Made by a program: the position numbers and the translations under genes
DNA from: Rhodovarius crocodyli
GTDB lineage: Bacteria; Pseudomonadota; Alphaproteobacteria; Acetobacterales; Acetobacteraceae
DNA length: 64,000 nt
Assembly (NCBI RefSeq): GCF_004005855.1
Contig: NZ_SACL01000008.1
Location: forward strand, 62,001 to 126,000
Direction of reading: 5' to 3'
Shown: one piece after another, positions 1 through 64,000 of the stretch
Layout of the letters: the number at the start of each line of letters is the position of its first letter
Numbering within the stretch: the stretch's first letter is position 1
Notes under the pieces: model-generated
What the model saw: only the letters and a program-made list of their open reading frames with translations
What the model was told of the DNA's origin: nothing
The model's database searches: none

Positions 1-2
1 AG

Positions 3-167
3 ATGATCGCCCATCCGGGCCCCGTCATCGCGGACATCCTGGTCGCGAAGGACGAGAACTGCTTCCCGATGATCCCGTCGGGGGCCGCCCATAACGAAAT
101 GATCCTTGGCCCGGACCAGGAGGGCAATGCCCGTTCTGTGACCGACGAAGGCAAGGTGCTGGTGTAA
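3..167 (+). CDS. ilvB: Acetolactate synthase large subunit, C-terminal fragment
   Basis: An open frame enters from the left edge and stops with TAA at 165-167. The readable 54 residues, including NCFPMIPSGAAHNEMILG, match the extreme C-terminus of thiamine-diphosphate-dependent acetolactate synthase. The large subunit condenses two pyruvates, or pyruvate with 2-oxobutyrate, as the first common step of valine, leucine and isoleucine synthesis. The small-subunit gene starts 5 bases later, so the two are clearly one operon. The catalytic domains lie outside the window, so only the end of the gene can be judged. Confidence 0.9.
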   Translation: MIAHPGPVIADILVAKDENCFPMIPSGAAHNEMILGPDQEGNARSVTDEGKVLV

Positions 168-172
168 GAAAC

Positions 173-1739
<1,567 letters not shown>

Positions 1740-1768
1740 TCCCACGGCCGACAGGCCGCGGATCCGAG

Positions 1769-1801
1769 GGGCGCCCCGCTGCATGGCGGGGCGCCCTTTT
1801 T
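1769..1801 (+). terminator. Rho-independent terminator of ilvBNC
   Basis: An 11-bp perfect GC stem (GGGCGCCCCGC paired with GCGGGGCGCCC) has a 6-base loop and runs into five T residues. It lies 30 bases after the ilvC stop. Confidence 0.9.
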
Positions 1802-1817
1802 CATGCCCATACGAGAT

Positions 1818-1845
1818 CGCCACCGGAGGTTTCCCCCCGGTGGCG
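1818..1845. terminator. Probable terminator hairpin downstream of aceA
   Basis: A perfect 9-bp stem (CGCCACCGG and CCGGTGGCG) with a 10-base loop lies between the convergent ilvC and aceA genes. There is no long T run on either side, so termination in the aceA direction is inferred from position. Confidence 0.4.
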
Positions 1846-1902
1846 ACGCACCCCATCCAGCGGGGGTGCAGGCGGCCCGTCCAGCGGGGCCGCTCATCAC
1901 GG

Positions 1903-1928
1903 TCAGCCGTGGAACTCAGCCATGGAGC

Positions 1929-1941
<13 letters not shown>
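1903..1941. repeat. Three tandem 13-bp repeats spanning the aceA stop codon
   Basis: Three direct copies lie head to tail at 1903-1915, 1916-1928 and 1929-1941. On the aceA strand the unit reads GTTCCATGGCTGA with one or two substitutions in the other copies. The first copy on that strand contains the aceA stop TGA. The other two lie in the 3' untranslated region, each with its own TGA. Confidence 0.8.
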
Positions 1942-3242
<1,301 letters not shown>

Positions 3243-3412
3243 GGTCGTCTCCTTCTGGTGCCGGTGCGGTGATGTCGCTCCGGGCGTGAAGTGAAGATTT
3301 CACATTGCGGGTTCCGGACGAAAGATAGATAAATGATGTCAATCGGTAAGCCGGTAAATCACTCCCGCTTCGGCGGCGCAAAAAAGTAAAACATGTAAAT
3401 GGGGCGAAGCTG

Positions 3413-4804
3413 ATGTCGAAACCGCTGATCGGGCGCGTGGTGCGCCGCCTGCGCACCGAACAGGGCGTCGCCCAGCAGGCGCTGGCCGCGCGGCTCGGCA
3501 TTTCCGCCAGCTATCTGAACCTGATTGAGCACGATCAGCGCGCCGTCACCGCCGCCATCCTGATCAAGCTGACCGAGGCGCTGGGCGTGGATATCGCCAC
3601 CCTCTCCGGCCATTCCGAGAAGGCGATGGAGACCAGCCTGCGGGAGGTTTTCGCCGACCAGGCGCTGGGCAGCGAGAAGGTGCCGGATGTGGAGGTCGCA
3701 GCACTCGCCGCCTCGGCCCCCGGTGCCGCGCGCGCCATCCTCGCCCTTTATCGTGCCTGGCGCGTCGCGCGAGAGGACAGCGCGGGCCTCGCCCTGCCCT
3801 CCGGCCGCCGCCTGCTGATGCCGACCGAGGAAACGCGGGATTTCTTCCATGACCGCGCTAACCATTTCCCGGCGCTGGAGGCGCTGACGGAGACGCTGGG
3901 CCAGGAGCTGGGCGCCACGGCCGCCGGCATGAACCACGCGATCGCGGAGCGCCTGCGCAGCCGGCATGGGGTTCGCGTGGCGGTGGGGCCGCTGGACGGC
4001 GCGCTGCGCCGCTATGACCCCGCGGCGCGGCTGCTGGCGCTCTCGGAAACCCTGCCGCGCGAAAGCCGGGGCTTTCAGATGGCCTTCCAGCTGCTGCTGC
4101 TGGAGGCTGGGGAGCCGGTCGACACGCTGATCCGCGATGCCGCCCCCTCAACCCCCGACGCGGCCGCGCTGATCCGCATCGGGCTGCTGAACTATGCCGC
4201 CGGCGCGCTGCTGATGCCCTATCAGCCCTTCCACGCGGCCGCGCGCACCCTGCGCCACGACCTGGACGCGCTGGCAGCGCGCTTCGGCGTCTCCTTCGAA
4301 CAGGCGGCCCATCGCCTCTGCACCCTGCAGCGGGAGGGGCTGCGCGGCCTGCCCTTCTTCTTCCTGCGGGTGGACCTGGCGGGGAATGTGGACAAGCGCT
4401 TCTCGGCGGCGGGCTTCCCCTTCGCCCGCTTCGGCGGCAGCTGCCCGAAATGGGTGGTGCACCAGGCCTTCACCACCCCGGGCACGCTGCGGGTGCAGCA
4501 CGCCGCCCTGCCCGATGGCGCGCGCTTCCTGTGCTTCGCCCGCACGGTGCAGGGCCAGGGGCGCGGCTGGGGGGACCCGCCGCCGCTGCATGTCGTGGCC
4601 ATGGGCTGCGACGCCGCCCATGCGGGCGACATCCTCTATGCCGAAGGCATGGACATGAAGCATGACCCCGTGGGGATCGGCCTGTCATGCCGGCTATGCG
4701 ACCGCACGGATTGCCGCAGCCGGGCCTTCCCGCCGCTCGATCATCGGCTCACACTCGACCCCAATGAGGATGGAACCTCACCCTGGCGTTTCGAGAAAGG
4801 CTGA
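3413..4804 (+). CDS. XRE-type regulator of short-chain fatty acid/glyoxylate metabolism (ScfR/RamB family)
   Basis: 463 residues. Residues 7-60 form a Cro/CI helix-turn-helix (LRTEQGVAQQALAARLGISA, then SYLNLIEHDQRAV). The middle is an ImmA/IrrE-like region. The C-terminus is the DUF2083 domain with a Cys cluster ending SCRLCDRTDCRSRAFPPL, typical of this family. Relatives include RamB of corynebacteria and ScfR-type activators of propionate and acetate genes. Divergence from aceA, with about 170 bases between the starts, makes control of isocitrate lyase the natural inference. The effector is not visible; acyl-CoA binding by the family's C-terminal domain is a possibility, not shown here. 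Confidence 0.85.
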   Translation: MSKPLIGRVVRRLRTEQGVAQQALAARLGISASYLNLIEHDQRAVTAAILIKLTEALGVDIATLSGHSEKAMETSLREVFADQALGSEKVPDVEVAALAASAPGAARAILALYRAWRVAREDSAGLALPSGRRLLMPTEETRDFFHDRANHFPALEALTETLGQELGATAAGMNHAIAERLRSRHGVRVAVGPLDGALRRYDPAARLLALSETLPRESRGFQMAFQLLLLEAGEPVDTLIRDAAPSTPDAAALIRIGLLNYAAGALLMPYQPFHAAARTLRHDLDALAARFGVSFEQAAHRLCTLQREGLRGLPFFFLRVDLAGNVDKRFSAAGFPFARFGGSCPKWVVHQAFTTPGTLRVQHAALPDGARFLCFARTVQGQGRGWGDPPPLHVVAMGCDAAHAGDILYAEGMDMKHDPVGIGLSCRLCDRTDCRSRAFPPLDHRLTLDPNEDGTSPWRFEKG

Positions 4805-4805
4805 C

Positions 4806-5444
4806 ATGCTGACGATTCTGGGCCGCGCGAACAGCGTGAACGTGATGAAGGTGCTTTGGTGCCTGGAGGAGCTGGGCACGCCGTATGAGCGCCGGGACGC
4901 CGGCATGCAGTTCGGCCTAGTGGACACCCCCGAATACCGCGCCATGAACCCCAACGGCCGGGTGCCGACGCTGGAGGATGACGGCTACGTCCTGTGGGAG
5001 AGCAACTCCATCCTGCGCTATCTGTGCATGAAGGCGGCGGGCGATGGCGGCGGGCTGTATCCCTCGGCGCCCGGGGCGCGGGCCAGCGTGGACCGCTGGC
5101 TGGACTGGCAGCTGTCCATCGTCAGCCCCGCGGAGCGCAACCTGTTCTGGGGCATGGTGCGCACGCCCGAGGAAAAGCGCGACTACGCGCTGATCGACAA
5201 GGCGGTGGCCGAGATGGGCGCGAACTGGTCGATCATCGACCAGCGCCTGTCCGACGGCCGCGCCTTCCTGGAAGGCGAGGCGCTGACCATCGCTGACATC
5301 GTGCTGGGCTGCTACGCGCGGCGCTGGTTCGGGGCGGAGGTGCAGCGGCCCGGCATGGCGGCGCTGCCGGCCATGAAGGCCTGGTACGGGCGGCTGTCGG
5401 CGCGGCCGGGCTTCGCGAAGTTCGTGGCGCCGAAGCTGTTCTGA
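4806..5444 (+). CDS. Glutathione S-transferase family protein
   Basis: 212 residues starting MLTILGRANSVNVMKVLWCL, one base after the regulator gene, so it is probably cotranscribed. The N-terminal thioredoxin-like domain carries the glutathione-site loop NPNGRVPTLEDDGYVLWESN. The C-terminal all-helical domain has the conserved LTIADIVLGCYARRW helix. This is the general layout of bacterial theta/beta-like GSTs used in detoxification or isomerisation. The substrate cannot be told from sequence. Confidence 0.9.
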   Translation: MLTILGRANSVNVMKVLWCLEELGTPYERRDAGMQFGLVDTPEYRAMNPNGRVPTLEDDGYVLWESNSILRYLCMKAAGDGGGLYPSAPGARASVDRWLDWQLSIVSPAERNLFWGMVRTPEEKRDYALIDKAVAEMGANWSIIDQRLSDGRAFLEGEALTIADIVLGCYARRWFGAEVQRPGMAALPAMKAWYGRLSARPGFAKFVAPKLF

Positions 5445-5452
5445 AGGAAGGG

Positions 5453-5486
5453 GGGCGTCGCTGCCTGAGAGAAGGCAGCGGCGCCC
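5453..5486. terminator. Bidirectional terminator hairpin between GST and usp
   Basis: A 14-bp stem with one G-T pair (GGGCGTCGCTGCCT and AGGCAGCGGCGCCC) and a 6-base loop fills the gap between convergent genes. There is no clear T run. Confidence 0.6.
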
Positions 5487-5494
5487 TGCCCTGC

Positions 5495-6373
5495 TCAGCG
5501 GCGCATCAGCACCGGGATATCCGCGTTCTCCAGTACATGGCGCGTCACGCCGCCCAGGATCAGCTGGCGCAGGCGCGAATGGCTGTAGGCGCCCATGCAG
5601 ATCAGGTCCGCCTCGAAGTCGCGCGCGGCGGCCAGCAGGCCCGCGCCGACATCCTTCGAGATGGGCTTGAACTGCTTGCCCTCGGCATCGACGCCATGCC
5701 AGTGCAGATAGGCCAGGATGCCCTCCACCTTCGGCCCACGGCGCTGGTAATCCTCGGAATACAGCACCTGGCGGGCCTGCGCATGGTGCAGCCAGGGCAG
5801 CGACACGTCGATCGCGGAGGCGCTTTCGGCCGTGCCGTTCCAGGCGCAGCAGACGCGGTTGCCGATGGTGGCCGGGGGCGTCAGCGGCGCGATCAGCACC
5901 GGGCGGCCGCTGTCGAACAGCACGGCATGCAGCGCGTCGCTGCTGGAGACATCGCTGTCCGCCTCGGGGTGCGGCACCACGGCCAGGTCATAGAGGCGCG
6001 CCTGCTGCGCCACCACATCCTCCTCACGGCCCGGGATCGATTCGAAGGAGATGGTGACGCCATCGGCCTTGTTCGCCGTCTCCGCGCTGTCGGCCAGCGT
6101 GATGGGGCCGGCATGGGCGACGAAGCGCTCGAACAGCGCGCGCACGCGCCCGGCGCGCTCGCCGCTCTCGCGCTCGGTCGCGGCCATCATTTCCTCGATC
6201 ATCGCACCCGACAGGCCCTCGCCGGCCAGGGGCGCCACGTCGCGCGCATCCACGCGCACATGGAGACAGTGGATGTGGGAGTTCCAGATTCGCGCGGTCA
6301 TCAGCGCGGTCGCGAGCGCGGCCTCACCGGCCGCGGTACCGGTCAGCGGCACCAGGATGCGGCGGAATGCCAT
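5495..6373 (-). CDS. Universal stress protein, tandem UspA domains
   Basis: 292 residues made of two UspA folds. Each begins with a hydrophobic beta strand: MAFRRILVPLTGTAAGEAAL, and VCCAWNGTAESASAIDVSLP at about residue 178. The second ends with the nucleotide-binding signature GAYSHSRLRQLILGGVTRHV (about 262-281). Such proteins bind ATP or AMP and are induced under stress. It follows the kinase/ATPase fusion gene by 36 bases on the same strand and is probably the last gene of the pdxH operon. Confidence 0.92.
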   Translation of the reverse strand: MAFRRILVPLTGTAAGEAALATALMTARIWNSHIHCLHVRVDARDVAPLAGEGLSGAMIEEMMAATERESGERAGRVRALFERFVAHAGPITLADSAETANKADGVTISFESIPGREEDVVAQQARLYDLAVVPHPEADSDVSSSDALHAVLFDSGRPVLIAPLTPPATIGNRVCCAWNGTAESASAIDVSLPWLHHAQARQVLYSEDYQRRGPKVEGILAYLHWHGVDAEGKQFKPISKDVGAGLLAAARDFEADLICMGAYSHSRLRQLILGGVTRHVLENADIPVLMRR

Positions 6374-6409
6374 GGTCTGATACTCCCTAAAACGAGTGAT
6401 GCTGGAAGG

Positions 6410-7861
6410 TTATGGCGAAGCGAAGGGCAGCAAGTCCAGCGCCTTGCGTGCCATTGCCTCGGTGCCGGACGCGGCATCGATACGTTGCCAGACAATCGGG
6501 CCCGGATCGCGCGCGGCACTGGTCTCCAGCACGGCGACATCGGCATCGGACGCATCGCCTTTTCTGGCGGAAACCCTTGCGCGCAGCGTATCGAGCGGCG
6601 CTTCCAGCCACAAGCCGGTGAAGGAGGGGTGCAGCGCGGCGGCGGCCTCGCGCTCCTCGGGCCGCGCGAAGACGGCGTCGAGAATCGCCGCGTGCCCGCC
6701 CTCCAGCGCGGCAGCGGCCATGGCGCGCATCTCGGCGAAGACGGCAACGCTCGCGCCCGCCGTGTAGTGTTCGGCGGCAAGGCGGGTTTCGGGGGCCACC
6801 CCGGCCAGGCGCTTGCGCGTGTCGTCGCTGCGCAGGATCAGCGCGCCGGGGGCCGGGCCGATCTGCGGCGCGAGCTGCCGCGCCAGAGTGGATTTGCCGG
6901 TGCCCTGCAGCCCGCCGATGGCCAGCAGGCGCGGCGCGCGCGGCGCCAGATAGGCCATGGCCGCATCCAGCAGCCCCCGCCATTCCTGCCCGCGCCGGGC
7001 CTGCACATGGGCGCGGATGACGGCCCGTAGCGAGAGCCACAGCGGCAGCCCCCGCACCAGCGCCGCATCGCCGCCGCGCGCGACATAGCGGTTCAGCACA
7101 CGGTTCGCGGCGGGCCGGCCATGGCGCTGTTCCAGGTCCATCAACAGGAAGGCCAAGTCATAGCCCACATCGATTCCGGCCAGCGCCTCGTCGAATTCCA
7201 GCGCGTCGAAGGGCACGGGGCGGCCTTCCAGAAGGCAGATATTGCCCAGGTGCAGGTCGCCATGGCAGCGGCGGCGAAAGCCCTGTGCCCCACGCGCGTC
7301 GAGCCAGGGCGAGAGCCGCGCGTGTTCGGCCGATGCCGCCCGGTGCCAGCCCTGCGCCGCAGCGGCCGGCACCCCGGCCTCACGCATCGCGGCCAGATTG
7401 CCGTCGATCACGGGGCGCAGCCGGTCCGGCCCTGCCAGGACAGGCTGGACGGCATGCATGGCCGCCACCGAGTCGGCCAGCGCGTCCAGCATGGCGCCCT
7501 CCGGGCAGGGGCGCGCATCCAGGAAGGCATCCGCCGGCAGCCGCTTCATCCGCAACACCCAATCGAGCGCCGGGCCCCCACCACCCAGGCGCGGCGCGCC
7601 GTCCGGGCCGCGCGTGATGGGCTCGACGCCCAGATAGAGGCCCGGGGCATAGGGCGCATTGATCGCGCATTCGCGCCGCAGCAGGCGCTCGCGCTCCGCC
7701 AGCGCGGTGAAATCCAGGAAGCCGAGGGCGACCGCCTTCTTCAGCTTCAGTGCCTCGCCATCGCCCAGGAACACGGCGGAGATATGCGTCTCCACCACCC
7801 CCTGGCCGGTGAGGCGGGCCAGGAAGCCCGCCACCTCCTGCTGCGTGGCGGGCACTTCCAT
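6410..7861 (-). CDS. Aminoglycoside-phosphotransferase-like kinase fused to a P-loop kinase domain
   Basis: 483 residues in two enzymatic halves. The N-terminal half is a phosphotransferase (APH) fold with the catalytic loop HGDLHLGN at 200-207 and a DALEFDE metal site at 219-225. The C-terminal half is an AAA/zeta-type P-loop kinase with GLQGTGKST at about 317-325. This fusion is a conserved uncharacterised family, usually annotated as a bifunctional aminoglycoside phosphotransferase/ATP-binding protein. The true substrate is unknown and antibiotic resistance should not be assumed. Its ATG overlaps the pdxH stop (TGATG), so translation is coupled. Confidence 0.88.
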   Translation of the reverse strand: MEVPATQQEVAGFLARLTGQGVVETHISAVFLGDGEALKLKKAVALGFLDFTALAERERLLRRECAINAPYAPGLYLGVEPITRGPDGAPRLGGGGPALDWVLRMKRLPADAFLDARPCPEGAMLDALADSVAAMHAVQPVLAGPDRLRPVIDGNLAAMREAGVPAAAAQGWHRAASAEHARLSPWLDARGAQGFRRRCHGDLHLGNICLLEGRPVPFDALEFDEALAGIDVGYDLAFLLMDLEQRHGRPAANRVLNRYVARGGDAALVRGLPLWLSLRAVIRAHVQARRGQEWRGLLDAAMAYLAPRAPRLLAIGGLQGTGKSTLARQLAPQIGPAPGALILRSDDTRKRLAGVAPETRLAAEHYTAGASVAVFAEMRAMAAAALEGGHAAILDAVFARPEEREAAAALHPSFTGLWLEAPLDTLRARVSARKGDASDADVAVLETSAARDPGPIVWQRIDAASGTEAMARKALDLLPFASP

Positions 7862-8439
7862 CAGGGGTACTGCGTCTCGATGGCCCAGCCGTTCTCGACC
7901 GGCGTGAACACCCGGCGCTCATGCAGGCGGAAGGGCATGTCGCGCCAGAACTCGATTCGATCGGGGATGATGCGGAAGCCGGACCAGTGCGGCGGGCGCG
8001 GGATCTCACCCAGGCCGAACTTCACCGTATACTCGGCCACCGCCTTCTCCAGCGCCCAGCGGCCTTCCAGCGGGCGGGACTGCTGACTGGCCCAGGCGCC
8101 GATACGGCTGCCGCGCGGGCGGCTGGCGTAATACTCGTCGGCCTCGGCGTCGCTCACCACCTCCACCGCGCCCTCGACGCGGATGGAACGCCGCAGCGAC
8201 TTCCAGTGGAAGCACAGTGCCGCGAAGGGGTTGGCCAGAAGCTGGGTGCCCTTCCGGCTCTCGAAATTGGTGTAGAAGACGAAGCCGCGCTCATCCACGC
8301 CCTTCAGCAGCACCATGCGCGCGCTCGGCCGGCCTTCCGGCGTGCAGGTGGCCAGGCACATGGCGTTGGGGTCGTTGGGCTCGGATTTCGTGGCCTCGGC
8401 CATCCAATCGGCGAAAAGGGCATAAGGCTCGTCGGCCAT
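7861..8439 (-). CDS. pdxH: Pyridoxamine 5'-phosphate oxidase
   Basis: 192 residues. It oxidises pyridoxine or pyridoxamine 5'-phosphate to pyridoxal 5'-phosphate using FMN. The motifs are [20 protein letters not shown] (FMN phosphate and substrate binding), the [11 protein letters not shown] substrate loop and a C-terminal [11 protein letters not shown]. The protein lacks the short N-terminal arm of the E. coli enzyme, as many alphaproteobacterial versions do. First gene of a probable operon with the kinase fusion and usp genes, and divergent from fabI. Confidence 0.96.
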
Positions 8440-8561
8440 CGGTCCATCCTGCAGCTGCCCCGGCGGAGTATAGCCGGGTCGCCCAGATATGCACCCAGGC
8501 CTTGCCCGCGCCAGGGGGCTGTGCCACGAAACCGCTCGGTAACAACAGCACGCACGGACCC

Positions 8562-9398
8562 ATGCCCGAAGAAGCGACGAGCACGACGCCAGCCGCCGGC
8601 ACCCTGATGCAGGGTCGCCGTGGGCTGATCATGGGGGTGGCGAACCACCGCAGCATCGCTTGGGCCATCGCCCAGGCCTGCGCGGCACAGGGCGCCGAGA
8701 TAGCCTTCACCTTCCAGGGCGAGGCGCTGGAAAAGCGCGTCCGCCCGCTGGCCGCCAGCATCGGCAGCGATTTCGTCATTCCCTGCGACGTCTCGAGCGA
8801 CGAGCAGATGGATGCGGCCTTCGCCGAGGTGGAGAAGCGCTGGGGCAAGATCGATTTCTTCGTCCACGCCATCGGCTTCGCCAACAAGGAATACCTGCGC
8901 GGGCGCTACCTCGACACGCCGCGCGACGTGTTCCTGCAGGCGCTCGACATCTCCTGCTTCTCCTTCACCGCGACGGCGAAGCGGGCGGCGGCGATCATGA
9001 ACCCGGGCGGCTCGCTGCTCACCCTGTCCTATCTCGGGGCCGAGACCTGGATCCCGCACTACAACATCATGGGCGTGGCCAAGGCGGCGCTGGAGGCCAG
9101 CGTGCGCTACATGGCGGCCGACCTCGGGCAGGACGGCATCCGGGTGAACGCGATTTCCGCCGGGCCGATCAAGACACTGGCCGCCAGCGGCATCGGCGAT
9201 TTCAGCTACATGCTGAAGTGGAACCAGTACAACAGCATGATGCGCCGCAATGTGGGCCTCGAGGAAGTCGGCAATTCCGGCCTCTACCTGCTCTCCCCGC
9301 TCTCCACCGGCGTGACCGGAGAGGTGCATCACGTCGACTGCGGCTATCACGCCGTGGGCATGAAGCACCCCGACGCGCCGGACATGACGGTCGAGTGA
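8562..9398 (+). CDS. fabI: Enoyl-[acyl-carrier-protein] reductase (NADH)
   Basis: 278 residues; the last reductive step of fatty acid elongation. The fold is an atypical short-chain dehydrogenase. It has the FabI cofactor motif [13 protein letters not shown] at about 25-37 instead of TGxxxGIG. The catalytic pair is Tyr167 and Lys174 in YNIMGVAK, and a further Tyr is in SYLGAE. The start MPEEATS gives a slightly long N-terminus; the conserved part begins near [10 protein letters not shown]. The HAD gene starts one base after its stop. Confidence 0.96.
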
Positions 9399-9399
9399 G

Positions 9400-9996
9400 G
9401 TGAGCACCCCCTGGTTCGTCTTCGACGTGGGCGGCGTTCTCGTGGATGAGACGCGCTCATGGCAGGGCTGGGCCGGGGAGCTGGGCGTGACCTACGACGC
9501 CCTGTGGGATGCGCTGTGCGAGGATATCCGCGCCGGCCACTCCCACCGCCACACCATGCAGCGCCTGGCCCCGGGGCGGGACATCATGGCCATCCGCCGC
9601 GCGCGGCTGGCGCTCGATGCCCCGCTGGAGCACGACCTGTACCCCGATGTGCGCCCGGCCTTCGCCGCCCTGCGCGCGCGTGGCGTGCGCATCGGCATCG
9701 CGGGCAACCAGCCGCTGGAGGCAGCCCCCGCGCTGGAGGCCCTGTCGCTGGGCGCGGAGTTCATCGCGACCTCGGCCGGGTGGGGCGTGCAGAAGCCGCA
9801 TCCGCGCTTCTTCGAAGAGGTGCTGAAGGCCTGCGGCGCCGAACCGCACGACATCACCTATGTGGGCGACCGGGTGGACAATGACGTGGTGCCGGCGCTG
9901 GCGGCCGGGATGCGGGCCGCCTATGTGCCGCGCGGGCTGTGGGCGGGCATGGGGGCATCGCCGGTGCCGGCGCTGTCGGCATTAACGGAACTGTAG
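9400..9996 (+). CDS. HAD-superfamily hydrolase
   Basis: 198 residues with a GTG start one base after fabI. HAD motif I reads VFDVGGVLVDE (7-17), motif II GIAGNQ, motif III QKPHPRFF, and motif IV GDRVDNDV. In motif I the first residue of the usual DxDxT/V pair is Asp9, and the second is replaced by Gly-Gly, as in many DxG-type HAD phosphatases and haloacid-dehalogenase-like hydrolases. Probably a small-molecule phosphatase; the substrate is unknown. Confidence 0.88.
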   Translation: MSTPWFVFDVGGVLVDETRSWQGWAGELGVTYDALWDALCEDIRAGHSHRHTMQRLAPGRDIMAIRRARLALDAPLEHDLYPDVRPAFAALRARGVRIGIAGNQPLEAAPALEALSLGAEFIATSAGWGVQKPHPRFFEEVLKACGAEPHDITYVGDRVDNDVVPALAAGMRAAYVPRGLWAGMGASPVPALSALTEL

Positions 9997-10100
9997 GCCA
10001 ACCGAATCCGGGGTGGGGCATTTATGCTCCCGATCCGTGAATCGAGGTGAGCCGTGCGACACCGCCTTCCCATTCCCTTTCCCCTTCCCCTTCCCCGCGC

Positions 10101-11015
10101 ATGAGCGTCGGACTTCTTGCCCTGCTGGATGATGTCGCGGCCATCGCGAAGATCGCCGCATCCTCCATCGACGATGTCGCGGCCCTGTCGGGCAAGGCAG
10201 GCCTGAAGGCGGCCGGCGTCGTCATCGACGATGCGGCCGTGACGCCGCGCTATGTCATCGGCTTCGGCCCCAAGCGGGAATTGCCCATCGTGGGCAAGAT
10301 CGCGCTGGGGTCCCTGCGCAACAAGCTGCTGATCCTGCTGCCCATCGGCCTGGCGCTGACCGCCTTCCTGCCGCAGGCCATCCTGCCGCTGCTGATGCTG
10401 GGCGGGCTGTATCTCTGCTACGAGGGGGTGGAGAAGCTGTTCCACCACCACGACGCCAAGGTGGTGACCGCCGCCCCGCAGGATGCCGAGGCGCTGGAAC
10501 GCGAGCGCGTGTCGGGGGCTATACGCACCGATTTCATCCTGTCGGCCGAGATCATGGCCATCACGCTGGGCCAGTTGGAGGATACCAGCTTCTGGATGCG
10601 GGCCGTGGTGCTGGCGGTGGTCAGCATCGTGATCACGGTCGCGGTCTATGGCGCCGTGGCGCTGATCGTGAAGGCCGACGACGCGGGCCTGGCGATGAGC
10701 GAAAGGCGCGGTGCCGCGACCCGGGCCCTGGGCCGGGCGCTGGTGAAGGGCATGCCGGGCTTCCTGGCCCTGCTGGGCGCGGTGGCCGTGGTGGCGATGC
10801 TGTGGGTCGGCGGCGGCATCGTGCTGCACGGGCTGGAGGGGTTCGGCTGGAAGGCCCCCGCGCATCTGGTGCATGAGGCCGCGGTGGCGGCCGGTGCCGC
10901 CGTGCCGGCCGCGAGCGGGCTGGTGGAATGGCTGGTGACCGCCGTGGCCGGTGCCGTGACCGGGCTGGTGCTGGGTGGGCTGATCGTGCTGGGGATGAAA
11001 GCGGTGAGGCGGTAG
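10101..11015 (+). CDS. DUF808 family inner-membrane protein (YedI-like)
   Basis: 304 residues. The family hallmark opens the protein: MSVGLLALLDDVAAIAKIAA followed by SIDDVAA and the conserved region ending at the membrane-entering KLLILLPIGLALTAFLP. About five to six hydrophobic segments follow, and the C-terminus is a paired hydrophobic region. Function is unknown. The ATG is preceded by a polypyrimidine tract with no Shine-Dalgarno sequence. A GTG at 10047 in the same frame would add 18 Ser/Pro-rich residues encoded by that tract, so the start is uncertain. Confidence 0.87.
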   Translation: MSVGLLALLDDVAAIAKIAASSIDDVAALSGKAGLKAAGVVIDDAAVTPRYVIGFGPKRELPIVGKIALGSLRNKLLILLPIGLALTAFLPQAILPLLMLGGLYLCYEGVEKLFHHHDAKVVTAAPQDAEALERERVSGAIRTDFILSAEIMAITLGQLEDTSFWMRAVVLAVVSIVITVAVYGAVALIVKADDAGLAMSERRGAATRALGRALVKGMPGFLALLGAVAVVAMLWVGGGIVLHGLEGFGWKAPAHLVHEAAVAAGAAVPAASGLVEWLVTAVAGAVTGLVLGGLIVLGMKAVRR

Positions 11016-11051
11016 CCTCGCCGCAGGAGCGCCCTTTGCCGGGGACGGGGG

Positions 11052-11070
11052 CCGGGGGCAACGCCCCCGG
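11052..11070. terminator. Bidirectional terminator hairpin
   Basis: A perfect 8-bp stem, CCGGGGGC and GCCCCCGG, with a 3-base loop lies between the convergent DUF808 and tyrA genes. Confidence 0.5.
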
Positions 11071-11073
11071 TGA

Positions 11074-11970
11074 TCACGCCTGCTTCCGCTCGATCAGCCC
11101 GCGCCGGATCTTCCGCCCCCGCGCCAGCCGGTCCTCGATGAACTCCGCCTGGCCGTAGCGCACGGCGCGCCCCAGCGCATGCGCGTCCTCGCTGAAGCGC
11201 GCCAGCATTTCCAGCAGCGCCTCGCGGTTGTTCAGAAAGATGTCGCGCCACATGTCGATGTCGCTGGCCGCGATGCGCGTGAAGTCCCGGAAGCCGGAAG
11301 CCGCGAATTTCAGCACCGCCTCGCGCGTTTCCTCCGCCAGGTCATCCGCCGTGGAGCAGATGGTGAAGGCGATGAGATGCGGCAGATGGCTGACCATGGC
11401 CACGACCTTGTCATGGGTCGCGGGGTCCATGGTCTCGATCATGCTGCCCGCGCGTTCCCACATCGCGCGCACCTTGCCGAGCGCGCCGGGGTCCGTGTCC
11501 TCCAGCGGGGTGATGATGCAGTAGCGGCCCTGGAACAGTTCAGGGAAGCCCGCATCGGGGCCGCTGTGCTCGGTGCCCGCCATGGGGTGGGCCGGCACGA
11601 AGCGCACGCCGGGGCCCAGATGCGGCCGCACGTCGCGCACGACGGAGGATTTGGTGCTGCCCGCATCGGTCAGGATGCAGCCCGGTGCCAGATGCGGCCC
11701 GATCTCCTCCATGACCTTCGCGTAGACACCCACGGGCACGCAGAGGACGACGCAATCCGCCCCCTGCACGGCCTCGGCCAGCGTCTCGGCCACCGTGTCG
11801 GCGAAGCCCAGTTCCCGCACGCGGTCGCGGCTGGCCTGGGACTTCGCGGTGGTGACGATATGCCGCGCGACATCGCCGCGCGCCCGCGCCATGCGGGCGA
11901 TGGAACCGCCGATCAGCCCCGGCCCGATGATGCAGAGCCGCTCGAAAAGGACGTCACCCATTCTTGGCAA
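11074..11970 (-). CDS. tyrA: Prephenate/arogenate (cyclohexadienyl) dehydrogenase
   Basis: 298 residues; the oxidative decarboxylation step of tyrosine synthesis. The N-terminal Rossmann fold has [12 protein letters not shown] at about 14-25. The family motifs DAGSTKSSV and [12 protein letters not shown] (catalytic His), and SHLPHLIAF follow. There is no fused chorismate mutase or ACT domain. It overlaps the end of the aminotransferase gene by 17 bases and is the last gene of a chorismate mutase-hisC-tyrA operon. Whether it prefers prephenate or arogenate cannot be read from sequence; related Zymomonas and Rhodospirillales enzymes accept both. Confidence 0.93.
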
Positions 11971-13042
11971 AAGCAGCGATGGCGTCGGCCACCATCGTGC
12001 ATTCCTCTGCCGTGCCGATCGTGATGCGCAGGCACTGGGCCAGGTCGTAGGAGGCCATGCCCCGCACGATCAGCCCGCGCGAACGCAGCGCCTCGTCAGC
12101 CGCCTTGCAGCGAGCGGGGGTGCCGAAATCGGCCAGGATGAAATTGCCGTGGCTCGGCCACACCTTGATGCCCTGGGCCTCGATCGCGGCCGAGAGCTTG
12201 GCGCGCCATTCATTGTTGTGCGCGACGGACTTCTCGACCCAATCGGGCTCCGCCAGGGCGGCGACGGCCGCGGCCTGGGCCGCGATGTTCACGTTGAACG
12301 GGCCGCGGATGCGGTTGATCACATCGCAGATCGCCTGCGGGAAATAGCCCCAGCCCACGCGCATCCCGCCCAGGCCGAACACCTTGCTGAAGGTGCGGGT
12401 CATGACGGTGTTGGGGGTGCTGTCGACCAGCTTCGCCCCGGCCTCATAGGAGGGCTCGGTCACATACTCGGCATAGGCCGCGTCCAGCACGAACAGGACG
12501 TGCTCGGGCAGGCCCTTCTGCAGGCGCTCGACCTCGCTCTGGGGCAGCAGGCTGCCGGTCGGGTTGTTGGGGTTCGCCAGGCACACGATGCGCGTGCGCG
12601 GGCCGACGGCGGCCAGCATGGCGTCCACATCGGCCATCAGGTCCTTCTCAGGCACCTTGATCACGCGGCAGCCGGCATAGCGGCCGGTGATGTCGTACAT
12701 CGTGAAGCCGTGCGCGCTCATCACCAGCTCGGTGCCTTCGCCGCCATAGGCCTGGATGATGTGCAGCAGGATCTCGTCGCTGCCGGCCCCGCAGATGATG
12801 CGCGCGGGGTCGAGCCCGAAACGCTTGCCGATCGCCTCACGCAGGGCGGTGCTGCCGCCATCCGGATAGCGGTGCAGCTCCTTGGCGGTTTCCACGAAGG
12901 CGTCCATCGCCGCCGGCGGCGGGCCGAAGGCGCCCTCGTTGGAGGAGAGCTTGATGATCCGGTTCACGCCCGGGATCTTGCTCTGCCCAGGGGCATAGGC
13001 CTCGATCGAGAGGATGCTGGGGCGGGGAGCAGGGGCGGTCAT
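11954..13042 (-). CDS. hisC: Histidinol-phosphate/aromatic aminotransferase
   Basis: 362 residues from [10 protein letters not shown]; class I/II PLP fold. The motifs are [24 protein letters not shown], a DAAYAEYV segment, and [17 protein letters not shown] carrying the PLP Lys. It is annotated as HisC by similarity. Its place between chorismate mutase and tyrA, with an ATGA overlap at its start, argues that it transaminates aromatic intermediates, possibly as well as imidazole-acetol phosphate. The linked hisH-tyrC pair of Zymomonas is a precedent. No other histidine genes are in the window. Confidence 0.9.
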
Positions 13043-13848
13043 GCGGAAATCCCTCTGATGGGCGTGGCATAGGCGCCGAGCGGGCGCGTGTTGATGAAGT
13101 TCAGCGCCGCGAGGCGGCCGTCGCCGGGCTCGATCAGCCCGTCGGCCTCGAACAGGAAGCGCGACACATGGGGCAGGCGACGCGCGATCAGCAGCCGGGC
13201 GGTGATGCCGGCCTCGGCCAGGCCCTGCAGCACGGCCCCGCGTGAAAGCTCGGGGTCGGCCTCGACCAGCAGCAGGGAACGGTCGTCGTCCGAGGCGTCC
13301 GGCATGCCGTGGGCCACGATCAGCGCCTCGGGCCCCGGATTGCCCTCGGAGAAGAAGGGCAGGCGCGCGACCACCGCCAGGCGCGGTGCGTCGAGCGCCG
13401 GCCACCACTCCAGCTCGGTCGGGTCGGCCTCGTTCGGGAAGGGCAGCACGGCGATGGCGGCATCGCCGTTGCCGACGGCCGCCAGCGCCTGGGACGGTGT
13501 GGTGAAGGCGCGGGACGGCATGCCCATGCCGAAATGCTCGGCCACCAGCTTCGGCACCGCATCGCCCACGCCGTGATAGGCCAGGGAGAAGTTGTTCTGC
13601 TGGCGGATGGAGGTCGCGAACATCTCCCTCCAAAGACGCACCAGCGCCGCCGCCGGCAGGGGGCCGGAGTGGCGGCCGATCAGGCGGCGCAGGATCCGGG
13701 CCTCGCGCCCGGGGCGCAAGGTCGGGCCGCTGGCCTTCACGCGGCTGGCGGCTAGGCCTGCCACCACGTCGGCGCGGCGCATCAGCAGATCGTGCAGGGC
13801 GTCGTCGATGGCGTCGAGTTCAGCGCGGACGTTGGCGAGCGTGTTCAT
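13039..13848 (-). CDS. Chorismate mutase (AroQ) with degenerate prephenate-dehydratase-like tail
   Basis: 269 residues. Residues 1-90 are an AroQ chorismate mutase: [20 protein letters not shown], a Lys/Arg-rich active-site region, and the closing helix [10 protein letters not shown]. After it comes a region resembling the first lobe of prephenate dehydratase ([19 protein letters not shown], then [13 protein letters not shown]). A short ACT-like piece follows ([20 protein letters not shown]). The usual dehydratase signature with its Thr-Arg-Phe motif is not visible, so dehydratase activity is doubtful. The gene leads the hisC-tyrA operon and shares ATGA with hisC. Confidence 0.83.
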
Positions 13849-13922
13849 TGCGTGTGCAGCAATAGCCTTGGCGCGGGCGCGGTTGAAGCCCCGCCCGGTC
13901 CGGCCTATGTCCGGAAATCGAC

Positions 13923-15059
13923 ATGCCAGCCCTGATCCAGCCCTTTCCGGAGATCGAGCACAGCGCCACCCGCTTCCCGGAGGGCCTGATGCTGGACTGC
14001 GGCACCCATCTGGCGCCGCTGAACGTGGCCTGGCGCAGCTATGGCACGCTGAATGCCGAGCGCAGCAACGCGGTGCTGATCTGCCACGCGCTGACCGGCG
14101 ACCAGTATGTGGCGGAAACCCAGCCCCTGACGGGCAAGGGCGGCTGGTGGGCCAATATCGTGGGCCCCGGCCTGCCGATCGACACCGACCGCTTCTTCGT
14201 GATCTGCGCCAATGTGCTGGGTGGCTGCATGGGCACCACCGGCCCGCGTGAGCTGCGTGAGGACGGCAGCCCCTGGGGCACCGACTTCCCCATCATCACC
14301 ATCCGCGACATGGTCCGCGCCCAGAAAATGCTGGTGGAGCACCTGGGCATTTCGCGCCTGCTGGCCGTGATCGGCGGCAGCATGGGCGGCATGCAGGCGC
14401 TGGAATGGGCGACGACCTACCCCGAATCGGTCTTCGCCGTGGCGCCCATCGCGACCGCGACCCATCATTCCGCCCAGAACATCGCCTTCAACGAGGTCGG
14501 CCGCGCCGCCGTCCGCTCCGACCCCGACTATCGCGGCGGGCGCTATTGGGCGGACGGGCGCATCCCCGCCCAGGGCCTGTCGGTGGCGCGCATGGTCGCG
14601 CACATCACCTATCTGTCCGAGGAAGCGCTGACCCGGAAGTTCGGCCGCCGCCTGCGCGGCGCCAATGCCGTGACCTTCCTGGAGGATGTGTTCGAGGTGG
14701 AGAGCTATCTGCGCCACCAGGGCAGCAGCTTCGTGCGGCGCTTCGACGCCAATTCCTATCTGACCATCACCCGCGCCATGGATTACTTCGACCTGGCGGC
14801 GGAACATGGCGGGGACCTGCACAAGGCGTTCCGGCGCGAGGGCCCGCGCTTCTTCGTGTGCTCCTTCACGTCGGACTGGCTGTTCCCCACCGCCGAGAGC
14901 CGGCGGATGGTCCAGGCCATGAACGCCGCCGCGGCACGCGTCAGCTTCGTCGAGATCACGTCGGACAAGGGCCACGACGCCTTCCTGCTCGACGAGCCGG
15001 ATTTCCACCGGGCGCTGGGCGGCTTCCTGGCGGGGGCCGCCAGGGATTCGGGTGTCTAG
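13923..15059 (+). CDS. metX: Homoserine O-acetyltransferase
   Basis: 378 residues, alpha/beta-hydrolase fold; acylates homoserine at the start of methionine synthesis. The nucleophile elbow [12 protein letters not shown] places the catalytic Ser near 153. The Asp is in [10 protein letters not shown] and the His in KGHDAFLLD. The oxyanion region CHALTGDQY is also normal. Some members use succinyl-CoA, and sequence alone does not settle the acyl donor. The partner metW, usually directly downstream in alphaproteobacteria, is about 8 kb away on the other strand. Its last 4 bases overlap the converging sdhAF4 gene. Confidence 0.95.
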
Positions 15060-15277
15060 AAGTCGCTGACGCGGCCCTTCCGCTCCCAGTCATTATAGCG
15101 CGTGGGCTCGGGGCCCTTGGGGCCGCCATCCTCATATTGCTTGTCGGAGAACGGCCGCTGCGGGCGCTTGTACTGCGTCAGCGGCAGCGACGGGCGCGGC
15201 GCGCCTTTCGGTGCAACCGGGGCTTCCGTTCCGGGTTCCGAAGCAGGCTCTTGCTTATCCTGGGTCATGGCCCCCAT
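15056..15277 (-). CDS. Succinate dehydrogenase assembly factor 4 homologue (DUF1674)
   Basis: 73 residues, or 70 if the second ATG is used (MTQDKQ). The family signature closes the protein: [19 protein letters not shown]. In mitochondria SdhAF4 binds the flavinylated SdhA subunit and aids complex II assembly; bacterial DUF1674 proteins are the ancestors. The N-terminal half is charged and low in complexity. It lies convergent to metX with a 4-base overlap and divergent from htpX. Confidence 0.88.
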
Positions 15278-15328
15278 GTGCCATCTTGGGTGAGCGTATC
15301 AAGAGGCTGAAGGTTGGGGGTTGGACGC

Positions 15329-16288
15329 ATGGGCGGTTATTTTCGCACCTTCGTGTTGCTGGCGGTCATGACGTCGCTGTTCATCGCGGCGGGGGCTGCC
15401 ATCGGCGGGCGCTCCGGCGCGATGGTGGCGCTGGTGGTCGCGGCGGGCATGAACCTGTTCGCCTGGTGGGGCAGCGCCGGCATGGTGCTGCGCATGCACC
15501 ATGCGGAACCGGTGACCGAGGCCGACGCCCCCCGCCTGTACGGCATGGTGCACCAATTGGCCCAGCGCGCCGGGCTGCCCATGCCCGCGCTCTACATCAT
15601 CCATGAGGACCAGCCCAACGCCTTCGCCACCGGGCGCGGCCCTTCCAACGCCGCCGTCGCCGTCAATTCCGGCCTGGTGAACATGATGAGCGAGGAGCAG
15701 GTGGCCGGCGTGGTCGCGCATGAGTTGGCGCACATCAAGCACCGCGACACGCTGGTCATGTCCATCGCGGCCACGCTGTCGGGCGCCATCGGCATGCTGG
15801 CGCAGTTCGGCGGCATCTTCGGCAGCAGCCGGGACCGGCGCGGGTCGCCCATCGCCGGGCTTCTGCTGGTCATTGTCGGGCCGATCGCCGCGGCCTTCGT
15901 GCAGATGGCGATCAGCCGCGCCCGCGAATACGAGGCCGACCGCGAGGGCGCGGAGATCTGCGGCAACCCCGAATGGCTGGCCAGCGCGCTGGAAAGGCTG
16001 GAAAACTACAAGGAAGGCGCGGTGAACGAGGCGGCGGAGCAGAACCCCGCCACCGCCCACATGTTCATCATCAACCCGCTGCAGAACTTCTCGATGCAGT
16101 CGATGTTCCGCACCCACCCGGCCACCGAGGACCGGGTGGCGCGGCTGCGCGCCATGCGCCCGACGGGTGGCGTCATGCTGGACCACGCCGCTGCCGGCCC
16201 CTCTTCCACCCCACTGCCCGGCAAGGGCGGCAGCCCCTGGACCAACCCGGGCGGCGGCGCCGGCAAGCCGCGCTCCCCCTGGGGGTGA
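15329..16288 (+). CDS. htpX: Membrane zinc metalloprotease HtpX
   Basis: 319 residues; M48B peptidase for quality control of inner-membrane proteins. It has two N-terminal transmembrane segments (about 5-25 and 31-50) and the zinc site HELAH at 131-135. There is another membrane pair near 145-195 and the third zinc ligand in REYEADREG. The ATG at 15329 begins MGGYFRTFVL, the conserved start. The C-terminal 40 residues form a Gly/Pro/Ser-rich tail seen in many alphaproteobacterial versions. Confidence 0.95.
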   Translation: MGGYFRTFVLLAVMTSLFIAAGAAIGGRSGAMVALVVAAGMNLFAWWGSAGMVLRMHHAEPVTEADAPRLYGMVHQLAQRAGLPMPALYIIHEDQPNAFATGRGPSNAAVAVNSGLVNMMSEEQVAGVVAHELAHIKHRDTLVMSIAATLSGAIGMLAQFGGIFGSSRDRRGSPIAGLLLVIVGPIAAAFVQMAISRAREYEADREGAEICGNPEWLASALERLENYKEGAVNEAAEQNPATAHMFIINPLQNFSMQSMFRTHPATEDRVARLRAMRPTGGVMLDHAAAGPSSTPLPGKGGSPWTNPGGGAGKPRSPWG

Positions 16289-16455
16289 TCGCCGACGGGC
16301 GATTGAGATAATATCAATCGTCACGTCTCATTATTATAATAGACCACAACATGATTGTTCCGGCGCCGTGATTTAGTAGTTTCGGTTCATCCTCCCTTAA
16401 CATCGCGGGCGCGTTATCGGCGCGCGTTTCTACCGCGTAACGGAGGAAAAGAACC

Positions 16456-17958
16456 ATGATGGACTGGCTTCCGGGCGGGCTGCCCGCCAGAACAATGCGG
16501 GCATTCGACCAGACGCTCGCCATCATCCGTTTCGACCCGGCCGGCAATATCCTGGCCGCCAACACGCAGTTCCTGGCCGCCACCGGCTATGGCGCCGAGG
16601 AAATCATCGGCCGCCACCATGGCCTGTTCATGGATGCCGAGGAACGCGAGGCCCCCGCCTATCGCGCCTTCTGGGAGGATCTGCGGGCCGGCAAGCCGCA
16701 ATTCGGCCGCTTCCGACGCCAGGCCAAGGGCGGGCGGGAAATCTGGATCGACGGCAGCTATATCCCCATGCCCGACCGTTCGGGGCGCACCGCCATGGTC
16801 GTGAAGATCGCCCGCGACGTGACCGAGGACATGACCCACCACATGGACATGGTGGGCAAGATCGACGCCATCAAACGCTCCCAGGCGATGATCGAGTTCA
16901 CGCTGGACGGCACCATCCTGACCGCCAATGAGAACTTCCTGTCGGTCATGGGCTATTCGCTGGCCGAGGTGCGCGGGAAGCACCATTCCATGTTCGTCGA
17001 CAGCGGCTATGCCGCCAGCGACGACTACCGCCGCTTCTGGTCGCTGCTGCGCAATGGGGAGTTCCAGCAGGGCCAGTTCAAGCGCCGCAACAAGGCGGGC
17101 CAGGTCGTCTGGATCGGCGCCACCTACAACCCGGTCTACGACATCAAGGGCCGGCCCTGGAAAGTGGTGAAGATCGCGATCGACCTTTCCGCGAAGAAGG
17201 AGGAGGCCGACGCGCTGGCCGATGATTTCGAGAACAGCGTGAAGCGGCTGGTGGGCGGGGTGGCGGGCTCCGCCGCCGGCATGCAGGGCACGGCACAGAC
17301 CCTGGCCACCACGGCGCGCGACGCCGAGCAGCAATCCTCCACCGCCTCTGCTGCGACCGAGCAGCTGGCTGCCTCGGTGAACGAGATCTCGCGCCAGTTG
17401 AATGAATCGACCCGCGTGGTGGCCGCCGCCGTCGAGCAGACCGAAAGCACCGAGCGCCTGGTGGGCGAATTGGTGAAGGCGTCGGGCAAGATCGGGGAGG
17501 TGACGCGCATCATCGCCGAAATCGCGGGGCAGACGAACCTGCTGGCCCTGAACGCCACGATCGAGGCCGCGCGGGCCGGTGAACAGGGCAAGGGCTTTGC
17601 CGTGGTGGCCAGCGAGGTGAAGCAGCTGGCCAGCCAGACCGCGCGCGCCACCAGCGAGATCGAGGCCCAGGTGCAGGACATCCAGCAATGCAGCCAGCAC
17701 GCGGCGGGGGTCATGACCGGCATCACGAAGGTCATCGCTGAACTCAGCGATATCAACACCTCCATCGCCGGCGCGGTCACGCAGCAATCGGCCGCCACGC
17801 GTGAGGTGGCGGCGAACATCGCCCAGCTGCTGGGGGCGGTGCGCACCACCGAGACCGGCTCCGGCAGCGTGCTGGGGGTGGCGCAGGCCCTGTCCGGCCA
17901 GGCCGATGAGCTGGAGGAGCGGGTGGAGCGCTTCCTGGGCAAGGTGCGCGCGATGTGA
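16456..17958 (+). CDS. Soluble methyl-accepting chemotaxis protein with two PAS domains
   Basis: 500 residues with no transmembrane segment. Two PAS domains (about 15-120 and 135-245) share the same inner motif ([19 protein letters not shown] and [19 protein letters not shown]). This PAS-PAS-signalling layout is typical of Aer-like energy or redox sensors. The coiled-coil signalling domain follows, with the kinase-binding hairpin tip [20 protein letters not shown]. It ends at FLGKVRAM without a CheR-docking pentapeptide. An AT-rich promoter region of about 165 bases and a clear GGAGG lie upstream. No che or flagellar genes are near. A heme or flavin cofactor in the PAS domains is possible but not shown. 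Confidence 0.93.
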
Positions 17959-18029
17959 AGGGCGCCCGCTGCTTGCCAGCGGGCCTTCCCCACTATAAGA
18001 ACAAAACAGGAATTTCATGGGGTCCCGCC

Positions 18030-19421
18030 TTGGCCAAGGACAAGCTTCGCTACGTCTGCTCGGCCTGCGGCGCGGTGCACGCCAAATGGCAGGGCCGCTG
18101 CGATGCCTGCGGCGAGTGGAACACCATCGTCGAGGAAGCGCCGGTGCAGCGCGGCCCCGGCCCCGCCGCCAAGGCCGGCCCCGGCCGCCGCCTGGAATTC
18201 GTCGACCTGCAGGGCCAGAGCGAGCCCCCGCCGCGCACCACGACCGGCATCGCGGAGCTGGACCGGGTGCTGGGCGGCGGTTTCGTGCCTGCCTCCGCCG
18301 TGCTGGTCGGCGGCGACCCCGGCATCGGCAAGTCCACCATCCTGCTGCAGGCCGCGAGCCGCATCGCGGCCTCCGGCAAGCGCACCCTCTATATCTCGGG
18401 TGAGGAGGCGGTGGCCCAGGTGCGGCTGCGCGCCCGGCGCCTGGGGCTGCACGAGGCCCCCCTGGCCCTGGCATCGGCCACCAACCTGAAGGACATCGTG
18501 GCGACGCTGGAGGCCGAGCGCGACGCGGCGCTGGTGGTGATCGATTCCATCCAGACCATGTGGCTGGACAGCCTTGATTCGGCGCCGGGCACGGTGGCGC
18601 AGGTACGCGCCTGCGCGTCGGAGTTGATCCGCGTGGCCAAGGCCGCGAATTTCGCCTTGGTGCTGGTGGGCCACGTGACCAAGGAAGGCACGCTGGCCGG
18701 CCCCCGCGTGCTGGAGCACATGGTGGATGCCACGCTTTATTTCGAAGGCGATCGCGGCCACCAGTTCCGCATCCTGCGCGCGGTGAAGAACCGCTTCGGC
18801 GCCACCGACGAGATCGGCGTGTTCGAGATGACGGAGCGCGGGCTGATGGAGGTGCTCAACCCCTCCGCCCTGTTCCTGGCCGAACGGCGCGGCAACATCT
18901 CCGGCAGCGCGGTCTTCGCGGGGCTGGAGGGCACGCGGCCCGTGCTGGTGGAGGTGCAGGCCCTGCTCTCCCCCAGCAATGGCGGCTCACCGCGCCGGTC
19001 CGTCATCGGCTGGGATGGCGGGCGGCTGTCCATGCTGCTGGCGGTGCTGGAGGCGCGCTGTGGGCTCGCGCTCGGCAACAACGACGTCTACCTGAACATC
19101 GCGGGGGGCCTGCGCATCGCGGAACCCGCGGCGGACCTGGCGGTGGCCGCAGCCCTCGCCTCCGCCGCCACGGACCAGCCCACAGACCCCGGCATGGTGT
19201 ATTTCGGAGAGGTCGGGCTGTCGGGCGAGGTGCGTCAGGTTTCCCAGCCGGAACAACGACTTCGGGAGGCAACGAAGCTCGGCTTCACCGCCGCCACCCT
19301 GCCGCGCCGGACCAACCGCAAGGGCAAGACCGCCGAGGGGATCGGCCTGCACGAAATCGGGCACATGGCTGACCTGGTGGCCAGCTTCGCTGCCAAAACC
19401 GTGAAACAGCGTTCCTCTTAA
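18030..19421 (+). CDS. radA: DNA repair protein RadA
   Basis: 463 residues. A TTG start gives the conserved opening MAKDKLRYVCSACG; an in-frame GTG 75 bases upstream overlaps the chemoreceptor stop and adds unconserved residues. A Cys4 zinc finger (10-13 and 24-27) is followed by a RecA-like core with Walker A GGDPGIGKST (94-103). The RadA-specific KNRFG motif (VKNRFGATDEIGVFEM) is present. The C-terminal third is Lon-protease-like, without a proteolytic role. RadA promotes branch migration during recombinational repair. Confidence 0.95.
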   Translation: MAKDKLRYVCSACGAVHAKWQGRCDACGEWNTIVEEAPVQRGPGPAAKAGPGRRLEFVDLQGQSEPPPRTTTGIAELDRVLGGGFVPASAVLVGGDPGIGKSTILLQAASRIAASGKRTLYISGEEAVAQVRLRARRLGLHEAPLALASATNLKDIVATLEAERDAALVVIDSIQTMWLDSLDSAPGTVAQVRACASELIRVAKAANFALVLVGHVTKEGTLAGPRVLEHMVDATLYFEGDRGHQFRILRAVKNRFGATDEIGVFEMTERGLMEVLNPSALFLAERRGNISGSAVFAGLEGTRPVLVEVQALLSPSNGGSPRRSVIGWDGGRLSMLLAVLEARCGLALGNNDVYLNIAGGLRIAEPAADLAVAAALASAATDQPTDPGMVYFGEVGLSGEVRQVSQPEQRLREATKLGFTAATLPRRTNRKGKTAEGIGLHEIGHMADLVASFAAKTVKQRSS

Positions 19422-19483
19422 GGGGTGGACACCCTGTCCTGACAAGTCGCAAGCTTCCGAAGCTAATTGCCGGAGGCTGCGCC

Positions 19484-20479
19484 ATGACCACGATCCCCGT
19501 CCTCGACCTGAAGCCGCTGAAGGACGGCGCGCCCGGCGCGCTGGAGAAGCTGGGCGCCGAGATGCGCCACGCCTTCACCGAGATCGGCTTCTACTTCGTC
19601 CGCAACCACGGCATCTCCGAGGAACTGCTGGACCAGACCTTCGCCGAGGCCGAGCGCTTCCACAGCCAGCCGGTCGAGGCCAAGCTCTCGGTCAGGATCA
19701 ACGAGCACAACATGGGCTACATGCCCATGCGCGGTGCCACCACGCGCGTGAACGCGGTGGGCGATGTCGCCCTGCCCAACGCGAATGAGGCGGTGTTCTT
19801 CAAGCGTGATCTGACGCCGGACCACCCGGATGTGGTCGCCGGCCACCGCTTCCGCGGCCTGAACCAGTGGCCCGCCGGCCTGCCCGGCTTCCGTGAGAAG
19901 ATCCTGGACGCCTGCGCCGCCTTCGAGGGGCTCGGGATGTCGCTGCTGCCGGTCTATGCCACGGCGCTCGGCAAGCCCGCCGATTTCTTCGCGCCCTTCT
20001 TCACCGACCCGATGTTCACGCTGCGCATGTCCCACTATCCGCAGCAGGAAGCGACGGCGCCGGAGAATGAGTTCGGCATCGCCCCGCATGTGGACACGTC
20101 CTTCATGACGATCCTGGCGCAGAACAAGATCCCGGGCCTGTCGCTGCGCACCACCGATGGCGACTGGATCGACGCGCCGGCGCCCGAGGGCGCACTGCTG
20201 ATCAATGGCGGCCAGCTGCTGCGCCGCTGGACGGACAACCGCTTCCTGGCCACGCCGCACCGGGTGATCAACCGCTCGGGCAAGGAACGCTACGCGATCC
20301 CGTTCTTCTTCGACTGCAACTACCACGCGGTGATGACACCGATCACGGAGGACGGCACGCCCGGCCGCATGCCGCCCATCACCTATGCCGAGTTCATGAC
20401 CGGCTACCAGAAGGCGAACTTCCACCACGCCGCCGAGAAGCCGAAGTCGGATGAGGGCGTGGAGCTGCAGGGGGTCTGA
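19484..20479 (+). CDS. Isopenicillin-N-synthase-family 2-oxoglutarate/Fe(II) oxygenase
   Basis: 331 residues. The N-terminal DIOX_N domain begins ITVLDLKPL-like (here TTIPVLDLKPL) with the FGFF-type motif FTEIGFYFVRNHGI. The C-terminal jelly roll has the Fe ligands in HVDTSFMT (His, Asp) and in TPHRVINRSGKERYAIPFFF (distal His, and the Arg-x-Ser that holds 2-oxoglutarate or the substrate carboxylate). The substrate is unknown; bacterial relatives hydroxylate small acids or act in ethylene, gibberellin or beta-lactam-like reactions. Its stop overlaps the ATG of a peptide-type binding protein (TGATG), suggesting that the imported ligand and the oxygenase are linked. Confidence 0.9.
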   Translation: MTTIPVLDLKPLKDGAPGALEKLGAEMRHAFTEIGFYFVRNHGISEELLDQTFAEAERFHSQPVEAKLSVRINEHNMGYMPMRGATTRVNAVGDVALPNANEAVFFKRDLTPDHPDVVAGHRFRGLNQWPAGLPGFREKILDACAAFEGLGMSLLPVYATALGKPADFFAPFFTDPMFTLRMSHYPQQEATAPENEFGIAPHVDTSFMTILAQNKIPGLSLRTTDGDWIDAPAPEGALLINGGQLLRRWTDNRFLATPHRVINRSGKERYAIPFFFDCNYHAVMTPITEDGTPGRMPPITYAEFMTGYQKANFHHAAEKPKSDEGVELQGV

Positions 20480-22053
20480 TGCGCGTTCCATCATTGCTCC
20501 GGCGCGGCCTGCTGGCCGCGTCGCTGCTGCTTGCGCCATTCCTCACCCACGCCCAGCCGCAACGCCCTCTCCGCATCGTGCTGGGGCAGGAGCTGGCGGT
20601 GCTGGACCCCATCATCAGCACCAACAATGCCACCCGCCAGTTCGGCTACATGGTGTTCGACACGCTGATCGCCGTGGACAGCCAGGGCCGCTACCGCCCG
20701 CAGATGCTGGAAGGCTGGCAGGTCAGCGAGGACGGCCTGCGCTATACCTTCACCCTGCGCGAAGGGCTGCTGTGGCATGACAACACCCCCGTCACGGCCG
20801 CCGACTGCATCGCCAGCATCCGGCGCTGGGGCGCGCGCGACGGGCTGGGGCAGTTGCTGCTGGCCTCCACCGCCAGCCTGGAGGCGACGGGCGAGCGCAG
20901 CTTCACCCTCACCCTGTCCCGCCCCTTCGGCTTCGTGATCGAGGCGCTGGGCAAGCCCGGCACCATCGTGCCCTTCATGATGCCCGCGCGCATCGCCGCC
21001 ACCAATCCGAACACCGCCATCACCGAGATCGTGGGCAGCGGCCCCTTCACCTTCGACCGCGGCGAATGGCGCTCGGGCGACCGCGCCATCTTCCGCCGCT
21101 TCGCCGGCTACCGCCCGCGCCCGGAGCCCGCGGACGGGCTGGCCGGCGGCAAGGTGGTGAATTTCGAGACCGCCGAATTCGTCTCCATCACCGATGCCTC
21201 CACCCGCGTCGCCGCCCTGCAGGCGAATGAGGTGGACATGCTGGAGTTCCTTCCGCCCGACTTCGTGGGCAACCTGCGCCGCAACCGGGGCGTGGTGGTG
21301 CAGGGCGTGGGCCAGTTCATGCCCTATGTCAGCCTGAACCACGCCCAGCCGCCCTTCAACAACCCGCTGATCCGCCGCGCCGCCCAGGCCGCGCTGAACC
21401 AGGGTGAGATCATGGCCGGGATGGGGCTGCCCCCTGACCTCTATCTGCGCGACTGCACCAGCATCTTCGCCTGCAACACGCCCTATTTCATCGAGGCCAC
21501 GAACCCCAACCTCGCGCGGCGTGGGGTGGAGCGCGCGCGCGAGCTGCTGCGTGAGGCGGGCTACAACAACGAACGGGTCATCTTTCTGCACCCGACGGAT
21601 TCCGTGAACCTGTCACCCGTCGCGCAGGTCGCCATGCAGCAGCTGCGCGCCGCCGGCTTCAACGTGGAGGAATGGGCGAGCGACTGGGCCAGCGTCGCAG
21701 CCCGCCGCCTGAAGCGTGATCCGGTGGAACAGGGCGGCTGGAGCGCCGTGACGGTCATCTGGCCCAGCATCGATGTGTGGTCGCCCATCACCTTCGCCGG
21801 CACCGCCTTCAACTGCCGCAACTATCCGGGCTGGTTCTGCGACGAGGAAATGCGCGGGCTGATGGACCGCTACACCGCGACGGCCGAGCCCAACCTGCGC
21901 CGGGAACTGGCCTCGGCCATCCAGAACCGCTTCCATGAGAATGTGAACTTCATCATCGCCGGCCAGATGAGCGTGCCGACGGCCTATCGGGCCGAGCTGG
22001 AGGGCGTGGTGCCCTTCGCCTTCCCCATCCCCTGGGGTGTCAGGCGCCGGTAA
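20479..22053 (+). CDS. ABC transporter substrate-binding protein, family 5 (peptide/opine type)
   Basis: 524 residues. An N-terminal signal peptide (RRGLLAASLLLAPFLTHAQP) is followed by the SBP family 5 fold with its hallmark segment (LAVLDPIISTNNATRQFGYM, then YRPQMLEGWQVSEDGLRYTF). The C-terminus ends in a VPFAFPIPWGV segment typical of the Roseomonas/Bradyrhizobium expansion. It would capture oligopeptides or related ligands in the periplasm. No permease or ATPase gene is adjacent, so its membrane partner must be encoded elsewhere. It is translationally coupled to the oxygenase gene. Confidence 0.92.
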   Translation: MRVPSLLRRGLLAASLLLAPFLTHAQPQRPLRIVLGQELAVLDPIISTNNATRQFGYMVFDTLIAVDSQGRYRPQMLEGWQVSEDGLRYTFTLREGLLWHDNTPVTAADCIASIRRWGARDGLGQLLLASTASLEATGERSFTLTLSRPFGFVIEALGKPGTIVPFMMPARIAATNPNTAITEIVGSGPFTFDRGEWRSGDRAIFRRFAGYRPRPEPADGLAGGKVVNFETAEFVSITDASTRVAALQANEVDMLEFLPPDFVGNLRRNRGVVVQGVGQFMPYVSLNHAQPPFNNPLIRRAAQAALNQGEIMAGMGLPPDLYLRDCTSIFACNTPYFIEATNPNLARRGVERARELLREAGYNNERVIFLHPTDSVNLSPVAQVAMQQLRAAGFNVEEWASDWASVAARRLKRDPVEQGGWSAVTVIWPSIDVWSPITFAGTAFNCRNYPGWFCDEEMRGLMDRYTATAEPNLRRELASAIQNRFHENVNFIIAGQMSVPTAYRAELEGVVPFAFPIPWGVRRR

Positions 22054-22064
22054 GGGCGCCGCGG

Positions 22065-22087
22065 GCGGGGGGCCGCAAGCCCCCCGC
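22065..22087. terminator. Bidirectional terminator hairpin
   Basis: A 9-bp stem (GCGGGGGGC and GCCCCCCGC) with a CGCAA loop lies between the convergent binding-protein and phbB genes. Confidence 0.5.
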
Positions 22088-22093
22088 GCCGGG

Positions 22094-22816
22094 TCAGTAC
22101 ATGTGCTGGCCGCCGTTGATGGACAGCGTGGACCCCGTCACGAAATCCGCGTCATCGGCCGTCAGGAAGCAGACGCCGCGCGCGATGTCATGGGCGGTGC
22201 CCAGGCGCCCGCGCGGGATGCGCGCGATGATCTTTTCCAGAACATCCGGCGGCACGGCGCGCACCATCTCGGTATCGACATAGCCGGGTGCCACCGCATT
22301 CACCGTGATCTGGTTGCGGGCACCTTCCTGCGCCAGCGCCTTGGTGAAGCCGTGGATGCCCGACTTGGCGGCGGCATAGTTCACCTGGCCCAGCTGCCCG
22401 GCCTGGCCGTTGATAGAGCCGATGTTGACGATGCGCCCGAACTTGCGGGCCGACATGCCTTCCCACACCGCCTTGCACATGTTGTAGCAGGAGCCGAGGT
22501 TGGTATCGATCACGTCGTCCCACATCTTGCGCGTCAGCTTGCGCATCATGGCGTCACGCGTGATGCCGGCGTTGTTGACCAGGATCTCGATCGGGCCGTG
22601 CTCCTCCTCGATCTTGGCCACCGCCGCCACGCAGGCATCGAAGTCGCTGACGTCGAACTTGATGGTGGGAATGCCGGTGCGCTCGGTGAAGGCCTTCGCC
22701 GCGTCGTCGCTGCTGGCATAGTTCGCGATCACCCTGCGGCCGGCAGCCTTCAACTGCTCGCTGATTTCAGCGCCGATACCGCGCTGCCCGCCCGTGACCA
22801 AAGCCAGTCTGCTCAT
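22094..22816 (-). CDS. phbB: Acetoacetyl-CoA reductase (PhaB/PhbB type)
   Basis: 240 residues from MSRLALVTGG. Classical short-chain dehydrogenase with the cofactor motif TGGQRGIGAEIS, NNAG in ILVNNAGITRDAMM, and the Ser-Tyr-Lys triad in NIGSINGQAGQLGQVNYAAAK. The INGQ.GQ.GQ.NY pattern is typical of NADPH-dependent acetoacetyl-CoA reductases that make (R)-3-hydroxybutyryl-CoA for polyhydroxybutyrate. phaA and phaC are not in the window. A FabG-like role is the main alternative. It lies 93 bases after metW on the same strand. Confidence 0.88.
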   Translation of the reverse strand: MSRLALVTGGQRGIGAEISEQLKAAGRRVIANYASSDDAAKAFTERTGIPTIKFDVSDFDACVAAVAKIEEEHGPIEILVNNAGITRDAMMRKLTRKMWDDVIDTNLGSCYNMCKAVWEGMSARKFGRIVNIGSINGQAGQLGQVNYAAAKSGIHGFTKALAQEGARNQITVNAVAPGYVDTEMVRAVPPDVLEKIIARIPRGRLGTAHDIARGVCFLTADDADFVTGSTLSINGGQHMY

Positions 22817-22909
22817 CTGCGCTGCCTCCCGCATCTACAGGTTGCAGCGTCTCATTCATCGCGGTGCAGCATCAAGGCCCTGTGGCCATGTAACCGAAAA
22901 ATCAGATGT

Positions 22910-23545
22910 TTACCGGCGGCGCAGCTGGAACAATGCCTGTTCACCGAACAGGTTCGCCAGGCGCGGGAAGCGGCGCCAGGGGGAACGCAGCCCCTCATCG
23001 TCGGCGGCCATCCACTGCTCGACCACATAGCCGTCCATCTCGCACAGGTCGAAGAAGTCACGGATGGTGCAGGGATGGATGTTGGGGGTCTCGAACCACT
23101 GGCGCGACCAGGTCTCGGTCATGGGCATGCGGCCCGTCCACAGCAACTGCCAACGCACCAGCCAATGGCCGAAATTGGGGAAGCTGACGATGACATGCCG
23201 CCCGATGCGCGACATCTGCTGCAGCACCTCACGCGGGCGTTCAACCGCCTGCATGGTGCGCGACAGCACCACGAAGTCGAAGGCGCCGTCGGGGTAGAAG
23301 GCCAGGTCGTTGTCGGCATCGCCATGGATCACGGCCAGGCCGCTGGCGACCGCGCGCGTCACCTGCGCCATGTCGATCTCGATGCCGCGCGCATCCGCCC
23401 CCTTGTTGACGGTGAGGTACTCCAGCAGCGCGCCGTCGCCGCAGCCGATATCGAGCACGCGCGCCCCGTGGGGGATCATCTCCGCGATCAGGCGGAGGTC
23501 CACACGCATGTTCTTGGCGACGTACTGGATGGGGCCTTCGGGCAT
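22910..23545 (-). CDS. metW: Methionine biosynthesis protein MetW
   Basis: 211 residues from MPEGPIQYVAKNMRVDLRLI. The protein has a SAM-dependent methyltransferase-like fold with motif I VLDIGCGDGALLEYL. The MetW hallmarks are GIEID, the QAVERPREVL helix, and SFPNFGHWLVRWQL. In Pseudomonas and rhizobial work MetW partners MetX for methionine synthesis. Here it is not next to metX, which lies at 13923-15059 on the other strand. It is divergent from the GDPD gene. Confidence 0.94.
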   Translation of the reverse strand: MPEGPIQYVAKNMRVDLRLIAEMIPHGARVLDIGCGDGALLEYLTVNKGADARGIEIDMAQVTRAVASGLAVIHGDADNDLAFYPDGAFDFVVLSRTMQAVERPREVLQQMSRIGRHVIVSFPNFGHWLVRWQLLWTGRMPMTETWSRQWFETPNIHPCTIRDFFDLCEMDGYVVEQWMAADDEGLRSPWRRFPRLANLFGEQALFQLRRR

Positions 23546-23630
23546 GATGGCCCCTGAATAGACCGGAACCGCCGCCACAGGTAGGCCCAGCCATATTGAG
23601 AGCCCACAGGCCAGCCCATACATTGCCCCC

Positions 23631-24350
23631 ATGATCACGCTCTGCGCCCATCGCGGCGGGGCCCTGCTGTGGCCCGAGAATTCGCTGACCGCCTTCCGCA
23701 ACGCGGTCGCGCTGCCGATCGAGGAAGTGGAATGCGATGTCCATCTCTCCCTGGACGGGGAGGTGATGGTCCATCACGACGCGACCCTGGACCGCATGAC
23801 CGAGGGCACGGGGCCCATCGCCCATTACACGGCCGAGCAGCTCTCCCTCATCCCCATCCGTGGCCTGACCGAAGGCATGCCCCGCCTGGCGGAGCTGCTG
23901 GAGCTGGTGGCCGAGAGCGGCAAGCTGCTGCGGCTGGAAATCAAGGCCGACCATGAGAACCGCCACGACCCCGCCCTGCTGGCCGCCGTCCGGCGGGAGC
24001 TGGACCGCGTGCCCGCCGATGTGCGCGTCATGTCCTTCCAGCCCGCGACGCTCGCCCCCGGCCTGTTCGATGAGCAGGACCTGCTGATCCGCCCGCAGGA
24101 CATGGGCTGGCACGATTCCGAATTGCTGAATGCCATCGCGCTGGCGCTTCATTGCAGCGGCATAGGCTTCGGCTACGAGACGGGCTTCCTGCCGGAAACC
24201 CTGCCCGGCATCACCGGCATCACCAATATCTGGCGGGCCGATACTGAGGAGGCGCTGGTGCGTTCCTTCGCCATGCGTCCCGATTCCATCACCACTGACG
24301 ACCCGGTGCTGGCGTTGAAGCTGCGCGACGGAGTAATGAAACCCGCATGA
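23631..24350 (+). CDS. ugpQ: Glycerophosphodiester phosphodiesterase
   Basis: 239 residues; cytoplasmic by absence of a signal peptide. The TIM-barrel GDPD motifs are CAHRGGALLWPENSLTAFRN (His7-Arg8 and the ENT-like Glu), and EVECDVHLSLDGEVMVHHD with the metal-binding Glu-x-Asp and catalytic His. It hydrolyses glycerophosphodiesters to glycerol-3-phosphate and an alcohol. Its stop overlaps the M16 peptidase start (ATGA), giving a three-gene coupled run GDPD-M16-TldD/PmbA. Confidence 0.9.
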   Translation: MITLCAHRGGALLWPENSLTAFRNAVALPIEEVECDVHLSLDGEVMVHHDATLDRMTEGTGPIAHYTAEQLSLIPIRGLTEGMPRLAELLELVAESGKLLRLEIKADHENRHDPALLAAVRRELDRVPADVRVMSFQPATLAPGLFDEQDLLIRPQDMGWHDSELLNAIALALHCSGIGFGYETGFLPETLPGITGITNIWRADTEEALVRSFAMRPDSITTDDPVLALKLRDGVMKPA

Positions 24351-25615
24351 ACGAAGAGCCAGTCCGCGTCACGCGCCTCCCCTCGGGGCTCGTGGTCGTT
24401 TCCGAATCCATGCCGCGCGTGGAGACGGTCTCCATCGGCGCCTATGTCGCGGCCGGCACCCGCCATGAAACCGCCGAGGAAAACGGGGCTTCCCACTTCC
24501 TTGAGCACATGGCCTTCAAGGGCACCGAGCGCCGGGACGCGGCGGCCATCGCGCGTGAGATCGAGAATGTCGGCGGGCAGATCAACGCCTACACCGCGCG
24601 CGAGAACACCGCCTATTACTGCAAGGTGCTGAAGGAAGACGTGGGCCTCGCCGCCGACATCATCGGCGACATCCTCAGCCACTCCACCTTCGTGCCCGAG
24701 GAGCTGGAGCGCGAGCGCGGCGTGATCCTGCAGGAGATCGGCCAGGCGAACGACACGCCCGACGACATCGTGTTCGACCATTTCCAGTCCATCGCCTATG
24801 GCGACCAGCCGATGGGCCGGCCGACGCTCGGCACCGAATCGATCATCAAGGCGATGCCGCGCGGCGTGCTGACCAACTACATGGCGCGCCATTACGGCCC
24901 CTCCTCCATGGTCCTGTCCGCCGCCGGCGCGCTGACGCATGAGCAGCTGCTGGACCTCGCGGGGAAGCACTTCGCGAACCTGCCGAGCGGCGGCGCGCCG
25001 CAGGCCGAGCCCGCCCGCTACACCGGCGGCGAGTTCCGCGAGGCGCGCGAGCTGGACCAGGTGCATGTCGTGCTGGGCTTCGAGGGCATCGGCTATTCCG
25101 ACCCCGATGCGCATACCTCCATGCTGCTGTCGGCCCTGCTGGGCGGGGGCATGTCCTCGCGGCTGTTCCAGGAAATCCGCGAGAAGCGCGGCCTGGTCTA
25201 CTCCATCTACAGCTACACCCAGCCCTTCGCGGATTCGGGCCTGTTCGCCATCTATGCCGGCACCGGCGAGAAGGAGGCGGGCGAGCTGGTGCCCGTCACG
25301 CTCGAGGAACTGCGGCGCGTGCAGCTGGACGTGACCGAGGATGAGCTGAACCGCGCCAAGGCGCAGCTGCGCGCCTCCCTGATGATGAGCCTGGAATCGA
25401 CCAGCAGCCGGTGCGAGCAGCTGGCCCGCCAGCTGCAGGTGCATGGCCGCGTGATCCCGGCGGCCGAGACCAAGGCCAAGATCGCCGCCGTCACGGTGGA
25501 GGACATCCAGCGCGTGGCCACCCGGCTGTTCCGGGGCAAGCCGACGCTGGCGGCCATGGGCCCGGCCGGCCATGTGCCGGGGCTCGGGCATATCGCGGAA
25601 AAGCTCGCGGCATGA
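24347..25615 (+). CDS. M16 family zinc peptidase (processing-peptidase-like)
   Basis: 422 residues. The inverted zinc motif HxxEH appears as HFLEH at 50-54. The more distant ligand Glu lies in the ERGVILQEIGQANDTPDD segment. The first and second M16 halves are both present (the C-terminal domain includes LLGGGMSSRLFQEIREKRGL). This is the single-subunit alphaproteobacterial relative of mitochondrial processing peptidase, about 420 residues long. There is no signal peptide. Coupled by 4-base overlaps to both neighbours. Confidence 0.94.
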   Translation: MNEEPVRVTRLPSGLVVVSESMPRVETVSIGAYVAAGTRHETAEENGASHFLEHMAFKGTERRDAAAIAREIENVGGQINAYTARENTAYYCKVLKEDVGLAADIIGDILSHSTFVPEELERERGVILQEIGQANDTPDDIVFDHFQSIAYGDQPMGRPTLGTESIIKAMPRGVLTNYMARHYGPSSMVLSAAGALTHEQLLDLAGKHFANLPSGGAPQAEPARYTGGEFREARELDQVHVVLGFEGIGYSDPDAHTSMLLSALLGGGMSSRLFQEIREKRGLVYSIYSYTQPFADSGLFAIYAGTGEKEAGELVPVTLEELRRVQLDVTEDELNRAKAQLRASLMMSLESTSSRCEQLARQLQVHGRVIPAAETKAKIAAVTVEDIQRVATRLFRGKPTLAAMGPAGHVPGLGHIAEKLAA

Positions 25616-26937
25616 GCCGCCTGGACAGGCTGGCGGCGCTGGTCGATGCCGCCCGCCGCGCCGGGGCCGATGCCGCCGACGCCCTGCTGATCGAGAGCCA
25701 GAGCCTGTCGGTGCAGCGCCGCCTGGGCCAGACCGAGCATCTGGAACGCGCGGAATCCACCGACATCGGCCTGCGGGTGTTCGTGGGCGCGCGCAGCGCC
25801 GTCGTCAGCTCCAACGTGACGGACCCGCGGGGCTTCACGGCCCTGGCCGAGCGCGCGGTCGCCATGGCGCGCGTGGTGCCCGAGGACCCCTTCGCCGCCA
25901 TCCCCGAGGCGCGCCCCCTGCCCGTCCTCGCGCTCGACCTCGATGACCCGACCGAACCCGGCGCCGAGCAGCTGCTCGCCCGCGCGTCCGCCGCCGAGGA
26001 AGCCGCGCTGGCGATCAAGGGCGTGACCAATTCAGAAGGTGCCGAGGCAGGCTGGACGCGCAACCGCGTGGCCCTCGTCACCTCTCGCGGCTTCGCGGGC
26101 GAATATGCCCGCACGGGGCATAGCATCTCCGCCACCGCGCTGGCCGGCAGCGGCACCGGGATGGAGCGCGACTACGACCATTCCACCGCCGTGCATCTGG
26201 CGGATCTGGAGGACGCGGCCCTGATCGGCCGCCGCGCGGGCGAACGCGCGGTGCGGCGGCTGAACCCCGTGCGCGCCACCACCGCCCGTATCCCGGTGGT
26301 GTTCGACCCGCGCATCGCGGGCAGCCTGCTGGGGCATCTGTCGGCCGCCATCAACGGCGCGGCCGTGGCGCGCGGCACCAGCTTCCTGAAGGATGCGATG
26401 GGCAAGCAGGTGCTGGCCCGCGGGCTGACCGTGACGGATGACGCCACGCGCCCGCGCGGCATGCGCAGCCGCCCCTTCGACGGCGAGGGCACGCCCACCG
26501 CGCCTTTGGCCCTGGTGCAGGACGGCGTTCTGCAGAGCTGGGTGCTGGACGGGCGTAGCGCCCGCCAGCTGGGCCTGGCCAGCACCGGCCATGCGAGCCG
26601 CGGCACCAGCGGGCCGCCGGGGCCCGCCACCACCAACCTCTGGCTCAACGCCGGCCACGTCACACCGCGGGAGCTGATGGAGGACATTGCGGAGGGGCTC
26701 TATGTGACCGAGATGATCGGCATGGGCGTGAACCCCATCACCGGCGACTACAGCCGGGGCGCCGCGGGCTTCATGATCCGGGGCGGGGAACTGGCGGAAC
26801 CGGTCAGCGAGATCACCATCGCCGGCCGCCTGCCGGAGATGTTCCTGCACCTGACGCCTGCCTGCGACCTGGCTTTCAGGCGCGGGACCGACGCACCCAC
26901 CCTGCGGGTGGATGGCATGACGCTGGCCGGGCGGTAA
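25612..26937 (+). CDS. pmbA: TldD/PmbA family metallopeptidase (PmbA type)
   Basis: 441 residues. The N-terminal half has the family opening LLIESQSLSVQRRLGQTEHL. The C-terminal half carries GMGVNPITGDYSRGAAGFMI and the following GELAEPVSEITIAGRLPEMF, the best-conserved PmbA stretch. TldD and PmbA form a heterodimeric protease that matures modified peptides and degrades antitoxin CcdA in E. coli; the zinc site is in the TldD partner. No tldD gene is in this window. Coupled by ATGA to the M16 gene. Confidence 0.92.
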   Translation: MSRLDRLAALVDAARRAGADAADALLIESQSLSVQRRLGQTEHLERAESTDIGLRVFVGARSAVVSSNVTDPRGFTALAERAVAMARVVPEDPFAAIPEARPLPVLALDLDDPTEPGAEQLLARASAAEEAALAIKGVTNSEGAEAGWTRNRVALVTSRGFAGEYARTGHSISATALAGSGTGMERDYDHSTAVHLADLEDAALIGRRAGERAVRRLNPVRATTARIPVVFDPRIAGSLLGHLSAAINGAAVARGTSFLKDAMGKQVLARGLTVTDDATRPRGMRSRPFDGEGTPTAPLALVQDGVLQSWVLDGRSARQLGLASTGHASRGTSGPPGPATTNLWLNAGHVTPRELMEDIAEGLYVTEMIGMGVNPITGDYSRGAAGFMIRGGELAEPVSEITIAGRLPEMFLHLTPACDLAFRRGTDAPTLRVDGMTLAGR

Positions 26938-26966
26938 TATCGCCCCGCAATTCGCGGGGATGATCG

Positions 26967-27773
26967 ATGCCACCTCTTTTGTTGATCGGTTGCGGCAAGA
27001 TGGGCGGCGCCATGCTGGCCGGCTGGCTGGAGCAGGGCCTGCCGCCTGAAACCGTGGTCGTGGAGCCTTATGCCGAGGCGGTGTCCGCCTTCGCGGGCCG
27101 GGTGCGCCATGTGGCCTCCATCGCGGAGATCCCGGCCGATTTCGCGCCCGCCGCAGTGATTCTGGCGACCAAGCCGCAGGAGGCACCGAACGCCCTGCCG
27201 CAGCTGGCGCGTTTCGTGGCCTCGGCGCCCGTCTTCGTCTCCATCATGGCCGGCAAGACGGTCGCGGGCATGCAGGCGCTGCTGGGCGGCGAGGCCGCGC
27301 GCGTGGTGCGCGCCATGCCCAACACCCCCGCCGCCGTGCGCCAGGGCTTCACCGTGGGCTTCGCCGGCCCGGGCGTGACGGCCGGGCAGAAGGCCCTGGC
27401 CGACCAGCTGCTGCGCGCCGTGGGCGATGCCGCCTGGGTGGATGACGAGGCGCTGATCGACCCCGTCACGGCGGTCTCGGGCGGCGGCCCCGCCTATGTG
27501 TTCCTTCTGGTGGAGGTGATGGCCGCGGCCGGCGTGGCCCAGGGCCTGCCGGCGGATCTGGCGATGCGGATGGCCCGCGCGACGGTGGCCGGCAGCGGCG
27601 CGCTGCTGGCCGCCAGCCCGCAGGATGCGGCCACCCTGCGCAAGAACGTGACCAGCCCCAAGGGCACCACGGAGCGCGCGCTGGCGGTGCTGATGGATGA
27701 GGCCGCCTGGCCCGACATCATGAAGAAGGCGATCGCGGCGGCCACCGCCCGCAGCCGCGAACTGGCGGGCTGA
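26967..27773 (+). CDS. proC: Pyrroline-5-carboxylate reductase
   Basis: 268 residues; the last step of proline synthesis with NADPH. The N-terminal Rossmann fold begins LLIGCGKMGGAMLAGWLEQG. The signature helix is close to the family pattern: SGGGPAYVFLLVEVMAAAGV, then the LPADLAMRMARATVAGSGAL stretch and NVTSPKGTTERAL. Normal length. It follows the PmbA gene by 29 bases and ends in a bidirectional terminator. Confidence 0.96.
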   Translation: MPPLLLIGCGKMGGAMLAGWLEQGLPPETVVVEPYAEAVSAFAGRVRHVASIAEIPADFAPAAVILATKPQEAPNALPQLARFVASAPVFVSIMAGKTVAGMQALLGGEAARVVRAMPNTPAAVRQGFTVGFAGPGVTAGQKALADQLLRAVGDAAWVDDEALIDPVTAVSGGGPAYVFLLVEVMAAAGVAQGLPADLAMRMARATVAGSGALLAASPQDAATLRKNVTSPKGTTERALAVLMDEAAWPDIMKKAIAAATARSRELAG

Positions 27774-27775
27774 CG

Positions 27776-27813
27776 AAAAAGGCCCGGTCACCTCTCGGTG
27801 CCGGGCCTTGTTT
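27776..27813. terminator. Bidirectional rho-independent terminator
   Basis: An 11-bp GC stem with one bulged T (GGCCCGGTCACC and GGTGCCGGGCC) has a TCTC loop. It is flanked by an A run on the left and TTGTTT on the right, serving proC and the converging secreted-protein gene. Confidence 0.85.
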
Positions 27814-27831
27814 CCGCGCTGTCGGCGCCGC

Positions 27832-28425
27832 TTACAGCGGCACGCAGCGATAGACGTTCTCATGCCCCAGGGCGAGCATCGCCATGGTGCCGTCCGGGCA
27901 GGAGGACTGCTGGCCGCCGGCCGGCGCGATGCCGTTGGACCAGCGCAACGCCACCTGGCGGGTGCCGGTGCACACGCGGCGCCCACGCACGGTGCGGCAG
28001 CTGCTGGCCTGCTGGCGGGCGGCCTGGCCGCGCACCGCGGCCATGTTGGCGCTGCCGCGCAGGATGGCGGGCTGGCCGCGCATGCTGCCGGTGCTGGACA
28101 CGCGGTGCAGCAGCGGCGAGGCGGTGGTGCCGCGCGCAGCGGTGCGCGTGGTGACGGCGCGGGCATTGCTAACAGCGCGGGCGTTGCGCGGCGCAGCGGC
28201 CTGGCGGGCCGGCGCGGTGGCCTGGCGCGTGGAACGGGCCGGGGCGCTGCGCGGCGTCACGGCGGCGCGTGGCGCGGTGGCCGCTGGCCGGGCGGCCGAA
28301 CGGCTCGCCTGGCTGCGGGCACCTGCCCCATGATCGTTACGCGCCGCGGAGGCGGGCGTGGCCACGGCAATGGTCAGCCCGAAGCCGGCCATCACCGCGA
28401 GGCGCGCGATCAGTGAAAATCGCAT
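27832..28425 (-). CDS. Secreted Arg/Ala-rich protein with a C-terminal four-cysteine module
   Basis: 197 residues from MRFSLIARL. There is a clear signal peptide of about 27 residues with cleavage after TPASA. The next 100 residues are almost only Ala, Arg, Pro, Thr and Ser, strongly basic and probably unstructured. The last 50 residues are different: SSCRTVRGRRVCTGT, then SSCPDGTMAMLALGHENVYR and a final Cys, giving two likely disulfides. I do not recognise the family. An upstream frame could extend the start, but the signal peptide supports this one. It may be a periplasmic or surface protein that binds anionic polymers; that is only a guess. Confidence 0.7.
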   Translation of the reverse strand: MRFSLIARLAVMAGFGLTIAVATPASAARNDHGAGARSQASRSAARPAATAPRAAVTPRSAPARSTRQATAPARQAAAPRNARAVSNARAVTTRTAARGTTASPLLHRVSSTGSMRGQPAILRGSANMAAVRGQAARQQASSCRTVRGRRVCTGTRQVALRWSNGIAPAGGQQSSCPDGTMAMLALGHENVYRCVPL

Positions 28426-28616
28426 CGAGAACCCCCCAAAAAAATCTCCCACGAGGTGTTTCGCAATATTTCCCACCCCGTGGCAACCCCGAATCACCCA
28501 GATCGTTTAGTGAAACGGGGCCATCCGACCTCATGCATCCGCATGATGCACAGCTGCGCGGCATAGCCTGACGGCCGTGCCTATGCACGCATCACATGCG
28601 TGTGTTCTTCGCCTGC

Positions 28617-30071
28617 CTACTGGCCCTGTGCCAGCGAATAGCCCGGTTTTCCGCCAAAAGCGTAAAGGTTCTCTGTCTTGGCGACAGACAGTCCGGCATC
28701 CACCAGGGCGCCGATCAGGGCCACAACCTCCTTCGCGGTGCCCGAACCGGGGAACTCGAACCGGCCACGGAACTGGTCGGTGCAGAAGGTCTCGGCCAGG
28801 CCGTTCGGCCACACCTTGGCGCTGCGATTCGTGATCAGCGTCAGCGGCAGGGCCGGGGTCGCCGCCGCCCGCAGCGCGGCCGCCAGGGCTTCGGTGCCGT
28901 CGCGCCACTCGACAAAGATATCCACGCCCTTCAGCACCTTGTCCTCGGGCGCGCGGCGCACCGGCGGGGGCAGCGGCACGGCGCCGCGGCTGGGCTGCAG
29001 GGGCTTCAGCTTCGCCGGCCCCTCACCCATGCGGGCGATGACGGCGGCGGTGAAGTCCTTCGTGCCGACCTTCTGCTTCGTCTCGGGGCCCGACATGTCG
29101 CCGGTGTGGATGCCGGCCTCGATCGTCGCGGCCCAGGCATTGTAGGCGCGCGCCGCGGCCTCACCCTGGCCCGCGAACTGCAGCATCTCCACCCCGGCCA
29201 GGAACAGGCCGGATGGGTTGGCGATTCCCTTGCCGGTGATGTCGGGGGCGGAACCGTGCACCGCCTCGAACATCGCGCCGTGCTGGCCGATATTGGCCGA
29301 ACCCGCGAGGCCCACCGAACCCGCGACCTCTGCCGCGATGTCGCTGATGATGTCGCCATACAGGTTGGGCGTGACCACCACGTCGAAGCGTTCCGGGTTC
29401 ACCGCCATCTTGGCCGCGCCGATATCCACGATCATGTGGTCGGTCGCGATCTCGGGGTATTCCGCCGCGATCTCACGAAAGACCTGATGGAACATGCCAT
29501 CGGTCAGCTTCATGATGTTGTCCTTGACCATGCAGGTCACCTTCTTCCGCCCGGACAGCCGCGCGAAATCGAAGGCATAGCGGATCACCCGCTCGCTGCC
29601 GGGGCGGGAGAGCAGCTTCAGGCACTGCACCACCTCGTCGGTCTGGCGGTGCTCGATGCCGGTGTAGAGGTCTTCCTCGTTCTCCCGCACGATCACCAGG
29701 TCCATCGCCGGGTGGTGGGTGCGGATATAGGGCGCGTAGGCGCGAACGGGGCGCACATTGGCGAACAGGCCAAGGCCCGTGCGGATCGTGACGTTCAGCG
29801 ACTTGTAGCCGCCGCCGTATGGGGTGGTGATCGGCGCCTTGTACAGCAGCTTGGTGCGCCGGATGGAGGCCCAGGCATCATCCGTGAGGCCCGAGGTGAA
29901 GCCGGCCTTGTAGACCTTCTCGCCGACCTCGATCTCCTCGATCGCGAGGGCGGCGCCGGCCGCCTGCAGCATGGCCAGCGACGCGTCCATGATCTCTGGC
30001 CCGATCCCGTCCCCCCTCGCCACCGTCACGCTGGTTGCGTGGGACTGCGCGGGAGAGGTCTGGACCGTCAT
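28617..30071 (-). CDS. icd: NADP-dependent isocitrate dehydrogenase, long Thermus/Rickettsia-type
   Basis: 484 residues from MTVQTSPAQ. It converts isocitrate to 2-oxoglutarate in the TCA cycle. The catalytic core has RENEEDLYTGIEHRQT (substrate-site Arg) and KDNIMKLTDGMFHQVF (catalytic Lys). The metal-binding and nucleotide motifs NLYGDIISDIAAEVAGSVG and HGSAPDITGKGIANP follow. About 140 extra C-terminal residues after a Pro-rich linker mark the Thermus/Rickettsia subgroup. With aceA in the same window, both branches at isocitrate are represented. Confidence 0.94.
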   Translation of the reverse strand: MTVQTSPAQSHATSVTVARGDGIGPEIMDASLAMLQAAGAALAIEEIEVGEKVYKAGFTSGLTDDAWASIRRTKLLYKAPITTPYGGGYKSLNVTIRTGLGLFANVRPVRAYAPYIRTHHPAMDLVIVRENEEDLYTGIEHRQTDEVVQCLKLLSRPGSERVIRYAFDFARLSGRKKVTCMVKDNIMKLTDGMFHQVFREIAAEYPEIATDHMIVDIGAAKMAVNPERFDVVVTPNLYGDIISDIAAEVAGSVGLAGSANIGQHGAMFEAVHGSAPDITGKGIANPSGLFLAGVEMLQFAGQGEAAARAYNAWAATIEAGIHTGDMSGPETKQKVGTKDFTAAVIARMGEGPAKLKPLQPSRGAVPLPPPVRRAPEDKVLKGVDIFVEWRDGTEALAAALRAAATPALPLTLITNRSAKVWPNGLAETFCTDQFRGRFEFPGSGTAKEVVALIGALVDAGLSVAKTENLYAFGGKPGYSLAQGQ

Positions 30072-30139
30072 CAGGTGCTCCGGAAGATGTTGCGACACTT
30101 AGGTGCGCCGCAACATGGCGGTTTGCAACCCGGAGGCGC

Positions 30140-31144
30140 TTATAGACCCGGCGGGATGACGTTGGTGTTGAGCCCGGTCAACAACACGTCCCGAATCGTC
30201 TCGGCGCTGAGGCGGCGGATGTCGTCCCAGGCCTCGGGCGTGTGGAAGGCGCTGTGCGGGGTGATGACCAGACGCCCCTTCAGCCACTCCTCCTTGGCGC
30301 GATAGGCGCGCAGCAGGCTCGGGAAGGGCTCGACCGGGGGCTCAACCGGCAGCACGTCGAGGCCGGCGCCCGCGATATGGCCGGAACGCAGGAAGGATTC
30401 CAGCGCGTCCAGATCCATGATCGGGCCGCGCGCGGTGTTCACCACCACGGCGCCGGCGGGCAGCAGGGCCAGCGCCTTGGCGCTCACCAGCCCCTCCGTC
30501 TCACGCGTCAGCGGGCAATGGATGGACAGCACGTCGGCCTGCTCCATCAGCTCCTCCAGGCTGCGCGCGCGGCGCACGCCCAGGGCGCGCTCCACCCCAT
30601 TGGGCAGGTGGGGGTCATGGAACACCACGTCGAAACCGAAGGCCTTGGCCCGCAGGGCGGCCGCGGTGCCGATGCGCCCGCAGCCCAGCACCGCGAAGCG
30701 CTGCACCGACATGCGCCGGATCAGCGGCGTGCCGATCACGCCCCATTTCGCCGGCGGGTCCTCGCGCTGGGTCTCATGGTGCAGGAACAGCCCGCGCCGC
30801 AGGCCGAGCGCCAGGGAAACGGCGTGATCGGCCACTTCCTCGGTGCCGTAGTCGGGCACGTTGCACACCTTGATGCCGCGCGCGGCACAGGCGGCCCGGT
30901 CCACGCGGTCATAGCCCACGCCCATGCGCACCACGACGCGCAGCTTCGGAAAGCGCGCCAGCTGGTCGCCGGGCACGGCGAGCCGCAAGGTCATCAGCCC
31001 CTCGGCCTCCGCGCACAGCTCGTCAGGCAGTTCAGAGAGATGCGCGCGGGCGGCCCCGCGCAGGATGCGGACGCCCGGGCCGAAGATCGGCTCCTCGACG
31101 CTGTTGTCCGGGTACAGGCCCTCGGGTTCGAGAATGACGGTCAT
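30140..31144 (-). CDS. D-isomer-specific 2-hydroxyacid dehydrogenase (CtBP-like)
   Basis: 334 residues. The NAD-binding domain has VLGCGRIGTAAALRAKAFGF. The catalytic residues are Arg in NTARGPIMDLDALE, Glu in the GLDVLPVEPP stretch, and His in ITPHSAFHTPEA. The DYGTEEVADHAVSLAL motif is closest to the C-terminal-binding-protein subgroup. It would reduce 2-oxoacids or oxidise D-2-hydroxyacids; substrate unknown. A perfect 20-bp hairpin lies directly before its ribosome site. It is downstream of the D-aminopeptidase-like gene on the same strand. Confidence 0.9.
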   Translation of the reverse strand: MTVILEPEGLYPDNSVEEPIFGPGVRILRGAARAHLSELPDELCAEAEGLMTLRLAVPGDQLARFPKLRVVVRMGVGYDRVDRAACAARGIKVCNVPDYGTEEVADHAVSLALGLRRGLFLHHETQREDPPAKWGVIGTPLIRRMSVQRFAVLGCGRIGTAAALRAKAFGFDVVFHDPHLPNGVERALGVRRARSLEELMEQADVLSIHCPLTRETEGLVSAKALALLPAGAVVVNTARGPIMDLDALESFLRSGHIAGAGLDVLPVEPPVEPFPSLLRAYRAKEEWLKGRLVITPHSAFHTPEAWDDIRRLSAETIRDVLLTGLNTNVIPPGL

Positions 31145-31155
31145 TGTTTTCCTCC

Positions 31156-31204
31156 CTCGTGTCCCGATGACGAAGCCCGGGAGACTTCGTCATCGGGACA
31201 CGAG
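31156..31204. promoter_or_regulatory. Perfect 20-bp inverted repeat before the 2-hydroxyacid dehydrogenase gene
   Basis: Arms at 31156-31175 and 31185-31204 are exactly complementary over 20 bases (arm CTCGTGTCCCGATGACGAAG), with a 9-base loop. On the minus strand the hairpin ends 3 bases before a GGAGG ribosome site and the ATG at 31144. There is no T run on that strand, so it looks less like a plain terminator than a regulatory hairpin or processing site. On the plus strand it is followed by CCGTTTTC. Confidence 0.75.
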
Positions 31205-31318
31205 CCGTTTTCTGGGCGGCCTGCCGATCCGCCCGGCCCGCCGGATGATCCGGCGAACAGGGCGGGCAGGACACCGGCGCACAGTGCGGGAGGAAACGGC
31301 GCCGCTCAATCCACCCTG

Positions 31319-32896
31319 TCAGTCCACCCGGGCGAAACGCATTCCCCGCGCGCGGGAACCATTGGCCAGCAGCCCGGTGATCAGCCCCACCTCGCTGCGC
31401 AGGAAGCGCACGTCGAACCAATGGTCGAACAGCGCGCCGGGGCTGTGGAAACGGGCGAAATCCCTGGCCAGCCCCTCGGTGCGGAAGGTGCCGGAACGCG
31501 CATGCGGTCCTTCCACGCTCCAGCTTCCATCCGCGGCCACCACCCAGCTTGCGCCCAGATCGGCACAGACATAGGTGCCGGGCGCGTCGTCGGGCAGCGG
31601 CACGGGCTCCGCCACGCGGATCAGCGGGGCGGAATGGCCGGCCTCCTCATGCAGGGTGAAGGCCTCGCCGTCCCGTTCCAGCGCGAAATGGATGGTGCCG
31701 CGCGCGGAGGCGAGCCGCCCCGCCTCATCGGGCGCCAGCGCGAAGGCGGTGCCGTTCTGCTTGGCCATGGGACGCCCCTTCTCCACCCACAGCTCGAAGC
31801 TGCGGCCGCCGGGCACGATGTCCTCCGCGACCCAGCTGCCGGTGATGCCCTCCAGGCCCGGCATCGCGGGGGCGGGGTGCAGCACGCGCTCCAGCGCCGC
31901 TTCCATCATGGACTGCGCCATGGCGCCGGGGTCCGCCGCGCCGTTGTTGCTGATGACGATCACCGCCAGCCCCTGCTGCGGCACCCTCTGGAACGCCGTC
32001 TTGAAGCCCGGCCACAGCCCGCCGTGAGAGGTGATGGAAATGCCCCGCCAGCCTTCCACCTGCAGCCCGCGCCGATAGTTGTTGGGCGTGCCGTTGGTGA
32101 AGGGCAAGGGCGTGACCAGCTGCTCCTCCAGCCCCTGGAAGATACCGCCCTCGCAGGCCGCGACCCACAGCGCCAGGTCTTCGATGCCGGAGACGAGGCC
32201 GCCCTCGCCGCCCAGCGCGAAGCCGTGCGGCGCGCGGATGAAGCCGCCGGGGCGCGGGATATAGCCGGTGGCCAGCCCCGGCACCGGGTGATGCACATCC
32301 GGCGTATGGCGCGTGCGCGTCATGCCGGCCGGGGCGAACAGCCGCGTCTCCAGAAAGGCCTCAAGCGGCATGCCGCTGATCTTCTCGACCACCAGCCCCA
32401 GCAGGCGGAAGGCGCTGTTGGAATAGAGGAAGCGGCTGCCGGGCTCGAAGTTCAGCCCCGTGCTGCGGGCGATGGCGGCATCCAGCGCCCCGCCGGCGAC
32501 GATGGCCGACAGGTCCAGCCCGCCGCCGCGCATCAACTCCAGCATGTCCCTTACGCCGGAGGTGTTTCGCATCAGGTGGTCGAGCGTGACGCGCTCACCC
32601 CAGGCGGGCAGTCCCGCCAGGTGGCGGCCCACCGGGTCGGCGGGCGAGAGTTTCCCCTCCTGCGCCAGCAGGGTGATGGCCGCGCAGGTGAACTGCTTGG
32701 AGACGGAGGCGATGCGGTAGAGCGTGTCGGGGCCTGTCGCGGTGCCGGCCTCGATGCTCGCGACACCACCGCAGGCATGCACCACCAGCCGGCCGTCGCG
32801 CACCAGCCCGATGCTGGCGCCGGGCTTGCCGGCCAGCGGCGCCAGAAGCGCTTCCGCGCGGCGCGCCAGCCGCAGAGTGCCGAGATCCATGCTCAT
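31319..32896 (-). CDS. D-aminopeptidase-like serine hydrolase (S12/beta-lactamase fold)
   Basis: 525 residues. The penicillin-recognising motifs are SVSK (Ser64-x-x-Lys67), YSN (Tyr158-x-Asn160) and HGG (His291). Spacing and total length match D-aminopeptidase of Ochrobactrum anthropi (about 520 residues). The 190 residues after the catalytic domain would be its two antiparallel beta-barrel domains. There is no signal peptide. D-aminopeptidase removes N-terminal D-amino acids from peptides. An esterase or ordinary class C-like hydrolase is the alternative. Neighbours on the same strand include a racemase-family gene and a 2-hydroxyacid dehydrogenase. Confidence 0.82.
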   Translation of the reverse strand: MSMDLGTLRLARRAEALLAPLAGKPGASIGLVRDGRLVVHACGGVASIEAGTATGPDTLYRIASVSKQFTCAAITLLAQEGKLSPADPVGRHLAGLPAWGERVTLDHLMRNTSGVRDMLELMRGGGLDLSAIVAGGALDAAIARSTGLNFEPGSRFLYSNSAFRLLGLVVEKISGMPLEAFLETRLFAPAGMTRTRHTPDVHHPVPGLATGYIPRPGGFIRAPHGFALGGEGGLVSGIEDLALWVAACEGGIFQGLEEQLVTPLPFTNGTPNNYRRGLQVEGWRGISITSHGGLWPGFKTAFQRVPQQGLAVIVISNNGAADPGAMAQSMMEAALERVLHPAPAMPGLEGITGSWVAEDIVPGGRSFELWVEKGRPMAKQNGTAFALAPDEAGRLASARGTIHFALERDGEAFTLHEEAGHSAPLIRVAEPVPLPDDAPGTYVCADLGASWVVAADGSWSVEGPHARSGTFRTEGLARDFARFHSPGALFDHWFDVRFLRSEVGLITGLLANGSRARGMRFARVD

Positions 32897-32903
32897 ACCC
32901 TCC

Positions 32904-33899
32904 TCAACGCGCGGCCCAGGCGTGCAGCAGCACGCCTTCCGCCAGCTTGTTCTGCACCGTGTAGTCGGTATCCGCCGCCCCGCCCCGCGCGGGGTCGGTG
33001 AACCAGCGCCACAGGAAGACGCCCTCGACCGAGGGCCGGTCCAGCCGGCGCAGCCAGCGGGCCAGCGCCTCGGCCTGCACGCGCTGGTCGGGGACGGAGG
33101 CGCGCTCCTCCTCCGGGTTCATCGCGGCGCCGGCTGCGGAACGGATGCCGAGCTCGGCCACCCAGATCTTCTTGCGGATGCGTGCCTCCAGGCGGTCCAG
33201 CCGCTCGGCCTCACGCTGCATGGGGGCGGTCCAGTCCTCGGGCCGGTCATCCGCGCCCAGGGGGCGGAAGATGCGCGTCGAGACGACATCCAGCAGCCCC
33301 CAATGGGCGAAGGCCTCGGCTTCCTCGGTGTCGGCCGCCACATAGGTCAGGCGCCCACGGAAGGCGCCGCGCACGGACTGGATCAGCTCCCGCCACTCCG
33401 GCCGGGCGGCGGCACCGCGGATGGCCTGGCCGATGGAGAAGGCCTCGGCGCCCTGCTGCTGCGCCAGCCGCGCCAGCGCCAGCAGCGCCTGGCCATAGCC
33501 CGCGAACCAGCCGCGCCAGGCCGCGTCATTGGCGGGCGCGATGGCGCCGGGGGCCGCCCCCTGCACCCACAGCGCGGGCTTCACGAATACCCGCAGCCCG
33601 GCCTCCCGGGCCTGGGCGATCGCCGCGCTCACGACCGGGTCGGGCGAATCACCGCCGCGCACCACGGCGGTGGCAACGGCCGATTCCTGCCAGAGGAAGG
33701 GCATGACGGCCACGCTGTCGGCGCCCAGCGCCCGCAGCAGCCGCAGGCTGCGCCGCGCATTGGCGCCGCCGGGTGCCGAGCCCTCCGTCACCGCCAGGTT
33801 GAAGCCGCGCCACCCCGCAGGCCACCCCCCAGGGGCGCGCCCCTGCGCGAGCGCCGCCCCGGGCAGCAGCAGCAGCGTCAGGCCGCGCCGGGCGAGCAT
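32904..33899 (-). CDS. Secreted TIM-barrel protein resembling GH113, possibly lacking the acid/base residue
   Basis: 331 residues from MLARRGLTLLLLPGAALAQG, which is a signal peptide of about 19 residues. The body looks like glycoside hydrolase family 113: GFNLAVTEGSAPGG at 32-45, repeated beta-alpha units, WVAELGIRS with the candidate nucleophile Glu249, and FLWRWFTDP at 295-303. In GH113 the acid/base Glu sits in an IGxE motif after strand 4; here residues 156-159 read IGQA. Its ATG overlaps the stop of the racemase-family gene (TGATG). The substrate is unknown; it may be a non-catalytic sugar-binding protein. Confidence 0.6.
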   Translation of the reverse strand: MLARRGLTLLLLPGAALAQGRAPGGWPAGWRGFNLAVTEGSAPGGANARRSLRLLRALGADSVAVMPFLWQESAVATAVVRGGDSPDPVVSAAIAQAREAGLRVFVKPALWVQGAAPGAIAPANDAAWRGWFAGYGQALLALARLAQQQGAEAFSIGQAIRGAAARPEWRELIQSVRGAFRGRLTYVAADTEEAEAFAHWGLLDVVSTRIFRPLGADDRPEDWTAPMQREAERLDRLEARIRKKIWVAELGIRSAAGAAMNPEEERASVPDQRVQAEALARWLRRLDRPSVEGVFLWRWFTDPARGGAADTDYTVQNKLAEGVLLHAWAAR

Positions 33900-34636
33900 C
33901 AGCCCAGGAAGCGCCTGGGGCGCAGCCCCAGCTGGAACCAGTTGATCATCGAGTAGATGTCGTAGACCGGCACGCCCAGCATCTCCTGCACCGCCGCCGC
34001 ATAGGGCGGCATGTTGGTGCATTCCAGCACCACGGCGCCGAGGTCGGGCACCATCGCCTTCAGCCGCGCCGCCGCGTCCAGGATGTCCTGCTGGGCCAGC
34101 TCGACATCCATGTCCTCACGCGCCGCCTCGATCAGCACGGGGAAGAACTCCCGGCCGCCCTCGGTGCCGACAATGGGGGTGTCGAGCGGCACGCCCGCGC
34201 CCTTCAGATGCGCCTCCGTCAGACCCTTGCTGTTGACGGTGATGATGCCCACGCGCTTGCCCGGCGGCAGCGTCGCCTGCACCCAGGGCACCTGCATCAT
34301 CGAGGAGGTGGCGACAGGCACGCCCAGCGCCGCCGCCATCTCCGCCTGGAAGATGGACAGGAAGCCGCAATTGGTGGTGATGCCCTCCGCGCCCAGGGAA
34401 ATCAGCTCACGACCCGCCTCGATGAAGTCATCCAGCAGGCCGCGCGCGCCGCCGACCACCACGCGCTCGGGCGAGGCACCCTTCACGACCTTGAACAGCA
34501 CCGGGAAATTCCAGGTCAGGCCATTGCCCATATCGCCCAGGATGCGCGGAAAACGGGCTTCCAGCATCAGAATGCCCAGGGGAGCGCCGTAGATGGCCTT
34601 TCCACCCCGGGCGGGTTTCTTGTGAGAATTGTTCAT
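33899..34636 (-). CDS. Aspartate/glutamate racemase family protein
   Basis: 245 residues from MNNSHKKPARGG. The two catalytic-type Cys of the Asp/Glu/hydantoin racemase superfamily are in EGITTNCGFLSIFQ and AVVLECTNMPPYAAA. The glycine-rich start GAPLGILMLEARFPRILGDM is usual for a subgroup common in Roseomonas and Burkholderia, which may not be true amino-acid racemases (maleate isomerase- or hydantoin racemase-like roles are known in the superfamily). It is divergent from a Bug receptor gene with 50 bases between the starts and is coupled to the TIM-barrel gene. Confidence 0.85.
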   Translation of the reverse strand: MNNSHKKPARGGKAIYGAPLGILMLEARFPRILGDMGNGLTWNFPVLFKVVKGASPERVVVGGARGLLDDFIEAGRELISLGAEGITTNCGFLSIFQAEMAAALGVPVATSSMMQVPWVQATLPPGKRVGIITVNSKGLTEAHLKGAGVPLDTPIVGTEGGREFFPVLIEAAREDMDVELAQQDILDAAARLKAMVPDLGAVVLECTNMPPYAAAVQEMLGVPVYDIYSMINWFQLGLRPRRFLG

Positions 34637-34686
34637 GCACGGCAGTCTGCACGGCATCAGCCGCCCGTGGAAGCCGAGGACCACTC

Positions 34687-35667
34687 ATGCAGCGCCGTTC
34701 CCTTCTGGTCGCCAGCACTAGCCTGCTGGCCACCCCCGCTCTCGCTCAGGAGCGTTTCCCCAACCGTCCCATCACCCTGCTGTCGGGCTTCCCGAACGGG
34801 TCGGGCATCGACATCTATGCCCGCCGCATGGGTGAGCCCCTGCAGGCGATCCTGGGTCAGCCCATCGTCATAGACAACCGCTCGGGCGCCGGCGGCAACA
34901 TCGCCTCCGAATACGTCTCCAAGGCGCGGCCGGACGGCTACACCATCCTGTTCGGCACGGCCGGCACGCATGCGATCAACCAGACGCTGTACCGCAACCT
35001 GCCCTTCAACGTGATCGACAGCTTCACCCCGATCACGCATCTGGGCGATGTGCCGAACATCCTGACGGTCAGCATCGAGAAGCGGCCCAACCTGCGCAGC
35101 TGCCCCGATGTGCTGGCCGCCGCGCGCGCCCGGCCGCAGGCGGTGTCCTATTCCTCCACCGGCAATGGCGCCTCGACCCATCTGGCGGGGGCGCAGTTCG
35201 CCTCGGCCGCGGGGGTGGAGCTGCTGCACGTTCCCTATCGCGGCCAGCCGGGCGCCCAGGCCGCCATGCTGTCGGGCGACGTGGACATCTTCCTGAACCA
35301 GTCGGGCCCGGCGCTCGGCGGCATCCGCCAGGGCCTGTCGCGTGGGCTTGCGGTCACGACGGCGCAGCGCCTGCCTGCCGCCCCCGAGATCCCGACGGTG
35401 GCCGAGGCCTGCAACCTGCCGGGCTTCGTCTCCACCACCTGGTACGGGCTGTTCGGCCCTGCCCACATGCCGGCCGAGATCGTGAACACCATCAACAACG
35501 CCGTGCAGCGGGTGATCAACGCGTCCGACTTCCGCGAATGGCTGGTGATGAACCAGGCGATCTCGCCCCCGCCGGTCTCCACCCCCGCCGAATTCGCCGC
35601 CATCCAGCGGCGGGACGTGGCGAGCTGGGCCGAGATCATCCGCCGATCCGGCGCCTCCGTAGACTGA
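34687..35667 (+). CDS. Bug-family tripartite tricarboxylate transporter receptor
   Basis: 326 residues. The signal peptide is MQRRSLLVASTSLLATPALA. The mature protein begins with the family pattern FPNRPITLLSGFPNGSGIDI, and has GQPIVIDNRSGAGGNIASEY and VPYRGQPGAQAAMLSGDVDI, which are ligand-site and family motifs. It is a periplasmic binding protein of the TctC/Bug type. No TctA/TctB membrane genes are nearby, as is usual for the expanded Bug receptors. Ligands in the family include citrate, aspartate, glutamate, nicotinate and aromatic acids; here the divergent racemase-family gene is the only hint. Confidence 0.93.
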   Translation: MQRRSLLVASTSLLATPALAQERFPNRPITLLSGFPNGSGIDIYARRMGEPLQAILGQPIVIDNRSGAGGNIASEYVSKARPDGYTILFGTAGTHAINQTLYRNLPFNVIDSFTPITHLGDVPNILTVSIEKRPNLRSCPDVLAAARARPQAVSYSSTGNGASTHLAGAQFASAAGVELLHVPYRGQPGAQAAMLSGDVDIFLNQSGPALGGIRQGLSRGLAVTTAQRLPAAPEIPTVAEACNLPGFVSTTWYGLFGPAHMPAEIVNTINNAVQRVINASDFREWLVMNQAISPPPVSTPAEFAAIQRRDVASWAEIIRRSGASVD

Positions 35668-35756
35668 TTCCGTATGCAAGGCCGTGAATGCGGCCCGCCG
35701 GAAATCCGGCGAAGCCAAGCGCGCGGATGCGCGCACCCGGCGTCTGAGGGATAAAA

Positions 35757-36668
35757 ATGATACCGCCCTGGATCCTGTTCACCGTCTCCGCCGCCGGGTT
35801 CCAGACCTGGCGGACCGCCAAGCAGCAGAAGCTGCGCGGCAAGCTTTCCGTGAACGGGGCCGGGGTGGTTCGCTTCCTCTACGGCGTGCCGGCGGGGTTC
35901 GTGATCCTGGGCACCTACCTCGCCCTGTTCGGCGGCAGTTTCGGCAGCTTCACGCCGCTGTTCCTGTTCTATTGCATGCTGGGCGGGCTGGGGCAGATCC
36001 TGGGCACCAACCTGCTGATCATGAGCTTCGACAGCCGGGGCTTCGCGGTCGGCACCGCCTATTCCAAGACCGAGGCCATCCAGGCGGCCTTCATCGCCCT
36101 GTTCCTGCTGGGGGAGACACTCTCCCCCCTCTCCTGGGCCGGCATCGCGTTGAGCGTGTCGGGGGTGCTGACGCTCTCCTTCGCCGGCAAGGGCTTCTCC
36201 GTCGGCGCCTTCATAGAGGCCAGCCTGCAGCGCGGGGCCCTGCTGGGCATCGGTGCCGGCAGCTGCTTCGCCATCTGCTCCATCTTCATCAAATCCGCCA
36301 ACATCGCGCTGGACGGCGATGACCCGGTGCTGAAGGCGCTGGTGTGCCTCGTGGTCATCAACGGCATGCAGACCATCATGCAGGGCAGCTGGATGCTGTG
36401 GCGCGAACCGGGCGAGGTGCGCCGCGTCTTCGCCAACTGGAAGGATTCCATGTGGGTGGGCGCGCTCTCGGCCAGCGGCTCCGCCTGCTGGTTCTCGGGC
36501 TTCGCGCTGGCGCCGGTGGCGATGGTGCGCGCGGTGGGCCAGGTGGAGATCCTCTTCACCCTGCTCGCCAGCCGGTTCTACCTGAAGGAGCGCACGAGCC
36601 TGACGGAACGCGTCGGCGCGCTGATCGTGGTGGCGGGGGTGGTGCTGGTGTTGCTGGGGCGGCACTGA
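35757..36668 (+). CDS. EamA/DMT-superfamily membrane transporter
   Basis: 303 residues with about ten hydrophobic segments arranged as two EamA repeats. Each repeat ends in a conserved helix (LLGETLSPLSWAGIALSVSG and YLKERTSLTERVGALIVVAG). Such proteins usually export metabolites or amino acids. The start MIPPWILFTVSAAGF enters the membrane at once. It follows the Bug gene by 89 bases on the same strand and may share its promoter. Confidence 0.88.
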   Translation: MIPPWILFTVSAAGFQTWRTAKQQKLRGKLSVNGAGVVRFLYGVPAGFVILGTYLALFGGSFGSFTPLFLFYCMLGGLGQILGTNLLIMSFDSRGFAVGTAYSKTEAIQAAFIALFLLGETLSPLSWAGIALSVSGVLTLSFAGKGFSVGAFIEASLQRGALLGIGAGSCFAICSIFIKSANIALDGDDPVLKALVCLVVINGMQTIMQGSWMLWREPGEVRRVFANWKDSMWVGALSASGSACWFSGFALAPVAMVRAVGQVEILFTLLASRFYLKERTSLTERVGALIVVAGVVLVLLGRH

Positions 36669-36839
36669 ACGGGGGCTTTGCTCCCCATTGAGGGGCGCTG
36701 CCCCTCAAACTCCACCTGATATCAGTTGGCGCCTCTGCTGGATAAGCGGGCGCCATTTTTAATACTAACGTCAAGGCCATCAGGGTGTGGCGCCAACTCC
36801 TAGGGGGCCAGGGCCGCTACGGTCCCGGCCCCGCCCCTC

Positions 36840-38033
36840 CTACCCTCGCCGTATCTTCGGCAGGAACCACGCCAGCAGCCCCACCAGCGGCAGGAACGAG
36901 CACAGGTTATACACCCTCTCGATCCCGATCGTGTCCGCCAGCCCGCCCAGTATGGCCGCCGCGATCCCGCCCAGACCGAAGTTCAGCCCGTAGAACAGAC
37001 CGCCGATCAGCCCCACCCGGCCCGGCACCAGCTCCATCGCGTACAGCATGATGGAGGCGAAGGCGCTGGCCATGATCACGTTGATCATGATGCTCAGCAC
37101 GCCGGTCCAGAACAGGTCGGCATAAGGCAACATCAGGGTCAGCGGCAGCGGACCCAGCACCGAGATCCAGATCACCCGGTCGCGCCCGATGCGGTCGCCG
37201 ATCATGCCGCCGAACAGCGCGCCGCCGGCCGAGGCCACCAGGAACACGAACAGCATCATCTGCGAGAACTGGATGGACACCCCGAAGCGGTCCATCAGGT
37301 AGAAGGTGTAGAAGGAGCGGAAGCTCTCGCTGTAGGCGTTCTTGGAGAACATCAGCAGCATCAGCACCGTGATGCCCACGACGATGGTGCCGGTGGAGTA
37401 AGGGGACTGCGTGGGCCCGGCCTTGCGCGCACCCGCCACCTGGCGGCGGATCGCGCTGTGGTGCCCCGCCATCCAGACCATCAGGAAAATGGCCAGCAGC
37501 GCCGCGGAGGCGAACCACACCAGGCTGCCCTGGCCATGCGGCACGATGAACAGGGCCGCCGCCAGCGGCCCCAGCGCGCCGCCCGCCTGCCCGCCCACCT
37601 GGAACAGCCCCTGCGCGAAGCCGTGCCGTCCGCCCGAGGCATTGCGCGCCATGCGCGTCGCCTCGGGGTGGAAGATCGAGGAACCGAGCCCGATGCAGGC
37701 GGCCGAGACGATAATGAGCGGGTAGCTGGACGCATAGGCCAGGCAGACCAGGCCGGACAGCGTGAACATCATGCCGACCACGGTGGAATAGGGCATCGGG
37801 TGCTTGTCGGTGTAGTAGCCCACGGCCGGCTGGAACAGCGAGCCCGCGACCTGGAAGGTCAGGGTGATCATGCCGATCTGGACGAAATCCAGCCCGTAGG
37901 CGTCCTTGATGATCGGGTACACCGCCGGGATCAGCGACTGGATCAGGTCGTTCAGCAGATGGGTCAGCGCCAGCACCAGCAGGACGGCGAAATGGGTGCG
38001 CGGCGCGGCGCCGGCGACAGTGGCTGAATTCAT
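36840..38033 (-). CDS. MFS transporter, fosmidomycin-resistance (Fsr)-like
   Basis: 397 residues, twelve predicted membrane helices. The N-terminal half has the Fsr-type LTHLLNDLIQSLIPAVYPII and YGLDFVQIGMITLTFQV motifs. The loop GSSIFHPEATRMARNASGGR and then HGFAQGLFQVGGQAGGALGP are characteristic of this MFS group. Probably an efflux pump; the drug or metabolite is unknown. The ATG directly follows a 10-bp perfect hairpin, leaving no free ribosome site (see the hairpin entry). Confidence 0.88.
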   Translation of the reverse strand: MNSATVAGAAPRTHFAVLLVLALTHLLNDLIQSLIPAVYPIIKDAYGLDFVQIGMITLTFQVAGSLFQPAVGYYTDKHPMPYSTVVGMMFTLSGLVCLAYASSYPLIIVSAACIGLGSSIFHPEATRMARNASGGRHGFAQGLFQVGGQAGGALGPLAAALFIVPHGQGSLVWFASAALLAIFLMVWMAGHHSAIRRQVAGARKAGPTQSPYSTGTIVVGITVLMLLMFSKNAYSESFRSFYTFYLMDRFGVSIQFSQMMLFVFLVASAGGALFGGMIGDRIGRDRVIWISVLGPLPLTLMLPYADLFWTGVLSIMINVIMASAFASIMLYAMELVPGRVGLIGGLFYGLNFGLGGIAAAILGGLADTIGIERVYNLCSFLPLVGLLAWFLPKIRRG

Positions 38034-38059
38034 GGCGGCAGTACCCCGATACTGCCGCC
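38034..38059. promoter_or_regulatory. Perfect hairpin abutting the MFS start codon
   Basis: Arms GGCGGCAGTA (38034-38043) and TACTGCCGCC (38050-38059) pair over 10 bases around a 6-base loop. On the minus strand the 3' arm touches the ATG at 38033, so any ribosome site must lie in the hairpin itself. It may be an operator dyad or an RNA structure that limits translation. Confidence 0.6.
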
Positions 38060-38139
38060 AGGATCGCCGCTAAGGCGGGCCCGGCGTAGACGGCGCGCGG
38101 GTATGGCTGCATGGCGCGGCGCGCATCGCACCGCCTGTT

Positions 38140-38817
38140 TCAGCCGAACACGCCGTTGATGACGCGGGGGTGGCGCGGGTCGGTGGTGGATTTGCCGGTG
38201 AAGCCCATGGCCTTCACCCGCTCGCAGTTCAGGCGCAGCCCTTCCAGGTCGTCGCGGGGGTGGAAGGGCTCGTCATAGCAGCCGATGCCCGCGCCATGCG
38301 CGGCGTTCACCACGCGGCTGCGGGCGTAATACAGCGGCTCCCACTCGCGCTTGGCACCCAGCGCCTTGGACAGGTCCTTGCCGCCGAAGGACAGTGCCTC
38401 GACGCGCCTGCAGGCCCGGGCGATCTCATCGACGGCCGCGATGGCGCGCGGCGTCTCGATGATGACGTTCAGCGGCAGGCCGGCACAGGGGCCGGACAGC
38501 AACTCGTCCAGCAGCACCAGTTCCGCGGGGCTTTCCACCATGGTCAGCACCAGGGAGTCGGGCTGCTCGGCCATCTGCTGCAGCATCAGGATATCCCGCA
38601 GCCCGTCATGGGTCGACAACGCGCTGATCCGCACCCCCACATGGCAGCCCTTCGCCCGGCCCCGCGCCAGGAAGGAAGGCACCAGCGCCCGCGTCGCGTC
38701 CTTCAGCGCGTCGGGCACCGTGTCCTCCAGGTCCAGCGCGATGGCGGTGGCGCCGGAGGCGAAGGCGGCCTCGAATGCTGCCTCCTCGCCGCCCGTGATC
38801 AGCAGTTTGGAACCCAA
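38140..38817 (-). CDS. HpcH/HpaI aldolase or citrate-lyase beta (CitE)-like protein
   Basis: 225 residues from a TTG start. The start was chosen because AGGAG lies 6 bases before it and the conserved strand SKLLITGG follows directly; no nearby ATG fits. The CitE motifs are AIALDLEDTVPD (metal-site acidic residues), VRISAL, and IIETPRAIAAVDEIA with the catalytic-site Glu, then SFGGKDLSKALG. It is about 60 residues shorter than typical CitE-like lyases, mainly at the C-terminus. Such enzymes cleave malyl- or citramalyl-CoA-like thioesters. It begins 2 bases after the Bug gene stop, so receptor and lyase form one operon. Confidence 0.82.
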   Translation of the reverse strand: MGSKLLITGGEEAAFEAAFASGATAIALDLEDTVPDALKDATRALVPSFLARGRAKGCHVGVRISALSTHDGLRDILMLQQMAEQPDSLVLTMVESPAELVLLDELLSGPCAGLPLNVIIETPRAIAAVDEIARACRRVEALSFGGKDLSKALGAKREWEPLYYARSRVVNAAHGAGIGCYDEPFHPRDDLEGLRLNCERVKAMGFTGKSTTDPRHPRVINGVFG

Positions 38818-38819
38818 GT

Positions 38820-39803
38820 TCAGCTCCTGTCGGTGATGTTCAGCGCGCGGATGGCCACGGCCCATTTGGCGCGCTCCCGCTGGATGAACTGTTCGAACTC
38901 GGGCGGGCGGCTCGCGACGACCGTCGCACCCACGGTGGTCAGGCGCTCCGTCACCTCGGGGTCGCGGGTGGCCTTGATGACCTCCTCGCCCAGCCTGGCC
39001 GAGATGCCGGCCGGGGTCGCCTTCGGCAAGAAGAAGCCGAACCAGGAGGTGATCTCGAAATTCGGATAGCCCTGCTCGATGATGGTCGGCAGGTCGGGCT
39101 GGCTGGGCACGCGCTCGCGCGATGCGATGGCCACCGCGCGCAGCCGGCCGCTGGCCATGTGGGGCGCCGCCACGGACAGCTCGACGAAGGAGGCCTGGAT
39201 GGTGCCGGACACCAGGGCCGCATGGGTCTCGCCACCACCGCGGAACGGCACATGGATGACCTCGACGCCCGTGGACTGGTGCAGCAGCTCCGCCGCCAGG
39301 TGATGCGGGGTGCCGATGCTGGAACCCATGGCCAGGCCACGCCCGTCCTGCTTCGCCCAGGCGACCAGCTCCGTCAGGTTGCGGGCGGGGATGTCGGTGT
39401 TGATGACCAGCACATGCGGCACATAGGCGGCCTGGCTGAGGGCGGTGAAATCGCGCTCAGGGTCGTAGCCGGCCTGGGAATTGATCTGCGGCAGGATGCT
39501 GACGGTGGAGGTCGAGCCGACCATGAAGGTGTAGCCGTCAGGTGCCGAGCGCGCCGTGGCGACCGACCCGATGCCGCCGCCGGCACCACCCCGGTTCTCG
39601 ATCACGATGGGCTGGCCGATATTCTGCGAAAGCTTGTTGCCCACCAGGCGGCCGACCAGATCGACCGTGCCGCCGGGCGTGAAGGGCACGATAAGCCGCA
39701 GTGAGCGATCGGGGTAAGCCTGGGCCATCGCGGCACCCGGGGCCAGCGCGGGCAGGGAAAGACCGGTGCCCAGGAAGGCGCGGCGTGATAGAGGGCTATG
39801 CAT
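38820..39803 (-). CDS. Bug-family tripartite tricarboxylate transporter receptor
   Basis: 327 residues from MHSPLSRRAFLGTG. A twin-arginine-like signal (SRRAFLGTGLSLPALAPG, cleaved after AMA) precedes the Bug pattern YPDRSLRLIVPFTPGGTVDL, GQPIVIENRGGAGGGIGS and HVPFRGGGETHAALVSGTIQ. Periplasmic receptor; the ligand is unknown. Cotranscription with a CitE-like lyase suggests a hydroxy-di- or tricarboxylate. It is divergent from marR across 305 bases holding a candidate MarR palindrome. Confidence 0.92.
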   Translation of the reverse strand: MHSPLSRRAFLGTGLSLPALAPGAAMAQAYPDRSLRLIVPFTPGGTVDLVGRLVGNKLSQNIGQPIVIENRGGAGGGIGSVATARSAPDGYTFMVGSTSTVSILPQINSQAGYDPERDFTALSQAAYVPHVLVINTDIPARNLTELVAWAKQDGRGLAMGSSIGTPHHLAAELLHQSTGVEVIHVPFRGGGETHAALVSGTIQASFVELSVAAPHMASGRLRAVAIASRERVPSQPDLPTIIEQGYPNFEITSWFGFFLPKATPAGISARLGEEVIKATRDPEVTERLTTVGATVVASRPPEFEQFIQRERAKWAVAIRALNITDRS

Positions 39804-40108
39804 GCGCAGGACGATCCTTTCCCACCCACTGGAGACAGCGGTGGCTTGAGAGTCGTGATGGCGCCCCGCCCGTCCACCTGCCGCGCACTTGTCGGGCGGC
39901 TTCCTTCGGGCGATAGCAGCATGGCCGGGACGGATATTGCTCGTCAAGTTAGCTATTTTGAAAATCGAACACGGCGCCGCGCCGCGGCCTGGCTTGAACC
40001 CGTTGCCATCCCGACATTGACGCGGCCGGCCGAAATCGTCAGATATCGTTGTGAAGTCATGGGCATGATCGCCTCGCGGGGCGCTGGCCGACCAGGAGAA
40101 TCCCGATC
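39804..40108. other. 305-bp divergent intergenic region between the Bug operon and marR
   Basis: No gene is supported here. The right part is AT-rich and contains an 18-bp dyad at 39944-39961 suitable as a MarR operator. The ribosome site AGGAGA of marR is at 40094-40099. The left part is GC-rich with no evident structure. Confidence 0.6.
39944..39961. promoter_or_regulatory. Candidate MarR operator in the divergent promoter region
   Basis: The 18-base dyad TCAAGTTAGCTATTTTGA is symmetric at 14 of 18 positions. Its TTAGCT core recurs in the two sites before the monooxygenase and HpaB-like genes. It is placed to act on both marR and the Bug-CitE operon. Assignment to this MarR protein is inference. 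Confidence 0.45.
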
Positions 40109-40753
40109 TTGAAGCCGGCCCGGAACAGTGGCACCGCCCGCCCTCGCCGCAAGCCCGCCGCCGCGCCGGAATCAGCGGCGGCCGCGCTCACGGTATCGCG
40201 ACCCGAATTGCTCGTGGACGGCTCTGACTTCGTCTTCCGCCGCCTGGTGCACAGCCTGCTGGCCTTCTGCGCCCGGCATGAGGCCGTGCGGGACGGCCAT
40301 GGCGCCGTGATCGGCCTGGCTGGCGTCGAATACACGGTGCTGATCTCCATCAATCACCTGTCGCACCAGGGCGATGTCAGCGTGCGCACCGTGGCCGACC
40401 ACCTGCATCTCAGCGGCGCCTTCGTCACCACCGTGACGAACAAGCTGGCGCAGCAGGGGCTGGTCGCGAAGGATGAGAACCCGATCGACCGGCGTCGCGT
40501 CCGCCTCAGCGTGACGGCCAGCGGGCGGGACCTGCTGCGCCGGCTCGCGCCGCGCCAGCGCCAGGTGAACGACATCCAGTTCGGCACGCTCGATTCGGAT
40601 GAGTTCCACGAGCTGCTGCGCCTGGTGGACAAGGTCGTCGCCTCCTCCGAGCAGGCGGTGGCCTTCCAGCGCTATCTGGCCGAAACCGCGGACGTCCAGC
40701 CGGCCGCGACCGGCGATGTGCTGCCGGCCCGGCGGCGCGCCGGCGCCAAGTAG
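40109..40753 (+). CDS. MarR-family transcriptional regulator
   Basis: 214 residues from a TTG with AGGAGA 9 bases upstream; no in-frame ATG is available nearby. The basic, Ala/Pro-rich N-terminus (about 30 residues) is probably disordered. The winged helix covers about 70-140: VSVRTVADHLHLSGAFVTTV for the recognition helix and NPIDRRRVRLSVTASGRDLL for the wing, the usual MarR DxRxxxxxLT-type pattern. MarR proteins normally repress adjacent catabolic or efflux genes until a small aromatic acid binds. Two AT-rich repeats lie downstream, before the next two genes, and one dyad lies upstream. Confidence 0.9.
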   Translation: MKPARNSGTARPRRKPAAAPESAAAALTVSRPELLVDGSDFVFRRLVHSLLAFCARHEAVRDGHGAVIGLAGVEYTVLISINHLSHQGDVSVRTVADHLHLSGAFVTTVTNKLAQQGLVAKDENPIDRRRVRLSVTASGRDLLRRLAPRQRQVNDIQFGTLDSDEFHELLRLVDKVVASSEQAVAFQRYLAETADVQPAATGDVLPARRRAGAK

Positions 40754-40763
40754 GAAACTTTCT

Positions 40764-40786
40764 TACCTTTACAAGAAAGCTAATCA
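40764..40786. promoter_or_regulatory. Candidate MarR operator before the LLM monooxygenase gene
   Basis: Reads TACCTTT-ACA-AGAAAGCTAA-TCA. The same motif, with a GTT centre and one extra A, is found inverted at 42154-42177. It also sits within a dyad with CTTTCTT and AAGAAAG arms (40758-40779). It lies 11 bases after the marR stop and about 40 before the next start codon. Confidence 0.55.
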
Positions 40787-40824
40787 GCGCCTAGCCTGCC
40801 CCTGTACCGCAGGAGGTTGAGGCG

Positions 40825-42156
40825 ATGGAACGGCCCGCAAAGCAGATCAGGCTCGGCCTTTCCATGGCCGGCCACGGCTATCACCACAGCGCCTGGCTCG
40901 ATCCCTCCGTCCCGCCCGACGGCATCAATGATTTCGGCTTCTACCTGAACCTGGCCCAGGTCGCGGAACGCGGCCTGTTCGACATGGTGTTCCTGGCCGA
41001 TTTCCTGACCTTCACCATGATCGACATCCCCAAGGGTGTGACCGGCCGCACGAGCCGCGGCAGCTTCGAGCCCGTGACGCTGCTCTCCGCGCTGTCGCAG
41101 CTGACGAAGCATGTGGGCCTCGCCGCCACCACCTCCACCACCTTCGGCACGCCCTTCCACACCGCGCGCTCCTTTGCCTCGCTGGACCTGTTGAGCAAGG
41201 GAAGGGCCGGCTGGAACGTCGTCACCTCCTTCCAGGACGAGGAGGCGGAGAATTTCGGATCCTCCTCCATCCTCGACAAATCCACGCGCTATGAGCGCGC
41301 GGAGGAATATGTGGATGTGGTGCTGGGCCTGTGGGACAGCCTGGCGCCCGACGCCTATGTGTATGACCGCGCCAGCGGATACCTGTTCGACCCCGCCCGC
41401 GTCCGCACGCTGAACCATGTCGGCAAGCATTTCCGCGTGAAGGGGCCGCTCGGCACGCCGCGCTCGGTGCAGGGGCGGCCCATCATCATCCAGGCCGGTG
41501 CGTCCGAGGAAGGCCAGGAGCTGGCGGCCCGCACCGCCGACGTCGTCTATTCCGTGCAGCCGCGCATCGAGGATGCCCAGCGCTTCTATGAGGGCCTGAA
41601 GTCCCGCATGGCCAAATACGGCCGCGAGCGCGACGACATGAAGATCATGCCCGGACTGCTTCCCGTGATCGGCGCCACCGAGCAGGAGGCCCGCGACCGC
41701 TTCCGCGCCATGCAGAAGCTGATCGACCCCAAGGTGGGGCTGCGCTACCTCAGCGCCATCTTTGGCGACCTGTCGGACCACGACATCGACGGCCCGGTGC
41801 CGGAACTGCGCAAGGACAAGCCGCTCGCGACCCGGGCCAAGCTGATCCATGACCTGGCCAAGCGCAACAACTGGTCGATCCGCCAGCTGTATGAGAGCAC
41901 GGCCATCGGCAACACCCACAACACCGTGGTGGGCACGGCCGAACAGGTGGCCGACGTGATGCAGGACTGGTTCCTGAACGGGGCCGCGGACGGTTTCAAC
42001 CTGCTGCCGGCCCTGTCGCCCACCAGCGTGGTGGAGTTCGTGGACCAGGTGGTGCCGATCCTGCAGGCGCGCGGGCTGTATCGCACCGCCTACACCGCCA
42101 CGACCCTGCGCGGGCATCTGGGCCTGTCCGACCCGCCGACGGCGCATTCAGATTGA
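40825..42156 (+). CDS. LLM-class flavin-dependent monooxygenase (NtaA/SnaA/DszA family)
   Basis: 443 residues with a strong AGGAGG site. Luciferase-like TIM barrel of the nitrilotriacetate monooxygenase A group: IRLGLSMAGHGYHHSAWLDP at the start, VFLADFLTF, TSTTFGTPFHTARSFASLD, GRAGWNVVTS and RPIIIQAGASEEGQELAA. These enzymes oxidise amines, thioethers, sulfones or ketones using FMNH2 supplied by a separate reductase. No reductase gene is adjacent. It lies downstream of marR and upstream of an HpaB-like hydroxylase; shared promoter-site motifs suggest joint control. Confidence 0.92.
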   Translation: MERPAKQIRLGLSMAGHGYHHSAWLDPSVPPDGINDFGFYLNLAQVAERGLFDMVFLADFLTFTMIDIPKGVTGRTSRGSFEPVTLLSALSQLTKHVGLAATTSTTFGTPFHTARSFASLDLLSKGRAGWNVVTSFQDEEAENFGSSSILDKSTRYERAEEYVDVVLGLWDSLAPDAYVYDRASGYLFDPARVRTLNHVGKHFRVKGPLGTPRSVQGRPIIIQAGASEEGQELAARTADVVYSVQPRIEDAQRFYEGLKSRMAKYGRERDDMKIMPGLLPVIGATEQEARDRFRAMQKLIDPKVGLRYLSAIFGDLSDHDIDGPVPELRKDKPLATRAKLIHDLAKRNNWSIRQLYESTAIGNTHNTVVGTAEQVADVMQDWFLNGAADGFNLLPALSPTSVVEFVDQVVPILQARGLYRTAYTATTLRGHLGLSDPPTAHSD

Positions 42157-42177
42157 TTTAGCTTTCTAACAAAGGTA
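42154..42177. promoter_or_regulatory. Candidate MarR operator before the HpaB-like gene
   Basis: On the minus strand it reads TACCTTT-GTT-AGAAAGCTAA-ATCA, matching the site at 40764-40786 in all but the 3-base centre and one inserted A. It overlaps the monooxygenase stop codon region and lies about 40 bases before the next start. Confidence 0.55.
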
Positions 42178-42215
42178 TTTACACTCATCCGAAACGGACA
42201 GAGGGCACGCGCGGC

Positions 42216-43700
42216 ATGACCATGGTGAAGAACGGCACGGAGCACCTGCGCAGCGTGCGCGACGGCCGCGCGGTGTATCTGGATGGCAAGCTGGTGGGCG
42301 ATGTCAGCCTCGCCCCCGCCTATCGCAATGCCGTGGCCTCCGCCGCCATGCTCTACGACCACCAGGCCGCACCCGCGAACATCGAGCGCATGACCTTCGA
42401 GCTGGAACCCGGCCGCCGCGTCAACCGCGCCTGGCAGCACCCGCGCAGCTATGAGGAGATGGTGGAACGCCGCAAGGCGCTGGTGGAATGGGCGGAACTC
42501 ACCTGCGGCTTCCTCGGCCGCTCTCCCGACCACGTGGCTTCCTCCGTCTCCGCCCAGTACATGGGCATCCAGGTGCTGGAGGATTATGACCCCAGGCGCG
42601 CCAAGGCCTTCCGGGGCTGGTACGAGGATGCCCGCCGCAACGACATCTTCCTCACCTATGTCATCAACAACGTGCAGGGTGACCGCTCCAAGGCCTTCGG
42701 CGACCAGGGCGCCGGCGCCGAGGACATGGTGGCCCGCATCGTGGACGAGGACAGCGCCGGCATCACCATCCGGGGTGCCAAGCTGTTCGCCACCAGCGCC
42801 ATCATGGCCAATGAGATCTTCGTGGGCTCCGGCCAGCCGCTGAAGCCGGGCGAGGAGCATCTCGCCTTCTCCTGCGCGCTGCCGATGAATGCGAAGGGCA
42901 TGAAGATGCTCTCCCGCAAATCCTTCGAGGCGCACGCGCTGAGCGAATACGACAATCCGCTGAGCTACCGCTTCGACGAGAACGACGCGCTGATATTCTT
43001 CGACGACGTGAAGGTGCCGTGGGAACGCGTGTTCATCCACCGCAACACCGACATGTGCCGCGCGCAGCTGCACGACAATTTCGCCCACGTCTACCAGAAC
43101 TACCAGGCGCAGATCCGGCTCTCGGTGAAGCTGCGCTTCCTGGTGGGCCTCGCCCATGGCGTGGCGCGCACGATCGGCACCGTGAACTTCCCCGCCGTGC
43201 GGGAGCAGCTGGGCAAGCTGGCGTCCTTGGCCGCCATCATCGAGGGCATGGTCTATGGCATGGAGGCCGCGGGCCAGCTGGTGAACGGCTACTGGATGCC
43301 GAACAAGCACCTGCTCTATGCCGCGCAGGTACAGAGCCAGGAGACCTACCCGCAGATCGTCGCCGCCATCCGCGACCTGGCCGGCGGCGCGATGCTGATG
43401 CTGCCTTCCTCCGTCGAGGATTTCGCGAACCAGGATCTGGCGCGGCTGATCTCCCTGACGCAGATCTCGCCCGCGATGAGCGGCGAGGAGCGCGTGAAGC
43501 TGCTGAAACTGTGCTGGGACGCGGTGGGCAGCGAATTCGCCAGCCGGCACCTGCAATATGAGATGTTCTATGCCGGCGGGCAGTATGTGACGCGCGGGCA
43601 CAGCTATCGCACCTATGATTGGAAGGGTGCGGATGCGCTGGGGCAAAGGCTGATGGACGGGTATGGGTTGGAGGTGAAGGCGCCCGGGCAGGCGGCCTGA
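42216..43700 (+). CDS. 4-hydroxyphenylacetate 3-hydroxylase (HpaB) family protein
   Basis: 494 residues starting MTMVKNGTEHLRS. It has an acyl-CoA-dehydrogenase-like fold. Family motifs are RAVYLDGKLVGDV, the substrate/FAD regions TYVINNVQGDRSKAF and GAKLFATSAIMANEIFVG, DDVKVPWERVFIHRN, and C-terminal YEMFYAGGQYVTRGHSYR. HpaB proteins are FADH2-dependent oxygenases that hydroxylate phenols; some relatives are 4-hydroxybutyryl-CoA dehydratases, but the iron-sulfur Cys/His ligands of those are not evident. No HpaC reductase is nearby. Followed by paired palindromic repeats. Confidence 0.88.
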   Translation: MTMVKNGTEHLRSVRDGRAVYLDGKLVGDVSLAPAYRNAVASAAMLYDHQAAPANIERMTFELEPGRRVNRAWQHPRSYEEMVERRKALVEWAELTCGFLGRSPDHVASSVSAQYMGIQVLEDYDPRRAKAFRGWYEDARRNDIFLTYVINNVQGDRSKAFGDQGAGAEDMVARIVDEDSAGITIRGAKLFATSAIMANEIFVGSGQPLKPGEEHLAFSCALPMNAKGMKMLSRKSFEAHALSEYDNPLSYRFDENDALIFFDDVKVPWERVFIHRNTDMCRAQLHDNFAHVYQNYQAQIRLSVKLRFLVGLAHGVARTIGTVNFPAVREQLGKLASLAAIIEGMVYGMEAAGQLVNGYWMPNKHLLYAAQVQSQETYPQIVAAIRDLAGGAMLMLPSSVEDFANQDLARLISLTQISPAMSGEERVKLLKLCWDAVGSEFASRHLQYEMFYAGGQYVTRGHSYRTYDWKGADALGQRLMDGYGLEVKAPGQAA

Positions 43701-43706
43701 AAGAAC

Positions 43707-43840
43707 GTTCTTTTTTGGAAAAAAGAACCAAAAAACTTCTACTAATTTGATGTGGCGCCAGGGGTGAAGTGACACCTTTGTCTCTGGCGATCCGCCCACT
43801 TGCAAAAGTCTTTTTGCTTCTTTTTCTCCAGAAAAAGAAG
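43707..43840. repeat. Pair of inverted A/T palindromes, MITE- or REP-pair-like
   Basis: A perfect 22-base palindrome at 43707-43728 (arm GTTCTTTTTT) and a perfect 24-base palindrome at 43817-43840 (arm CTTCTTTTTCT), each with a 2-base centre, lie about 90 bases apart. Read outward, both extend into a similar flank of about 12 bases, so they are two copies of one element in opposite orientation. The first is also placed to terminate the HpaB-like gene. Confidence 0.65.
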
Positions 43841-43987
43841 ATCACTACGCCCCGCTTGACTCCCCCACCCCAACGCGCCTATCCACCGCCCCCGTGGGCC
43901 CATGCCCGCTGAAGGCCGCCCCATGGTGGGGTCGCCCCGCCGCTCCGCGAGATTCGCGCAGCGGCGCGATATCGTTTGGAGTGCCCT

Positions 43988-45364
43988 TTGTTCGAAGGCC
44001 TTTCCGGCAAGCTGACCGCGGTCTTTGACCGCCTGCGCGGCCGCGGCGCACTGTCCGAGGAGGACGTGTCCGCCGCCCTGCGTGAGGTCCGCGTGGCGCT
44101 GCTGGAAGCCGACGTGGCACTGCCCGTTGCCCGTGACCTGATCAACAAGGTGCGTGAGCGCGCCGTGGGCCAGGAGGTGATCCGCTCGGTCGCCCCCGGC
44201 CAGCAGGTCGTGAAGATCGTGAACGATGCGCTGGTCGAGGCCCTGGGCGGCGCCGGCGCGCCAACCGGCATCGACCTGAACGCCCCTGCCCCCGTGGCCA
44301 TCCTGATGGTGGGCCTGCAGGGCTCGGGCAAGACGACCAGCTCGGGCAAGATCGCGCTCAGGCTGAAGAACCGCGACCGCAAGAAGGTGCTGCTGGCGTC
44401 GCTCGACGTGCACCGCCCGGCCGCCCAGCAGCAGTTGGCAACGCTGGCGAACCAGACCGGCGTCACCTCGCTGCCGATCATCCCGTTCCAGACCCCGCTG
44501 GAAATCGCGGCCCGCGCGCTCGATACCGCCAAGCGCGAACTGTACGACGTTGTCATCCTCGACACCGCCGGCCGCCTCGCGATCGACGAGGCCCTGATGG
44601 CCGAGGTGGCCGAGGTCAAGCGCTTCGCCACCCCGCACGAAACCCTGCTGGTCGTGGATGCCATGACCGGCCAGGACGCGGTGAACACCGCGCGTGAGTT
44701 CCACGAGAAGGTGGGCGTCACCGGCATCGTCATGACGCGCGTCGATGGCGATGCGCGCGGCGGTGCGGCCCTGTCCATGCGGGCCGTCACCGGCGCGCCG
44801 ATCAAGCTGCTGGGCGCGGGCGAAAAGCTCGACGCGCTTGAGGATTTCCACCCCGAGCGCATCGCCGGGCGCATCCTGGGCATGGGCGACATCGTCTCGC
44901 TGGTCGAAAAGGCCGCCGCGACGATCGACCAGGCCGAGGCCGAGAAGCTCGCGGCCCGGATGCAGAAGGGTATCTTTACCCTTGAGGATTACGCGAAGCA
45001 GCTGGAGCAGATCGGCAAGATGGGCTCGCTGCAGGGCATCCTCGGCATGCTGCCCGGCGTCGGCAAGATCAAGCAGCAGATGGCGGGCGCCAACCTGGAT
45101 GAGAGCATCCTGAAGCGCCAGGCGGCGATCATCTCCTCGATGACCGCCAAGGAACGCCGCGCGCCGGACATCATCAAGGCGTCGCGCAAGAAGCGCATCG
45201 CGGCCGGCAGCGGCGTGCAGGTGCAGGATGTGAACCGCCTGCTGAAGCAGTTCGACGACATGTCCGCGATGATGAAGCGGATGAACAAGCTCGGCCAGAA
45301 GGGGCTGATGCGGGGCGGTTTGGGCTCCCTCATCCCCGGCCTTGGTAACAAACGACCTTTCTAG
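43988..45364 (+). CDS. ffh: Signal recognition particle protein Ffh
   Basis: 458 residues. TTG start at 43988 gives the conserved [10 protein letters not shown] and has GGAG 6 bases upstream; another TTG 12 bases earlier is less likely. N domain about 1-100, G domain with P-loop GLQGSGKTT at 109-117, LDTAGR near 190, and [14 protein letters not shown]. The methionine-rich M domain has [18 protein letters not shown] and binds 4.5S RNA and signal peptides. It targets inner-membrane proteins to FtsY. Leads ffh-rpsP-rimM-trmD-rplS. Confidence 0.97.
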
Positions 45365-45380
45365 AGAACGGAGTAATTCT

Positions 45381-45713
45381 ATGTCCCTGAAGATCCGCCT
45401 GGCCCGCGCCGGCGCCAAGAAGCGCCCCTACTACCACATCGTGGTGGCCGACAGCCGCAGCCCGCGCGACGGCCGCTTCATCGAGAAGGTGGGCAGCTAC
45501 AACCCGATGCTGGCGACCGACCACGCCGAGCGCGTGCGCCTGGACAATGAGCGCATCACGCATTGGCTGAGCAACGGCGCCGTCGCGACCGACCGCGTGG
45601 CCCGCTTCCTGGGCAAGGCCGGCCTGGCCCCCGCCCCCTTCATGCCGAAGCAGACCAAGCAGAACCTGCCGAAGAAGAAGGCGCAGGAGCGCGCGGCCGC
45701 AGCCGCCGGCTGA
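45381..45713 (+). CDS. rpsP: 30S ribosomal protein S16
   Basis: 110 residues: [20 protein letters not shown], then [20 protein letters not shown], the S16 signatures. The last 25 residues form a basic Lys/Ala-rich tail common in alphaproteobacteria. It begins 16 bases after ffh with a GGAG site, and rimM follows after 7 bases. Confidence 0.98.
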
Positions 45714-45720
45714 ACGCCTG

Positions 45721-46224
45721 ATGCCATCGCTCATTCTGATGGCCGAACTGGGCCGCGCACATGGCGTGCGCGGCCTTCTTCGTCTCAAGGCCCATTGCGA
45801 GGCGCCGATCGAGAGCTACAACCCGCTGCGCGACGAGCGCGGGCGGGAATATGTGCTGTCGCCGCGCGGTGCCGACCTGGTGCAGATCCAGGGTGTTGCC
45901 GACCGCAACGCAGCCGAGGCGCTGACCGGCACCAAGCTGTATGTCGAGCGCGACCGCCTGCCGGAACCCGAGGCGGACGAGTTCTACCTGACCGACCTGG
46001 TGGGCCTGCAGGCCTTCACGGCCGACGGCAAGCCGCTGGGCCAGGTGCGCGCGGTGGACGATCACGGCGCGGGCGCGTTCCTGACGCTGTCCGGCCCGCC
46101 GGAACGGCTGGTGCCCTTCACCCTGGCCGCCGTGCCGGTGGTGGACATCAAGGCCGGCCGCATCACCGTAGACCCGCCGCTGGAGACCGAGGTGAAGCCT
46201 CCTGAAGGCGAAGCTGAGGAATGA
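45721..46224 (+). CDS. rimM: 16S rRNA processing protein RimM
   Basis: 167 residues. The N-terminal beta-barrel begins [20 protein letters not shown], the RimM signature. The C-terminal PRC-barrel has [20 protein letters not shown] and [20 protein letters not shown]. It binds S19 and helps mature the 30S head. Its stop overlaps the trmD start (ATGA). Confidence 0.95.
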
Positions 46225-46925
46225 CCTGGCACGCCACCGTCCTGACGCTGTTCCCGGAGATGTTCCCCGGTCCGCTCGGCCTGTCGCTCGCCGGGCGCGC
46301 GCTGCGTGACGACGTGTGGCGCATGGAGGCCCGGCAGATCCGCGAGCACGGCCTCGGCCGCCACCGCCAGGTGGACGACACCCCGGCCGGCGGCGGTGCG
46401 GGCATGGTGCTGCGCCCGGATGTTCTGGACGCCGCCATCGAGGCCGCCAACCCCGGCGACCGCCCCCTGCTGGTGATGACCCCGCGCGGCACGCCGCTGA
46501 CCCAGGCGCGGGTGCGCGAATGGGCGGACGGCCCCGGCCTCGTCATCCTCTGCGGCCGGTACGAAGGCATGGACCAGCGCGTGATCGAGGCCCGCAACAT
46601 GCAGGAGGTGTCGCTGTGCGACGCCGTGCTGTCGGGCGGGGAACTGGCGGCGCTCACGATTCTCGACGCCTGCATCCGGCTGCTGCCGGGGGTGATGGGC
46701 GGCATCGACAGCGCGGTGGAGGAAAGCTTCTCCGCCGGGCTGCTGGAATACCCGCAATACACCCGCCCGGCCGAATGGAACGGGCGTGAGATCCCTTCCG
46801 TTCTGTTGTCCGGAAATCACGCCGAGGTCGCCCGCTGGCGCCGTGAGCAGGCCGAAAAAGTGACGGAAAGCCGCCGCCCGGACCTCTGGAACGCTTTTTT
46901 GGCCAACCGCGGACAGCATTCCTAA
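46221..46925 (+). CDS. trmD: tRNA (guanine-N1-)-methyltransferase
   Basis: 234 residues. It methylates G37 of tRNAs reading CNN codons using SAM, preventing frameshifts. The SPOUT trefoil-knot motifs are [28 protein letters not shown] and the SAM loop [22 protein letters not shown]-type ending is present ([18 protein letters not shown]). Overlaps rimM by 4 bases; rplS follows after 72 bases. Confidence 0.97.
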
Positions 46926-46997
46926 AAACCGCAAAATACGGGCTTGCGCGGGGCTCCGACTGCCTCTATACGCCGCGGCTCGACAAGGACTGTGACG

Positions 46998-47396
46998 ATG
47001 AACCTTCTTCAGCAATTCGACGCCGAACAGCAGGCGAAGCTCCTCGCGGCCCGCGCCGTGCCTGATTTCGCGCCGGGCGACACGCTGCGCGTGATGGTGC
47101 GCGTGAAGGAAGGCGAGCGTATCCGCACCCAGGCCTTCGAGGGCGTGGTGATCGCGCGCTCCAACAAGGGCGTGCACAGCAACTTCACCGTCCGCAAGCT
47201 CTCCTACGGTGAGGGCGTGGAGCGCGTGTTCCCGCTGTATTCCCCGTCGCTGGCCGAGATCCAGGTGGTCCGCCGCGGCAAGGTCCGTCGCGCGAAGCTG
47301 TATTACCTGCGCGGCCGCACCGGCAAGTCTGCTCGCATCGCCGAGAAGATGGGCCTGCGGTCCAGCGCGGCGCCTGCCGCAACCACCGCCGAGTGA
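46998..47396 (+). CDS. rplS: 50S ribosomal protein L19
   Basis: 132 residues from [13 protein letters not shown]19 features include [35 protein letters not shown] and [20 protein letters not shown]. It sits at the 30S-50S interface. The C-terminal Ala/Thr tail is a little longer than in E. coli. Last gene of the S16 operon; two terminator hairpins follow. Confidence 0.98.
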
Positions 47397-47402
47397 TTTC
47401 GG

Positions 47403-47425
47403 AAGGGCCGCCATGCGCGGCCTTT
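47403..47425 (+). terminator. First terminator hairpin after rplS
   Basis: AAGGGCCGC pairs with GCGGCCTT with one bulged G, followed by TCTGTTCT. Starts 7 bases after the rplS stop. Confidence 0.6.
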
Positions 47426-47437
47426 CTGTTCTCAAAG

Positions 47438-47470
47438 GGGGGTCGGCACTGCCGGCCCCCTTTTTCTTTT
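47438..47470 (+). terminator. Strong rho-independent terminator of the rplS operon
   Basis: GGGGGTCGGC pairs with GCCGGCCCCC (one G-T pair) around a 3-base loop, then TTTTTCTTTT. Confidence 0.88.
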
Positions 47471-47482
47471 GTCCGACGAATG

Positions 47483-47509
47483 GTTGATTGCGTCCGTAAG
47501 CCAATCAAC
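47483..47509. promoter_or_regulatory. Inverted repeat in the leuC leader
   Basis: GTTGATTG and CAATCAAC pair perfectly over 8 bases around an 11-base loop. It lies 24 bases before the leuC ATG. It could be an operator dyad or leader hairpin for leuCDB. No leucine-rich leader peptide is present. Confidence 0.4.
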
Positions 47510-47533
47510 GACAGCCACTAGCCAGGAAACGCC

Positions 47534-48946
47534 ATGGCCGAGAAGCCCCGCACTTTATTCGACAAGATCTGGGACGCGCATGTGGTCGAGACGCTCGAGG
47601 ACGGGACCTCGCTGCTCTACATCGACCGCCACCTCATCCATGAGGTCACGAGCCCCCAGGCTTTCGAGGGGCTTCGTGCCGCTGGCCGCAAGCTTCGCCG
47701 CCCCGATGCCACCATCGGCGTGGTCGATCACAACGTGCCCACCAGCGCCGACCGCCTGACCGCGGTGAACGAGCCTGAGAGCGCGCTGCAGATCGCGACC
47801 CTCGAAAAGAACGTCGTCGAGTTCGGGGTGCCCTACATCCCGCTGGATGACGTGCGTCAGGGCATCGTCCATGTCATCGGCCCCGAGCAGGGCCTGTCCC
47901 TGCCGGGCATGACGCTGGTGTGCGGCGACAGCCATACCTCGACCCACGGCGCGCTGGGCGCGCTGGCCTTCGGCATCGGCACGTCCGAGGTCGAGCACGT
48001 GATGGCCACCCAGACGCTGCTGCAGAAGCCGGCCAAGAACATGCGCGTGACGGTGAACGGCACCCTGCCCGCCGGCTGCACCGCCAAGGACATCGTGCTG
48101 GCCATCATCGGCAAGATCGGCACCGCCGGCGGCACCGGCCACGTCATCGAATTCGCGGGTGAGGCCATCCGTGCGCTCGACATGGCCGGCCGCATGACCG
48201 TGTGCAACATGTCCATCGAGGCCGGTGCGCGCGCCGGCATGGTGGCCCCGGACCAGACCACCTTCGACTACGTGCAGGGCCGCCCCTTCGCGCCGAAGGG
48301 CGAGGCCTGGGACCGCGCGGTGGCCTGGTGGTCGTCGCTGCCTTCCGACGCGGGTGCCGTGTTCGACAAGGAAGTCACCCTCGACGCCGCGACCATCGTG
48401 CCGCAGGTCACCTGGGGCACCAGCCCCGAGGACGTGCTGCCGATCACCGCGACGGTGCCTGACCCCGCCAGCGCGACCGATGAGACCCGCCGCGCGCAGA
48501 TGCAGCGCATGGTGGACTACATGGGCCTCGTCCCCGGCCAGAAGCTGACGGATGTGAAGGTCGATGTCGTGTTCATCGGCAGCTGCACCAATTCCCGCAT
48601 CGAGGACGTGCGCGCCGCCGCCGCCGTCGCGCAGGGGCGCCGCGTGGCCCCGGGCGTGCGCGCCATGGTGGTGCCGGGCTCGGGCCTGGTGAAGCAGCAG
48701 GCAGAACAGGAAGGGCTGGACAAGATCCTGCTCGACGCCGGCTTCGAATGGCGTGAGGCCGGGTGCTCCATGTGCCTCGGCATGAACCCGGACAAGCTGA
48801 CGCCGGGCCAGCGCTGCGCCAGCACCAGCAACCGCAATTTCGAAGGCCGCCAGGGCCCCGGTGGGCGCACCCACCTGCTCTCGCCGGCCATGGCGGCGGC
48901 CGCCGCCGTCACGGGCCATCTGGCCGATGTGAGGGAGCTCGTCTGA
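47534..48946 (+). CDS. leuC: 3-isopropylmalate dehydratase large subunit
   Basis: 470 residues; aconitase-family subunit that isomerises 2- to 3-isopropylmalate in leucine synthesis. The [4Fe-4S] ligands are in [10 protein letters not shown] and [10 protein letters not shown]. Other conserved stretches are [33 protein letters not shown] and the final [18 protein letters not shown]. Its stop overlaps the leuD start (TGATG). Confidence 0.98.
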
Positions 48947-49557
48947 TGAAGGCTTTCACCACGCTCACGGGCGTCGCCGCCCCGCTGCCGATGGCCAATG
49001 TCGACACCGACAAGATCATCGCCGCGCGCTTCCTCAAGACCATCAAGCGCTCGGGCCTGGGCAAGAACCTGTTCGCGGACATGCGCTACAAGGCGGATGG
49101 CTCCGAGAACCCGGATTTCGTGCTGAACCAGGAACCCTACCGCCAGGCCGAGATCCTCATCGCCTATGAGAATTTCGGCTGTGGCTCGTCGCGCGAACAT
49201 GCCCCTTGGGCGCTGCTCGATTTCGGCATCCGCTGCGTGATCGCGCCGGACTTCGCCGACATCTTCCACGGCAACAGCTTCAAGAACGGCATCCTGCCCA
49301 TCAAGCTTCCGCGTGAGATCTGCGAGAAGCTGATGGAAGACGCGAAGATGGGTTCCAACGCCCGCATCTCCATCGACCTGGAGCGCCAGGTGGTGGTGCG
49401 CCCGAACGGCGAGGAAATCCCCTTCGAGGTGGACCCCTTCCGCCGCCATTGCCTGCTCAACGGCCTGGACGACATCGGCCAGACGCTGCAGCACGCCCCG
49501 TCCATCGACGACTATGAAGCCAAGCGCCGCGCCGCGGCGCCCTGGCTGTTTGCCTGA
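48946..49557 (+). CDS. leuD: 3-isopropylmalate dehydratase small subunit
   Basis: 203 residues from [20 protein letters not shown]. The swivelling domain of isopropylmalate isomerase has [36 protein letters not shown] (substrate loop) and [11 protein letters not shown]. Forms a heterodimer with LeuC and is coupled to it by a one-base overlap; leuB follows after 10 bases. Confidence 0.97.
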
Positions 49558-49567
49558 AGGAAACAGA

Positions 49568-50680
49568 ATGTCCGCCAACAAGAAACTGCTGATCCTGCCC
49601 GGCGACGGCATCGGCCCTGAGGTCATGGGCGAGGTCCGTCGCGTGATGGACTGGATGCAGGCCCGCCGCGCCGTCTCCTTCGACGTCGAGGAAGGCCTCG
49701 TTGGCGGCATCTCCATCGACGCGGAGGGCACCCCCTGCTCCGACACCACCGTCGCCCGCGCCAAGGCGGCCGATGCGGTGCTGTTCGGTTCCGTGGGCGG
49801 CCCCAAGTGGGACAGCCTGCCCTTCGAGCAGCGCCCCGAGCTCGGCATCCTGCGCCTGCGCAAGGAGCTGCAGCTGTTCGCCAACCTGCGCCCGGCGGTG
49901 GTGATGGAGCCGCTGGCCGAGGCCTCGGCCCTGCGTGCCGACCTCGTCTCCGGCCTCGACATCATGATCGTGCGCGAGACCACGGGCGGCGTGTATTTCG
50001 GTGAGCCCCGCGGCGTGACCACGGGCGCCGACGGCAAGCGCACCGGCTTCGACACCCAGATCTATCATGAGGACGAGATCGCCCGCGTGGCGCGTGTCGC
50101 CTTCGACCTGGCCCGCAAGCGGCGCAACAAGGTGACGAGCGTCGAGAAGGCGAACGTCATGCAGTCCGGCCGCCTGTGGCGCGCCGTGGTGGGCGAGATC
50201 CACAAGGCGGAATACGCCGATGTCGAGCTCGAGAACATGTACGCCGACAACTGCGCGATGCAGCTGGCCAGCCGCCCGAAGCAGTTCGACGTCATCCTGG
50301 GCGACAACCTGTTCGGCGACGTGCTGTCCGACCTGGCCGCGGCGCTGACCGGCTCGCTCGGCATGCTGCCTTCCGCCACGCTCGGCGCCGTGCAGCCCAG
50401 CGGCAAGCGCCATGCGCTGTATGAGCCGATCCACGGCTCTGCGCCTGACATCGCGGGCAAGGGCATCGCCAATCCGTCGGCGCAGCTGCTCTCCTTCGCG
50501 ATGCTGCTGCGCTACTCCTTCGGCATGGAGGAGGATGCGGCGCTGATCGAGCAGGCCATCGAGCGTGTGCTGCAGTCCGGCCTGCGCACGGCCGACATCA
50601 TGCAGACCGGCCGCGCGCGCGTCGGCACCGCCGTGATGGGCGAGGCCATCGTGCGGGAGCTGGAGAAGCTGGCCGGCTGA
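49568..50680 (+). CDS. leuB: 3-isopropylmalate dehydrogenase
   Basis: 370 residues from [23 protein letters not shown]-dependent oxidative decarboxylation to 4-methyl-2-oxopentanoate. Substrate specificity motif [18 protein letters not shown]; metal and cofactor sites in [20 protein letters not shown] and [15 protein letters not shown]. Closes the leuCDB operon ahead of a strong terminator. Confidence 0.98.
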
Positions 50681-50705
50681 TTCGCCGAAAGCGCCGTTCT
50701 TTCAG

Positions 50706-50733
50706 GGGGTTCCGGGCAACCGGAACCCCTTAT
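50706..50733 (+). terminator. Rho-independent terminator of leuCDB
   Basis: A perfect 10-bp stem, GGGGTTCCGG and CCGGAACCCC, is capped by a GCAA tetraloop and followed by TTATTCTT. Confidence 0.85.
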
Positions 50734-50846
50734 TCTTGGCAAGCCACCTTGCCGCATGGGGCCTCTGCAAAAAACCCATCATAATTTGGCGGCAGGTGGG
50801 TTGCGCCCGAACGCTTCCTCAGCCAAATAGGCGCCACCCAAGGCAA

Positions 50847-50923
50847 GCACCCGTAGCTCAGCTGGATAGAGCACCAGACTACGAATCTGGGGGTCAGGAG
50901 TTCGAATCTCTTCGGGTGCGCCA
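50847..50923 (+). tRNA. tRNA-Arg (anticodon ACG)
   Basis: 77 bases with encoded CCA. Acceptor arms GCACCCG and CGGGTGC pair over 7 bp. The D arm contains AGCTCAGCTGGATAGAGC. The anticodon stem CCAGA/TCTGG encloses the loop CTACGAA, so the anticodon is ACG (CGU/CGC/CGA after A34 deamination). The T arm has AGGAGTTCGAATCTCT. Its 3' 42 bases are repeated exactly at 59761-59802, which marks it as the attachment site of the island that follows. Confidence 0.97.
50882..50923. repeat. attL: 3' end of tRNA-Arg, 42-bp direct repeat copy 1
   Basis: The 42 bases from the anticodon loop to the CCA end, starting CGAATCTGGGGGTCAGGAG, recur without mismatch at 59761-59802 in the same orientation. Integration here leaves the tRNA gene intact. 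Confidence 0.92.
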
Positions 50924-51565
50924 GGGTTTTCCTTTTTAAATTCAGTAGATTACGAGCAGTCCGCGAGGATGCTCTAGCTGGCATGCGTTTTGGTTGCGGG
51001 CTCTCGACGGACTCCCTGGAATGGCCATGCATGGCGTCGCTTGTCGGTTACAGGCGACGCGGGCGTTATCTGGCTCACGGCGCCCGGGTAGCCGAGACAA
51101 CGCGATCACGGGCAATCAGCGCCTGAGTTGAGCTTCACTCTCGCGACCGAACAGCCCTAATGCGCCGGTTCCGTCCATGCCCCTCATCTCAGCAAGTCAC
51201 GCGGCCACCGCATGCGTTGCACCCAGCCGCCCTGCAACAGCCCCCTTGCACCCTCCCTGCAACGGCTGACTAGCGAATGCGCGCGCGACTGTGCCCCGTA
51301 TAGACGGAGGCCCAGGAGGGACCCGCGATTTAAGGGCTGGCTGGAGGGTTGCAGCAACTGAACCCCGCTGAACCGCTTTCCTGAACTCTGGACTGGTTCA
51401 GCGGCACGCCGTGGCCAGCCGTATAGAGGCGCCCCGGGATCCCGCCACAGCTCGAAGCGCGCCTGGCCATGGATGGCAAGTGCAGTGCGCACCAGCAGCA
51501 GGGCTTGCTCCAATGAGAAAAATCTAAGCCATCACGCTGCCAGACCCTGTATCGGATGGTTGGCC
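50924..51565. other. Gene-poor left end of the island
   Basis: About 640 bases after the tRNA without a convincing gene. A minus-strand frame at 51184-51513 contains ALLLVRTALAIHGQARFELW and a short overlapping frame starts at 51569. Neither has a clear start signal or a family I recognise. They may be remnants of a decayed island gene. Confidence 0.5.
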
Positions 51566-52102
51566 TCAATCAGACGCCAAGACGCGCTGTAACAGCACAG
51601 TGTCCAACCAACAGCCATGCTTGCGCCCCACGTTGCGCAGCGTGCCGACCATCTCGAAACCATGCTTTAGGTGCAGCCGCACCGAAGCCTGATTGGCGCT
51701 GTCGCCCACCACCGCGATCATCTGCCGATAGCCACGCGCCACGCAGGCCTCGATCAGCGCGCCCAGCAGCATCGAACCCATGCCCCGCCCCGCCCGGTCG
51801 ACGCGCAGGTACACGGAATTCTCCACAGTGGCCCCATAGGCCGCGCGCGGGCGATAGGCGCTGGCATAGCTGTAGCCCACCACCTCGCCATCCAGTTCGG
51901 CGACCAGATAGGGGTAGCCCTTCTCCAGCAACGCATCGCGCCTGCGCGTCATCTCCTCGGTGTCCGGCGCTTCCGTCTCGAAGGAGGCCTTACCGTGCAG
52001 CACATGGTGGCCATAGATCGCGGCGATCGCCGCCATGTCCCCGGCCGCCACAGGCCTGATCACCGGGCGGCCCAGCGCCGCCGCCATCATCGTCTCGCTC
52101 AT
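51566..52102 (-). CDS. GNAT N-acetyltransferase (phosphinothricin/MddA-like)
   Basis: 178 residues. GNAT fold with PVIRPVAAGDMAAIAAIYGH at the start, the SFETEAPDTEEMTRRR segment typical of the phosphinothricin acetyltransferase/YncA group, VENSVYLRVDRAGRGMGSML (acetyl-CoA pyrophosphate loop), and VGDSANQASVRLHLKHGFE. Relatives acetylate L-amino acid analogues such as methionine sulfoximine, sulfone or phosphinothricin. It is the first recognisable island gene and is divergent from the LysR gene. Confidence 0.9.
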   Translation of the reverse strand: MSETMMAAALGRPVIRPVAAGDMAAIAAIYGHHVLHGKASFETEAPDTEEMTRRRDALLEKGYPYLVAELDGEVVGYSYASAYRPRAAYGATVENSVYLRVDRAGRGMGSMLLGALIEACVARGYRQMIAVVGDSANQASVRLHLKHGFEMVGTLRNVGRKHGCWLDTVLLQRVLASD

Positions 52103-52239
52103 CGTCGCTCCTCGGCCTCAGGGCCATCGGTGGTGATGTCGCGCCTGCTGCACGTCTCCCACAAGAAGGAAAAGCTTCACTGTACGCAAAGCCCTGGCGC
52201 GGGAGTGCGCCGGCAAACGGCTGATGGTAGTCAGCACCC

Positions 52240-53130
52240 ATGCACGGCCTCACCCTGCGCCAGATCCGGGCCTTTCTGGTCACTGTCGAGCTCGGCAGCG
52301 TCGCCGCCGCCGCGCGCAACCTGGGCCTGACCCAGCCCGCCGTGGGCCAGCAACTGCGTGAACTGGAAGGCCAGCTGCGCGTGCGCCTGTTCGAGAAGGT
52401 GGGCACGCGGCTGCACCCCACCCCCGCCGGCCAGGCCTTGCTGGAACCCGCGCGGGAGGTCATGGCAGCCCTGACCCACCTGCAGGAAACCGGCACGCGC
52501 TTCCGTGCGGGCGATGCCGGGCATATCCGCCTGGGCACCGGGGCCACCGCCTGCATCTACTTCCTGCCGGAGCGCCTGCGCCGCGTGCGGCAATCCCTGC
52601 CCGGCGTCGAGATCGCCGTCAGTACCGGCAACACCGCTCCCATGTTGCAGGCGCTGATGGAAGGCACGCTGGACGCCGCCCTGGTGACCGGCGGGCCCGA
52701 CGAGGTGCCCACCAGCCTGGTGGCGGAACTGCTGTTCCATGACCCGCTGATGGCCCTGCTGCCCCACCCGCTGGCCGACGCCTTGCCGGAAACACTCTCG
52801 CCGGCCGATCTGGCTGCGCATCCGCTGCTGCTGCACGCCCGGGGCAGCGTGACGCGCAACCTGGTGGACCGCTGGTTCCAGGAAGGCGGCCACGGCGTGG
52901 TGCCGGGCATGGAGTTCGACAGCATCGCCGCGATCCGGGAGCTGGTGGCGGCAGGGCTCGGCTGCGCCATCGTGCCTGGCATGGCAGCGCGCGTTCCGCA
53001 CCCTGAACTGGTGGCGCGGCCGCTCTCGCCCGCTCTCACCAGGCCGATCTGCCTAGTGCTGCGGGCCAATCAGGTGCCGGACGCAGCCCTGCGCCTGCTG
53101 GCGGCAGAGCTGCGCGCGGCGAAACCTTAA
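52240..53130 (+). CDS. LysR-family transcriptional regulator
   Basis: 296 residues. The N-terminal winged helix LTLRQIRAFLVTVELGSVAA, then ARNLGLTQPAVGQQLRELEG and VRLFEKVGTRLHPTPAG, is standard LysR. The C-terminal effector domain is a type 2 periplasmic-binding fold. Its targets may be the divergent acetyltransferase gene (138 bases away) or the dioxygenase gene. Its 3' end overlaps the converging dioxygenase gene by 4 bases. Confidence 0.93.
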   Translation: MHGLTLRQIRAFLVTVELGSVAAAARNLGLTQPAVGQQLRELEGQLRVRLFEKVGTRLHPTPAGQALLEPAREVMAALTHLQETGTRFRAGDAGHIRLGTGATACIYFLPERLRRVRQSLPGVEIAVSTGNTAPMLQALMEGTLDAALVTGGPDEVPTSLVAELLFHDPLMALLPHPLADALPETLSPADLAAHPLLLHARGSVTRNLVDRWFQEGGHGVVPGMEFDSIAAIRELVAAGLGCAIVPGMAARVPHPELVARPLSPALTRPICLVLRANQVPDAALRLLAAELRAAKP

Positions 53131-54221
53131 GCGAAAGCCGGCGTCAGCGGGTTCAGCGGAATGTTCAGCGCGCGCCGCTCAGGGATATTCACCCCGCCGC
53201 GGACGCTGCCGCGCGTGATGTTCACCCAGCGCTCTGCGATGGCCGGATGCAGCTCACGCCCATCCGGCAGGGACAGCCAGATACGCATCAGGTGCCGCTT
53301 GCGCTCGACTTCCGGCCAGTCGGTGAAGGAGGTGCGAGCGTGGAACACCACATGGTTCTGTACGAACTGGAAATCGCCGGGCTCGAAGGGAATGCGCGCG
53401 CAGAACTCGTCGGAGTTGCACAGGTCCAGGAACATCCGCATGGCCTGCCACTGGCGTTCCGTCATCGGCGGCGCTTCCTCGAAGCGGCGGGCGGATTGCA
53501 GATAGGCCTCCAGCGGAGCGTAGCCGGTAAAGGTGTTGTCCTGCCACATGAACAGAGGGATGCGCATCCAGGGCTGCTTGCCGGCCGGCACCTCGCCGCG
53601 GCGGTCGCAGGTCAGCGGCTCATACAGGGCGCGGCACAGGTCGGGGGCGGTGCGCATCATCTCGTCATGGATGGCCATGGCGCTGACGAGCGCGCTGGCC
53701 CCGCCTTCCTTCGCGGTGTGGATGCACATCAGCCCCACCACGTCGCAGCTGTCGGAATGGAAAGCGAGCTCGGCATTGGTCTGGGTCAGGCGCTTGTTCA
53801 CGTCATCGGGCGAAGTGCCGATGTCGATCACATGGCCGAGCATGTGGCCGTTGCGGTTCTGCGGCACCACGTCGCCCAGATGCAGCGACAGGCCGAAATA
53901 CAGGCGCATCTGCGTCTCGGTGTCGTAGCGCTCGACCGGCAGGCCGCGCATGTAGGCAAAGCCCAGGCGGTTAAGGATGTCGCTGCGCAGGGTTGCGATC
54001 TTGGGTGCCAGGCCCGGCAGCGGGAAATCCTCGCGGCGCAGGGCCAGGATGTCGATGTGACGGCTGGCGGCGGCGGCCGCCTCCAGCTCGGCGATCTCCT
54101 CGGCATTCAGGCGATGGATCCAGCTCTGGTCACGCTCGAGGTCGGCGGCGCGCCAGGCGAGTGGGCCGCCGATGGGGCCGGGGGCGAATTCCAGCAGGCC
54201 GAGATCGGTCTGGACGGACAT
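53127..54221 (-). CDS. TauD/TfdA-family 2-oxoglutarate-dependent dioxygenase
   Basis: 364 residues. The Fe(II) ligands are in AFHSDSCDVVGL (His-x-Asp) and the distal His in NHVVFHARTSF. The 2-oxoglutarate-binding Arg follows in KRHLMRIWLSLPDGRE. The N-terminal 70 residues, rich in Glu and Ala (LNAEEIAELEAAAAASRHID), mark a large uncharacterised subgroup often found beside ABC importers. Taurine and 2,4-D are the classic substrates of the family, but this subgroup's substrate is unknown. It lies 109 bases downstream of the GntR gene on the same strand. Confidence 0.9.
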   Translation of the reverse strand: MSVQTDLGLLEFAPGPIGGPLAWRAADLERDQSWIHRLNAEEIAELEAAAAASRHIDILALRREDFPLPGLAPKIATLRSDILNRLGFAYMRGLPVERYDTETQMRLYFGLSLHLGDVVPQNRNGHMLGHVIDIGTSPDDVNKRLTQTNAELAFHSDSCDVVGLMCIHTAKEGGASALVSAMAIHDEMMRTAPDLCRALYEPLTCDRRGEVPAGKQPWMRIPLFMWQDNTFTGYAPLEAYLQSARRFEEAPPMTERQWQAMRMFLDLCNSDEFCARIPFEPGDFQFVQNHVVFHARTSFTDWPEVERKRHLMRIWLSLPDGRELHPAIAERWVNITRGSVRGGVNIPERRALNIPLNPLTPAFA

Positions 54222-54299
54222 GGTGCTTCTCCTGTGTCTGCAACCGGGGGCAACTCACCACAGGCCGGTCGCGGGGAAATCGCGGGAAAAACCTTCGCT

Positions 54300-54316
54300 A
54301 AGCCCAGGGCGGGCTT
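54300..54316 (-). terminator. Weak terminator after the importer operon
   Basis: On the minus strand AAGCCC and GGGCTT form a 6-bp stem with a 5-base loop, followed 8 bases later by TTTTT. It may separate the importer operon from the dioxygenase gene. Confidence 0.4.
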
Positions 54317-54330
54317 TGCGTTGTCACCAA

Positions 54331-55041
54331 TCAGAAATCGACGGAAAGCTGCACGCGGTCGCCCCGGAAGCGGGTCAGCGCGTATTCCACCGGCGTGGCG
54401 TCGGCGGCCGAGACGTTGAGGCTCTTCACCCGCAGCACCGGCTGACGACTGCCGATGCCCAGCAGCCGAGCGTCATTGCCCCGCGGCATGATGGAACTGA
54501 TGACACTGCTGACCCGGCGCAGTGCCAGGCCGTGCTGCTCCTTCAGCCAGCCATGCAGAGAACCGCCCCTGTATTCCGTCGCCAGGTACGGGCAGCAGGC
54601 GGCCGGCATGAAATGGGTGATGAGACAGAAGGGCCGCTCATCAACCGAGCGCAGCGTCTCCAGCCGGAAGACCGGCGCGCCCTCCCCCAGTCGCAGCGCG
54701 CGGGCCACGCCGCCCTCGGCACGGTCCTCGGCCAGTTCCAGCACCCGCGTATCGGTGCTGTGGCCCAGCTCCATCAGCGTGGAAGTGAAGCGCGTGCTGG
54801 GCTGCAACGGGTACTCGATGCCGGTGTCGAGCACATAGCTGCCGACGCCCTTGCGGCTTTCCAGCAGGCCGTTCTGCACCAGCTCCGCGATGGCGCGGCG
54901 CAGGGTGTGGCGGTTCACGCCGAAGCGCTTCGTCAGCGTGCCCTCGGAGGGCAGCAGCTCTCCGGGGCGGTACAGGGCGCGGATCTCGCTGCCTATCTGG
55001 TGGGCCAATTGCATGTAGATGGGCAGGGCCGTGTCACTCAT
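54331..55041 (-). CDS. GntR-family regulator, HutC/PhnF subfamily
   Basis: 236 residues from MSDTALPIYMQLAHQIGSEI. Winged helix with YRPGELLPSEGTLTKRFGVN and RHTLRRAIAELVQNGLLESR. The C-terminal UTRA effector domain (PVFRLETLRSVDERPFCLIT and VSSVISSIMPRGNDARLLGI, then PVLRVKSLNVSAADATPVEY) places it in the HutC group, with overall similarity to PhnF. It is the last gene of the importer operon and probably represses it through the palindrome at 59313-59326. Its start overlaps the stop of the small gene upstream (ATGA). Confidence 0.9.
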   Translation of the reverse strand: MSDTALPIYMQLAHQIGSEIRALYRPGELLPSEGTLTKRFGVNRHTLRRAIAELVQNGLLESRKGVGSYVLDTGIEYPLQPSTRFTSTLMELGHSTDTRVLELAEDRAEGGVARALRLGEGAPVFRLETLRSVDERPFCLITHFMPAACCPYLATEYRGGSLHGWLKEQHGLALRRVSSVISSIMPRGNDARLLGIGSRQPVLRVKSLNVSAADATPVEYALTRFRGDRVQLSVDF

Positions 55042-55193
55042 GGCGCGCGCGCCTGCAGCAACAGCGCGAGGCCGGGCTCCGAGCTCGCCAGCGCCAGGTC
55101 GCGCAGCGTGCCCATTTCCTCTGGCGCGGCCAGGATCGCGGCGAACCATGCCGCGACCACCAGCCACGCCCCCAGCAGCAGGGTCCGTCGCAT
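55038..55193 (-). CDS. 51-residue small membrane or secreted protein within the importer operon
   Basis: The frame starts MRRTLLLGAWLVVAAWFAAI, a single hydrophobic segment after two Arg, followed by LAAPEEMGTLRDLALASSEP and a short hydrophobic end. Its ATG overlaps the binding-protein stop (TGATG) and its stop overlaps the GntR start (ATGA). Both junctions are of the coupled type, which supports translation. It could be a one-helix inner-membrane protein or a secreted peptide cleaved after ILA. I do not recognise the family. Confidence 0.55.
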   Translation of the reverse strand: MRRTLLLGAWLVVAAWFAAILAAPEEMGTLRDLALASSEPGLALLLQARAP

Positions 55194-56452
55194 CAGCGCG
55201 GCAGCAGCGCGTTGACCTGCTCGACCGAGCGGGCCAGCGCCTGTTCGGGCGTGGAGCGGCCGGCGACGGTGGCCTCCATCGCGGCATAGACCGCATCGAT
55301 GGCCTTCAGGCTGTTCGGCCCCGGGAAGCCCAGCCAGCCTGTAGCACGCGGCAGCTGCGACAGGCTGGTGCGGGTGTTGCGGTCGCGGGCGTAGTAGTTG
55401 CCCAGCAGCTCCGGCGTCTCGATGGCAACCCGACTGCACGGCAGGTAGCCGATGTGGTTTACCATGATGGTCTGGCCGATCGGGCCGGTGGCGAAGCGGA
55501 TGTACTTGTAGGCCGCCTGGCGCTTGTCCTCGGTGCGGGAGAACAGGGTGGCCGCCGCACCGCCGGAGACGATGCGCGCATCGGGGTTCGGCACCGGGAA
55601 GGGCGCGGTGCGCAGCGTGTAGCGCTCGCCGATCTGCGCCATCAGCGTGTTGAGGTTGGCCGAGGAAGTCAGGTGCATGCCGATATTGCCGGCGATGAAG
55701 TCCTGCATCGCCTGCTCGGCGGTGGCGTCAGCCATGCCGCCGCGCGTCACCATCTCCCGCAGCAGCTGGAAGGAGCGCAGGCCCTCCGGGCTGTCGAAGC
55801 CCACGCGCTTGCCGTCCTCGCTCAACAGCTTGCCGCCATGGGAGAACAGCAGCGCCTGGAACAGGTAGTTGCCGGTGGTCTGCCACTTGATGTCGATGCC
55901 CTTGGCGGGTGCGCCGAGAGCGGTGATGCGCTGCGCCCAGTCCAGCATGCCGGGCCAGTCGGCCGGCGGCGCATCGGGGTCGAGGCCCGCGCGGCGCACC
56001 AGTTGCTCGTTGTAGAAGGTGATGGGCGTGGAGAGCGCGAAGGGCACCGCATACTGGTGGCCGCCCAGATGCCCGGTCGACAGCATCGCCGGGATATAGC
56101 CGTCGCGGGCAAAACCCTCATCGGCGGCGATATAGGGGTCGAGCGGCACGGCCAGGCGGCGGTCCACGAACAGGTGCAGCAGGTTGGTGCCGTTATAGAC
56201 CACGTCCGGGATGGAGTTGGTCACGGCGCCGCGCAGCACGGCACTCGCCGCTTCCTCATAGGCGCGAGTGGGCGCCAACAGGCGGACGGTGATGCTGGGC
56301 TCGCGCTTGGCGAACTCGCGCACGATCGTCTCGTGCGCTTCCTTGTACAGGCCAGGCTGGCTGTACAGCACGGTGACTTCGACATTGGCGGCGCGGGCGA
56401 TAGTGGGCACAGCCAGGGCGGCGCTGCCCATCAGGATGGAACGGCGATGCAT
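55193..56452 (-). CDS. ABC transporter substrate-binding protein, UgpB-like family 1
   Basis: 419 residues. Signal peptide MHRRSILMGSAALAVPTIARA. The mature protein has the family 1 pattern: VEVTVLYSQPGLYKEAHETI, PDVVYNGTNLLHLFVDRRL, and the hinge segment QYAVPFALSTPITFYNEQLV, then AGNIGMHLTSSANLNTLMAQ. It is close in layout to glycerol-3-phosphate/glycerophosphodiester binding proteins. It lies 46 bases after the UgpE-like permease gene. Ligand specificity is not provable here. Confidence 0.9.
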   Translation of the reverse strand: MHRRSILMGSAALAVPTIARAANVEVTVLYSQPGLYKEAHETIVREFAKREPSITVRLLAPTRAYEEAASAVLRGAVTNSIPDVVYNGTNLLHLFVDRRLAVPLDPYIAADEGFARDGYIPAMLSTGHLGGHQYAVPFALSTPITFYNEQLVRRAGLDPDAPPADWPGMLDWAQRITALGAPAKGIDIKWQTTGNYLFQALLFSHGGKLLSEDGKRVGFDSPEGLRSFQLLREMVTRGGMADATAEQAMQDFIAGNIGMHLTSSANLNTLMAQIGERYTLRTAPFPVPNPDARIVSGGAAATLFSRTEDKRQAAYKYIRFATGPIGQTIMVNHIGYLPCSRVAIETPELLGNYYARDRNTRTSLSQLPRATGWLGFPGPNSLKAIDAVYAAMEATVAGRSTPEQALARSVEQVNALLPR

Positions 56453-56498
56453 GGGTATCTCCGGGGAAACGGGGAAGGAAGGCGGGCGGCGGCGGTGG

Positions 56499-57302
56499 CT
56501 ACTTCATGGCCACCAGCCCCTCGATGAAGCGGCGCTGCAGCAGCAGGAAAGCGGCCACCAGCGGCAAGGCGATGATCAGCGCGCCGGCCATCAGGGCGCC
56601 GTACTCGGTCCCTGCCTCCTGCGTCTGGAACAGCATGACGCCGAAGGGGGGCGTGGCCCGCTCGGCGGAGGTGACGACGATGGACGGCCAGTAAAGTTCG
56701 TTCCAATGCGCCACCAGCGAGATGATGGCGAAGGCGCCCAGCGTGGGCCGCGCCAGCGGCAGCAGCACGCGCACCAACAATTCCAGCTCCGACAACCCGT
56801 CCAGCCGCGCGGCCTCGATGATCTCGTCAGGCACGCGGCGGAAGAACTGGCGCATCAGGAAGATGCCGAGGGATGACACCACCCAGGGCAGCACCAGCGC
56901 CGGCAGGCTGTCCATCAGCCCCAGCATCGCGACCATGACGAACAGAGGCATGGCCAGCACGGGTGCCGGCACCATCAGCCCCAGCAGCACGCCGCCCCAC
57001 AGCGTCTCCCGCCCCGGGAAGCGCAGCTTCGCCAGGGCGTAGCCGGCCGGCACCATGATCAGCACCTGGAAGAACAGGATCAGCGAGCAGACCGCGATGC
57101 CGTTGCCGATGAAGCCGAACAGCGGCGAGGCGGTGACGGCGCGGCCGTAATTGGCGGCGATGGCATCGAGGCTCGGCATCGTCAGCAGTCGCGCGCCGAT
57201 GATGGCGTCCTGCGGCCTGGTCGAGACCAGCGCGGCCCAGAGAATGGGCAGCAGCATCAACGCCGCGGCCAGGATCAGAAGCGGGTGGCGCCACCGGCTC
57301 AT
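56499..57302 (-). CDS. ABC transporter permease, UgpE-like
   Basis: 267 residues, six predicted membrane helices. The EAA cytoplasmic loop that docks on the ATPase reads EAARLDGLSELELLVRVLLP. The start MSRWRHPLLILAAALMLLPI overlaps the stop of the partner permease gene by 4 bases (ATGA). Typical inner-membrane subunit of the MalG/UgpE group. Confidence 0.92.
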   Translation of the reverse strand: MSRWRHPLLILAAALMLLPILWAALVSTRPQDAIIGARLLTMPSLDAIAANYGRAVTASPLFGFIGNGIAVCSLILFFQVLIMVPAGYALAKLRFPGRETLWGGVLLGLMVPAPVLAMPLFVMVAMLGLMDSLPALVLPWVVSSLGIFLMRQFFRRVPDEIIEAARLDGLSELELLVRVLLPLARPTLGAFAIISLVAHWNELYWPSIVVTSAERATPPFGVMLFQTQEAGTEYGALMAGALIIALPLVAAFLLLQRRFIEGLVAMK

Positions 57303-58195
57303 GCCGCGCCCCCGCGCCGGCCGAGCCGCAATTGGAGCATGCCGAGCGTCAGCGTGATGGCCAGGAAGAACACGGTGGCCGTCGCCGCCACATTGGTGCG
57401 GAAGAAAGAGAACCCCTCCTGGTAGATGACAAAGAGCAGCACGCGGGTGGCATTGCCCGGCCCGCCCTGAGTCAGCAGCGCCACGGTGTCGAACACCATC
57501 ACCGCATGGGCCGTCAGCACCACCAGCACGAACAGGGCGATGGGCGCGATATGCGGCGCCGTGACCAGCCAGAACCGGTCCCAGCCGCCGCCCAACCCGT
57601 CGATGCGCGCGGCGTCGTGCAGCTCAGTGGGGACGGAGGTGAGGGCCGCCAGAAAGAACACCATGGCAAAGCCGGTCTCGTGCCAGATGCCGATCAGGGC
57701 CAGCACCGGCAGTGCCGTGTTCTCGTCGCGCAGCCAGTTCGCGACCGGCAGGCCGAGCGCCGCCAAGCCTTGGTTCACCGGCCCGAAGGAGGGGTGCAGC
57801 AGCATCTGCCAGGCGATGGACATCGCCGCCAGCGTGGCGATGTAGGGAAGGAAGAAGATGGTCTGGTAAACCGTCCGCCCACGCCGCGCGCCTTGCAGCA
57901 GCATGGCGAGCCCAAGGCCCAGCAGCAGCGCCCCCGGCACCACCATCAGCGTGTAGCGCGCCGTGACCAGCACCGAGGCCTGGAAGTCATGGTCCGCGAT
58001 CAGGGCGCGGAAATTGTCGAGGCCGACGAAATTCGGTGCCTCGCCGCCCAGCTGCCAGTCGGTGAAGGCGGCGCAGACCACCAGCACAAGCGGCCCGATC
58101 TGCAACAGCAGCATCAGCAGCGCGGCCGGGCCGGCCAGCAGAATGCCCTTGGGCAGCGGGCGCGATAGAGGTGCTGCGAGCGCCAGGTCAGACAT
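57299..58195 (-). CDS. ABC transporter permease, UgpA-like
   Basis: 298 residues from MSDLALAAPLSRPLPKGILL; six membrane helices with a large loop after the first (LGGEAPNFVGLDNFRALIAD), as in MalF/UgpA proteins. The EAA-type loop is HDAARIDGLGGGWDRFWLVT. It overlaps the ATPase gene by 8 bases, so the two are cotranslated. Confidence 0.92.
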   Translation of the reverse strand: MSDLALAAPLSRPLPKGILLAGPAALLMLLLQIGPLVLVVCAAFTDWQLGGEAPNFVGLDNFRALIADHDFQASVLVTARYTLMVVPGALLLGLGLAMLLQGARRGRTVYQTIFFLPYIATLAAMSIAWQMLLHPSFGPVNQGLAALGLPVANWLRDENTALPVLALIGIWHETGFAMVFFLAALTSVPTELHDAARIDGLGGGWDRFWLVTAPHIAPIALFVLVVLTAHAVMVFDTVALLTQGGPGNATRVLLFVIYQEGFSFFRTNVAATATVFFLAITLTLGMLQLRLGRRGGAA

Positions 58196-59300
58196 GGGCA
58201 AGCGCCATAGCCGGCGCATGGGGCCGGCTTTGCCCCGCCGCATCGAACAGTAGCGTGGCCTCGGGGCGGGGTTCCAGACGCACCGTCTCGCCGGCGGTCA
58301 GGCCGGGGCCGGGCTCCAGCCGCGCGACCAGCGGCTGGCCCAGGCATTCACCATGCAGGAAGCTGTCGGCACCGTGGCTTTCCAGCCGGCGCACCAGAAC
58401 CGGCAGGCCGTCGCCGGAAAGCCGGAACGCCTCCGGCCGCCAGGCGAGGGTGACATCCTGCCCCGCCAGTTCCGGCGCCACGCGATGCAGCGCGTGCGGG
58501 CCCAGGCGCAAGAAGCCGCCCTGGTCCACCCGGGTTTCGAAGCGGTTCAGCCTGGTGGTGCCGATGAACTCCGCCACCGCCAACGAGGCCGGGGCACGGT
58601 AGATCTCCTCCGGCGCCGCGAACTGCGCGATGCGGCCGCCCAGCATGACGGCGATGCGGTCGGAAATCGCCATCGCCTCCGCCTGGTCGTGGGTGACGAA
58701 GACGGTGGTGATGCCGAACTGGCGCTGGATCTGCGAGATCTCGTCGCGGGTCTGCAGCCGCAGCCGGGCGTCCAGGCTCGACAGCGGCTCATCCATCAGC
58801 AACAGGCTGGACTGGCGGATCAGCGCCCGGCCGAGCGCAACGCGCTGGCGCTGGCCGCCGGACAGCGCGGCGGGCTTGCGGTCCAGCAGAGGCTCGATCT
58901 CCAGCGTGCGGGCCATGGCCGCAACCTCCGCGTCGATATCGGCCGCCACTGCCCCGCCCAGGCGCAGCATCCGCCGCCAACGGCTCAGCCGCCGCACCCG
59001 CAGCGGCAGGGCGATGTTCTCCCGCACCGTCATCTGCGGGTAGAGCGCGAAATTCTGGAACACCATGGCGATGTCGCGCTCGCTGGGCGCGACGCCGGTC
59101 AGCTCACGCACGCCAAGGCGGATACTGCCGGTATCGGCCTGCTCCAGCCCGGATAGGATGCGCAGCAGGGTGGATTTGCCACAGCCGGAAGGCCCCAGCA
59201 GGCTGACGAACTCGCCAGGCCGGACATCCAGGGAGATGTCACGTAAAACATCCACAGCACCGAAGCGCTTGGAAAGCTGTCCGATCGAAAGCTGCGTCAC
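58188..59300 (-). CDS. ABC transporter ATP-binding protein, UgpC/MalK-like
   Basis: 370 residues from a GTG (MTQLSIGQLSKRFGAVDVLR). Walker A is GPSGCGKST, the signature ALSGGQRQRVALGRAL, Walker B LLLMDEPLSSLDARLR, and the switch His in FVTHDQAEAMAI. The C-terminal 120 residues are the TOBE regulatory domain of the MalK group. An in-frame ATG at 59354 would add 18 unconserved residues and would swallow the HutC-type operator. First gene of the importer operon. Confidence 0.93.
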   Translation of the reverse strand: MTQLSIGQLSKRFGAVDVLRDISLDVRPGEFVSLLGPSGCGKSTLLRILSGLEQADTGSIRLGVRELTGVAPSERDIAMVFQNFALYPQMTVRENIALPLRVRRLSRWRRMLRLGGAVAADIDAEVAAMARTLEIEPLLDRKPAALSGGQRQRVALGRALIRQSSLLLMDEPLSSLDARLRLQTRDEISQIQRQFGITTVFVTHDQAEAMAISDRIAVMLGGRIAQFAAPEEIYRAPASLAVAEFIGTTRLNRFETRVDQGGFLRLGPHALHRVAPELAGQDVTLAWRPEAFRLSGDGLPVLVRRLESHGADSFLHGECLGQPLVARLEPGPGLTAGETVRLEPRPEATLLFDAAGQSRPHAPAMALAHV

Positions 59301-59312
59301 GCTGTTTGCCCG

Positions 59313-59338
59313 CCTGTCTAGACAGGCTGTAGACAGCC
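59313..59338. promoter_or_regulatory. HutC/PhnF-type operator at the head of the importer operon
   Basis: CCTGTCTAGACAGG at 59313-59326 is a perfect 14-base palindrome. It overlaps a second dyad, GGCTGT-AG-ACAGCC, at 59325-59338. Both share the TGTNTAGACA-like core expected for HutC-subfamily GntR repressors (remembered consensus GTMTAKAC). It lies 13 bases before the ATPase start codon. Binding by the GntR protein encoded at 54331-55041 is inferred. Confidence 0.65.
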
Positions 59339-59406
59339 ATGGAGACAAGAGCATGAATGGGAAATGATAGTTTGAGGTCGTCGGTGGGGCGGGAGCAGGC
59401 AGAGCT

Positions 59407-59724
59407 CTATTCGCGAACGCCACCCGTTGCCAGCTCTGGCCATCGCTCTCGGCTTGACGGCTTCGTCGCCCTCTCGGGCGGCAACGCAGCCCGCCTGCTA
59501 TCTGCCTCTGGTCGCTCTGCCGGTCCGAGCACATGATCGGCCCATGCTTGCAGCGCCTTCGCCCTCTCATCGGCGAAGTCGTCGACCTGATACACACCCT
59601 TCACGCCCTGGCTCATGCTGCTGGCGGCATGGTTCAGGATGCGATCTGCGACATCTGGCAATATTTCCAAGGGCGCCATCGCGGAAATTCCCAGCCTATT
59701 CAACCACTTGTCGTCTCCTGTCAT
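59407..59724 (-). pseudogene. Tyrosine-type integrase, C-terminal remnant
   Basis: A 105-codon frame holds RLGISAMAPLEILPDVADRI, then LNHAAS and GVKGVYQVDDFADERAKALQ. These match the last 60-70 residues of P4-like phage integrases. The Tyr in KGVYQ is the recombinase nucleophile and NH is the last active-site His. The usual N-terminal DNA-binding domains and the first Arg and His-x-x-Arg are missing. An in-frame stop lies a few codons before the apparent ATG and the att copy lies 36 bases beyond. The remaining 40 C-terminal residues are atypical. Confidence 0.8.
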
Positions 59725-59760
59725 TTGATGGCTCTACTTGACGTATAGATTTTCGCTTCT

Positions 59761-59802
59761 CGAATCTGGGGGTCAGGAGTTCGAATCTCTTCGGGTGCGC
59801 CA
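59761..59802. repeat. attR: 42-bp direct repeat copy 2 (tRNA-Arg 3' fragment)
   Basis: A perfect copy of 50882-50923, ending TTCGGGTGCGCCA. It has no 5' half of a tRNA, so it is a recombination scar and not a gene. It marks the island-chromosome junction. Confidence 0.92.
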
Positions 59803-59872
59803 CGGGGCTTTCCCCATACAATCAGTGCCTTGTAAGCGGCGGGATCGGCACGATCGCGTCCCGGCAGGCGGA

Positions 59873-60262
59873 CTATCTGTCGCCCAGCCAATGCCCCAGC
59901 CCGGCGACCGTCGCGGTCAGCACCGTTCCCCAGGCCAGGTCGATCACCGTCACCATCACCGGCCAATCGCGCAGCGTCGCCTGGTTCGTCAGGTCATAGG
60001 TGCCATAGGCCACCAGCCCCAGCACCGCGCCGCGCCATGCCGCTCCCTGCCAGGTCGCGGCGGGAAGCTGGGCCAGCACCAGAACCCCCGCCAGATACAG
60101 GAAGTAGAAGGTCACGGCGGGCGCCAGCCCGAAGCCCTCCGCCCGCATCAGATGACCGATGCGCGCCCGATACAGCGGCTCGGCCGACAGCTTCAGCCAG
60201 GCGGCATCGATCGGCAGCATCACCGCCGCCGAGATGAGATACATCTTTAGCCAAGCGGCCAT
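59873..60262 (-). CDS. DUF2177 family membrane protein
   Basis: 129 residues with four predicted membrane helices. The DUF2177 features are the first-helix motif LISAAVMLPIDAAWLKLSAE, VLGLVAYGTYDLTNQATLRD, and DLAWGTVLTATVAG. Function unknown. In other alphaproteobacteria it often lies with DUF1365 and the FAD oxidoreductase in the sigma-E/ChrR regulon. The ATG overlaps the DUF6134 stop (TGATG). It is the last operon gene, about 70 bases from the island junction. Confidence 0.85.
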   Translation of the reverse strand: MAAWLKMYLISAAVMLPIDAAWLKLSAEPLYRARIGHLMRAEGFGLAPAVTFYFLYLAGVLVLAQLPAATWQGAAWRGAVLGLVAYGTYDLTNQATLRDWPVMVTVIDLAWGTVLTATVAGLGHWLGDR

Positions 60263-60930
60263 CACGTCACCTCGTATTGAATGGTGGACCCATCCCTGCC
60301 GCGAAACCGCAGGCCGACCCAGGCGGGCGTCGCGTCGTACCAGCTCTCCAGATCGGCATCGCCCGTCATCACATAGCGGCGGGCCGTCCGGGCGCCGTTC
60401 CAGGGAAGGGGCGCGGTTTCGGCCGGGCGTATGGCGGGTCGCATCACCTCGCCCGTCTGTGTGTTGATGAAGGGGTTATCCAGCATGTGCCGGTTCCAAT
60501 GCGTGGCCGGCGTGGCACCAGCCGGCGCCAGATAGCGTCCGGCCTTGCTGCTATCGACGCGCAGCGCCTCGCCCTCCGCCCGCATGGCGATCGTCGTCCG
60601 CTCGCCATCATCGTTCGTCTCGGCCTGGAAGGCGGTGACGCGGTCGCCGGTCCAGCTTTCCGTCGCACGGTGGGTGTAGCGGAACAGCGTGATGGGCCCG
60701 ATGCCCACCGCGATCTCCACGTTGATCCGCACCAGCAGGCCGTCGCCCCGGGTTTCGAAACGCAGTTCATGCCGGCCGATGGCGCTGCCGTTGCGCATGA
60801 TGCGGAAGGCCAGCAGGTTCGCGCGCGGCACCGGCAGCGCCGCCCGCGCGGGTGATGCGGCGGCCAGCCCCAGAAGCGGCAGAACCCGCCGGGGGAAAGC
60901 CGCCAGACCGTTGCCCGGAACCGCGCTCAT
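60262..60930 (-). CDS. DUF6134 family exported protein
   Basis: 222 residues from MSAVPGNGLAAFPRRVLPLL, with a probable signal peptide ending near SPARA. The mature protein is beta-rich: FRIMRNGSAIGRHELRFETR, then TLFRYTHRATESWTGDRVTA, then THWNRHMLDNPFINTQTGEV, the pattern of DUF6134. Function unknown; the fold suggests a periplasmic lipid- or ligand-binding protein. Coupled to both neighbours by ATGA and TGATG overlaps. Confidence 0.8.
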   Translation of the reverse strand: MSAVPGNGLAAFPRRVLPLLGLAAASPARAALPVPRANLLAFRIMRNGSAIGRHELRFETRGDGLLVRINVEIAVGIGPITLFRYTHRATESWTGDRVTAFQAETNDDGERTTIAMRAEGEALRVDSSKAGRYLAPAGATPATHWNRHMLDNPFINTQTGEVMRPAIRPAETAPLPWNGARTARRYVMTGDADLESWYDATPAWVGLRFRGRDGSTIQYEVT

Positions 60931-61703
60931 GCCTTCGATCCTTCCTGGCCGATGCTGACCGGATCGGCCGGCGCCGCGGGGCGCGGGCGCAGCCGCATGC
61001 CCTTTCGCCACAGCTTCAGCGCCTCCCAGTGGATGCCCGCCAGCACGCGCAGCGCCAGCAGCGGATGGGCCAGGAAGCTGCGCAGCAGCGCGGCATCGGA
61101 CAGGTCGCGCCGCCTGCCGGAGAAGGCGGCGAACAGCAGCGGCCCGCCCGCATCGCGGGCCTCGACGCCCAGCGCCACGGTCTCGCCCGGCCGCGTCAGC
61201 CGGAAGGCATAGGACTGGTCCATGTCCATGAAGGGCGAGACGTAGAAGCGCTTGTCGCAGCGCTGCCGGATGTCCGGCCCCTGGTCCGTCACCGGCAGCA
61301 GATAGCTGTGGCGCTGGCCGAAGGTGTTGTTCACCTCATACAGCATGGCCTGCAGCGTGCCGTCCGCGCGGTGGCAGAAGTAGACGGTGATCGGGTTGAA
61401 CACCATGCCGAGCACCCTGGGCATGCACAGCGCCAGGATGCGCCCGCCGGTCTGCAGCCCTGCCCCGGCCAGCCAGCCGTCGATCTGCCGCGCGAGCGGC
61501 ACCGCGCTGCCGTCGCCATGGTCGCGATCATGGAAGGAGAACAGCGCACGGCGGTTATGCCCGAACAGCCGCAGCCGGTCGCTCAACCCCGGCATCTCGT
61601 CCAGGTCCAGCAGCAGGTTCAGCATGCGATAGCGCAGCCGGTGCCTGACCGGGCGCAGCCGGGAATGCACCACCGCGCCCTCATAGATCGCGGAGGCGGT
61701 CAT
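60927..61703 (-). CDS. DUF1365 family protein
   Basis: 258 residues from MTASAIYEGAVVHSRLRPVR. The hallmarks are HRLRYRMLNLLLDLDEMP, PRVLGMVFNPITVYFCHRAD, YEVNNTFGQRHSYLLP, and KRFYVSPFMDMDQSYAFRL. The family is almost always next to an FAD-dependent oxidoreductase and often a cyclopropane-fatty-acyl synthase; genetic studies link it to furan fatty acid or lipid modification under singlet oxygen stress. Overlaps the FAD gene by 4 bases. Confidence 0.9.
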   Translation of the reverse strand: MTASAIYEGAVVHSRLRPVRHRLRYRMLNLLLDLDEMPGLSDRLRLFGHNRRALFSFHDRDHGDGSAVPLARQIDGWLAGAGLQTGGRILALCMPRVLGMVFNPITVYFCHRADGTLQAMLYEVNNTFGQRHSYLLPVTDQGPDIRQRCDKRFYVSPFMDMDQSYAFRLTRPGETVALGVEARDAGGPLLFAAFSGRRRDLSDAALLRSFLAHPLLALRVLAGIHWEALKLWRKGMRLRPRPAAPADPVSIGQEGSKA

Positions 61704-63001
61704 GCGGGGATGCCCTGGGGCAGCGCGTGGATGCGGGAGCTGCCGGGCACCACATCCCAGGGGCGGCGCATGTTGCCCAGCTGCTCGGCCACCGCGAGCC
61801 CGGCCTGCAGCCCGTCCTCGTGGAAGCCCGCGCCGAACCAGGCGCCGCAATACCAGGTGCGCCGCGTGCCCTGCAGAGACCAAAGGGCGCGCTGGGCCCG
61901 GATGGCCGCGGCATCGAATTGCGGGTGGGCGAAATGCTCCTCATGCAGCACGTCGCGCGGAGTGCGGCCCGGGTTTAGGGTCACGAAATGCCGCTCCGGC
62001 CCCGGAAGCCGCTGCAACAGGTCCATCCAATAGGTGACGGACAGCCCGCCATCGGGCCGGTCCAGATAGTTCCAGCTGGCCCAGGCACGCCCCCGGCGGG
62101 GCATCAGCGTCTGATCCCGATGCAGCACGACACGGTTGGGCGAGGTGGGCAGCGCGGCCAGCAGCGCGGCCTCGCTGTCCGAGGGGTCCTCCAGCATGGC
62201 CAGCGCCTGGGGGGCGTGGGTCGCGATCACCACCTCGTCATAGCGCTCGGTGGCGCCGCTGCTGTCGGTCACCAGCACGCCGTCCTCGTCGCGGCGGATG
62301 GCCTCCGCGCCGCAGCCCCGGCGGATGGAATGCTCGAAGGATGCGGTCAGGCGCCGGACATATTCCCGGCTGCCGCCCGAGACGGTTCGCCACACCGGCC
62401 GGTCGCGCAGCTTCAGCAGGCCGTGATTCTCGCAGAACCGGATGAAGGCGGTGGCCGGATAGGCGCCGACCTCGCCGGCCGGGGTCGACCAGATGGCCGC
62501 CGCCATGGGCAGCAGGTGGTCCTGCACGAAGCCGGGGCCGAAGCCCTGGTTGGCCAGGTATTCATCCAGGCTGATCAGCTCGCTCTCCAACCCTGGCGCG
62601 TCCAGCGGTGCCTGGCGATAGAAGCGCAGCACATCGCGCAGCATGCCCCAGAAGCGGGGGCTCAACAGGTTGCTGGGCTGCGCGAACAGGCCGCGCAGGT
62701 CGGTGCCCGCATACTCGCGCCGGCCGCCGTCCAGCGACACCGCGAACGACATGTCCGACGCCTGGGTCGGCACGCCCAGGTGGCGGAACAGCGCGATCAG
62801 GTTCGGATAGGTCGCCTCGTTGTAGACGATGAAGCCCATGTCGACCGGCACGCCCGCGGGGGTATCGACGGTGCGGCTGTGGCCGCCGGTCCGGTTCTCC
62901 CGCTCATAGACCGTCACATCCATGGCATGGGACAGCAGCCAGGCGGCCGACATGCCAGAGATGCCGGTGCCCACCACCGCCACGCGCCGCTGCTTGCCCA
63001 T
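61700..63001 (-). CDS. FAD/NAD(P)-dependent oxidoreductase (amine-oxidase-like) of the DUF1365 cluster
   Basis: 433 residues from MGKQRRVAVVGTGISGMSAA; the dinucleotide fold VGTGISGMSAAWLLS is followed by YERENRTGGHSRTVD. The C-terminal FAD motif is WYCGAWFGAGFHEDGLQAGL. An upstream in-frame ATG at 63034 would give 11 more residues, but the inferred promoter favours 63001, with GGAAGG upstream. The family acts on fatty acids in the DUF1365 cluster; the exact reaction is not established by sequence. First gene of the four-gene operon and divergent from rpoE. Confidence 0.9.
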   Translation of the reverse strand: MGKQRRVAVVGTGISGMSAAWLLSHAMDVTVYERENRTGGHSRTVDTPAGVPVDMGFIVYNEATYPNLIALFRHLGVPTQASDMSFAVSLDGGRREYAGTDLRGLFAQPSNLLSPRFWGMLRDVLRFYRQAPLDAPGLESELISLDEYLANQGFGPGFVQDHLLPMAAAIWSTPAGEVGAYPATAFIRFCENHGLLKLRDRPVWRTVSGGSREYVRRLTASFEHSIRRGCGAEAIRRDEDGVLVTDSSGATERYDEVVIATHAPQALAMLEDPSDSEAALLAALPTSPNRVVLHRDQTLMPRRGRAWASWNYLDRPDGGLSVTYWMDLLQRLPGPERHFVTLNPGRTPRDVLHEEHFAHPQFDAAAIRAQRALWSLQGTRRTWYCGAWFGAGFHEDGLQAGLAVAEQLGNMRRPWDVVPGSSRIHALPQGIPA

Positions 63002-63052
63002 GCGAACCTTCCATGCCGTCATCATGTCCAGCAACGGGCGGCCTGCTGGTCT

Positions 63053-63077
63053 GGATCACCCGAACAAGCGGTGATCC
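63053..63077. promoter_or_regulatory. Back-to-back RpoE-type -35 elements
   Basis: GGATCA at 63053-63058 (TGATCC on the minus strand) and TGATCC at 63072-63077 are separated by 13 bases and point away from each other. TGATCC is the -35 element I recall for the Rhodobacter sphaeroides RpoE regulon. At a spacing of 18 the -10 regions read TTGCTG (minus) and TTATGG (plus), which are weaker. Confidence 0.6.
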
Positions 63078-63160
63078 GAATGCGGCCGCCGGCCGTTATG
63101 GGGGTGATGGTTGATCTGGCGACACGACATGAAGCCAAGCGGCGGTCGGATTCCCGCGGG

Positions 63161-63730
63161 GTGAGCGACACGCTGCCCCCCGAGGAAGCCGTGGCCCTGC
63201 TGTGCCGCGTCGCGGCCGAGGCCGATCGCGCGGCCTTCGCGACGCTGTTCGCGCATTTCGCGCCCCGGCTGAAGACCTATCTCATGCGCCTCGGCCTGCC
63301 CTCCGCGGGGGCCGAGGAGCTGGCGCAGGAGACGATGCTGACGGTCTGGCGCCAGGCCGCGCAGTTCGACCCGGCGAGCACCGGCGTCGCGGGCTGGATC
63401 TTCACCATCGCGCGCAACCGGCGCCTGGATGCCGCGCGGCGGGACCAGGTGCGCAGCCGCCTGCGGGACCATCTGGACCCGGCGCAGCTGGAAACCTCCG
63501 CCCCTCCGGTGGCCGATACGGCACTGGATGAGGCCGAGCGCGGCGCGCGGCTTCACCAGGCCCTGCGGCACCTTCCGGCGGACCAGCTGGAGGTGCTGCG
63601 GCTCTCCTTCTTTGACGAACGCCCGCACGCGGAGATCGAACGCGCGCTCGGCATTCCGCTCGGCACGGTCAAGTCACGGCTGCGCCTGGGCATGATGCGG
63701 CTGCGGAAGCTGCTGGATGACATGCAATGA
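63161..63730 (+). CDS. rpoE: RpoE/ECF sigma factor of the ChrR-controlled group
   Basis: 189 residues from a GTG (MSDTLPPEEAVALLCRVAAE). Sigma region 2 is FATLFAHFAPRLKTYLMRLG with EELAQETMLTVWRQAAQFDP, and region 4 is HLPADQLEVLRLSFFDERPH followed by RALGIPLGTVKSRLRLGMMR. The FAHFAPRLK opening is typical of the alphaproteobacterial RpoE that answers singlet oxygen. In-frame ATGs at 63098 and 63107 are possible starts, but they would overlap the inferred promoter. Its stop overlaps the anti-sigma start (ATGA). Confidence 0.9.
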   Translation: MSDTLPPEEAVALLCRVAAEADRAAFATLFAHFAPRLKTYLMRLGLPSAGAEELAQETMLTVWRQAAQFDPASTGVAGWIFTIARNRRLDAARRDQVRSRLRDHLDPAQLETSAPPVADTALDEAERGARLHQALRHLPADQLEVLRLSFFDERPHAEIERALGIPLGTVKSRLRLGMMRLRKLLDDMQ

Positions 63731-64000
63731 CCGGTAACCATCCCTCCGACGCCACCTTGCTGGCCTATGCCGCGGGCAGCCTTCCCCTGGCCCATGCCAT
63801 GGTGGTGCGCACCCATCTGGCCCTGTGCCCCGATTGCCGGGAGGCCGCGCGCCTCGGCGTCTCGCTGGGCGGCGCCCTGCTGGAGGATGCCCCGCCCGCT
63901 GATCTGGCCGGCGATGCGCTGGAACGCACCCTGGCCCGGCTCGATGAGCAGGAACCGCTGGCCCCGGCGCAGCGCGTGCCCTCCACCATCGAGGAACTGG
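63727..64000 (+). CDS. chrR: ChrR-type zinc anti-sigma factor, N-terminal part
   Basis: Open to the right edge; 91 codons visible. It begins MTGNHPSDATLLAYAAGSLP and has the zinc anti-sigma motif HLALCPDCREAARLG (His-x3-Cys-x2-Cys). In Rhodobacter ChrR holds RpoE inactive until singlet oxygen triggers its release and degradation. The C-terminal cupin domain needed for that response, if present, lies outside the window. Coupled to the sigma gene. Confidence 0.88.
   Translation, partial: MTGNHPSDATLLAYAAGSLPLAHAMVVRTHLALCPDCREAARLGVSLGGALLEDAPPADLAGDALERTLARLDEQEPLAPAQRVPSTIEEL

Follow-up and report, generated by a model that had tools for sequence, protein, structure and literature searches.

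The 64,000-nucleotide stretch of Rhodovarius crocodyli DNA analysed here (contig NZ_SACL01000008.1, positions 62,001 to 126,000; hereafter the window) carries a tRNA-Arg(ACG) gene whose 3' part recurs almost 9 kb downstream. This arrangement raises the question of whether the intervening DNA entered as a genomic island, whether it could still leave, and what its genes might do for the host.

The tRNA-Arg(ACG) gene, its displaced 3' end and the integrase remnant

The tRNA-Arg(ACG) gene is the only tRNA gene that ARAGORN reports in the window, and an Rfam scan of positions 50700-60300 returned nothing besides it. The features that bear on integration are the following.

50847..50923, plus strand: complete tRNA-Arg(ACG), the proposed integration target (ARAGORN; Rfam)
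50882..50923, plus strand: left attachment copy, covering the tRNA from inside the anticodon to its 3' end (exact repeat)
51246..51331, no strand assigned: prophage-like DNA, 86 bases (90.8% identity over 87 columns to C22:620404-620489 of the same genome)
59407..59724, minus strand: tyrosine integrase C-terminal remnant, with homology over about 59509-59703 (matches to the C-termini of integrase frames)
59761..59802, plus strand: right attachment copy, the displaced tRNA 3' end (exact repeat)

The original prediction described an exact 42-base repeat of the tRNA-Arg end in the same direction, and this was borne out: both copies are exact and on the same strand, with a start-to-start distance of 8,879 bp, and the next base is mismatched at either side, with no further exact extension. 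A 29-mer taken from the repeat occurs in the window only at these two copies at up to three mismatches (mean of 0.00 in 100 shuffles). Searching the host genome with 287 bases around the tRNA, with 18 of 68 first-look candidates scored, yielded four matches, corresponding to the tRNA itself, the right copy (98%) and two others (76-77%), and no third copy of the repeat.

The remnant adjoining the right copy has no match of its own in Pfam, NCBIfam or the PDB, and its PHROG matches are confined to families of unknown function (best phrog_17497, E 1.5e-5). Its homology, of about 65 residues, is to the C-termini of integrases, which bears out the proposed integrase remnant: at E 1e-3 it matches 33 of 150 family genomes, the host's included, mostly in frames of 390-604 aa. 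Like arm-domain phage-type tyrosine integrases (PF00589 with PF13356), the stub presents a C-terminal VYQ tyrosine motif, identified by eye, beside an attachment copy, but it lacks their HxxR region and N-terminal part. One such integrase, in a genome from another genus (G099), is a 450-aa frame with 47-48% identity over the stub, PF13356, PF22022 and PF00589 all above cut-off, and a C-terminus also matched by phrog_17497. About 110 bases before this frame lies a 38-nt exact fragment of that genome's own tRNA-Arg(ACG), with its 5' side facing the integrase, matching the layout in the window. The corresponding pair of sites is not visible in G099, because its tRNA-Arg(ACG) sits on a different contig and the fragment match ends 7 bases short of the tRNA end. 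Among 29 integrase loci read with about 1.5 kb on each side, three had a tRNA (Pro, Lys and Lys). Twelve longer stretches, three of them from the host genome, included two with a tRNA and one with a tRNA-Arg fragment, so that support for tRNA-Arg targeting comes from a single locus, that of G099; two of the host loci among these twelve adjoin tRNA-Thr and tRNA-Pro.

The proposed island at tRNA-Arg is thus supported by a tRNA and a displaced 3' fragment in the right order and orientation, by its 8.9-kb length, by the integrase stub and by the G099 layout, and we consider it highly probable that this unit is the remnant of such an island. A tyrosine integrase would have inserted an element into tRNA-Arg(ACG), crossing over within the anticodon region; a new tRNA 3' end (the left copy) would have come with the element, displacing the old one by 8.9 kb (the right copy), and the integrase gene would later have been reduced to its C-terminal end, the part retained being a nutrient module. 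Passages of the Islander description (PMC4383910) require an integrase open reading frame, call the resulting islands putatively active, and give anticodon-class crossover for 2083 of 3919 islands and lengths of 2-200 kb. By these passages, the R. crocodyli unit resembles Islander-type islands in having a tRNA and its displaced 3' fragment on one replicon, downstream and in the same orientation, with an anticodon-class crossover and a length within that range, and differs in having a stub in place of the integrase reading frame; for this reason we speak of the remnant of an island and not of an active island. As only the C-terminal part of the integrase gene is left and transfer genes were not seen, the unit would now be fixed. 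It is best read as unable to excise by itself, and it looks decayed, with excision appearing unlikely unless another integrase acts. A literature search on genomic islands with tRNA-Arg, integrase and Roseomonas found no paper.

The locus in relatives and the extent of the acquired DNA

A comparison of the tRNA-Arg locus in close relatives had been suggested as a check, and it was run on 16 relatives. Within the DNA read downstream of the tRNA (325 bases to 16.7 kb), none of the 16 has a 13-nt exact match to the tRNA and none carries the cargo; the arrangements named as contrary to the island, with the same genes at this place and no 42-bp repeat, or with the cargo in an ancestral order and no integrase remnant, were accordingly not encountered. 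An integrase of the stub's family was likewise not found right of the tRNA in these relatives. Some of the stretches are short (325 bases in G007, 474 in G003 and 718 in G015) because contigs ended. The leu genes are kept left of the tRNA in 13 of the 16 relatives, and no match of more than 60 bases (E 1e-4) extends more than 11 bases beyond the window's tRNA. The expected empty site, joining 50923 to 59803, was sought in the tRNA-Arg regions of all 16 without success, since relatives differ in the DNA that follows the tRNA on the right. In two of them, common DNA begins 173 bases past the tRNA in one (G001) versus 10.9 kb past it in the other (G004), and no tRNA fragment marks this insert.

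The right flank suggests that the acquired DNA may not end at the second copy. A DUF1365 gene at 60927-61823 is absent in all eight genus mates (E 1e-30), no long genus-mate match of 59803-64000 occurs among the matches listed, and conserved DNA resumes only at about 70.7-70.8 kb on the window scale. The stretch from 59803 to about 70.7 kb is scarce in the genus, and the acquired stretch may extend past 59802. Together with a block common to this contig and G008, which starts 5.5 kb after the tRNA in G008 and here only at 115.7 kb, these observations could indicate that the 8.9-kb unit is part of a larger mosaic at the tRNA, with the second copy one of several old boundaries. We regard this as rather doubtful: the host genome yielded no third copy of the repeat among the candidates scored, a search of 98 kb of right-hand DNA found no integrase of the stub's family, and genus synteny is broken anyway, so that absence beside the tRNA is no proof of insertion.

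The 86-base piece near the left end points in a different direction, since its counterpart immediately precedes a pair of terminase genes within a prophage region of the host genome. An element that was once a prophage or phage satellite, whose genes the operon joined later or replaced, would also be consistent with the occurrence of the operon without an integrase in Siccirubricoccus phaeus, where DNA identity starts and stops near the operon edges. Such an origin is nonetheless somewhat improbable, as the piece is single, short and non-coding and none of the ten island proteins scanned with Pfam and NCBIfam is of phage type. The earlier statement that the island has no phage or transfer genes accordingly holds for the ten proteins scanned and for transfer genes, none of which was seen, but has to be qualified by this prophage-like piece. 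That the second copy is a broken tRNA duplicate, produced by ordinary rearrangement and not by site-specific integration, is very hard to credit, for although tandem tRNA-Arg genes do occur in some relatives (G011, G019 and S. phaeus), the copy spans anticodon to tRNA end exactly, lies 8.9 kb away and adjoins a stub as in G099.

Composition and plasmids were also considered as indications of origin. The GC content of the island (0.60-0.72) is like that of its flanks and supports neither side. A plasmid origin was rejected: parts of the 9-kb stretch are matched in 197 plasmid records, none of which reaches 80% of it, and the best place among the matches listed covers 4%. Plasmid-borne relatives of the binding protein (257 records) and of the dioxygenase (28 records) are all less than 60% identical.

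The cargo and its counterpart in Siccirubricoccus phaeus

Between the attachment copies, the remnant island encodes the following.

51566..52102, minus strand: GNAT acetyltransferase; nearest models ArsN1b and phosphinothricin acetyltransferase, below cut-off (Pfam, NCBIfam)
52240..53130, plus strand: LysR-type regulator; nearest model phn_lysR, below cut-off (Pfam, NCBIfam)
53127..54221, minus strand: TauD/TfdA-type dioxygenase (PF02668; alignment with FrbJ and 7n7v)
54331..55041, minus strand: GntR/UTRA regulator of the PhnF family, above cut-off (Pfam, NCBIfam)
55038..55196, minus strand: small hydrophobic ORF, start uncertain (ORF list; no Pfam or NCBIfam match)
55193..56452, minus strand: solute-binding protein, UgpB-like (Pfam, NCBIfam)
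56499..57302, minus strand: permease, UgpE-like (Pfam, NCBIfam)
57299..58195, minus strand: permease, UgpA-like, start inferred (Pfam, NCBIfam)
58188..59300, minus strand: ATPase, UgpC-like, GTG start inferred (Pfam, NCBIfam)
59315..59324, no strand assigned: palindrome TGTCTAGACA, a putative operator located 15-24 bp upstream of the operon's first gene (pattern search)

The Pfam and NCBIfam assignments (importer, TauD, GNAT, GntR and LysR) agree with the cargo originally read from the sequence, namely an ABC importer, a dioxygenase, an acetyltransferase and two regulators. The importer genes, the small ORF, the GntR gene and the dioxygenase gene share a strand and form an apparent single operon. 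The importer is nearest to sugar and glycerol-3-phosphate systems, with scores far below all four curated Ugp cut-offs (UgpC 353.9 against 432, UgpA 131.1 against 335, UgpE 128.6 against 297 and UgpB 72.4 against 411). The GntR regulator exceeds the curated PhnF cut-off (TIGR02325; 216.6 against 156.8) and the dioxygenase that of PF02668 (113.6 bits against 27). The nearest PDB entries to the dioxygenase are FrbJ (5eqn; E 6e-37) and 7n7v, a 'Predicted hydroxylase' (E 6e-51); its HxD...H motif and Arg, which we take to be the metal and 2-oxoglutarate residues, align with both. FrbJ acts in FR-900098 biosynthesis. Literature searches on FrbJ with phosphonate and dioxygenase, and on 7N7V, found no paper.

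A collinear counterpart of 52207-59331, at 80-82% DNA identity, is present in S. phaeus 1-3 (Scaffold27), where the genes for the ATPase, both permeases, the binding protein, GntR, the dioxygenase and LysR follow one another as in the island, protein identities are 68.8-88.5% and the GntR also passes the PhnF cut-off. This locus differs from the island in having no tRNA in 40 kb and no match to the GNAT or the integrase remnant in the 21 kb searched. A similar small ORF can be read there by eye. At fourfold sites, the values for LysR (0.51) and GntR (0.60) indicate no closer relation to S. phaeus than those for core genes (0.57-0.63). S. phaeus also provides the best match to the dioxygenase (88%, next 45%), for which 37 of 120 family genomes have a match at E 1e-30, and to the binding protein (89%, next 44%), found at E 1e-70 in 81 of 397 genomes with at most four candidates scored per genome. 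When 16 dioxygenase loci were searched with the cargo proteins, the operon appeared in S. phaeus only, with a 33% match to the ATPase at one other locus and a 24% match to GntR at two more. Inspection by eye of the ORF neighbourhoods of 12 of these loci revealed no obvious phosphonate genes near the distant relatives.

The palindrome and the substrate of the operon

The palindrome TGTCTAGACA upstream of the operon also sits between phnG and phnF in the host's own C-P lyase locus, and the host genome has PhnJ. The pattern TGTSTAGACA occurs at five places in the host genome, three of them perfect palindromes (the island operon, phnG|phnF and one other), and at two in S. phaeus, where TGTGTAGACA precedes both the ATPase gene and the dioxygenase gene of the operon. 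Two of the five host places are on C11 and C22. A reversed control pattern gave no occurrence in the three genomes searched. The perfect palindrome is seen three times in the host genome against about 1.1 expected by base composition, and the G variant, which was added after the S. phaeus sites were known, twice in each of two genomes against about 2.1 and 2.7 expected; the operator count alone is thus little proof, and the weight of the sites lies in their locations.

The cargo may quite plausibly import and oxidise a compound other than a phosphonate, such as a sugar or a glycerol-phosphate-like compound, and we find the evidence on this evenly balanced. The affinities of the importer and the other settings of the distant dioxygenase relatives are consistent with it, as is the use of TGTCTAGACA as a site by BguR, a sugar-responsive GntR repressor, according to passages of PMC3585215. 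Conversely, the GntR score above the PhnF cut-off, the palindrome shared with phnG|phnF and the proximity of the dioxygenase to FrbJ and 7n7v argue for a phosphonate. On these sequence grounds, we tentatively suggest that the cargo could let the host take up and oxidise an organophosphonate or a similar compound: the Ugp-type importer would take up a small, perhaps phosphorus-bearing compound, the 2-oxoglutarate dioxygenase would oxidise it, and the PhnF-family GntR would repress the operon via TGTCTAGACA. Against this suggestion speak the sub-cut-off Ugp, GNAT and LysR scores, the distant dioxygenase relatives that lack the operon and show no obvious phosphonate genes nearby, the BguR use of TGTCTAGACA, the number of perfect palindromes expected by base composition, and the finding of no C-P cleaving enzyme among the island proteins scanned. 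Passages of PMC10574752 describe PhnY*/PhnZ and TmpA/TmpB as oxidative phosphonate pathways in which a 2-oxoglutarate dioxygenase acts on the phosphonate. The island would resemble these, as they are described there, in that step and differs in having no C-P cleaving enzyme among the ten proteins scanned with Pfam and NCBIfam.

It is a distinctly unlikely extension of the phosphonate suggestion that the island is a small transferable module supplying the host's C-P lyase with a substrate new to it, the Ugp-type importer standing in for PhnCDE and an FrbJ-like dioxygenase preparing the compound. A PhnF-family repressor would then read the host phn operator, and the island operon and the phn genes would therefore be switched jointly. 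A literature search on PhnF with GntR, operator and phosphonate found no paper.

The island is an ordinary kind of element, of most interest for the way in which PhnF is wired into it. It offers a clean case of the end of a tRNA island, in which an integrase stub and exact attachment marks are left and useful cargo is retained. If the sharing of the operator is true, the locus would show acquired uptake genes joining a pre-existing switch, and it names a testable candidate for organophosphonate uptake and oxidation.

Marks of probable integration at tRNA-Arg(ACG)

The 50847-59802 stretch is best read as a well-marked remnant of a tRNA island of an ordinary kind. Two of its features are listed here.

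50847-50923: tRNA-Arg(ACG), the sole tRNA in the window
59407-59724, minus strand: integrase remnant ORF, matching the C-termini of integrase frames

As the original prediction held, the final 42 bases of the tRNA recur exactly and in the same direction 8,879 bp on, at 59761-59802, a mismatch-free repeat with no such match in shuffled sequence. Exact matching ends immediately at either edge, and the left edge falls within the anticodon; anticodon-centred crossovers are described in the Islander work as one main class, with 2083 of 3919 islands (PMC4383910). The predicted integrase remnant adjoining the second copy was also confirmed. Its remaining homology covers about 65 residues (59509-59703), with the tyrosine motif VYQ present and the HxxR region missing by eye, and matches occur in 33 of 150 family genomes, own genome counted. 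In G099, a genome of another genus, a full-length relative of the remnant is a 450-aa frame with Arm-binding, central and catalytic domains. About 110 bases before this frame, 38 nt of G099's tRNA-Arg(ACG) recur exactly, and the 5' side of this fragment faces the integrase, the same layout as in the window. The fragment's match ends 7 bases short of the tRNA end, and the G099 tRNA lies on another contig. This layout, seen at one locus among 12 examined, ties the integrase type to tRNA-Arg.

A second broken integrase end is present in the R. crocodyli genome (G000:C22:348306-348481; L143:13310-13485), with 64-77% protein identity to the remnant and 75% DNA identity over 134 columns; a tRNA search of the surrounding 18 kb was negative. 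At the island's left end, 51246-51331 aligns with a prophage region elsewhere in this genome (87 columns, 90.8%), where the counterpart directly precedes a terminase pair. On this one short piece, too little to settle the matter, the original element may have been phage-related.

The tRNA-Arg locus in relatives

The tRNA-Arg regions of 16 relatives were fetched and compared. The tRNA is preceded by leu genes in 13 of them; to its right, sequence in common with the window never exceeds 11 bases, so an empty site is not demonstrable among these 16. A 13-nt exact match to the genome's own tRNA was likewise found in 0/16 of the downstream regions read, and the repeat thus looks particular to the R. 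crocodyli genome. A block common to this contig and relative G008 starts 5.5 kb past the G008 tRNA, but here only at 115.7 kb (window scale). Genus-conserved DNA resumes from about 70.8 kb onward, spread over several contigs of relative G005, and the interval from 59803 to 70.7 kb is also scarce in the genus, as judged in part from a scored subset of the first-look candidates. Synteny is broken, and 59802 may not be the right edge of the acquired DNA.

In relatives G001 (L031) and G004 (L030), common DNA starts 173 bases and 10.9 kb past the tRNA, respectively, so this site also varies outside R. crocodyli; that insert is not marked by any tRNA fragment. Right of the island, 59873-63034 holds DUF2177, DUF6134, DUF1365 and amine-oxidase-like genes, the DUF1365 gene having no match at E 1e-30 in eight genus mates and being present in other genera. 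Past the window's right end, 7 kb beyond the second att copy, there is another LysR gene (67039-67959, window scale; gene within L091:3060-3947). Its DNA matches that of the island LysR at 83% over 926 columns, and it adjoins a cyclopropane-synthase-like gene and one for a PdxR-like regulator.

A collinear operon in Siccirubricoccus phaeus

The island operon, on the minus strand, encodes in order an ATPase, two permeases, a solute-binding protein, a small hydrophobic ORF, a GntR regulator and a dioxygenase, in frames that overlap or stand close together; the LysR gene is convergent to it, and the GNAT gene stands apart. The 52207-59331 segment is collinear with S. phaeus 1-3 Scaffold27 at 80-82% identity, the alignment having a gap close to the small ORF. 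G005 yielded no high-identity copy of the operon. Around the S. phaeus operon there is no tRNA in the 40 kb read and no GNAT or integrase-remnant match within the 21 kb searched. At fourfold sites, five cargo genes of the two species show identities of 0.65-0.72, GntR 0.60 and LysR 0.51, against 0.57-0.63 for five core genes. Most of the operon is slightly closer to S. phaeus than the core genes, a pattern in keeping with, though no proof of, transfer after the two genera split. The small ORF (55038-55196, between the binding-protein and GntR genes) had no family hit; by eye, its S. phaeus counterpart lies at about 8923-9172 of L126.

Cargo function and a putative operator

The island GntR scores 216.6 bits against the PhnF model (TIGR02325; cut-off 156.8), compared with 216.0 for that of S. 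phaeus and 239.2 for the host's own PhnF; the host genome also carries PhnJ. The only PDB relatives of the dioxygenase at E 1e-3 are the 'Predicted hydroxylase' 7n7v and FrbJ, with which its HxD, distal His and Arg align. The GNAT is nearest to the arsinothricin and phosphinothricin acetyltransferase models, scoring below their cut-offs; PhnO is described as an N-acetyltransferase able to detoxify aminoalkylphosphonates (PMC10574752).

The palindrome TGTCTAGACA, 15-24 bp ahead of the operon's first gene, occurs once in 158 kb of this contig. The degenerate pattern TGTSTAGACA is found at five places in the own genome, one of them between divergent phnG and phnF (inferred starts), and at two in S. 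phaeus, ahead of the ATPase gene and ahead of the dioxygenase gene. G005 has it at phnF|phnG, and a different locus there carries it twice. This other locus and the own-genome C46 site lie near other frames, TctC-like, GNAT-like and one either GntR-like or transposase-like (judged mostly by eye). The palindrome is therefore not confined to phosphonate genes; its use is also described for BguR, a cellobiose-responsive repressor (PMC3585215). As a lead, the cargo points to uptake and oxidation of perhaps a phosphorus-bearing compound under a PhnF-type switch, and this switch, with the palindrome as putative operator, may be common to the cargo and the host C-P lyase genes.
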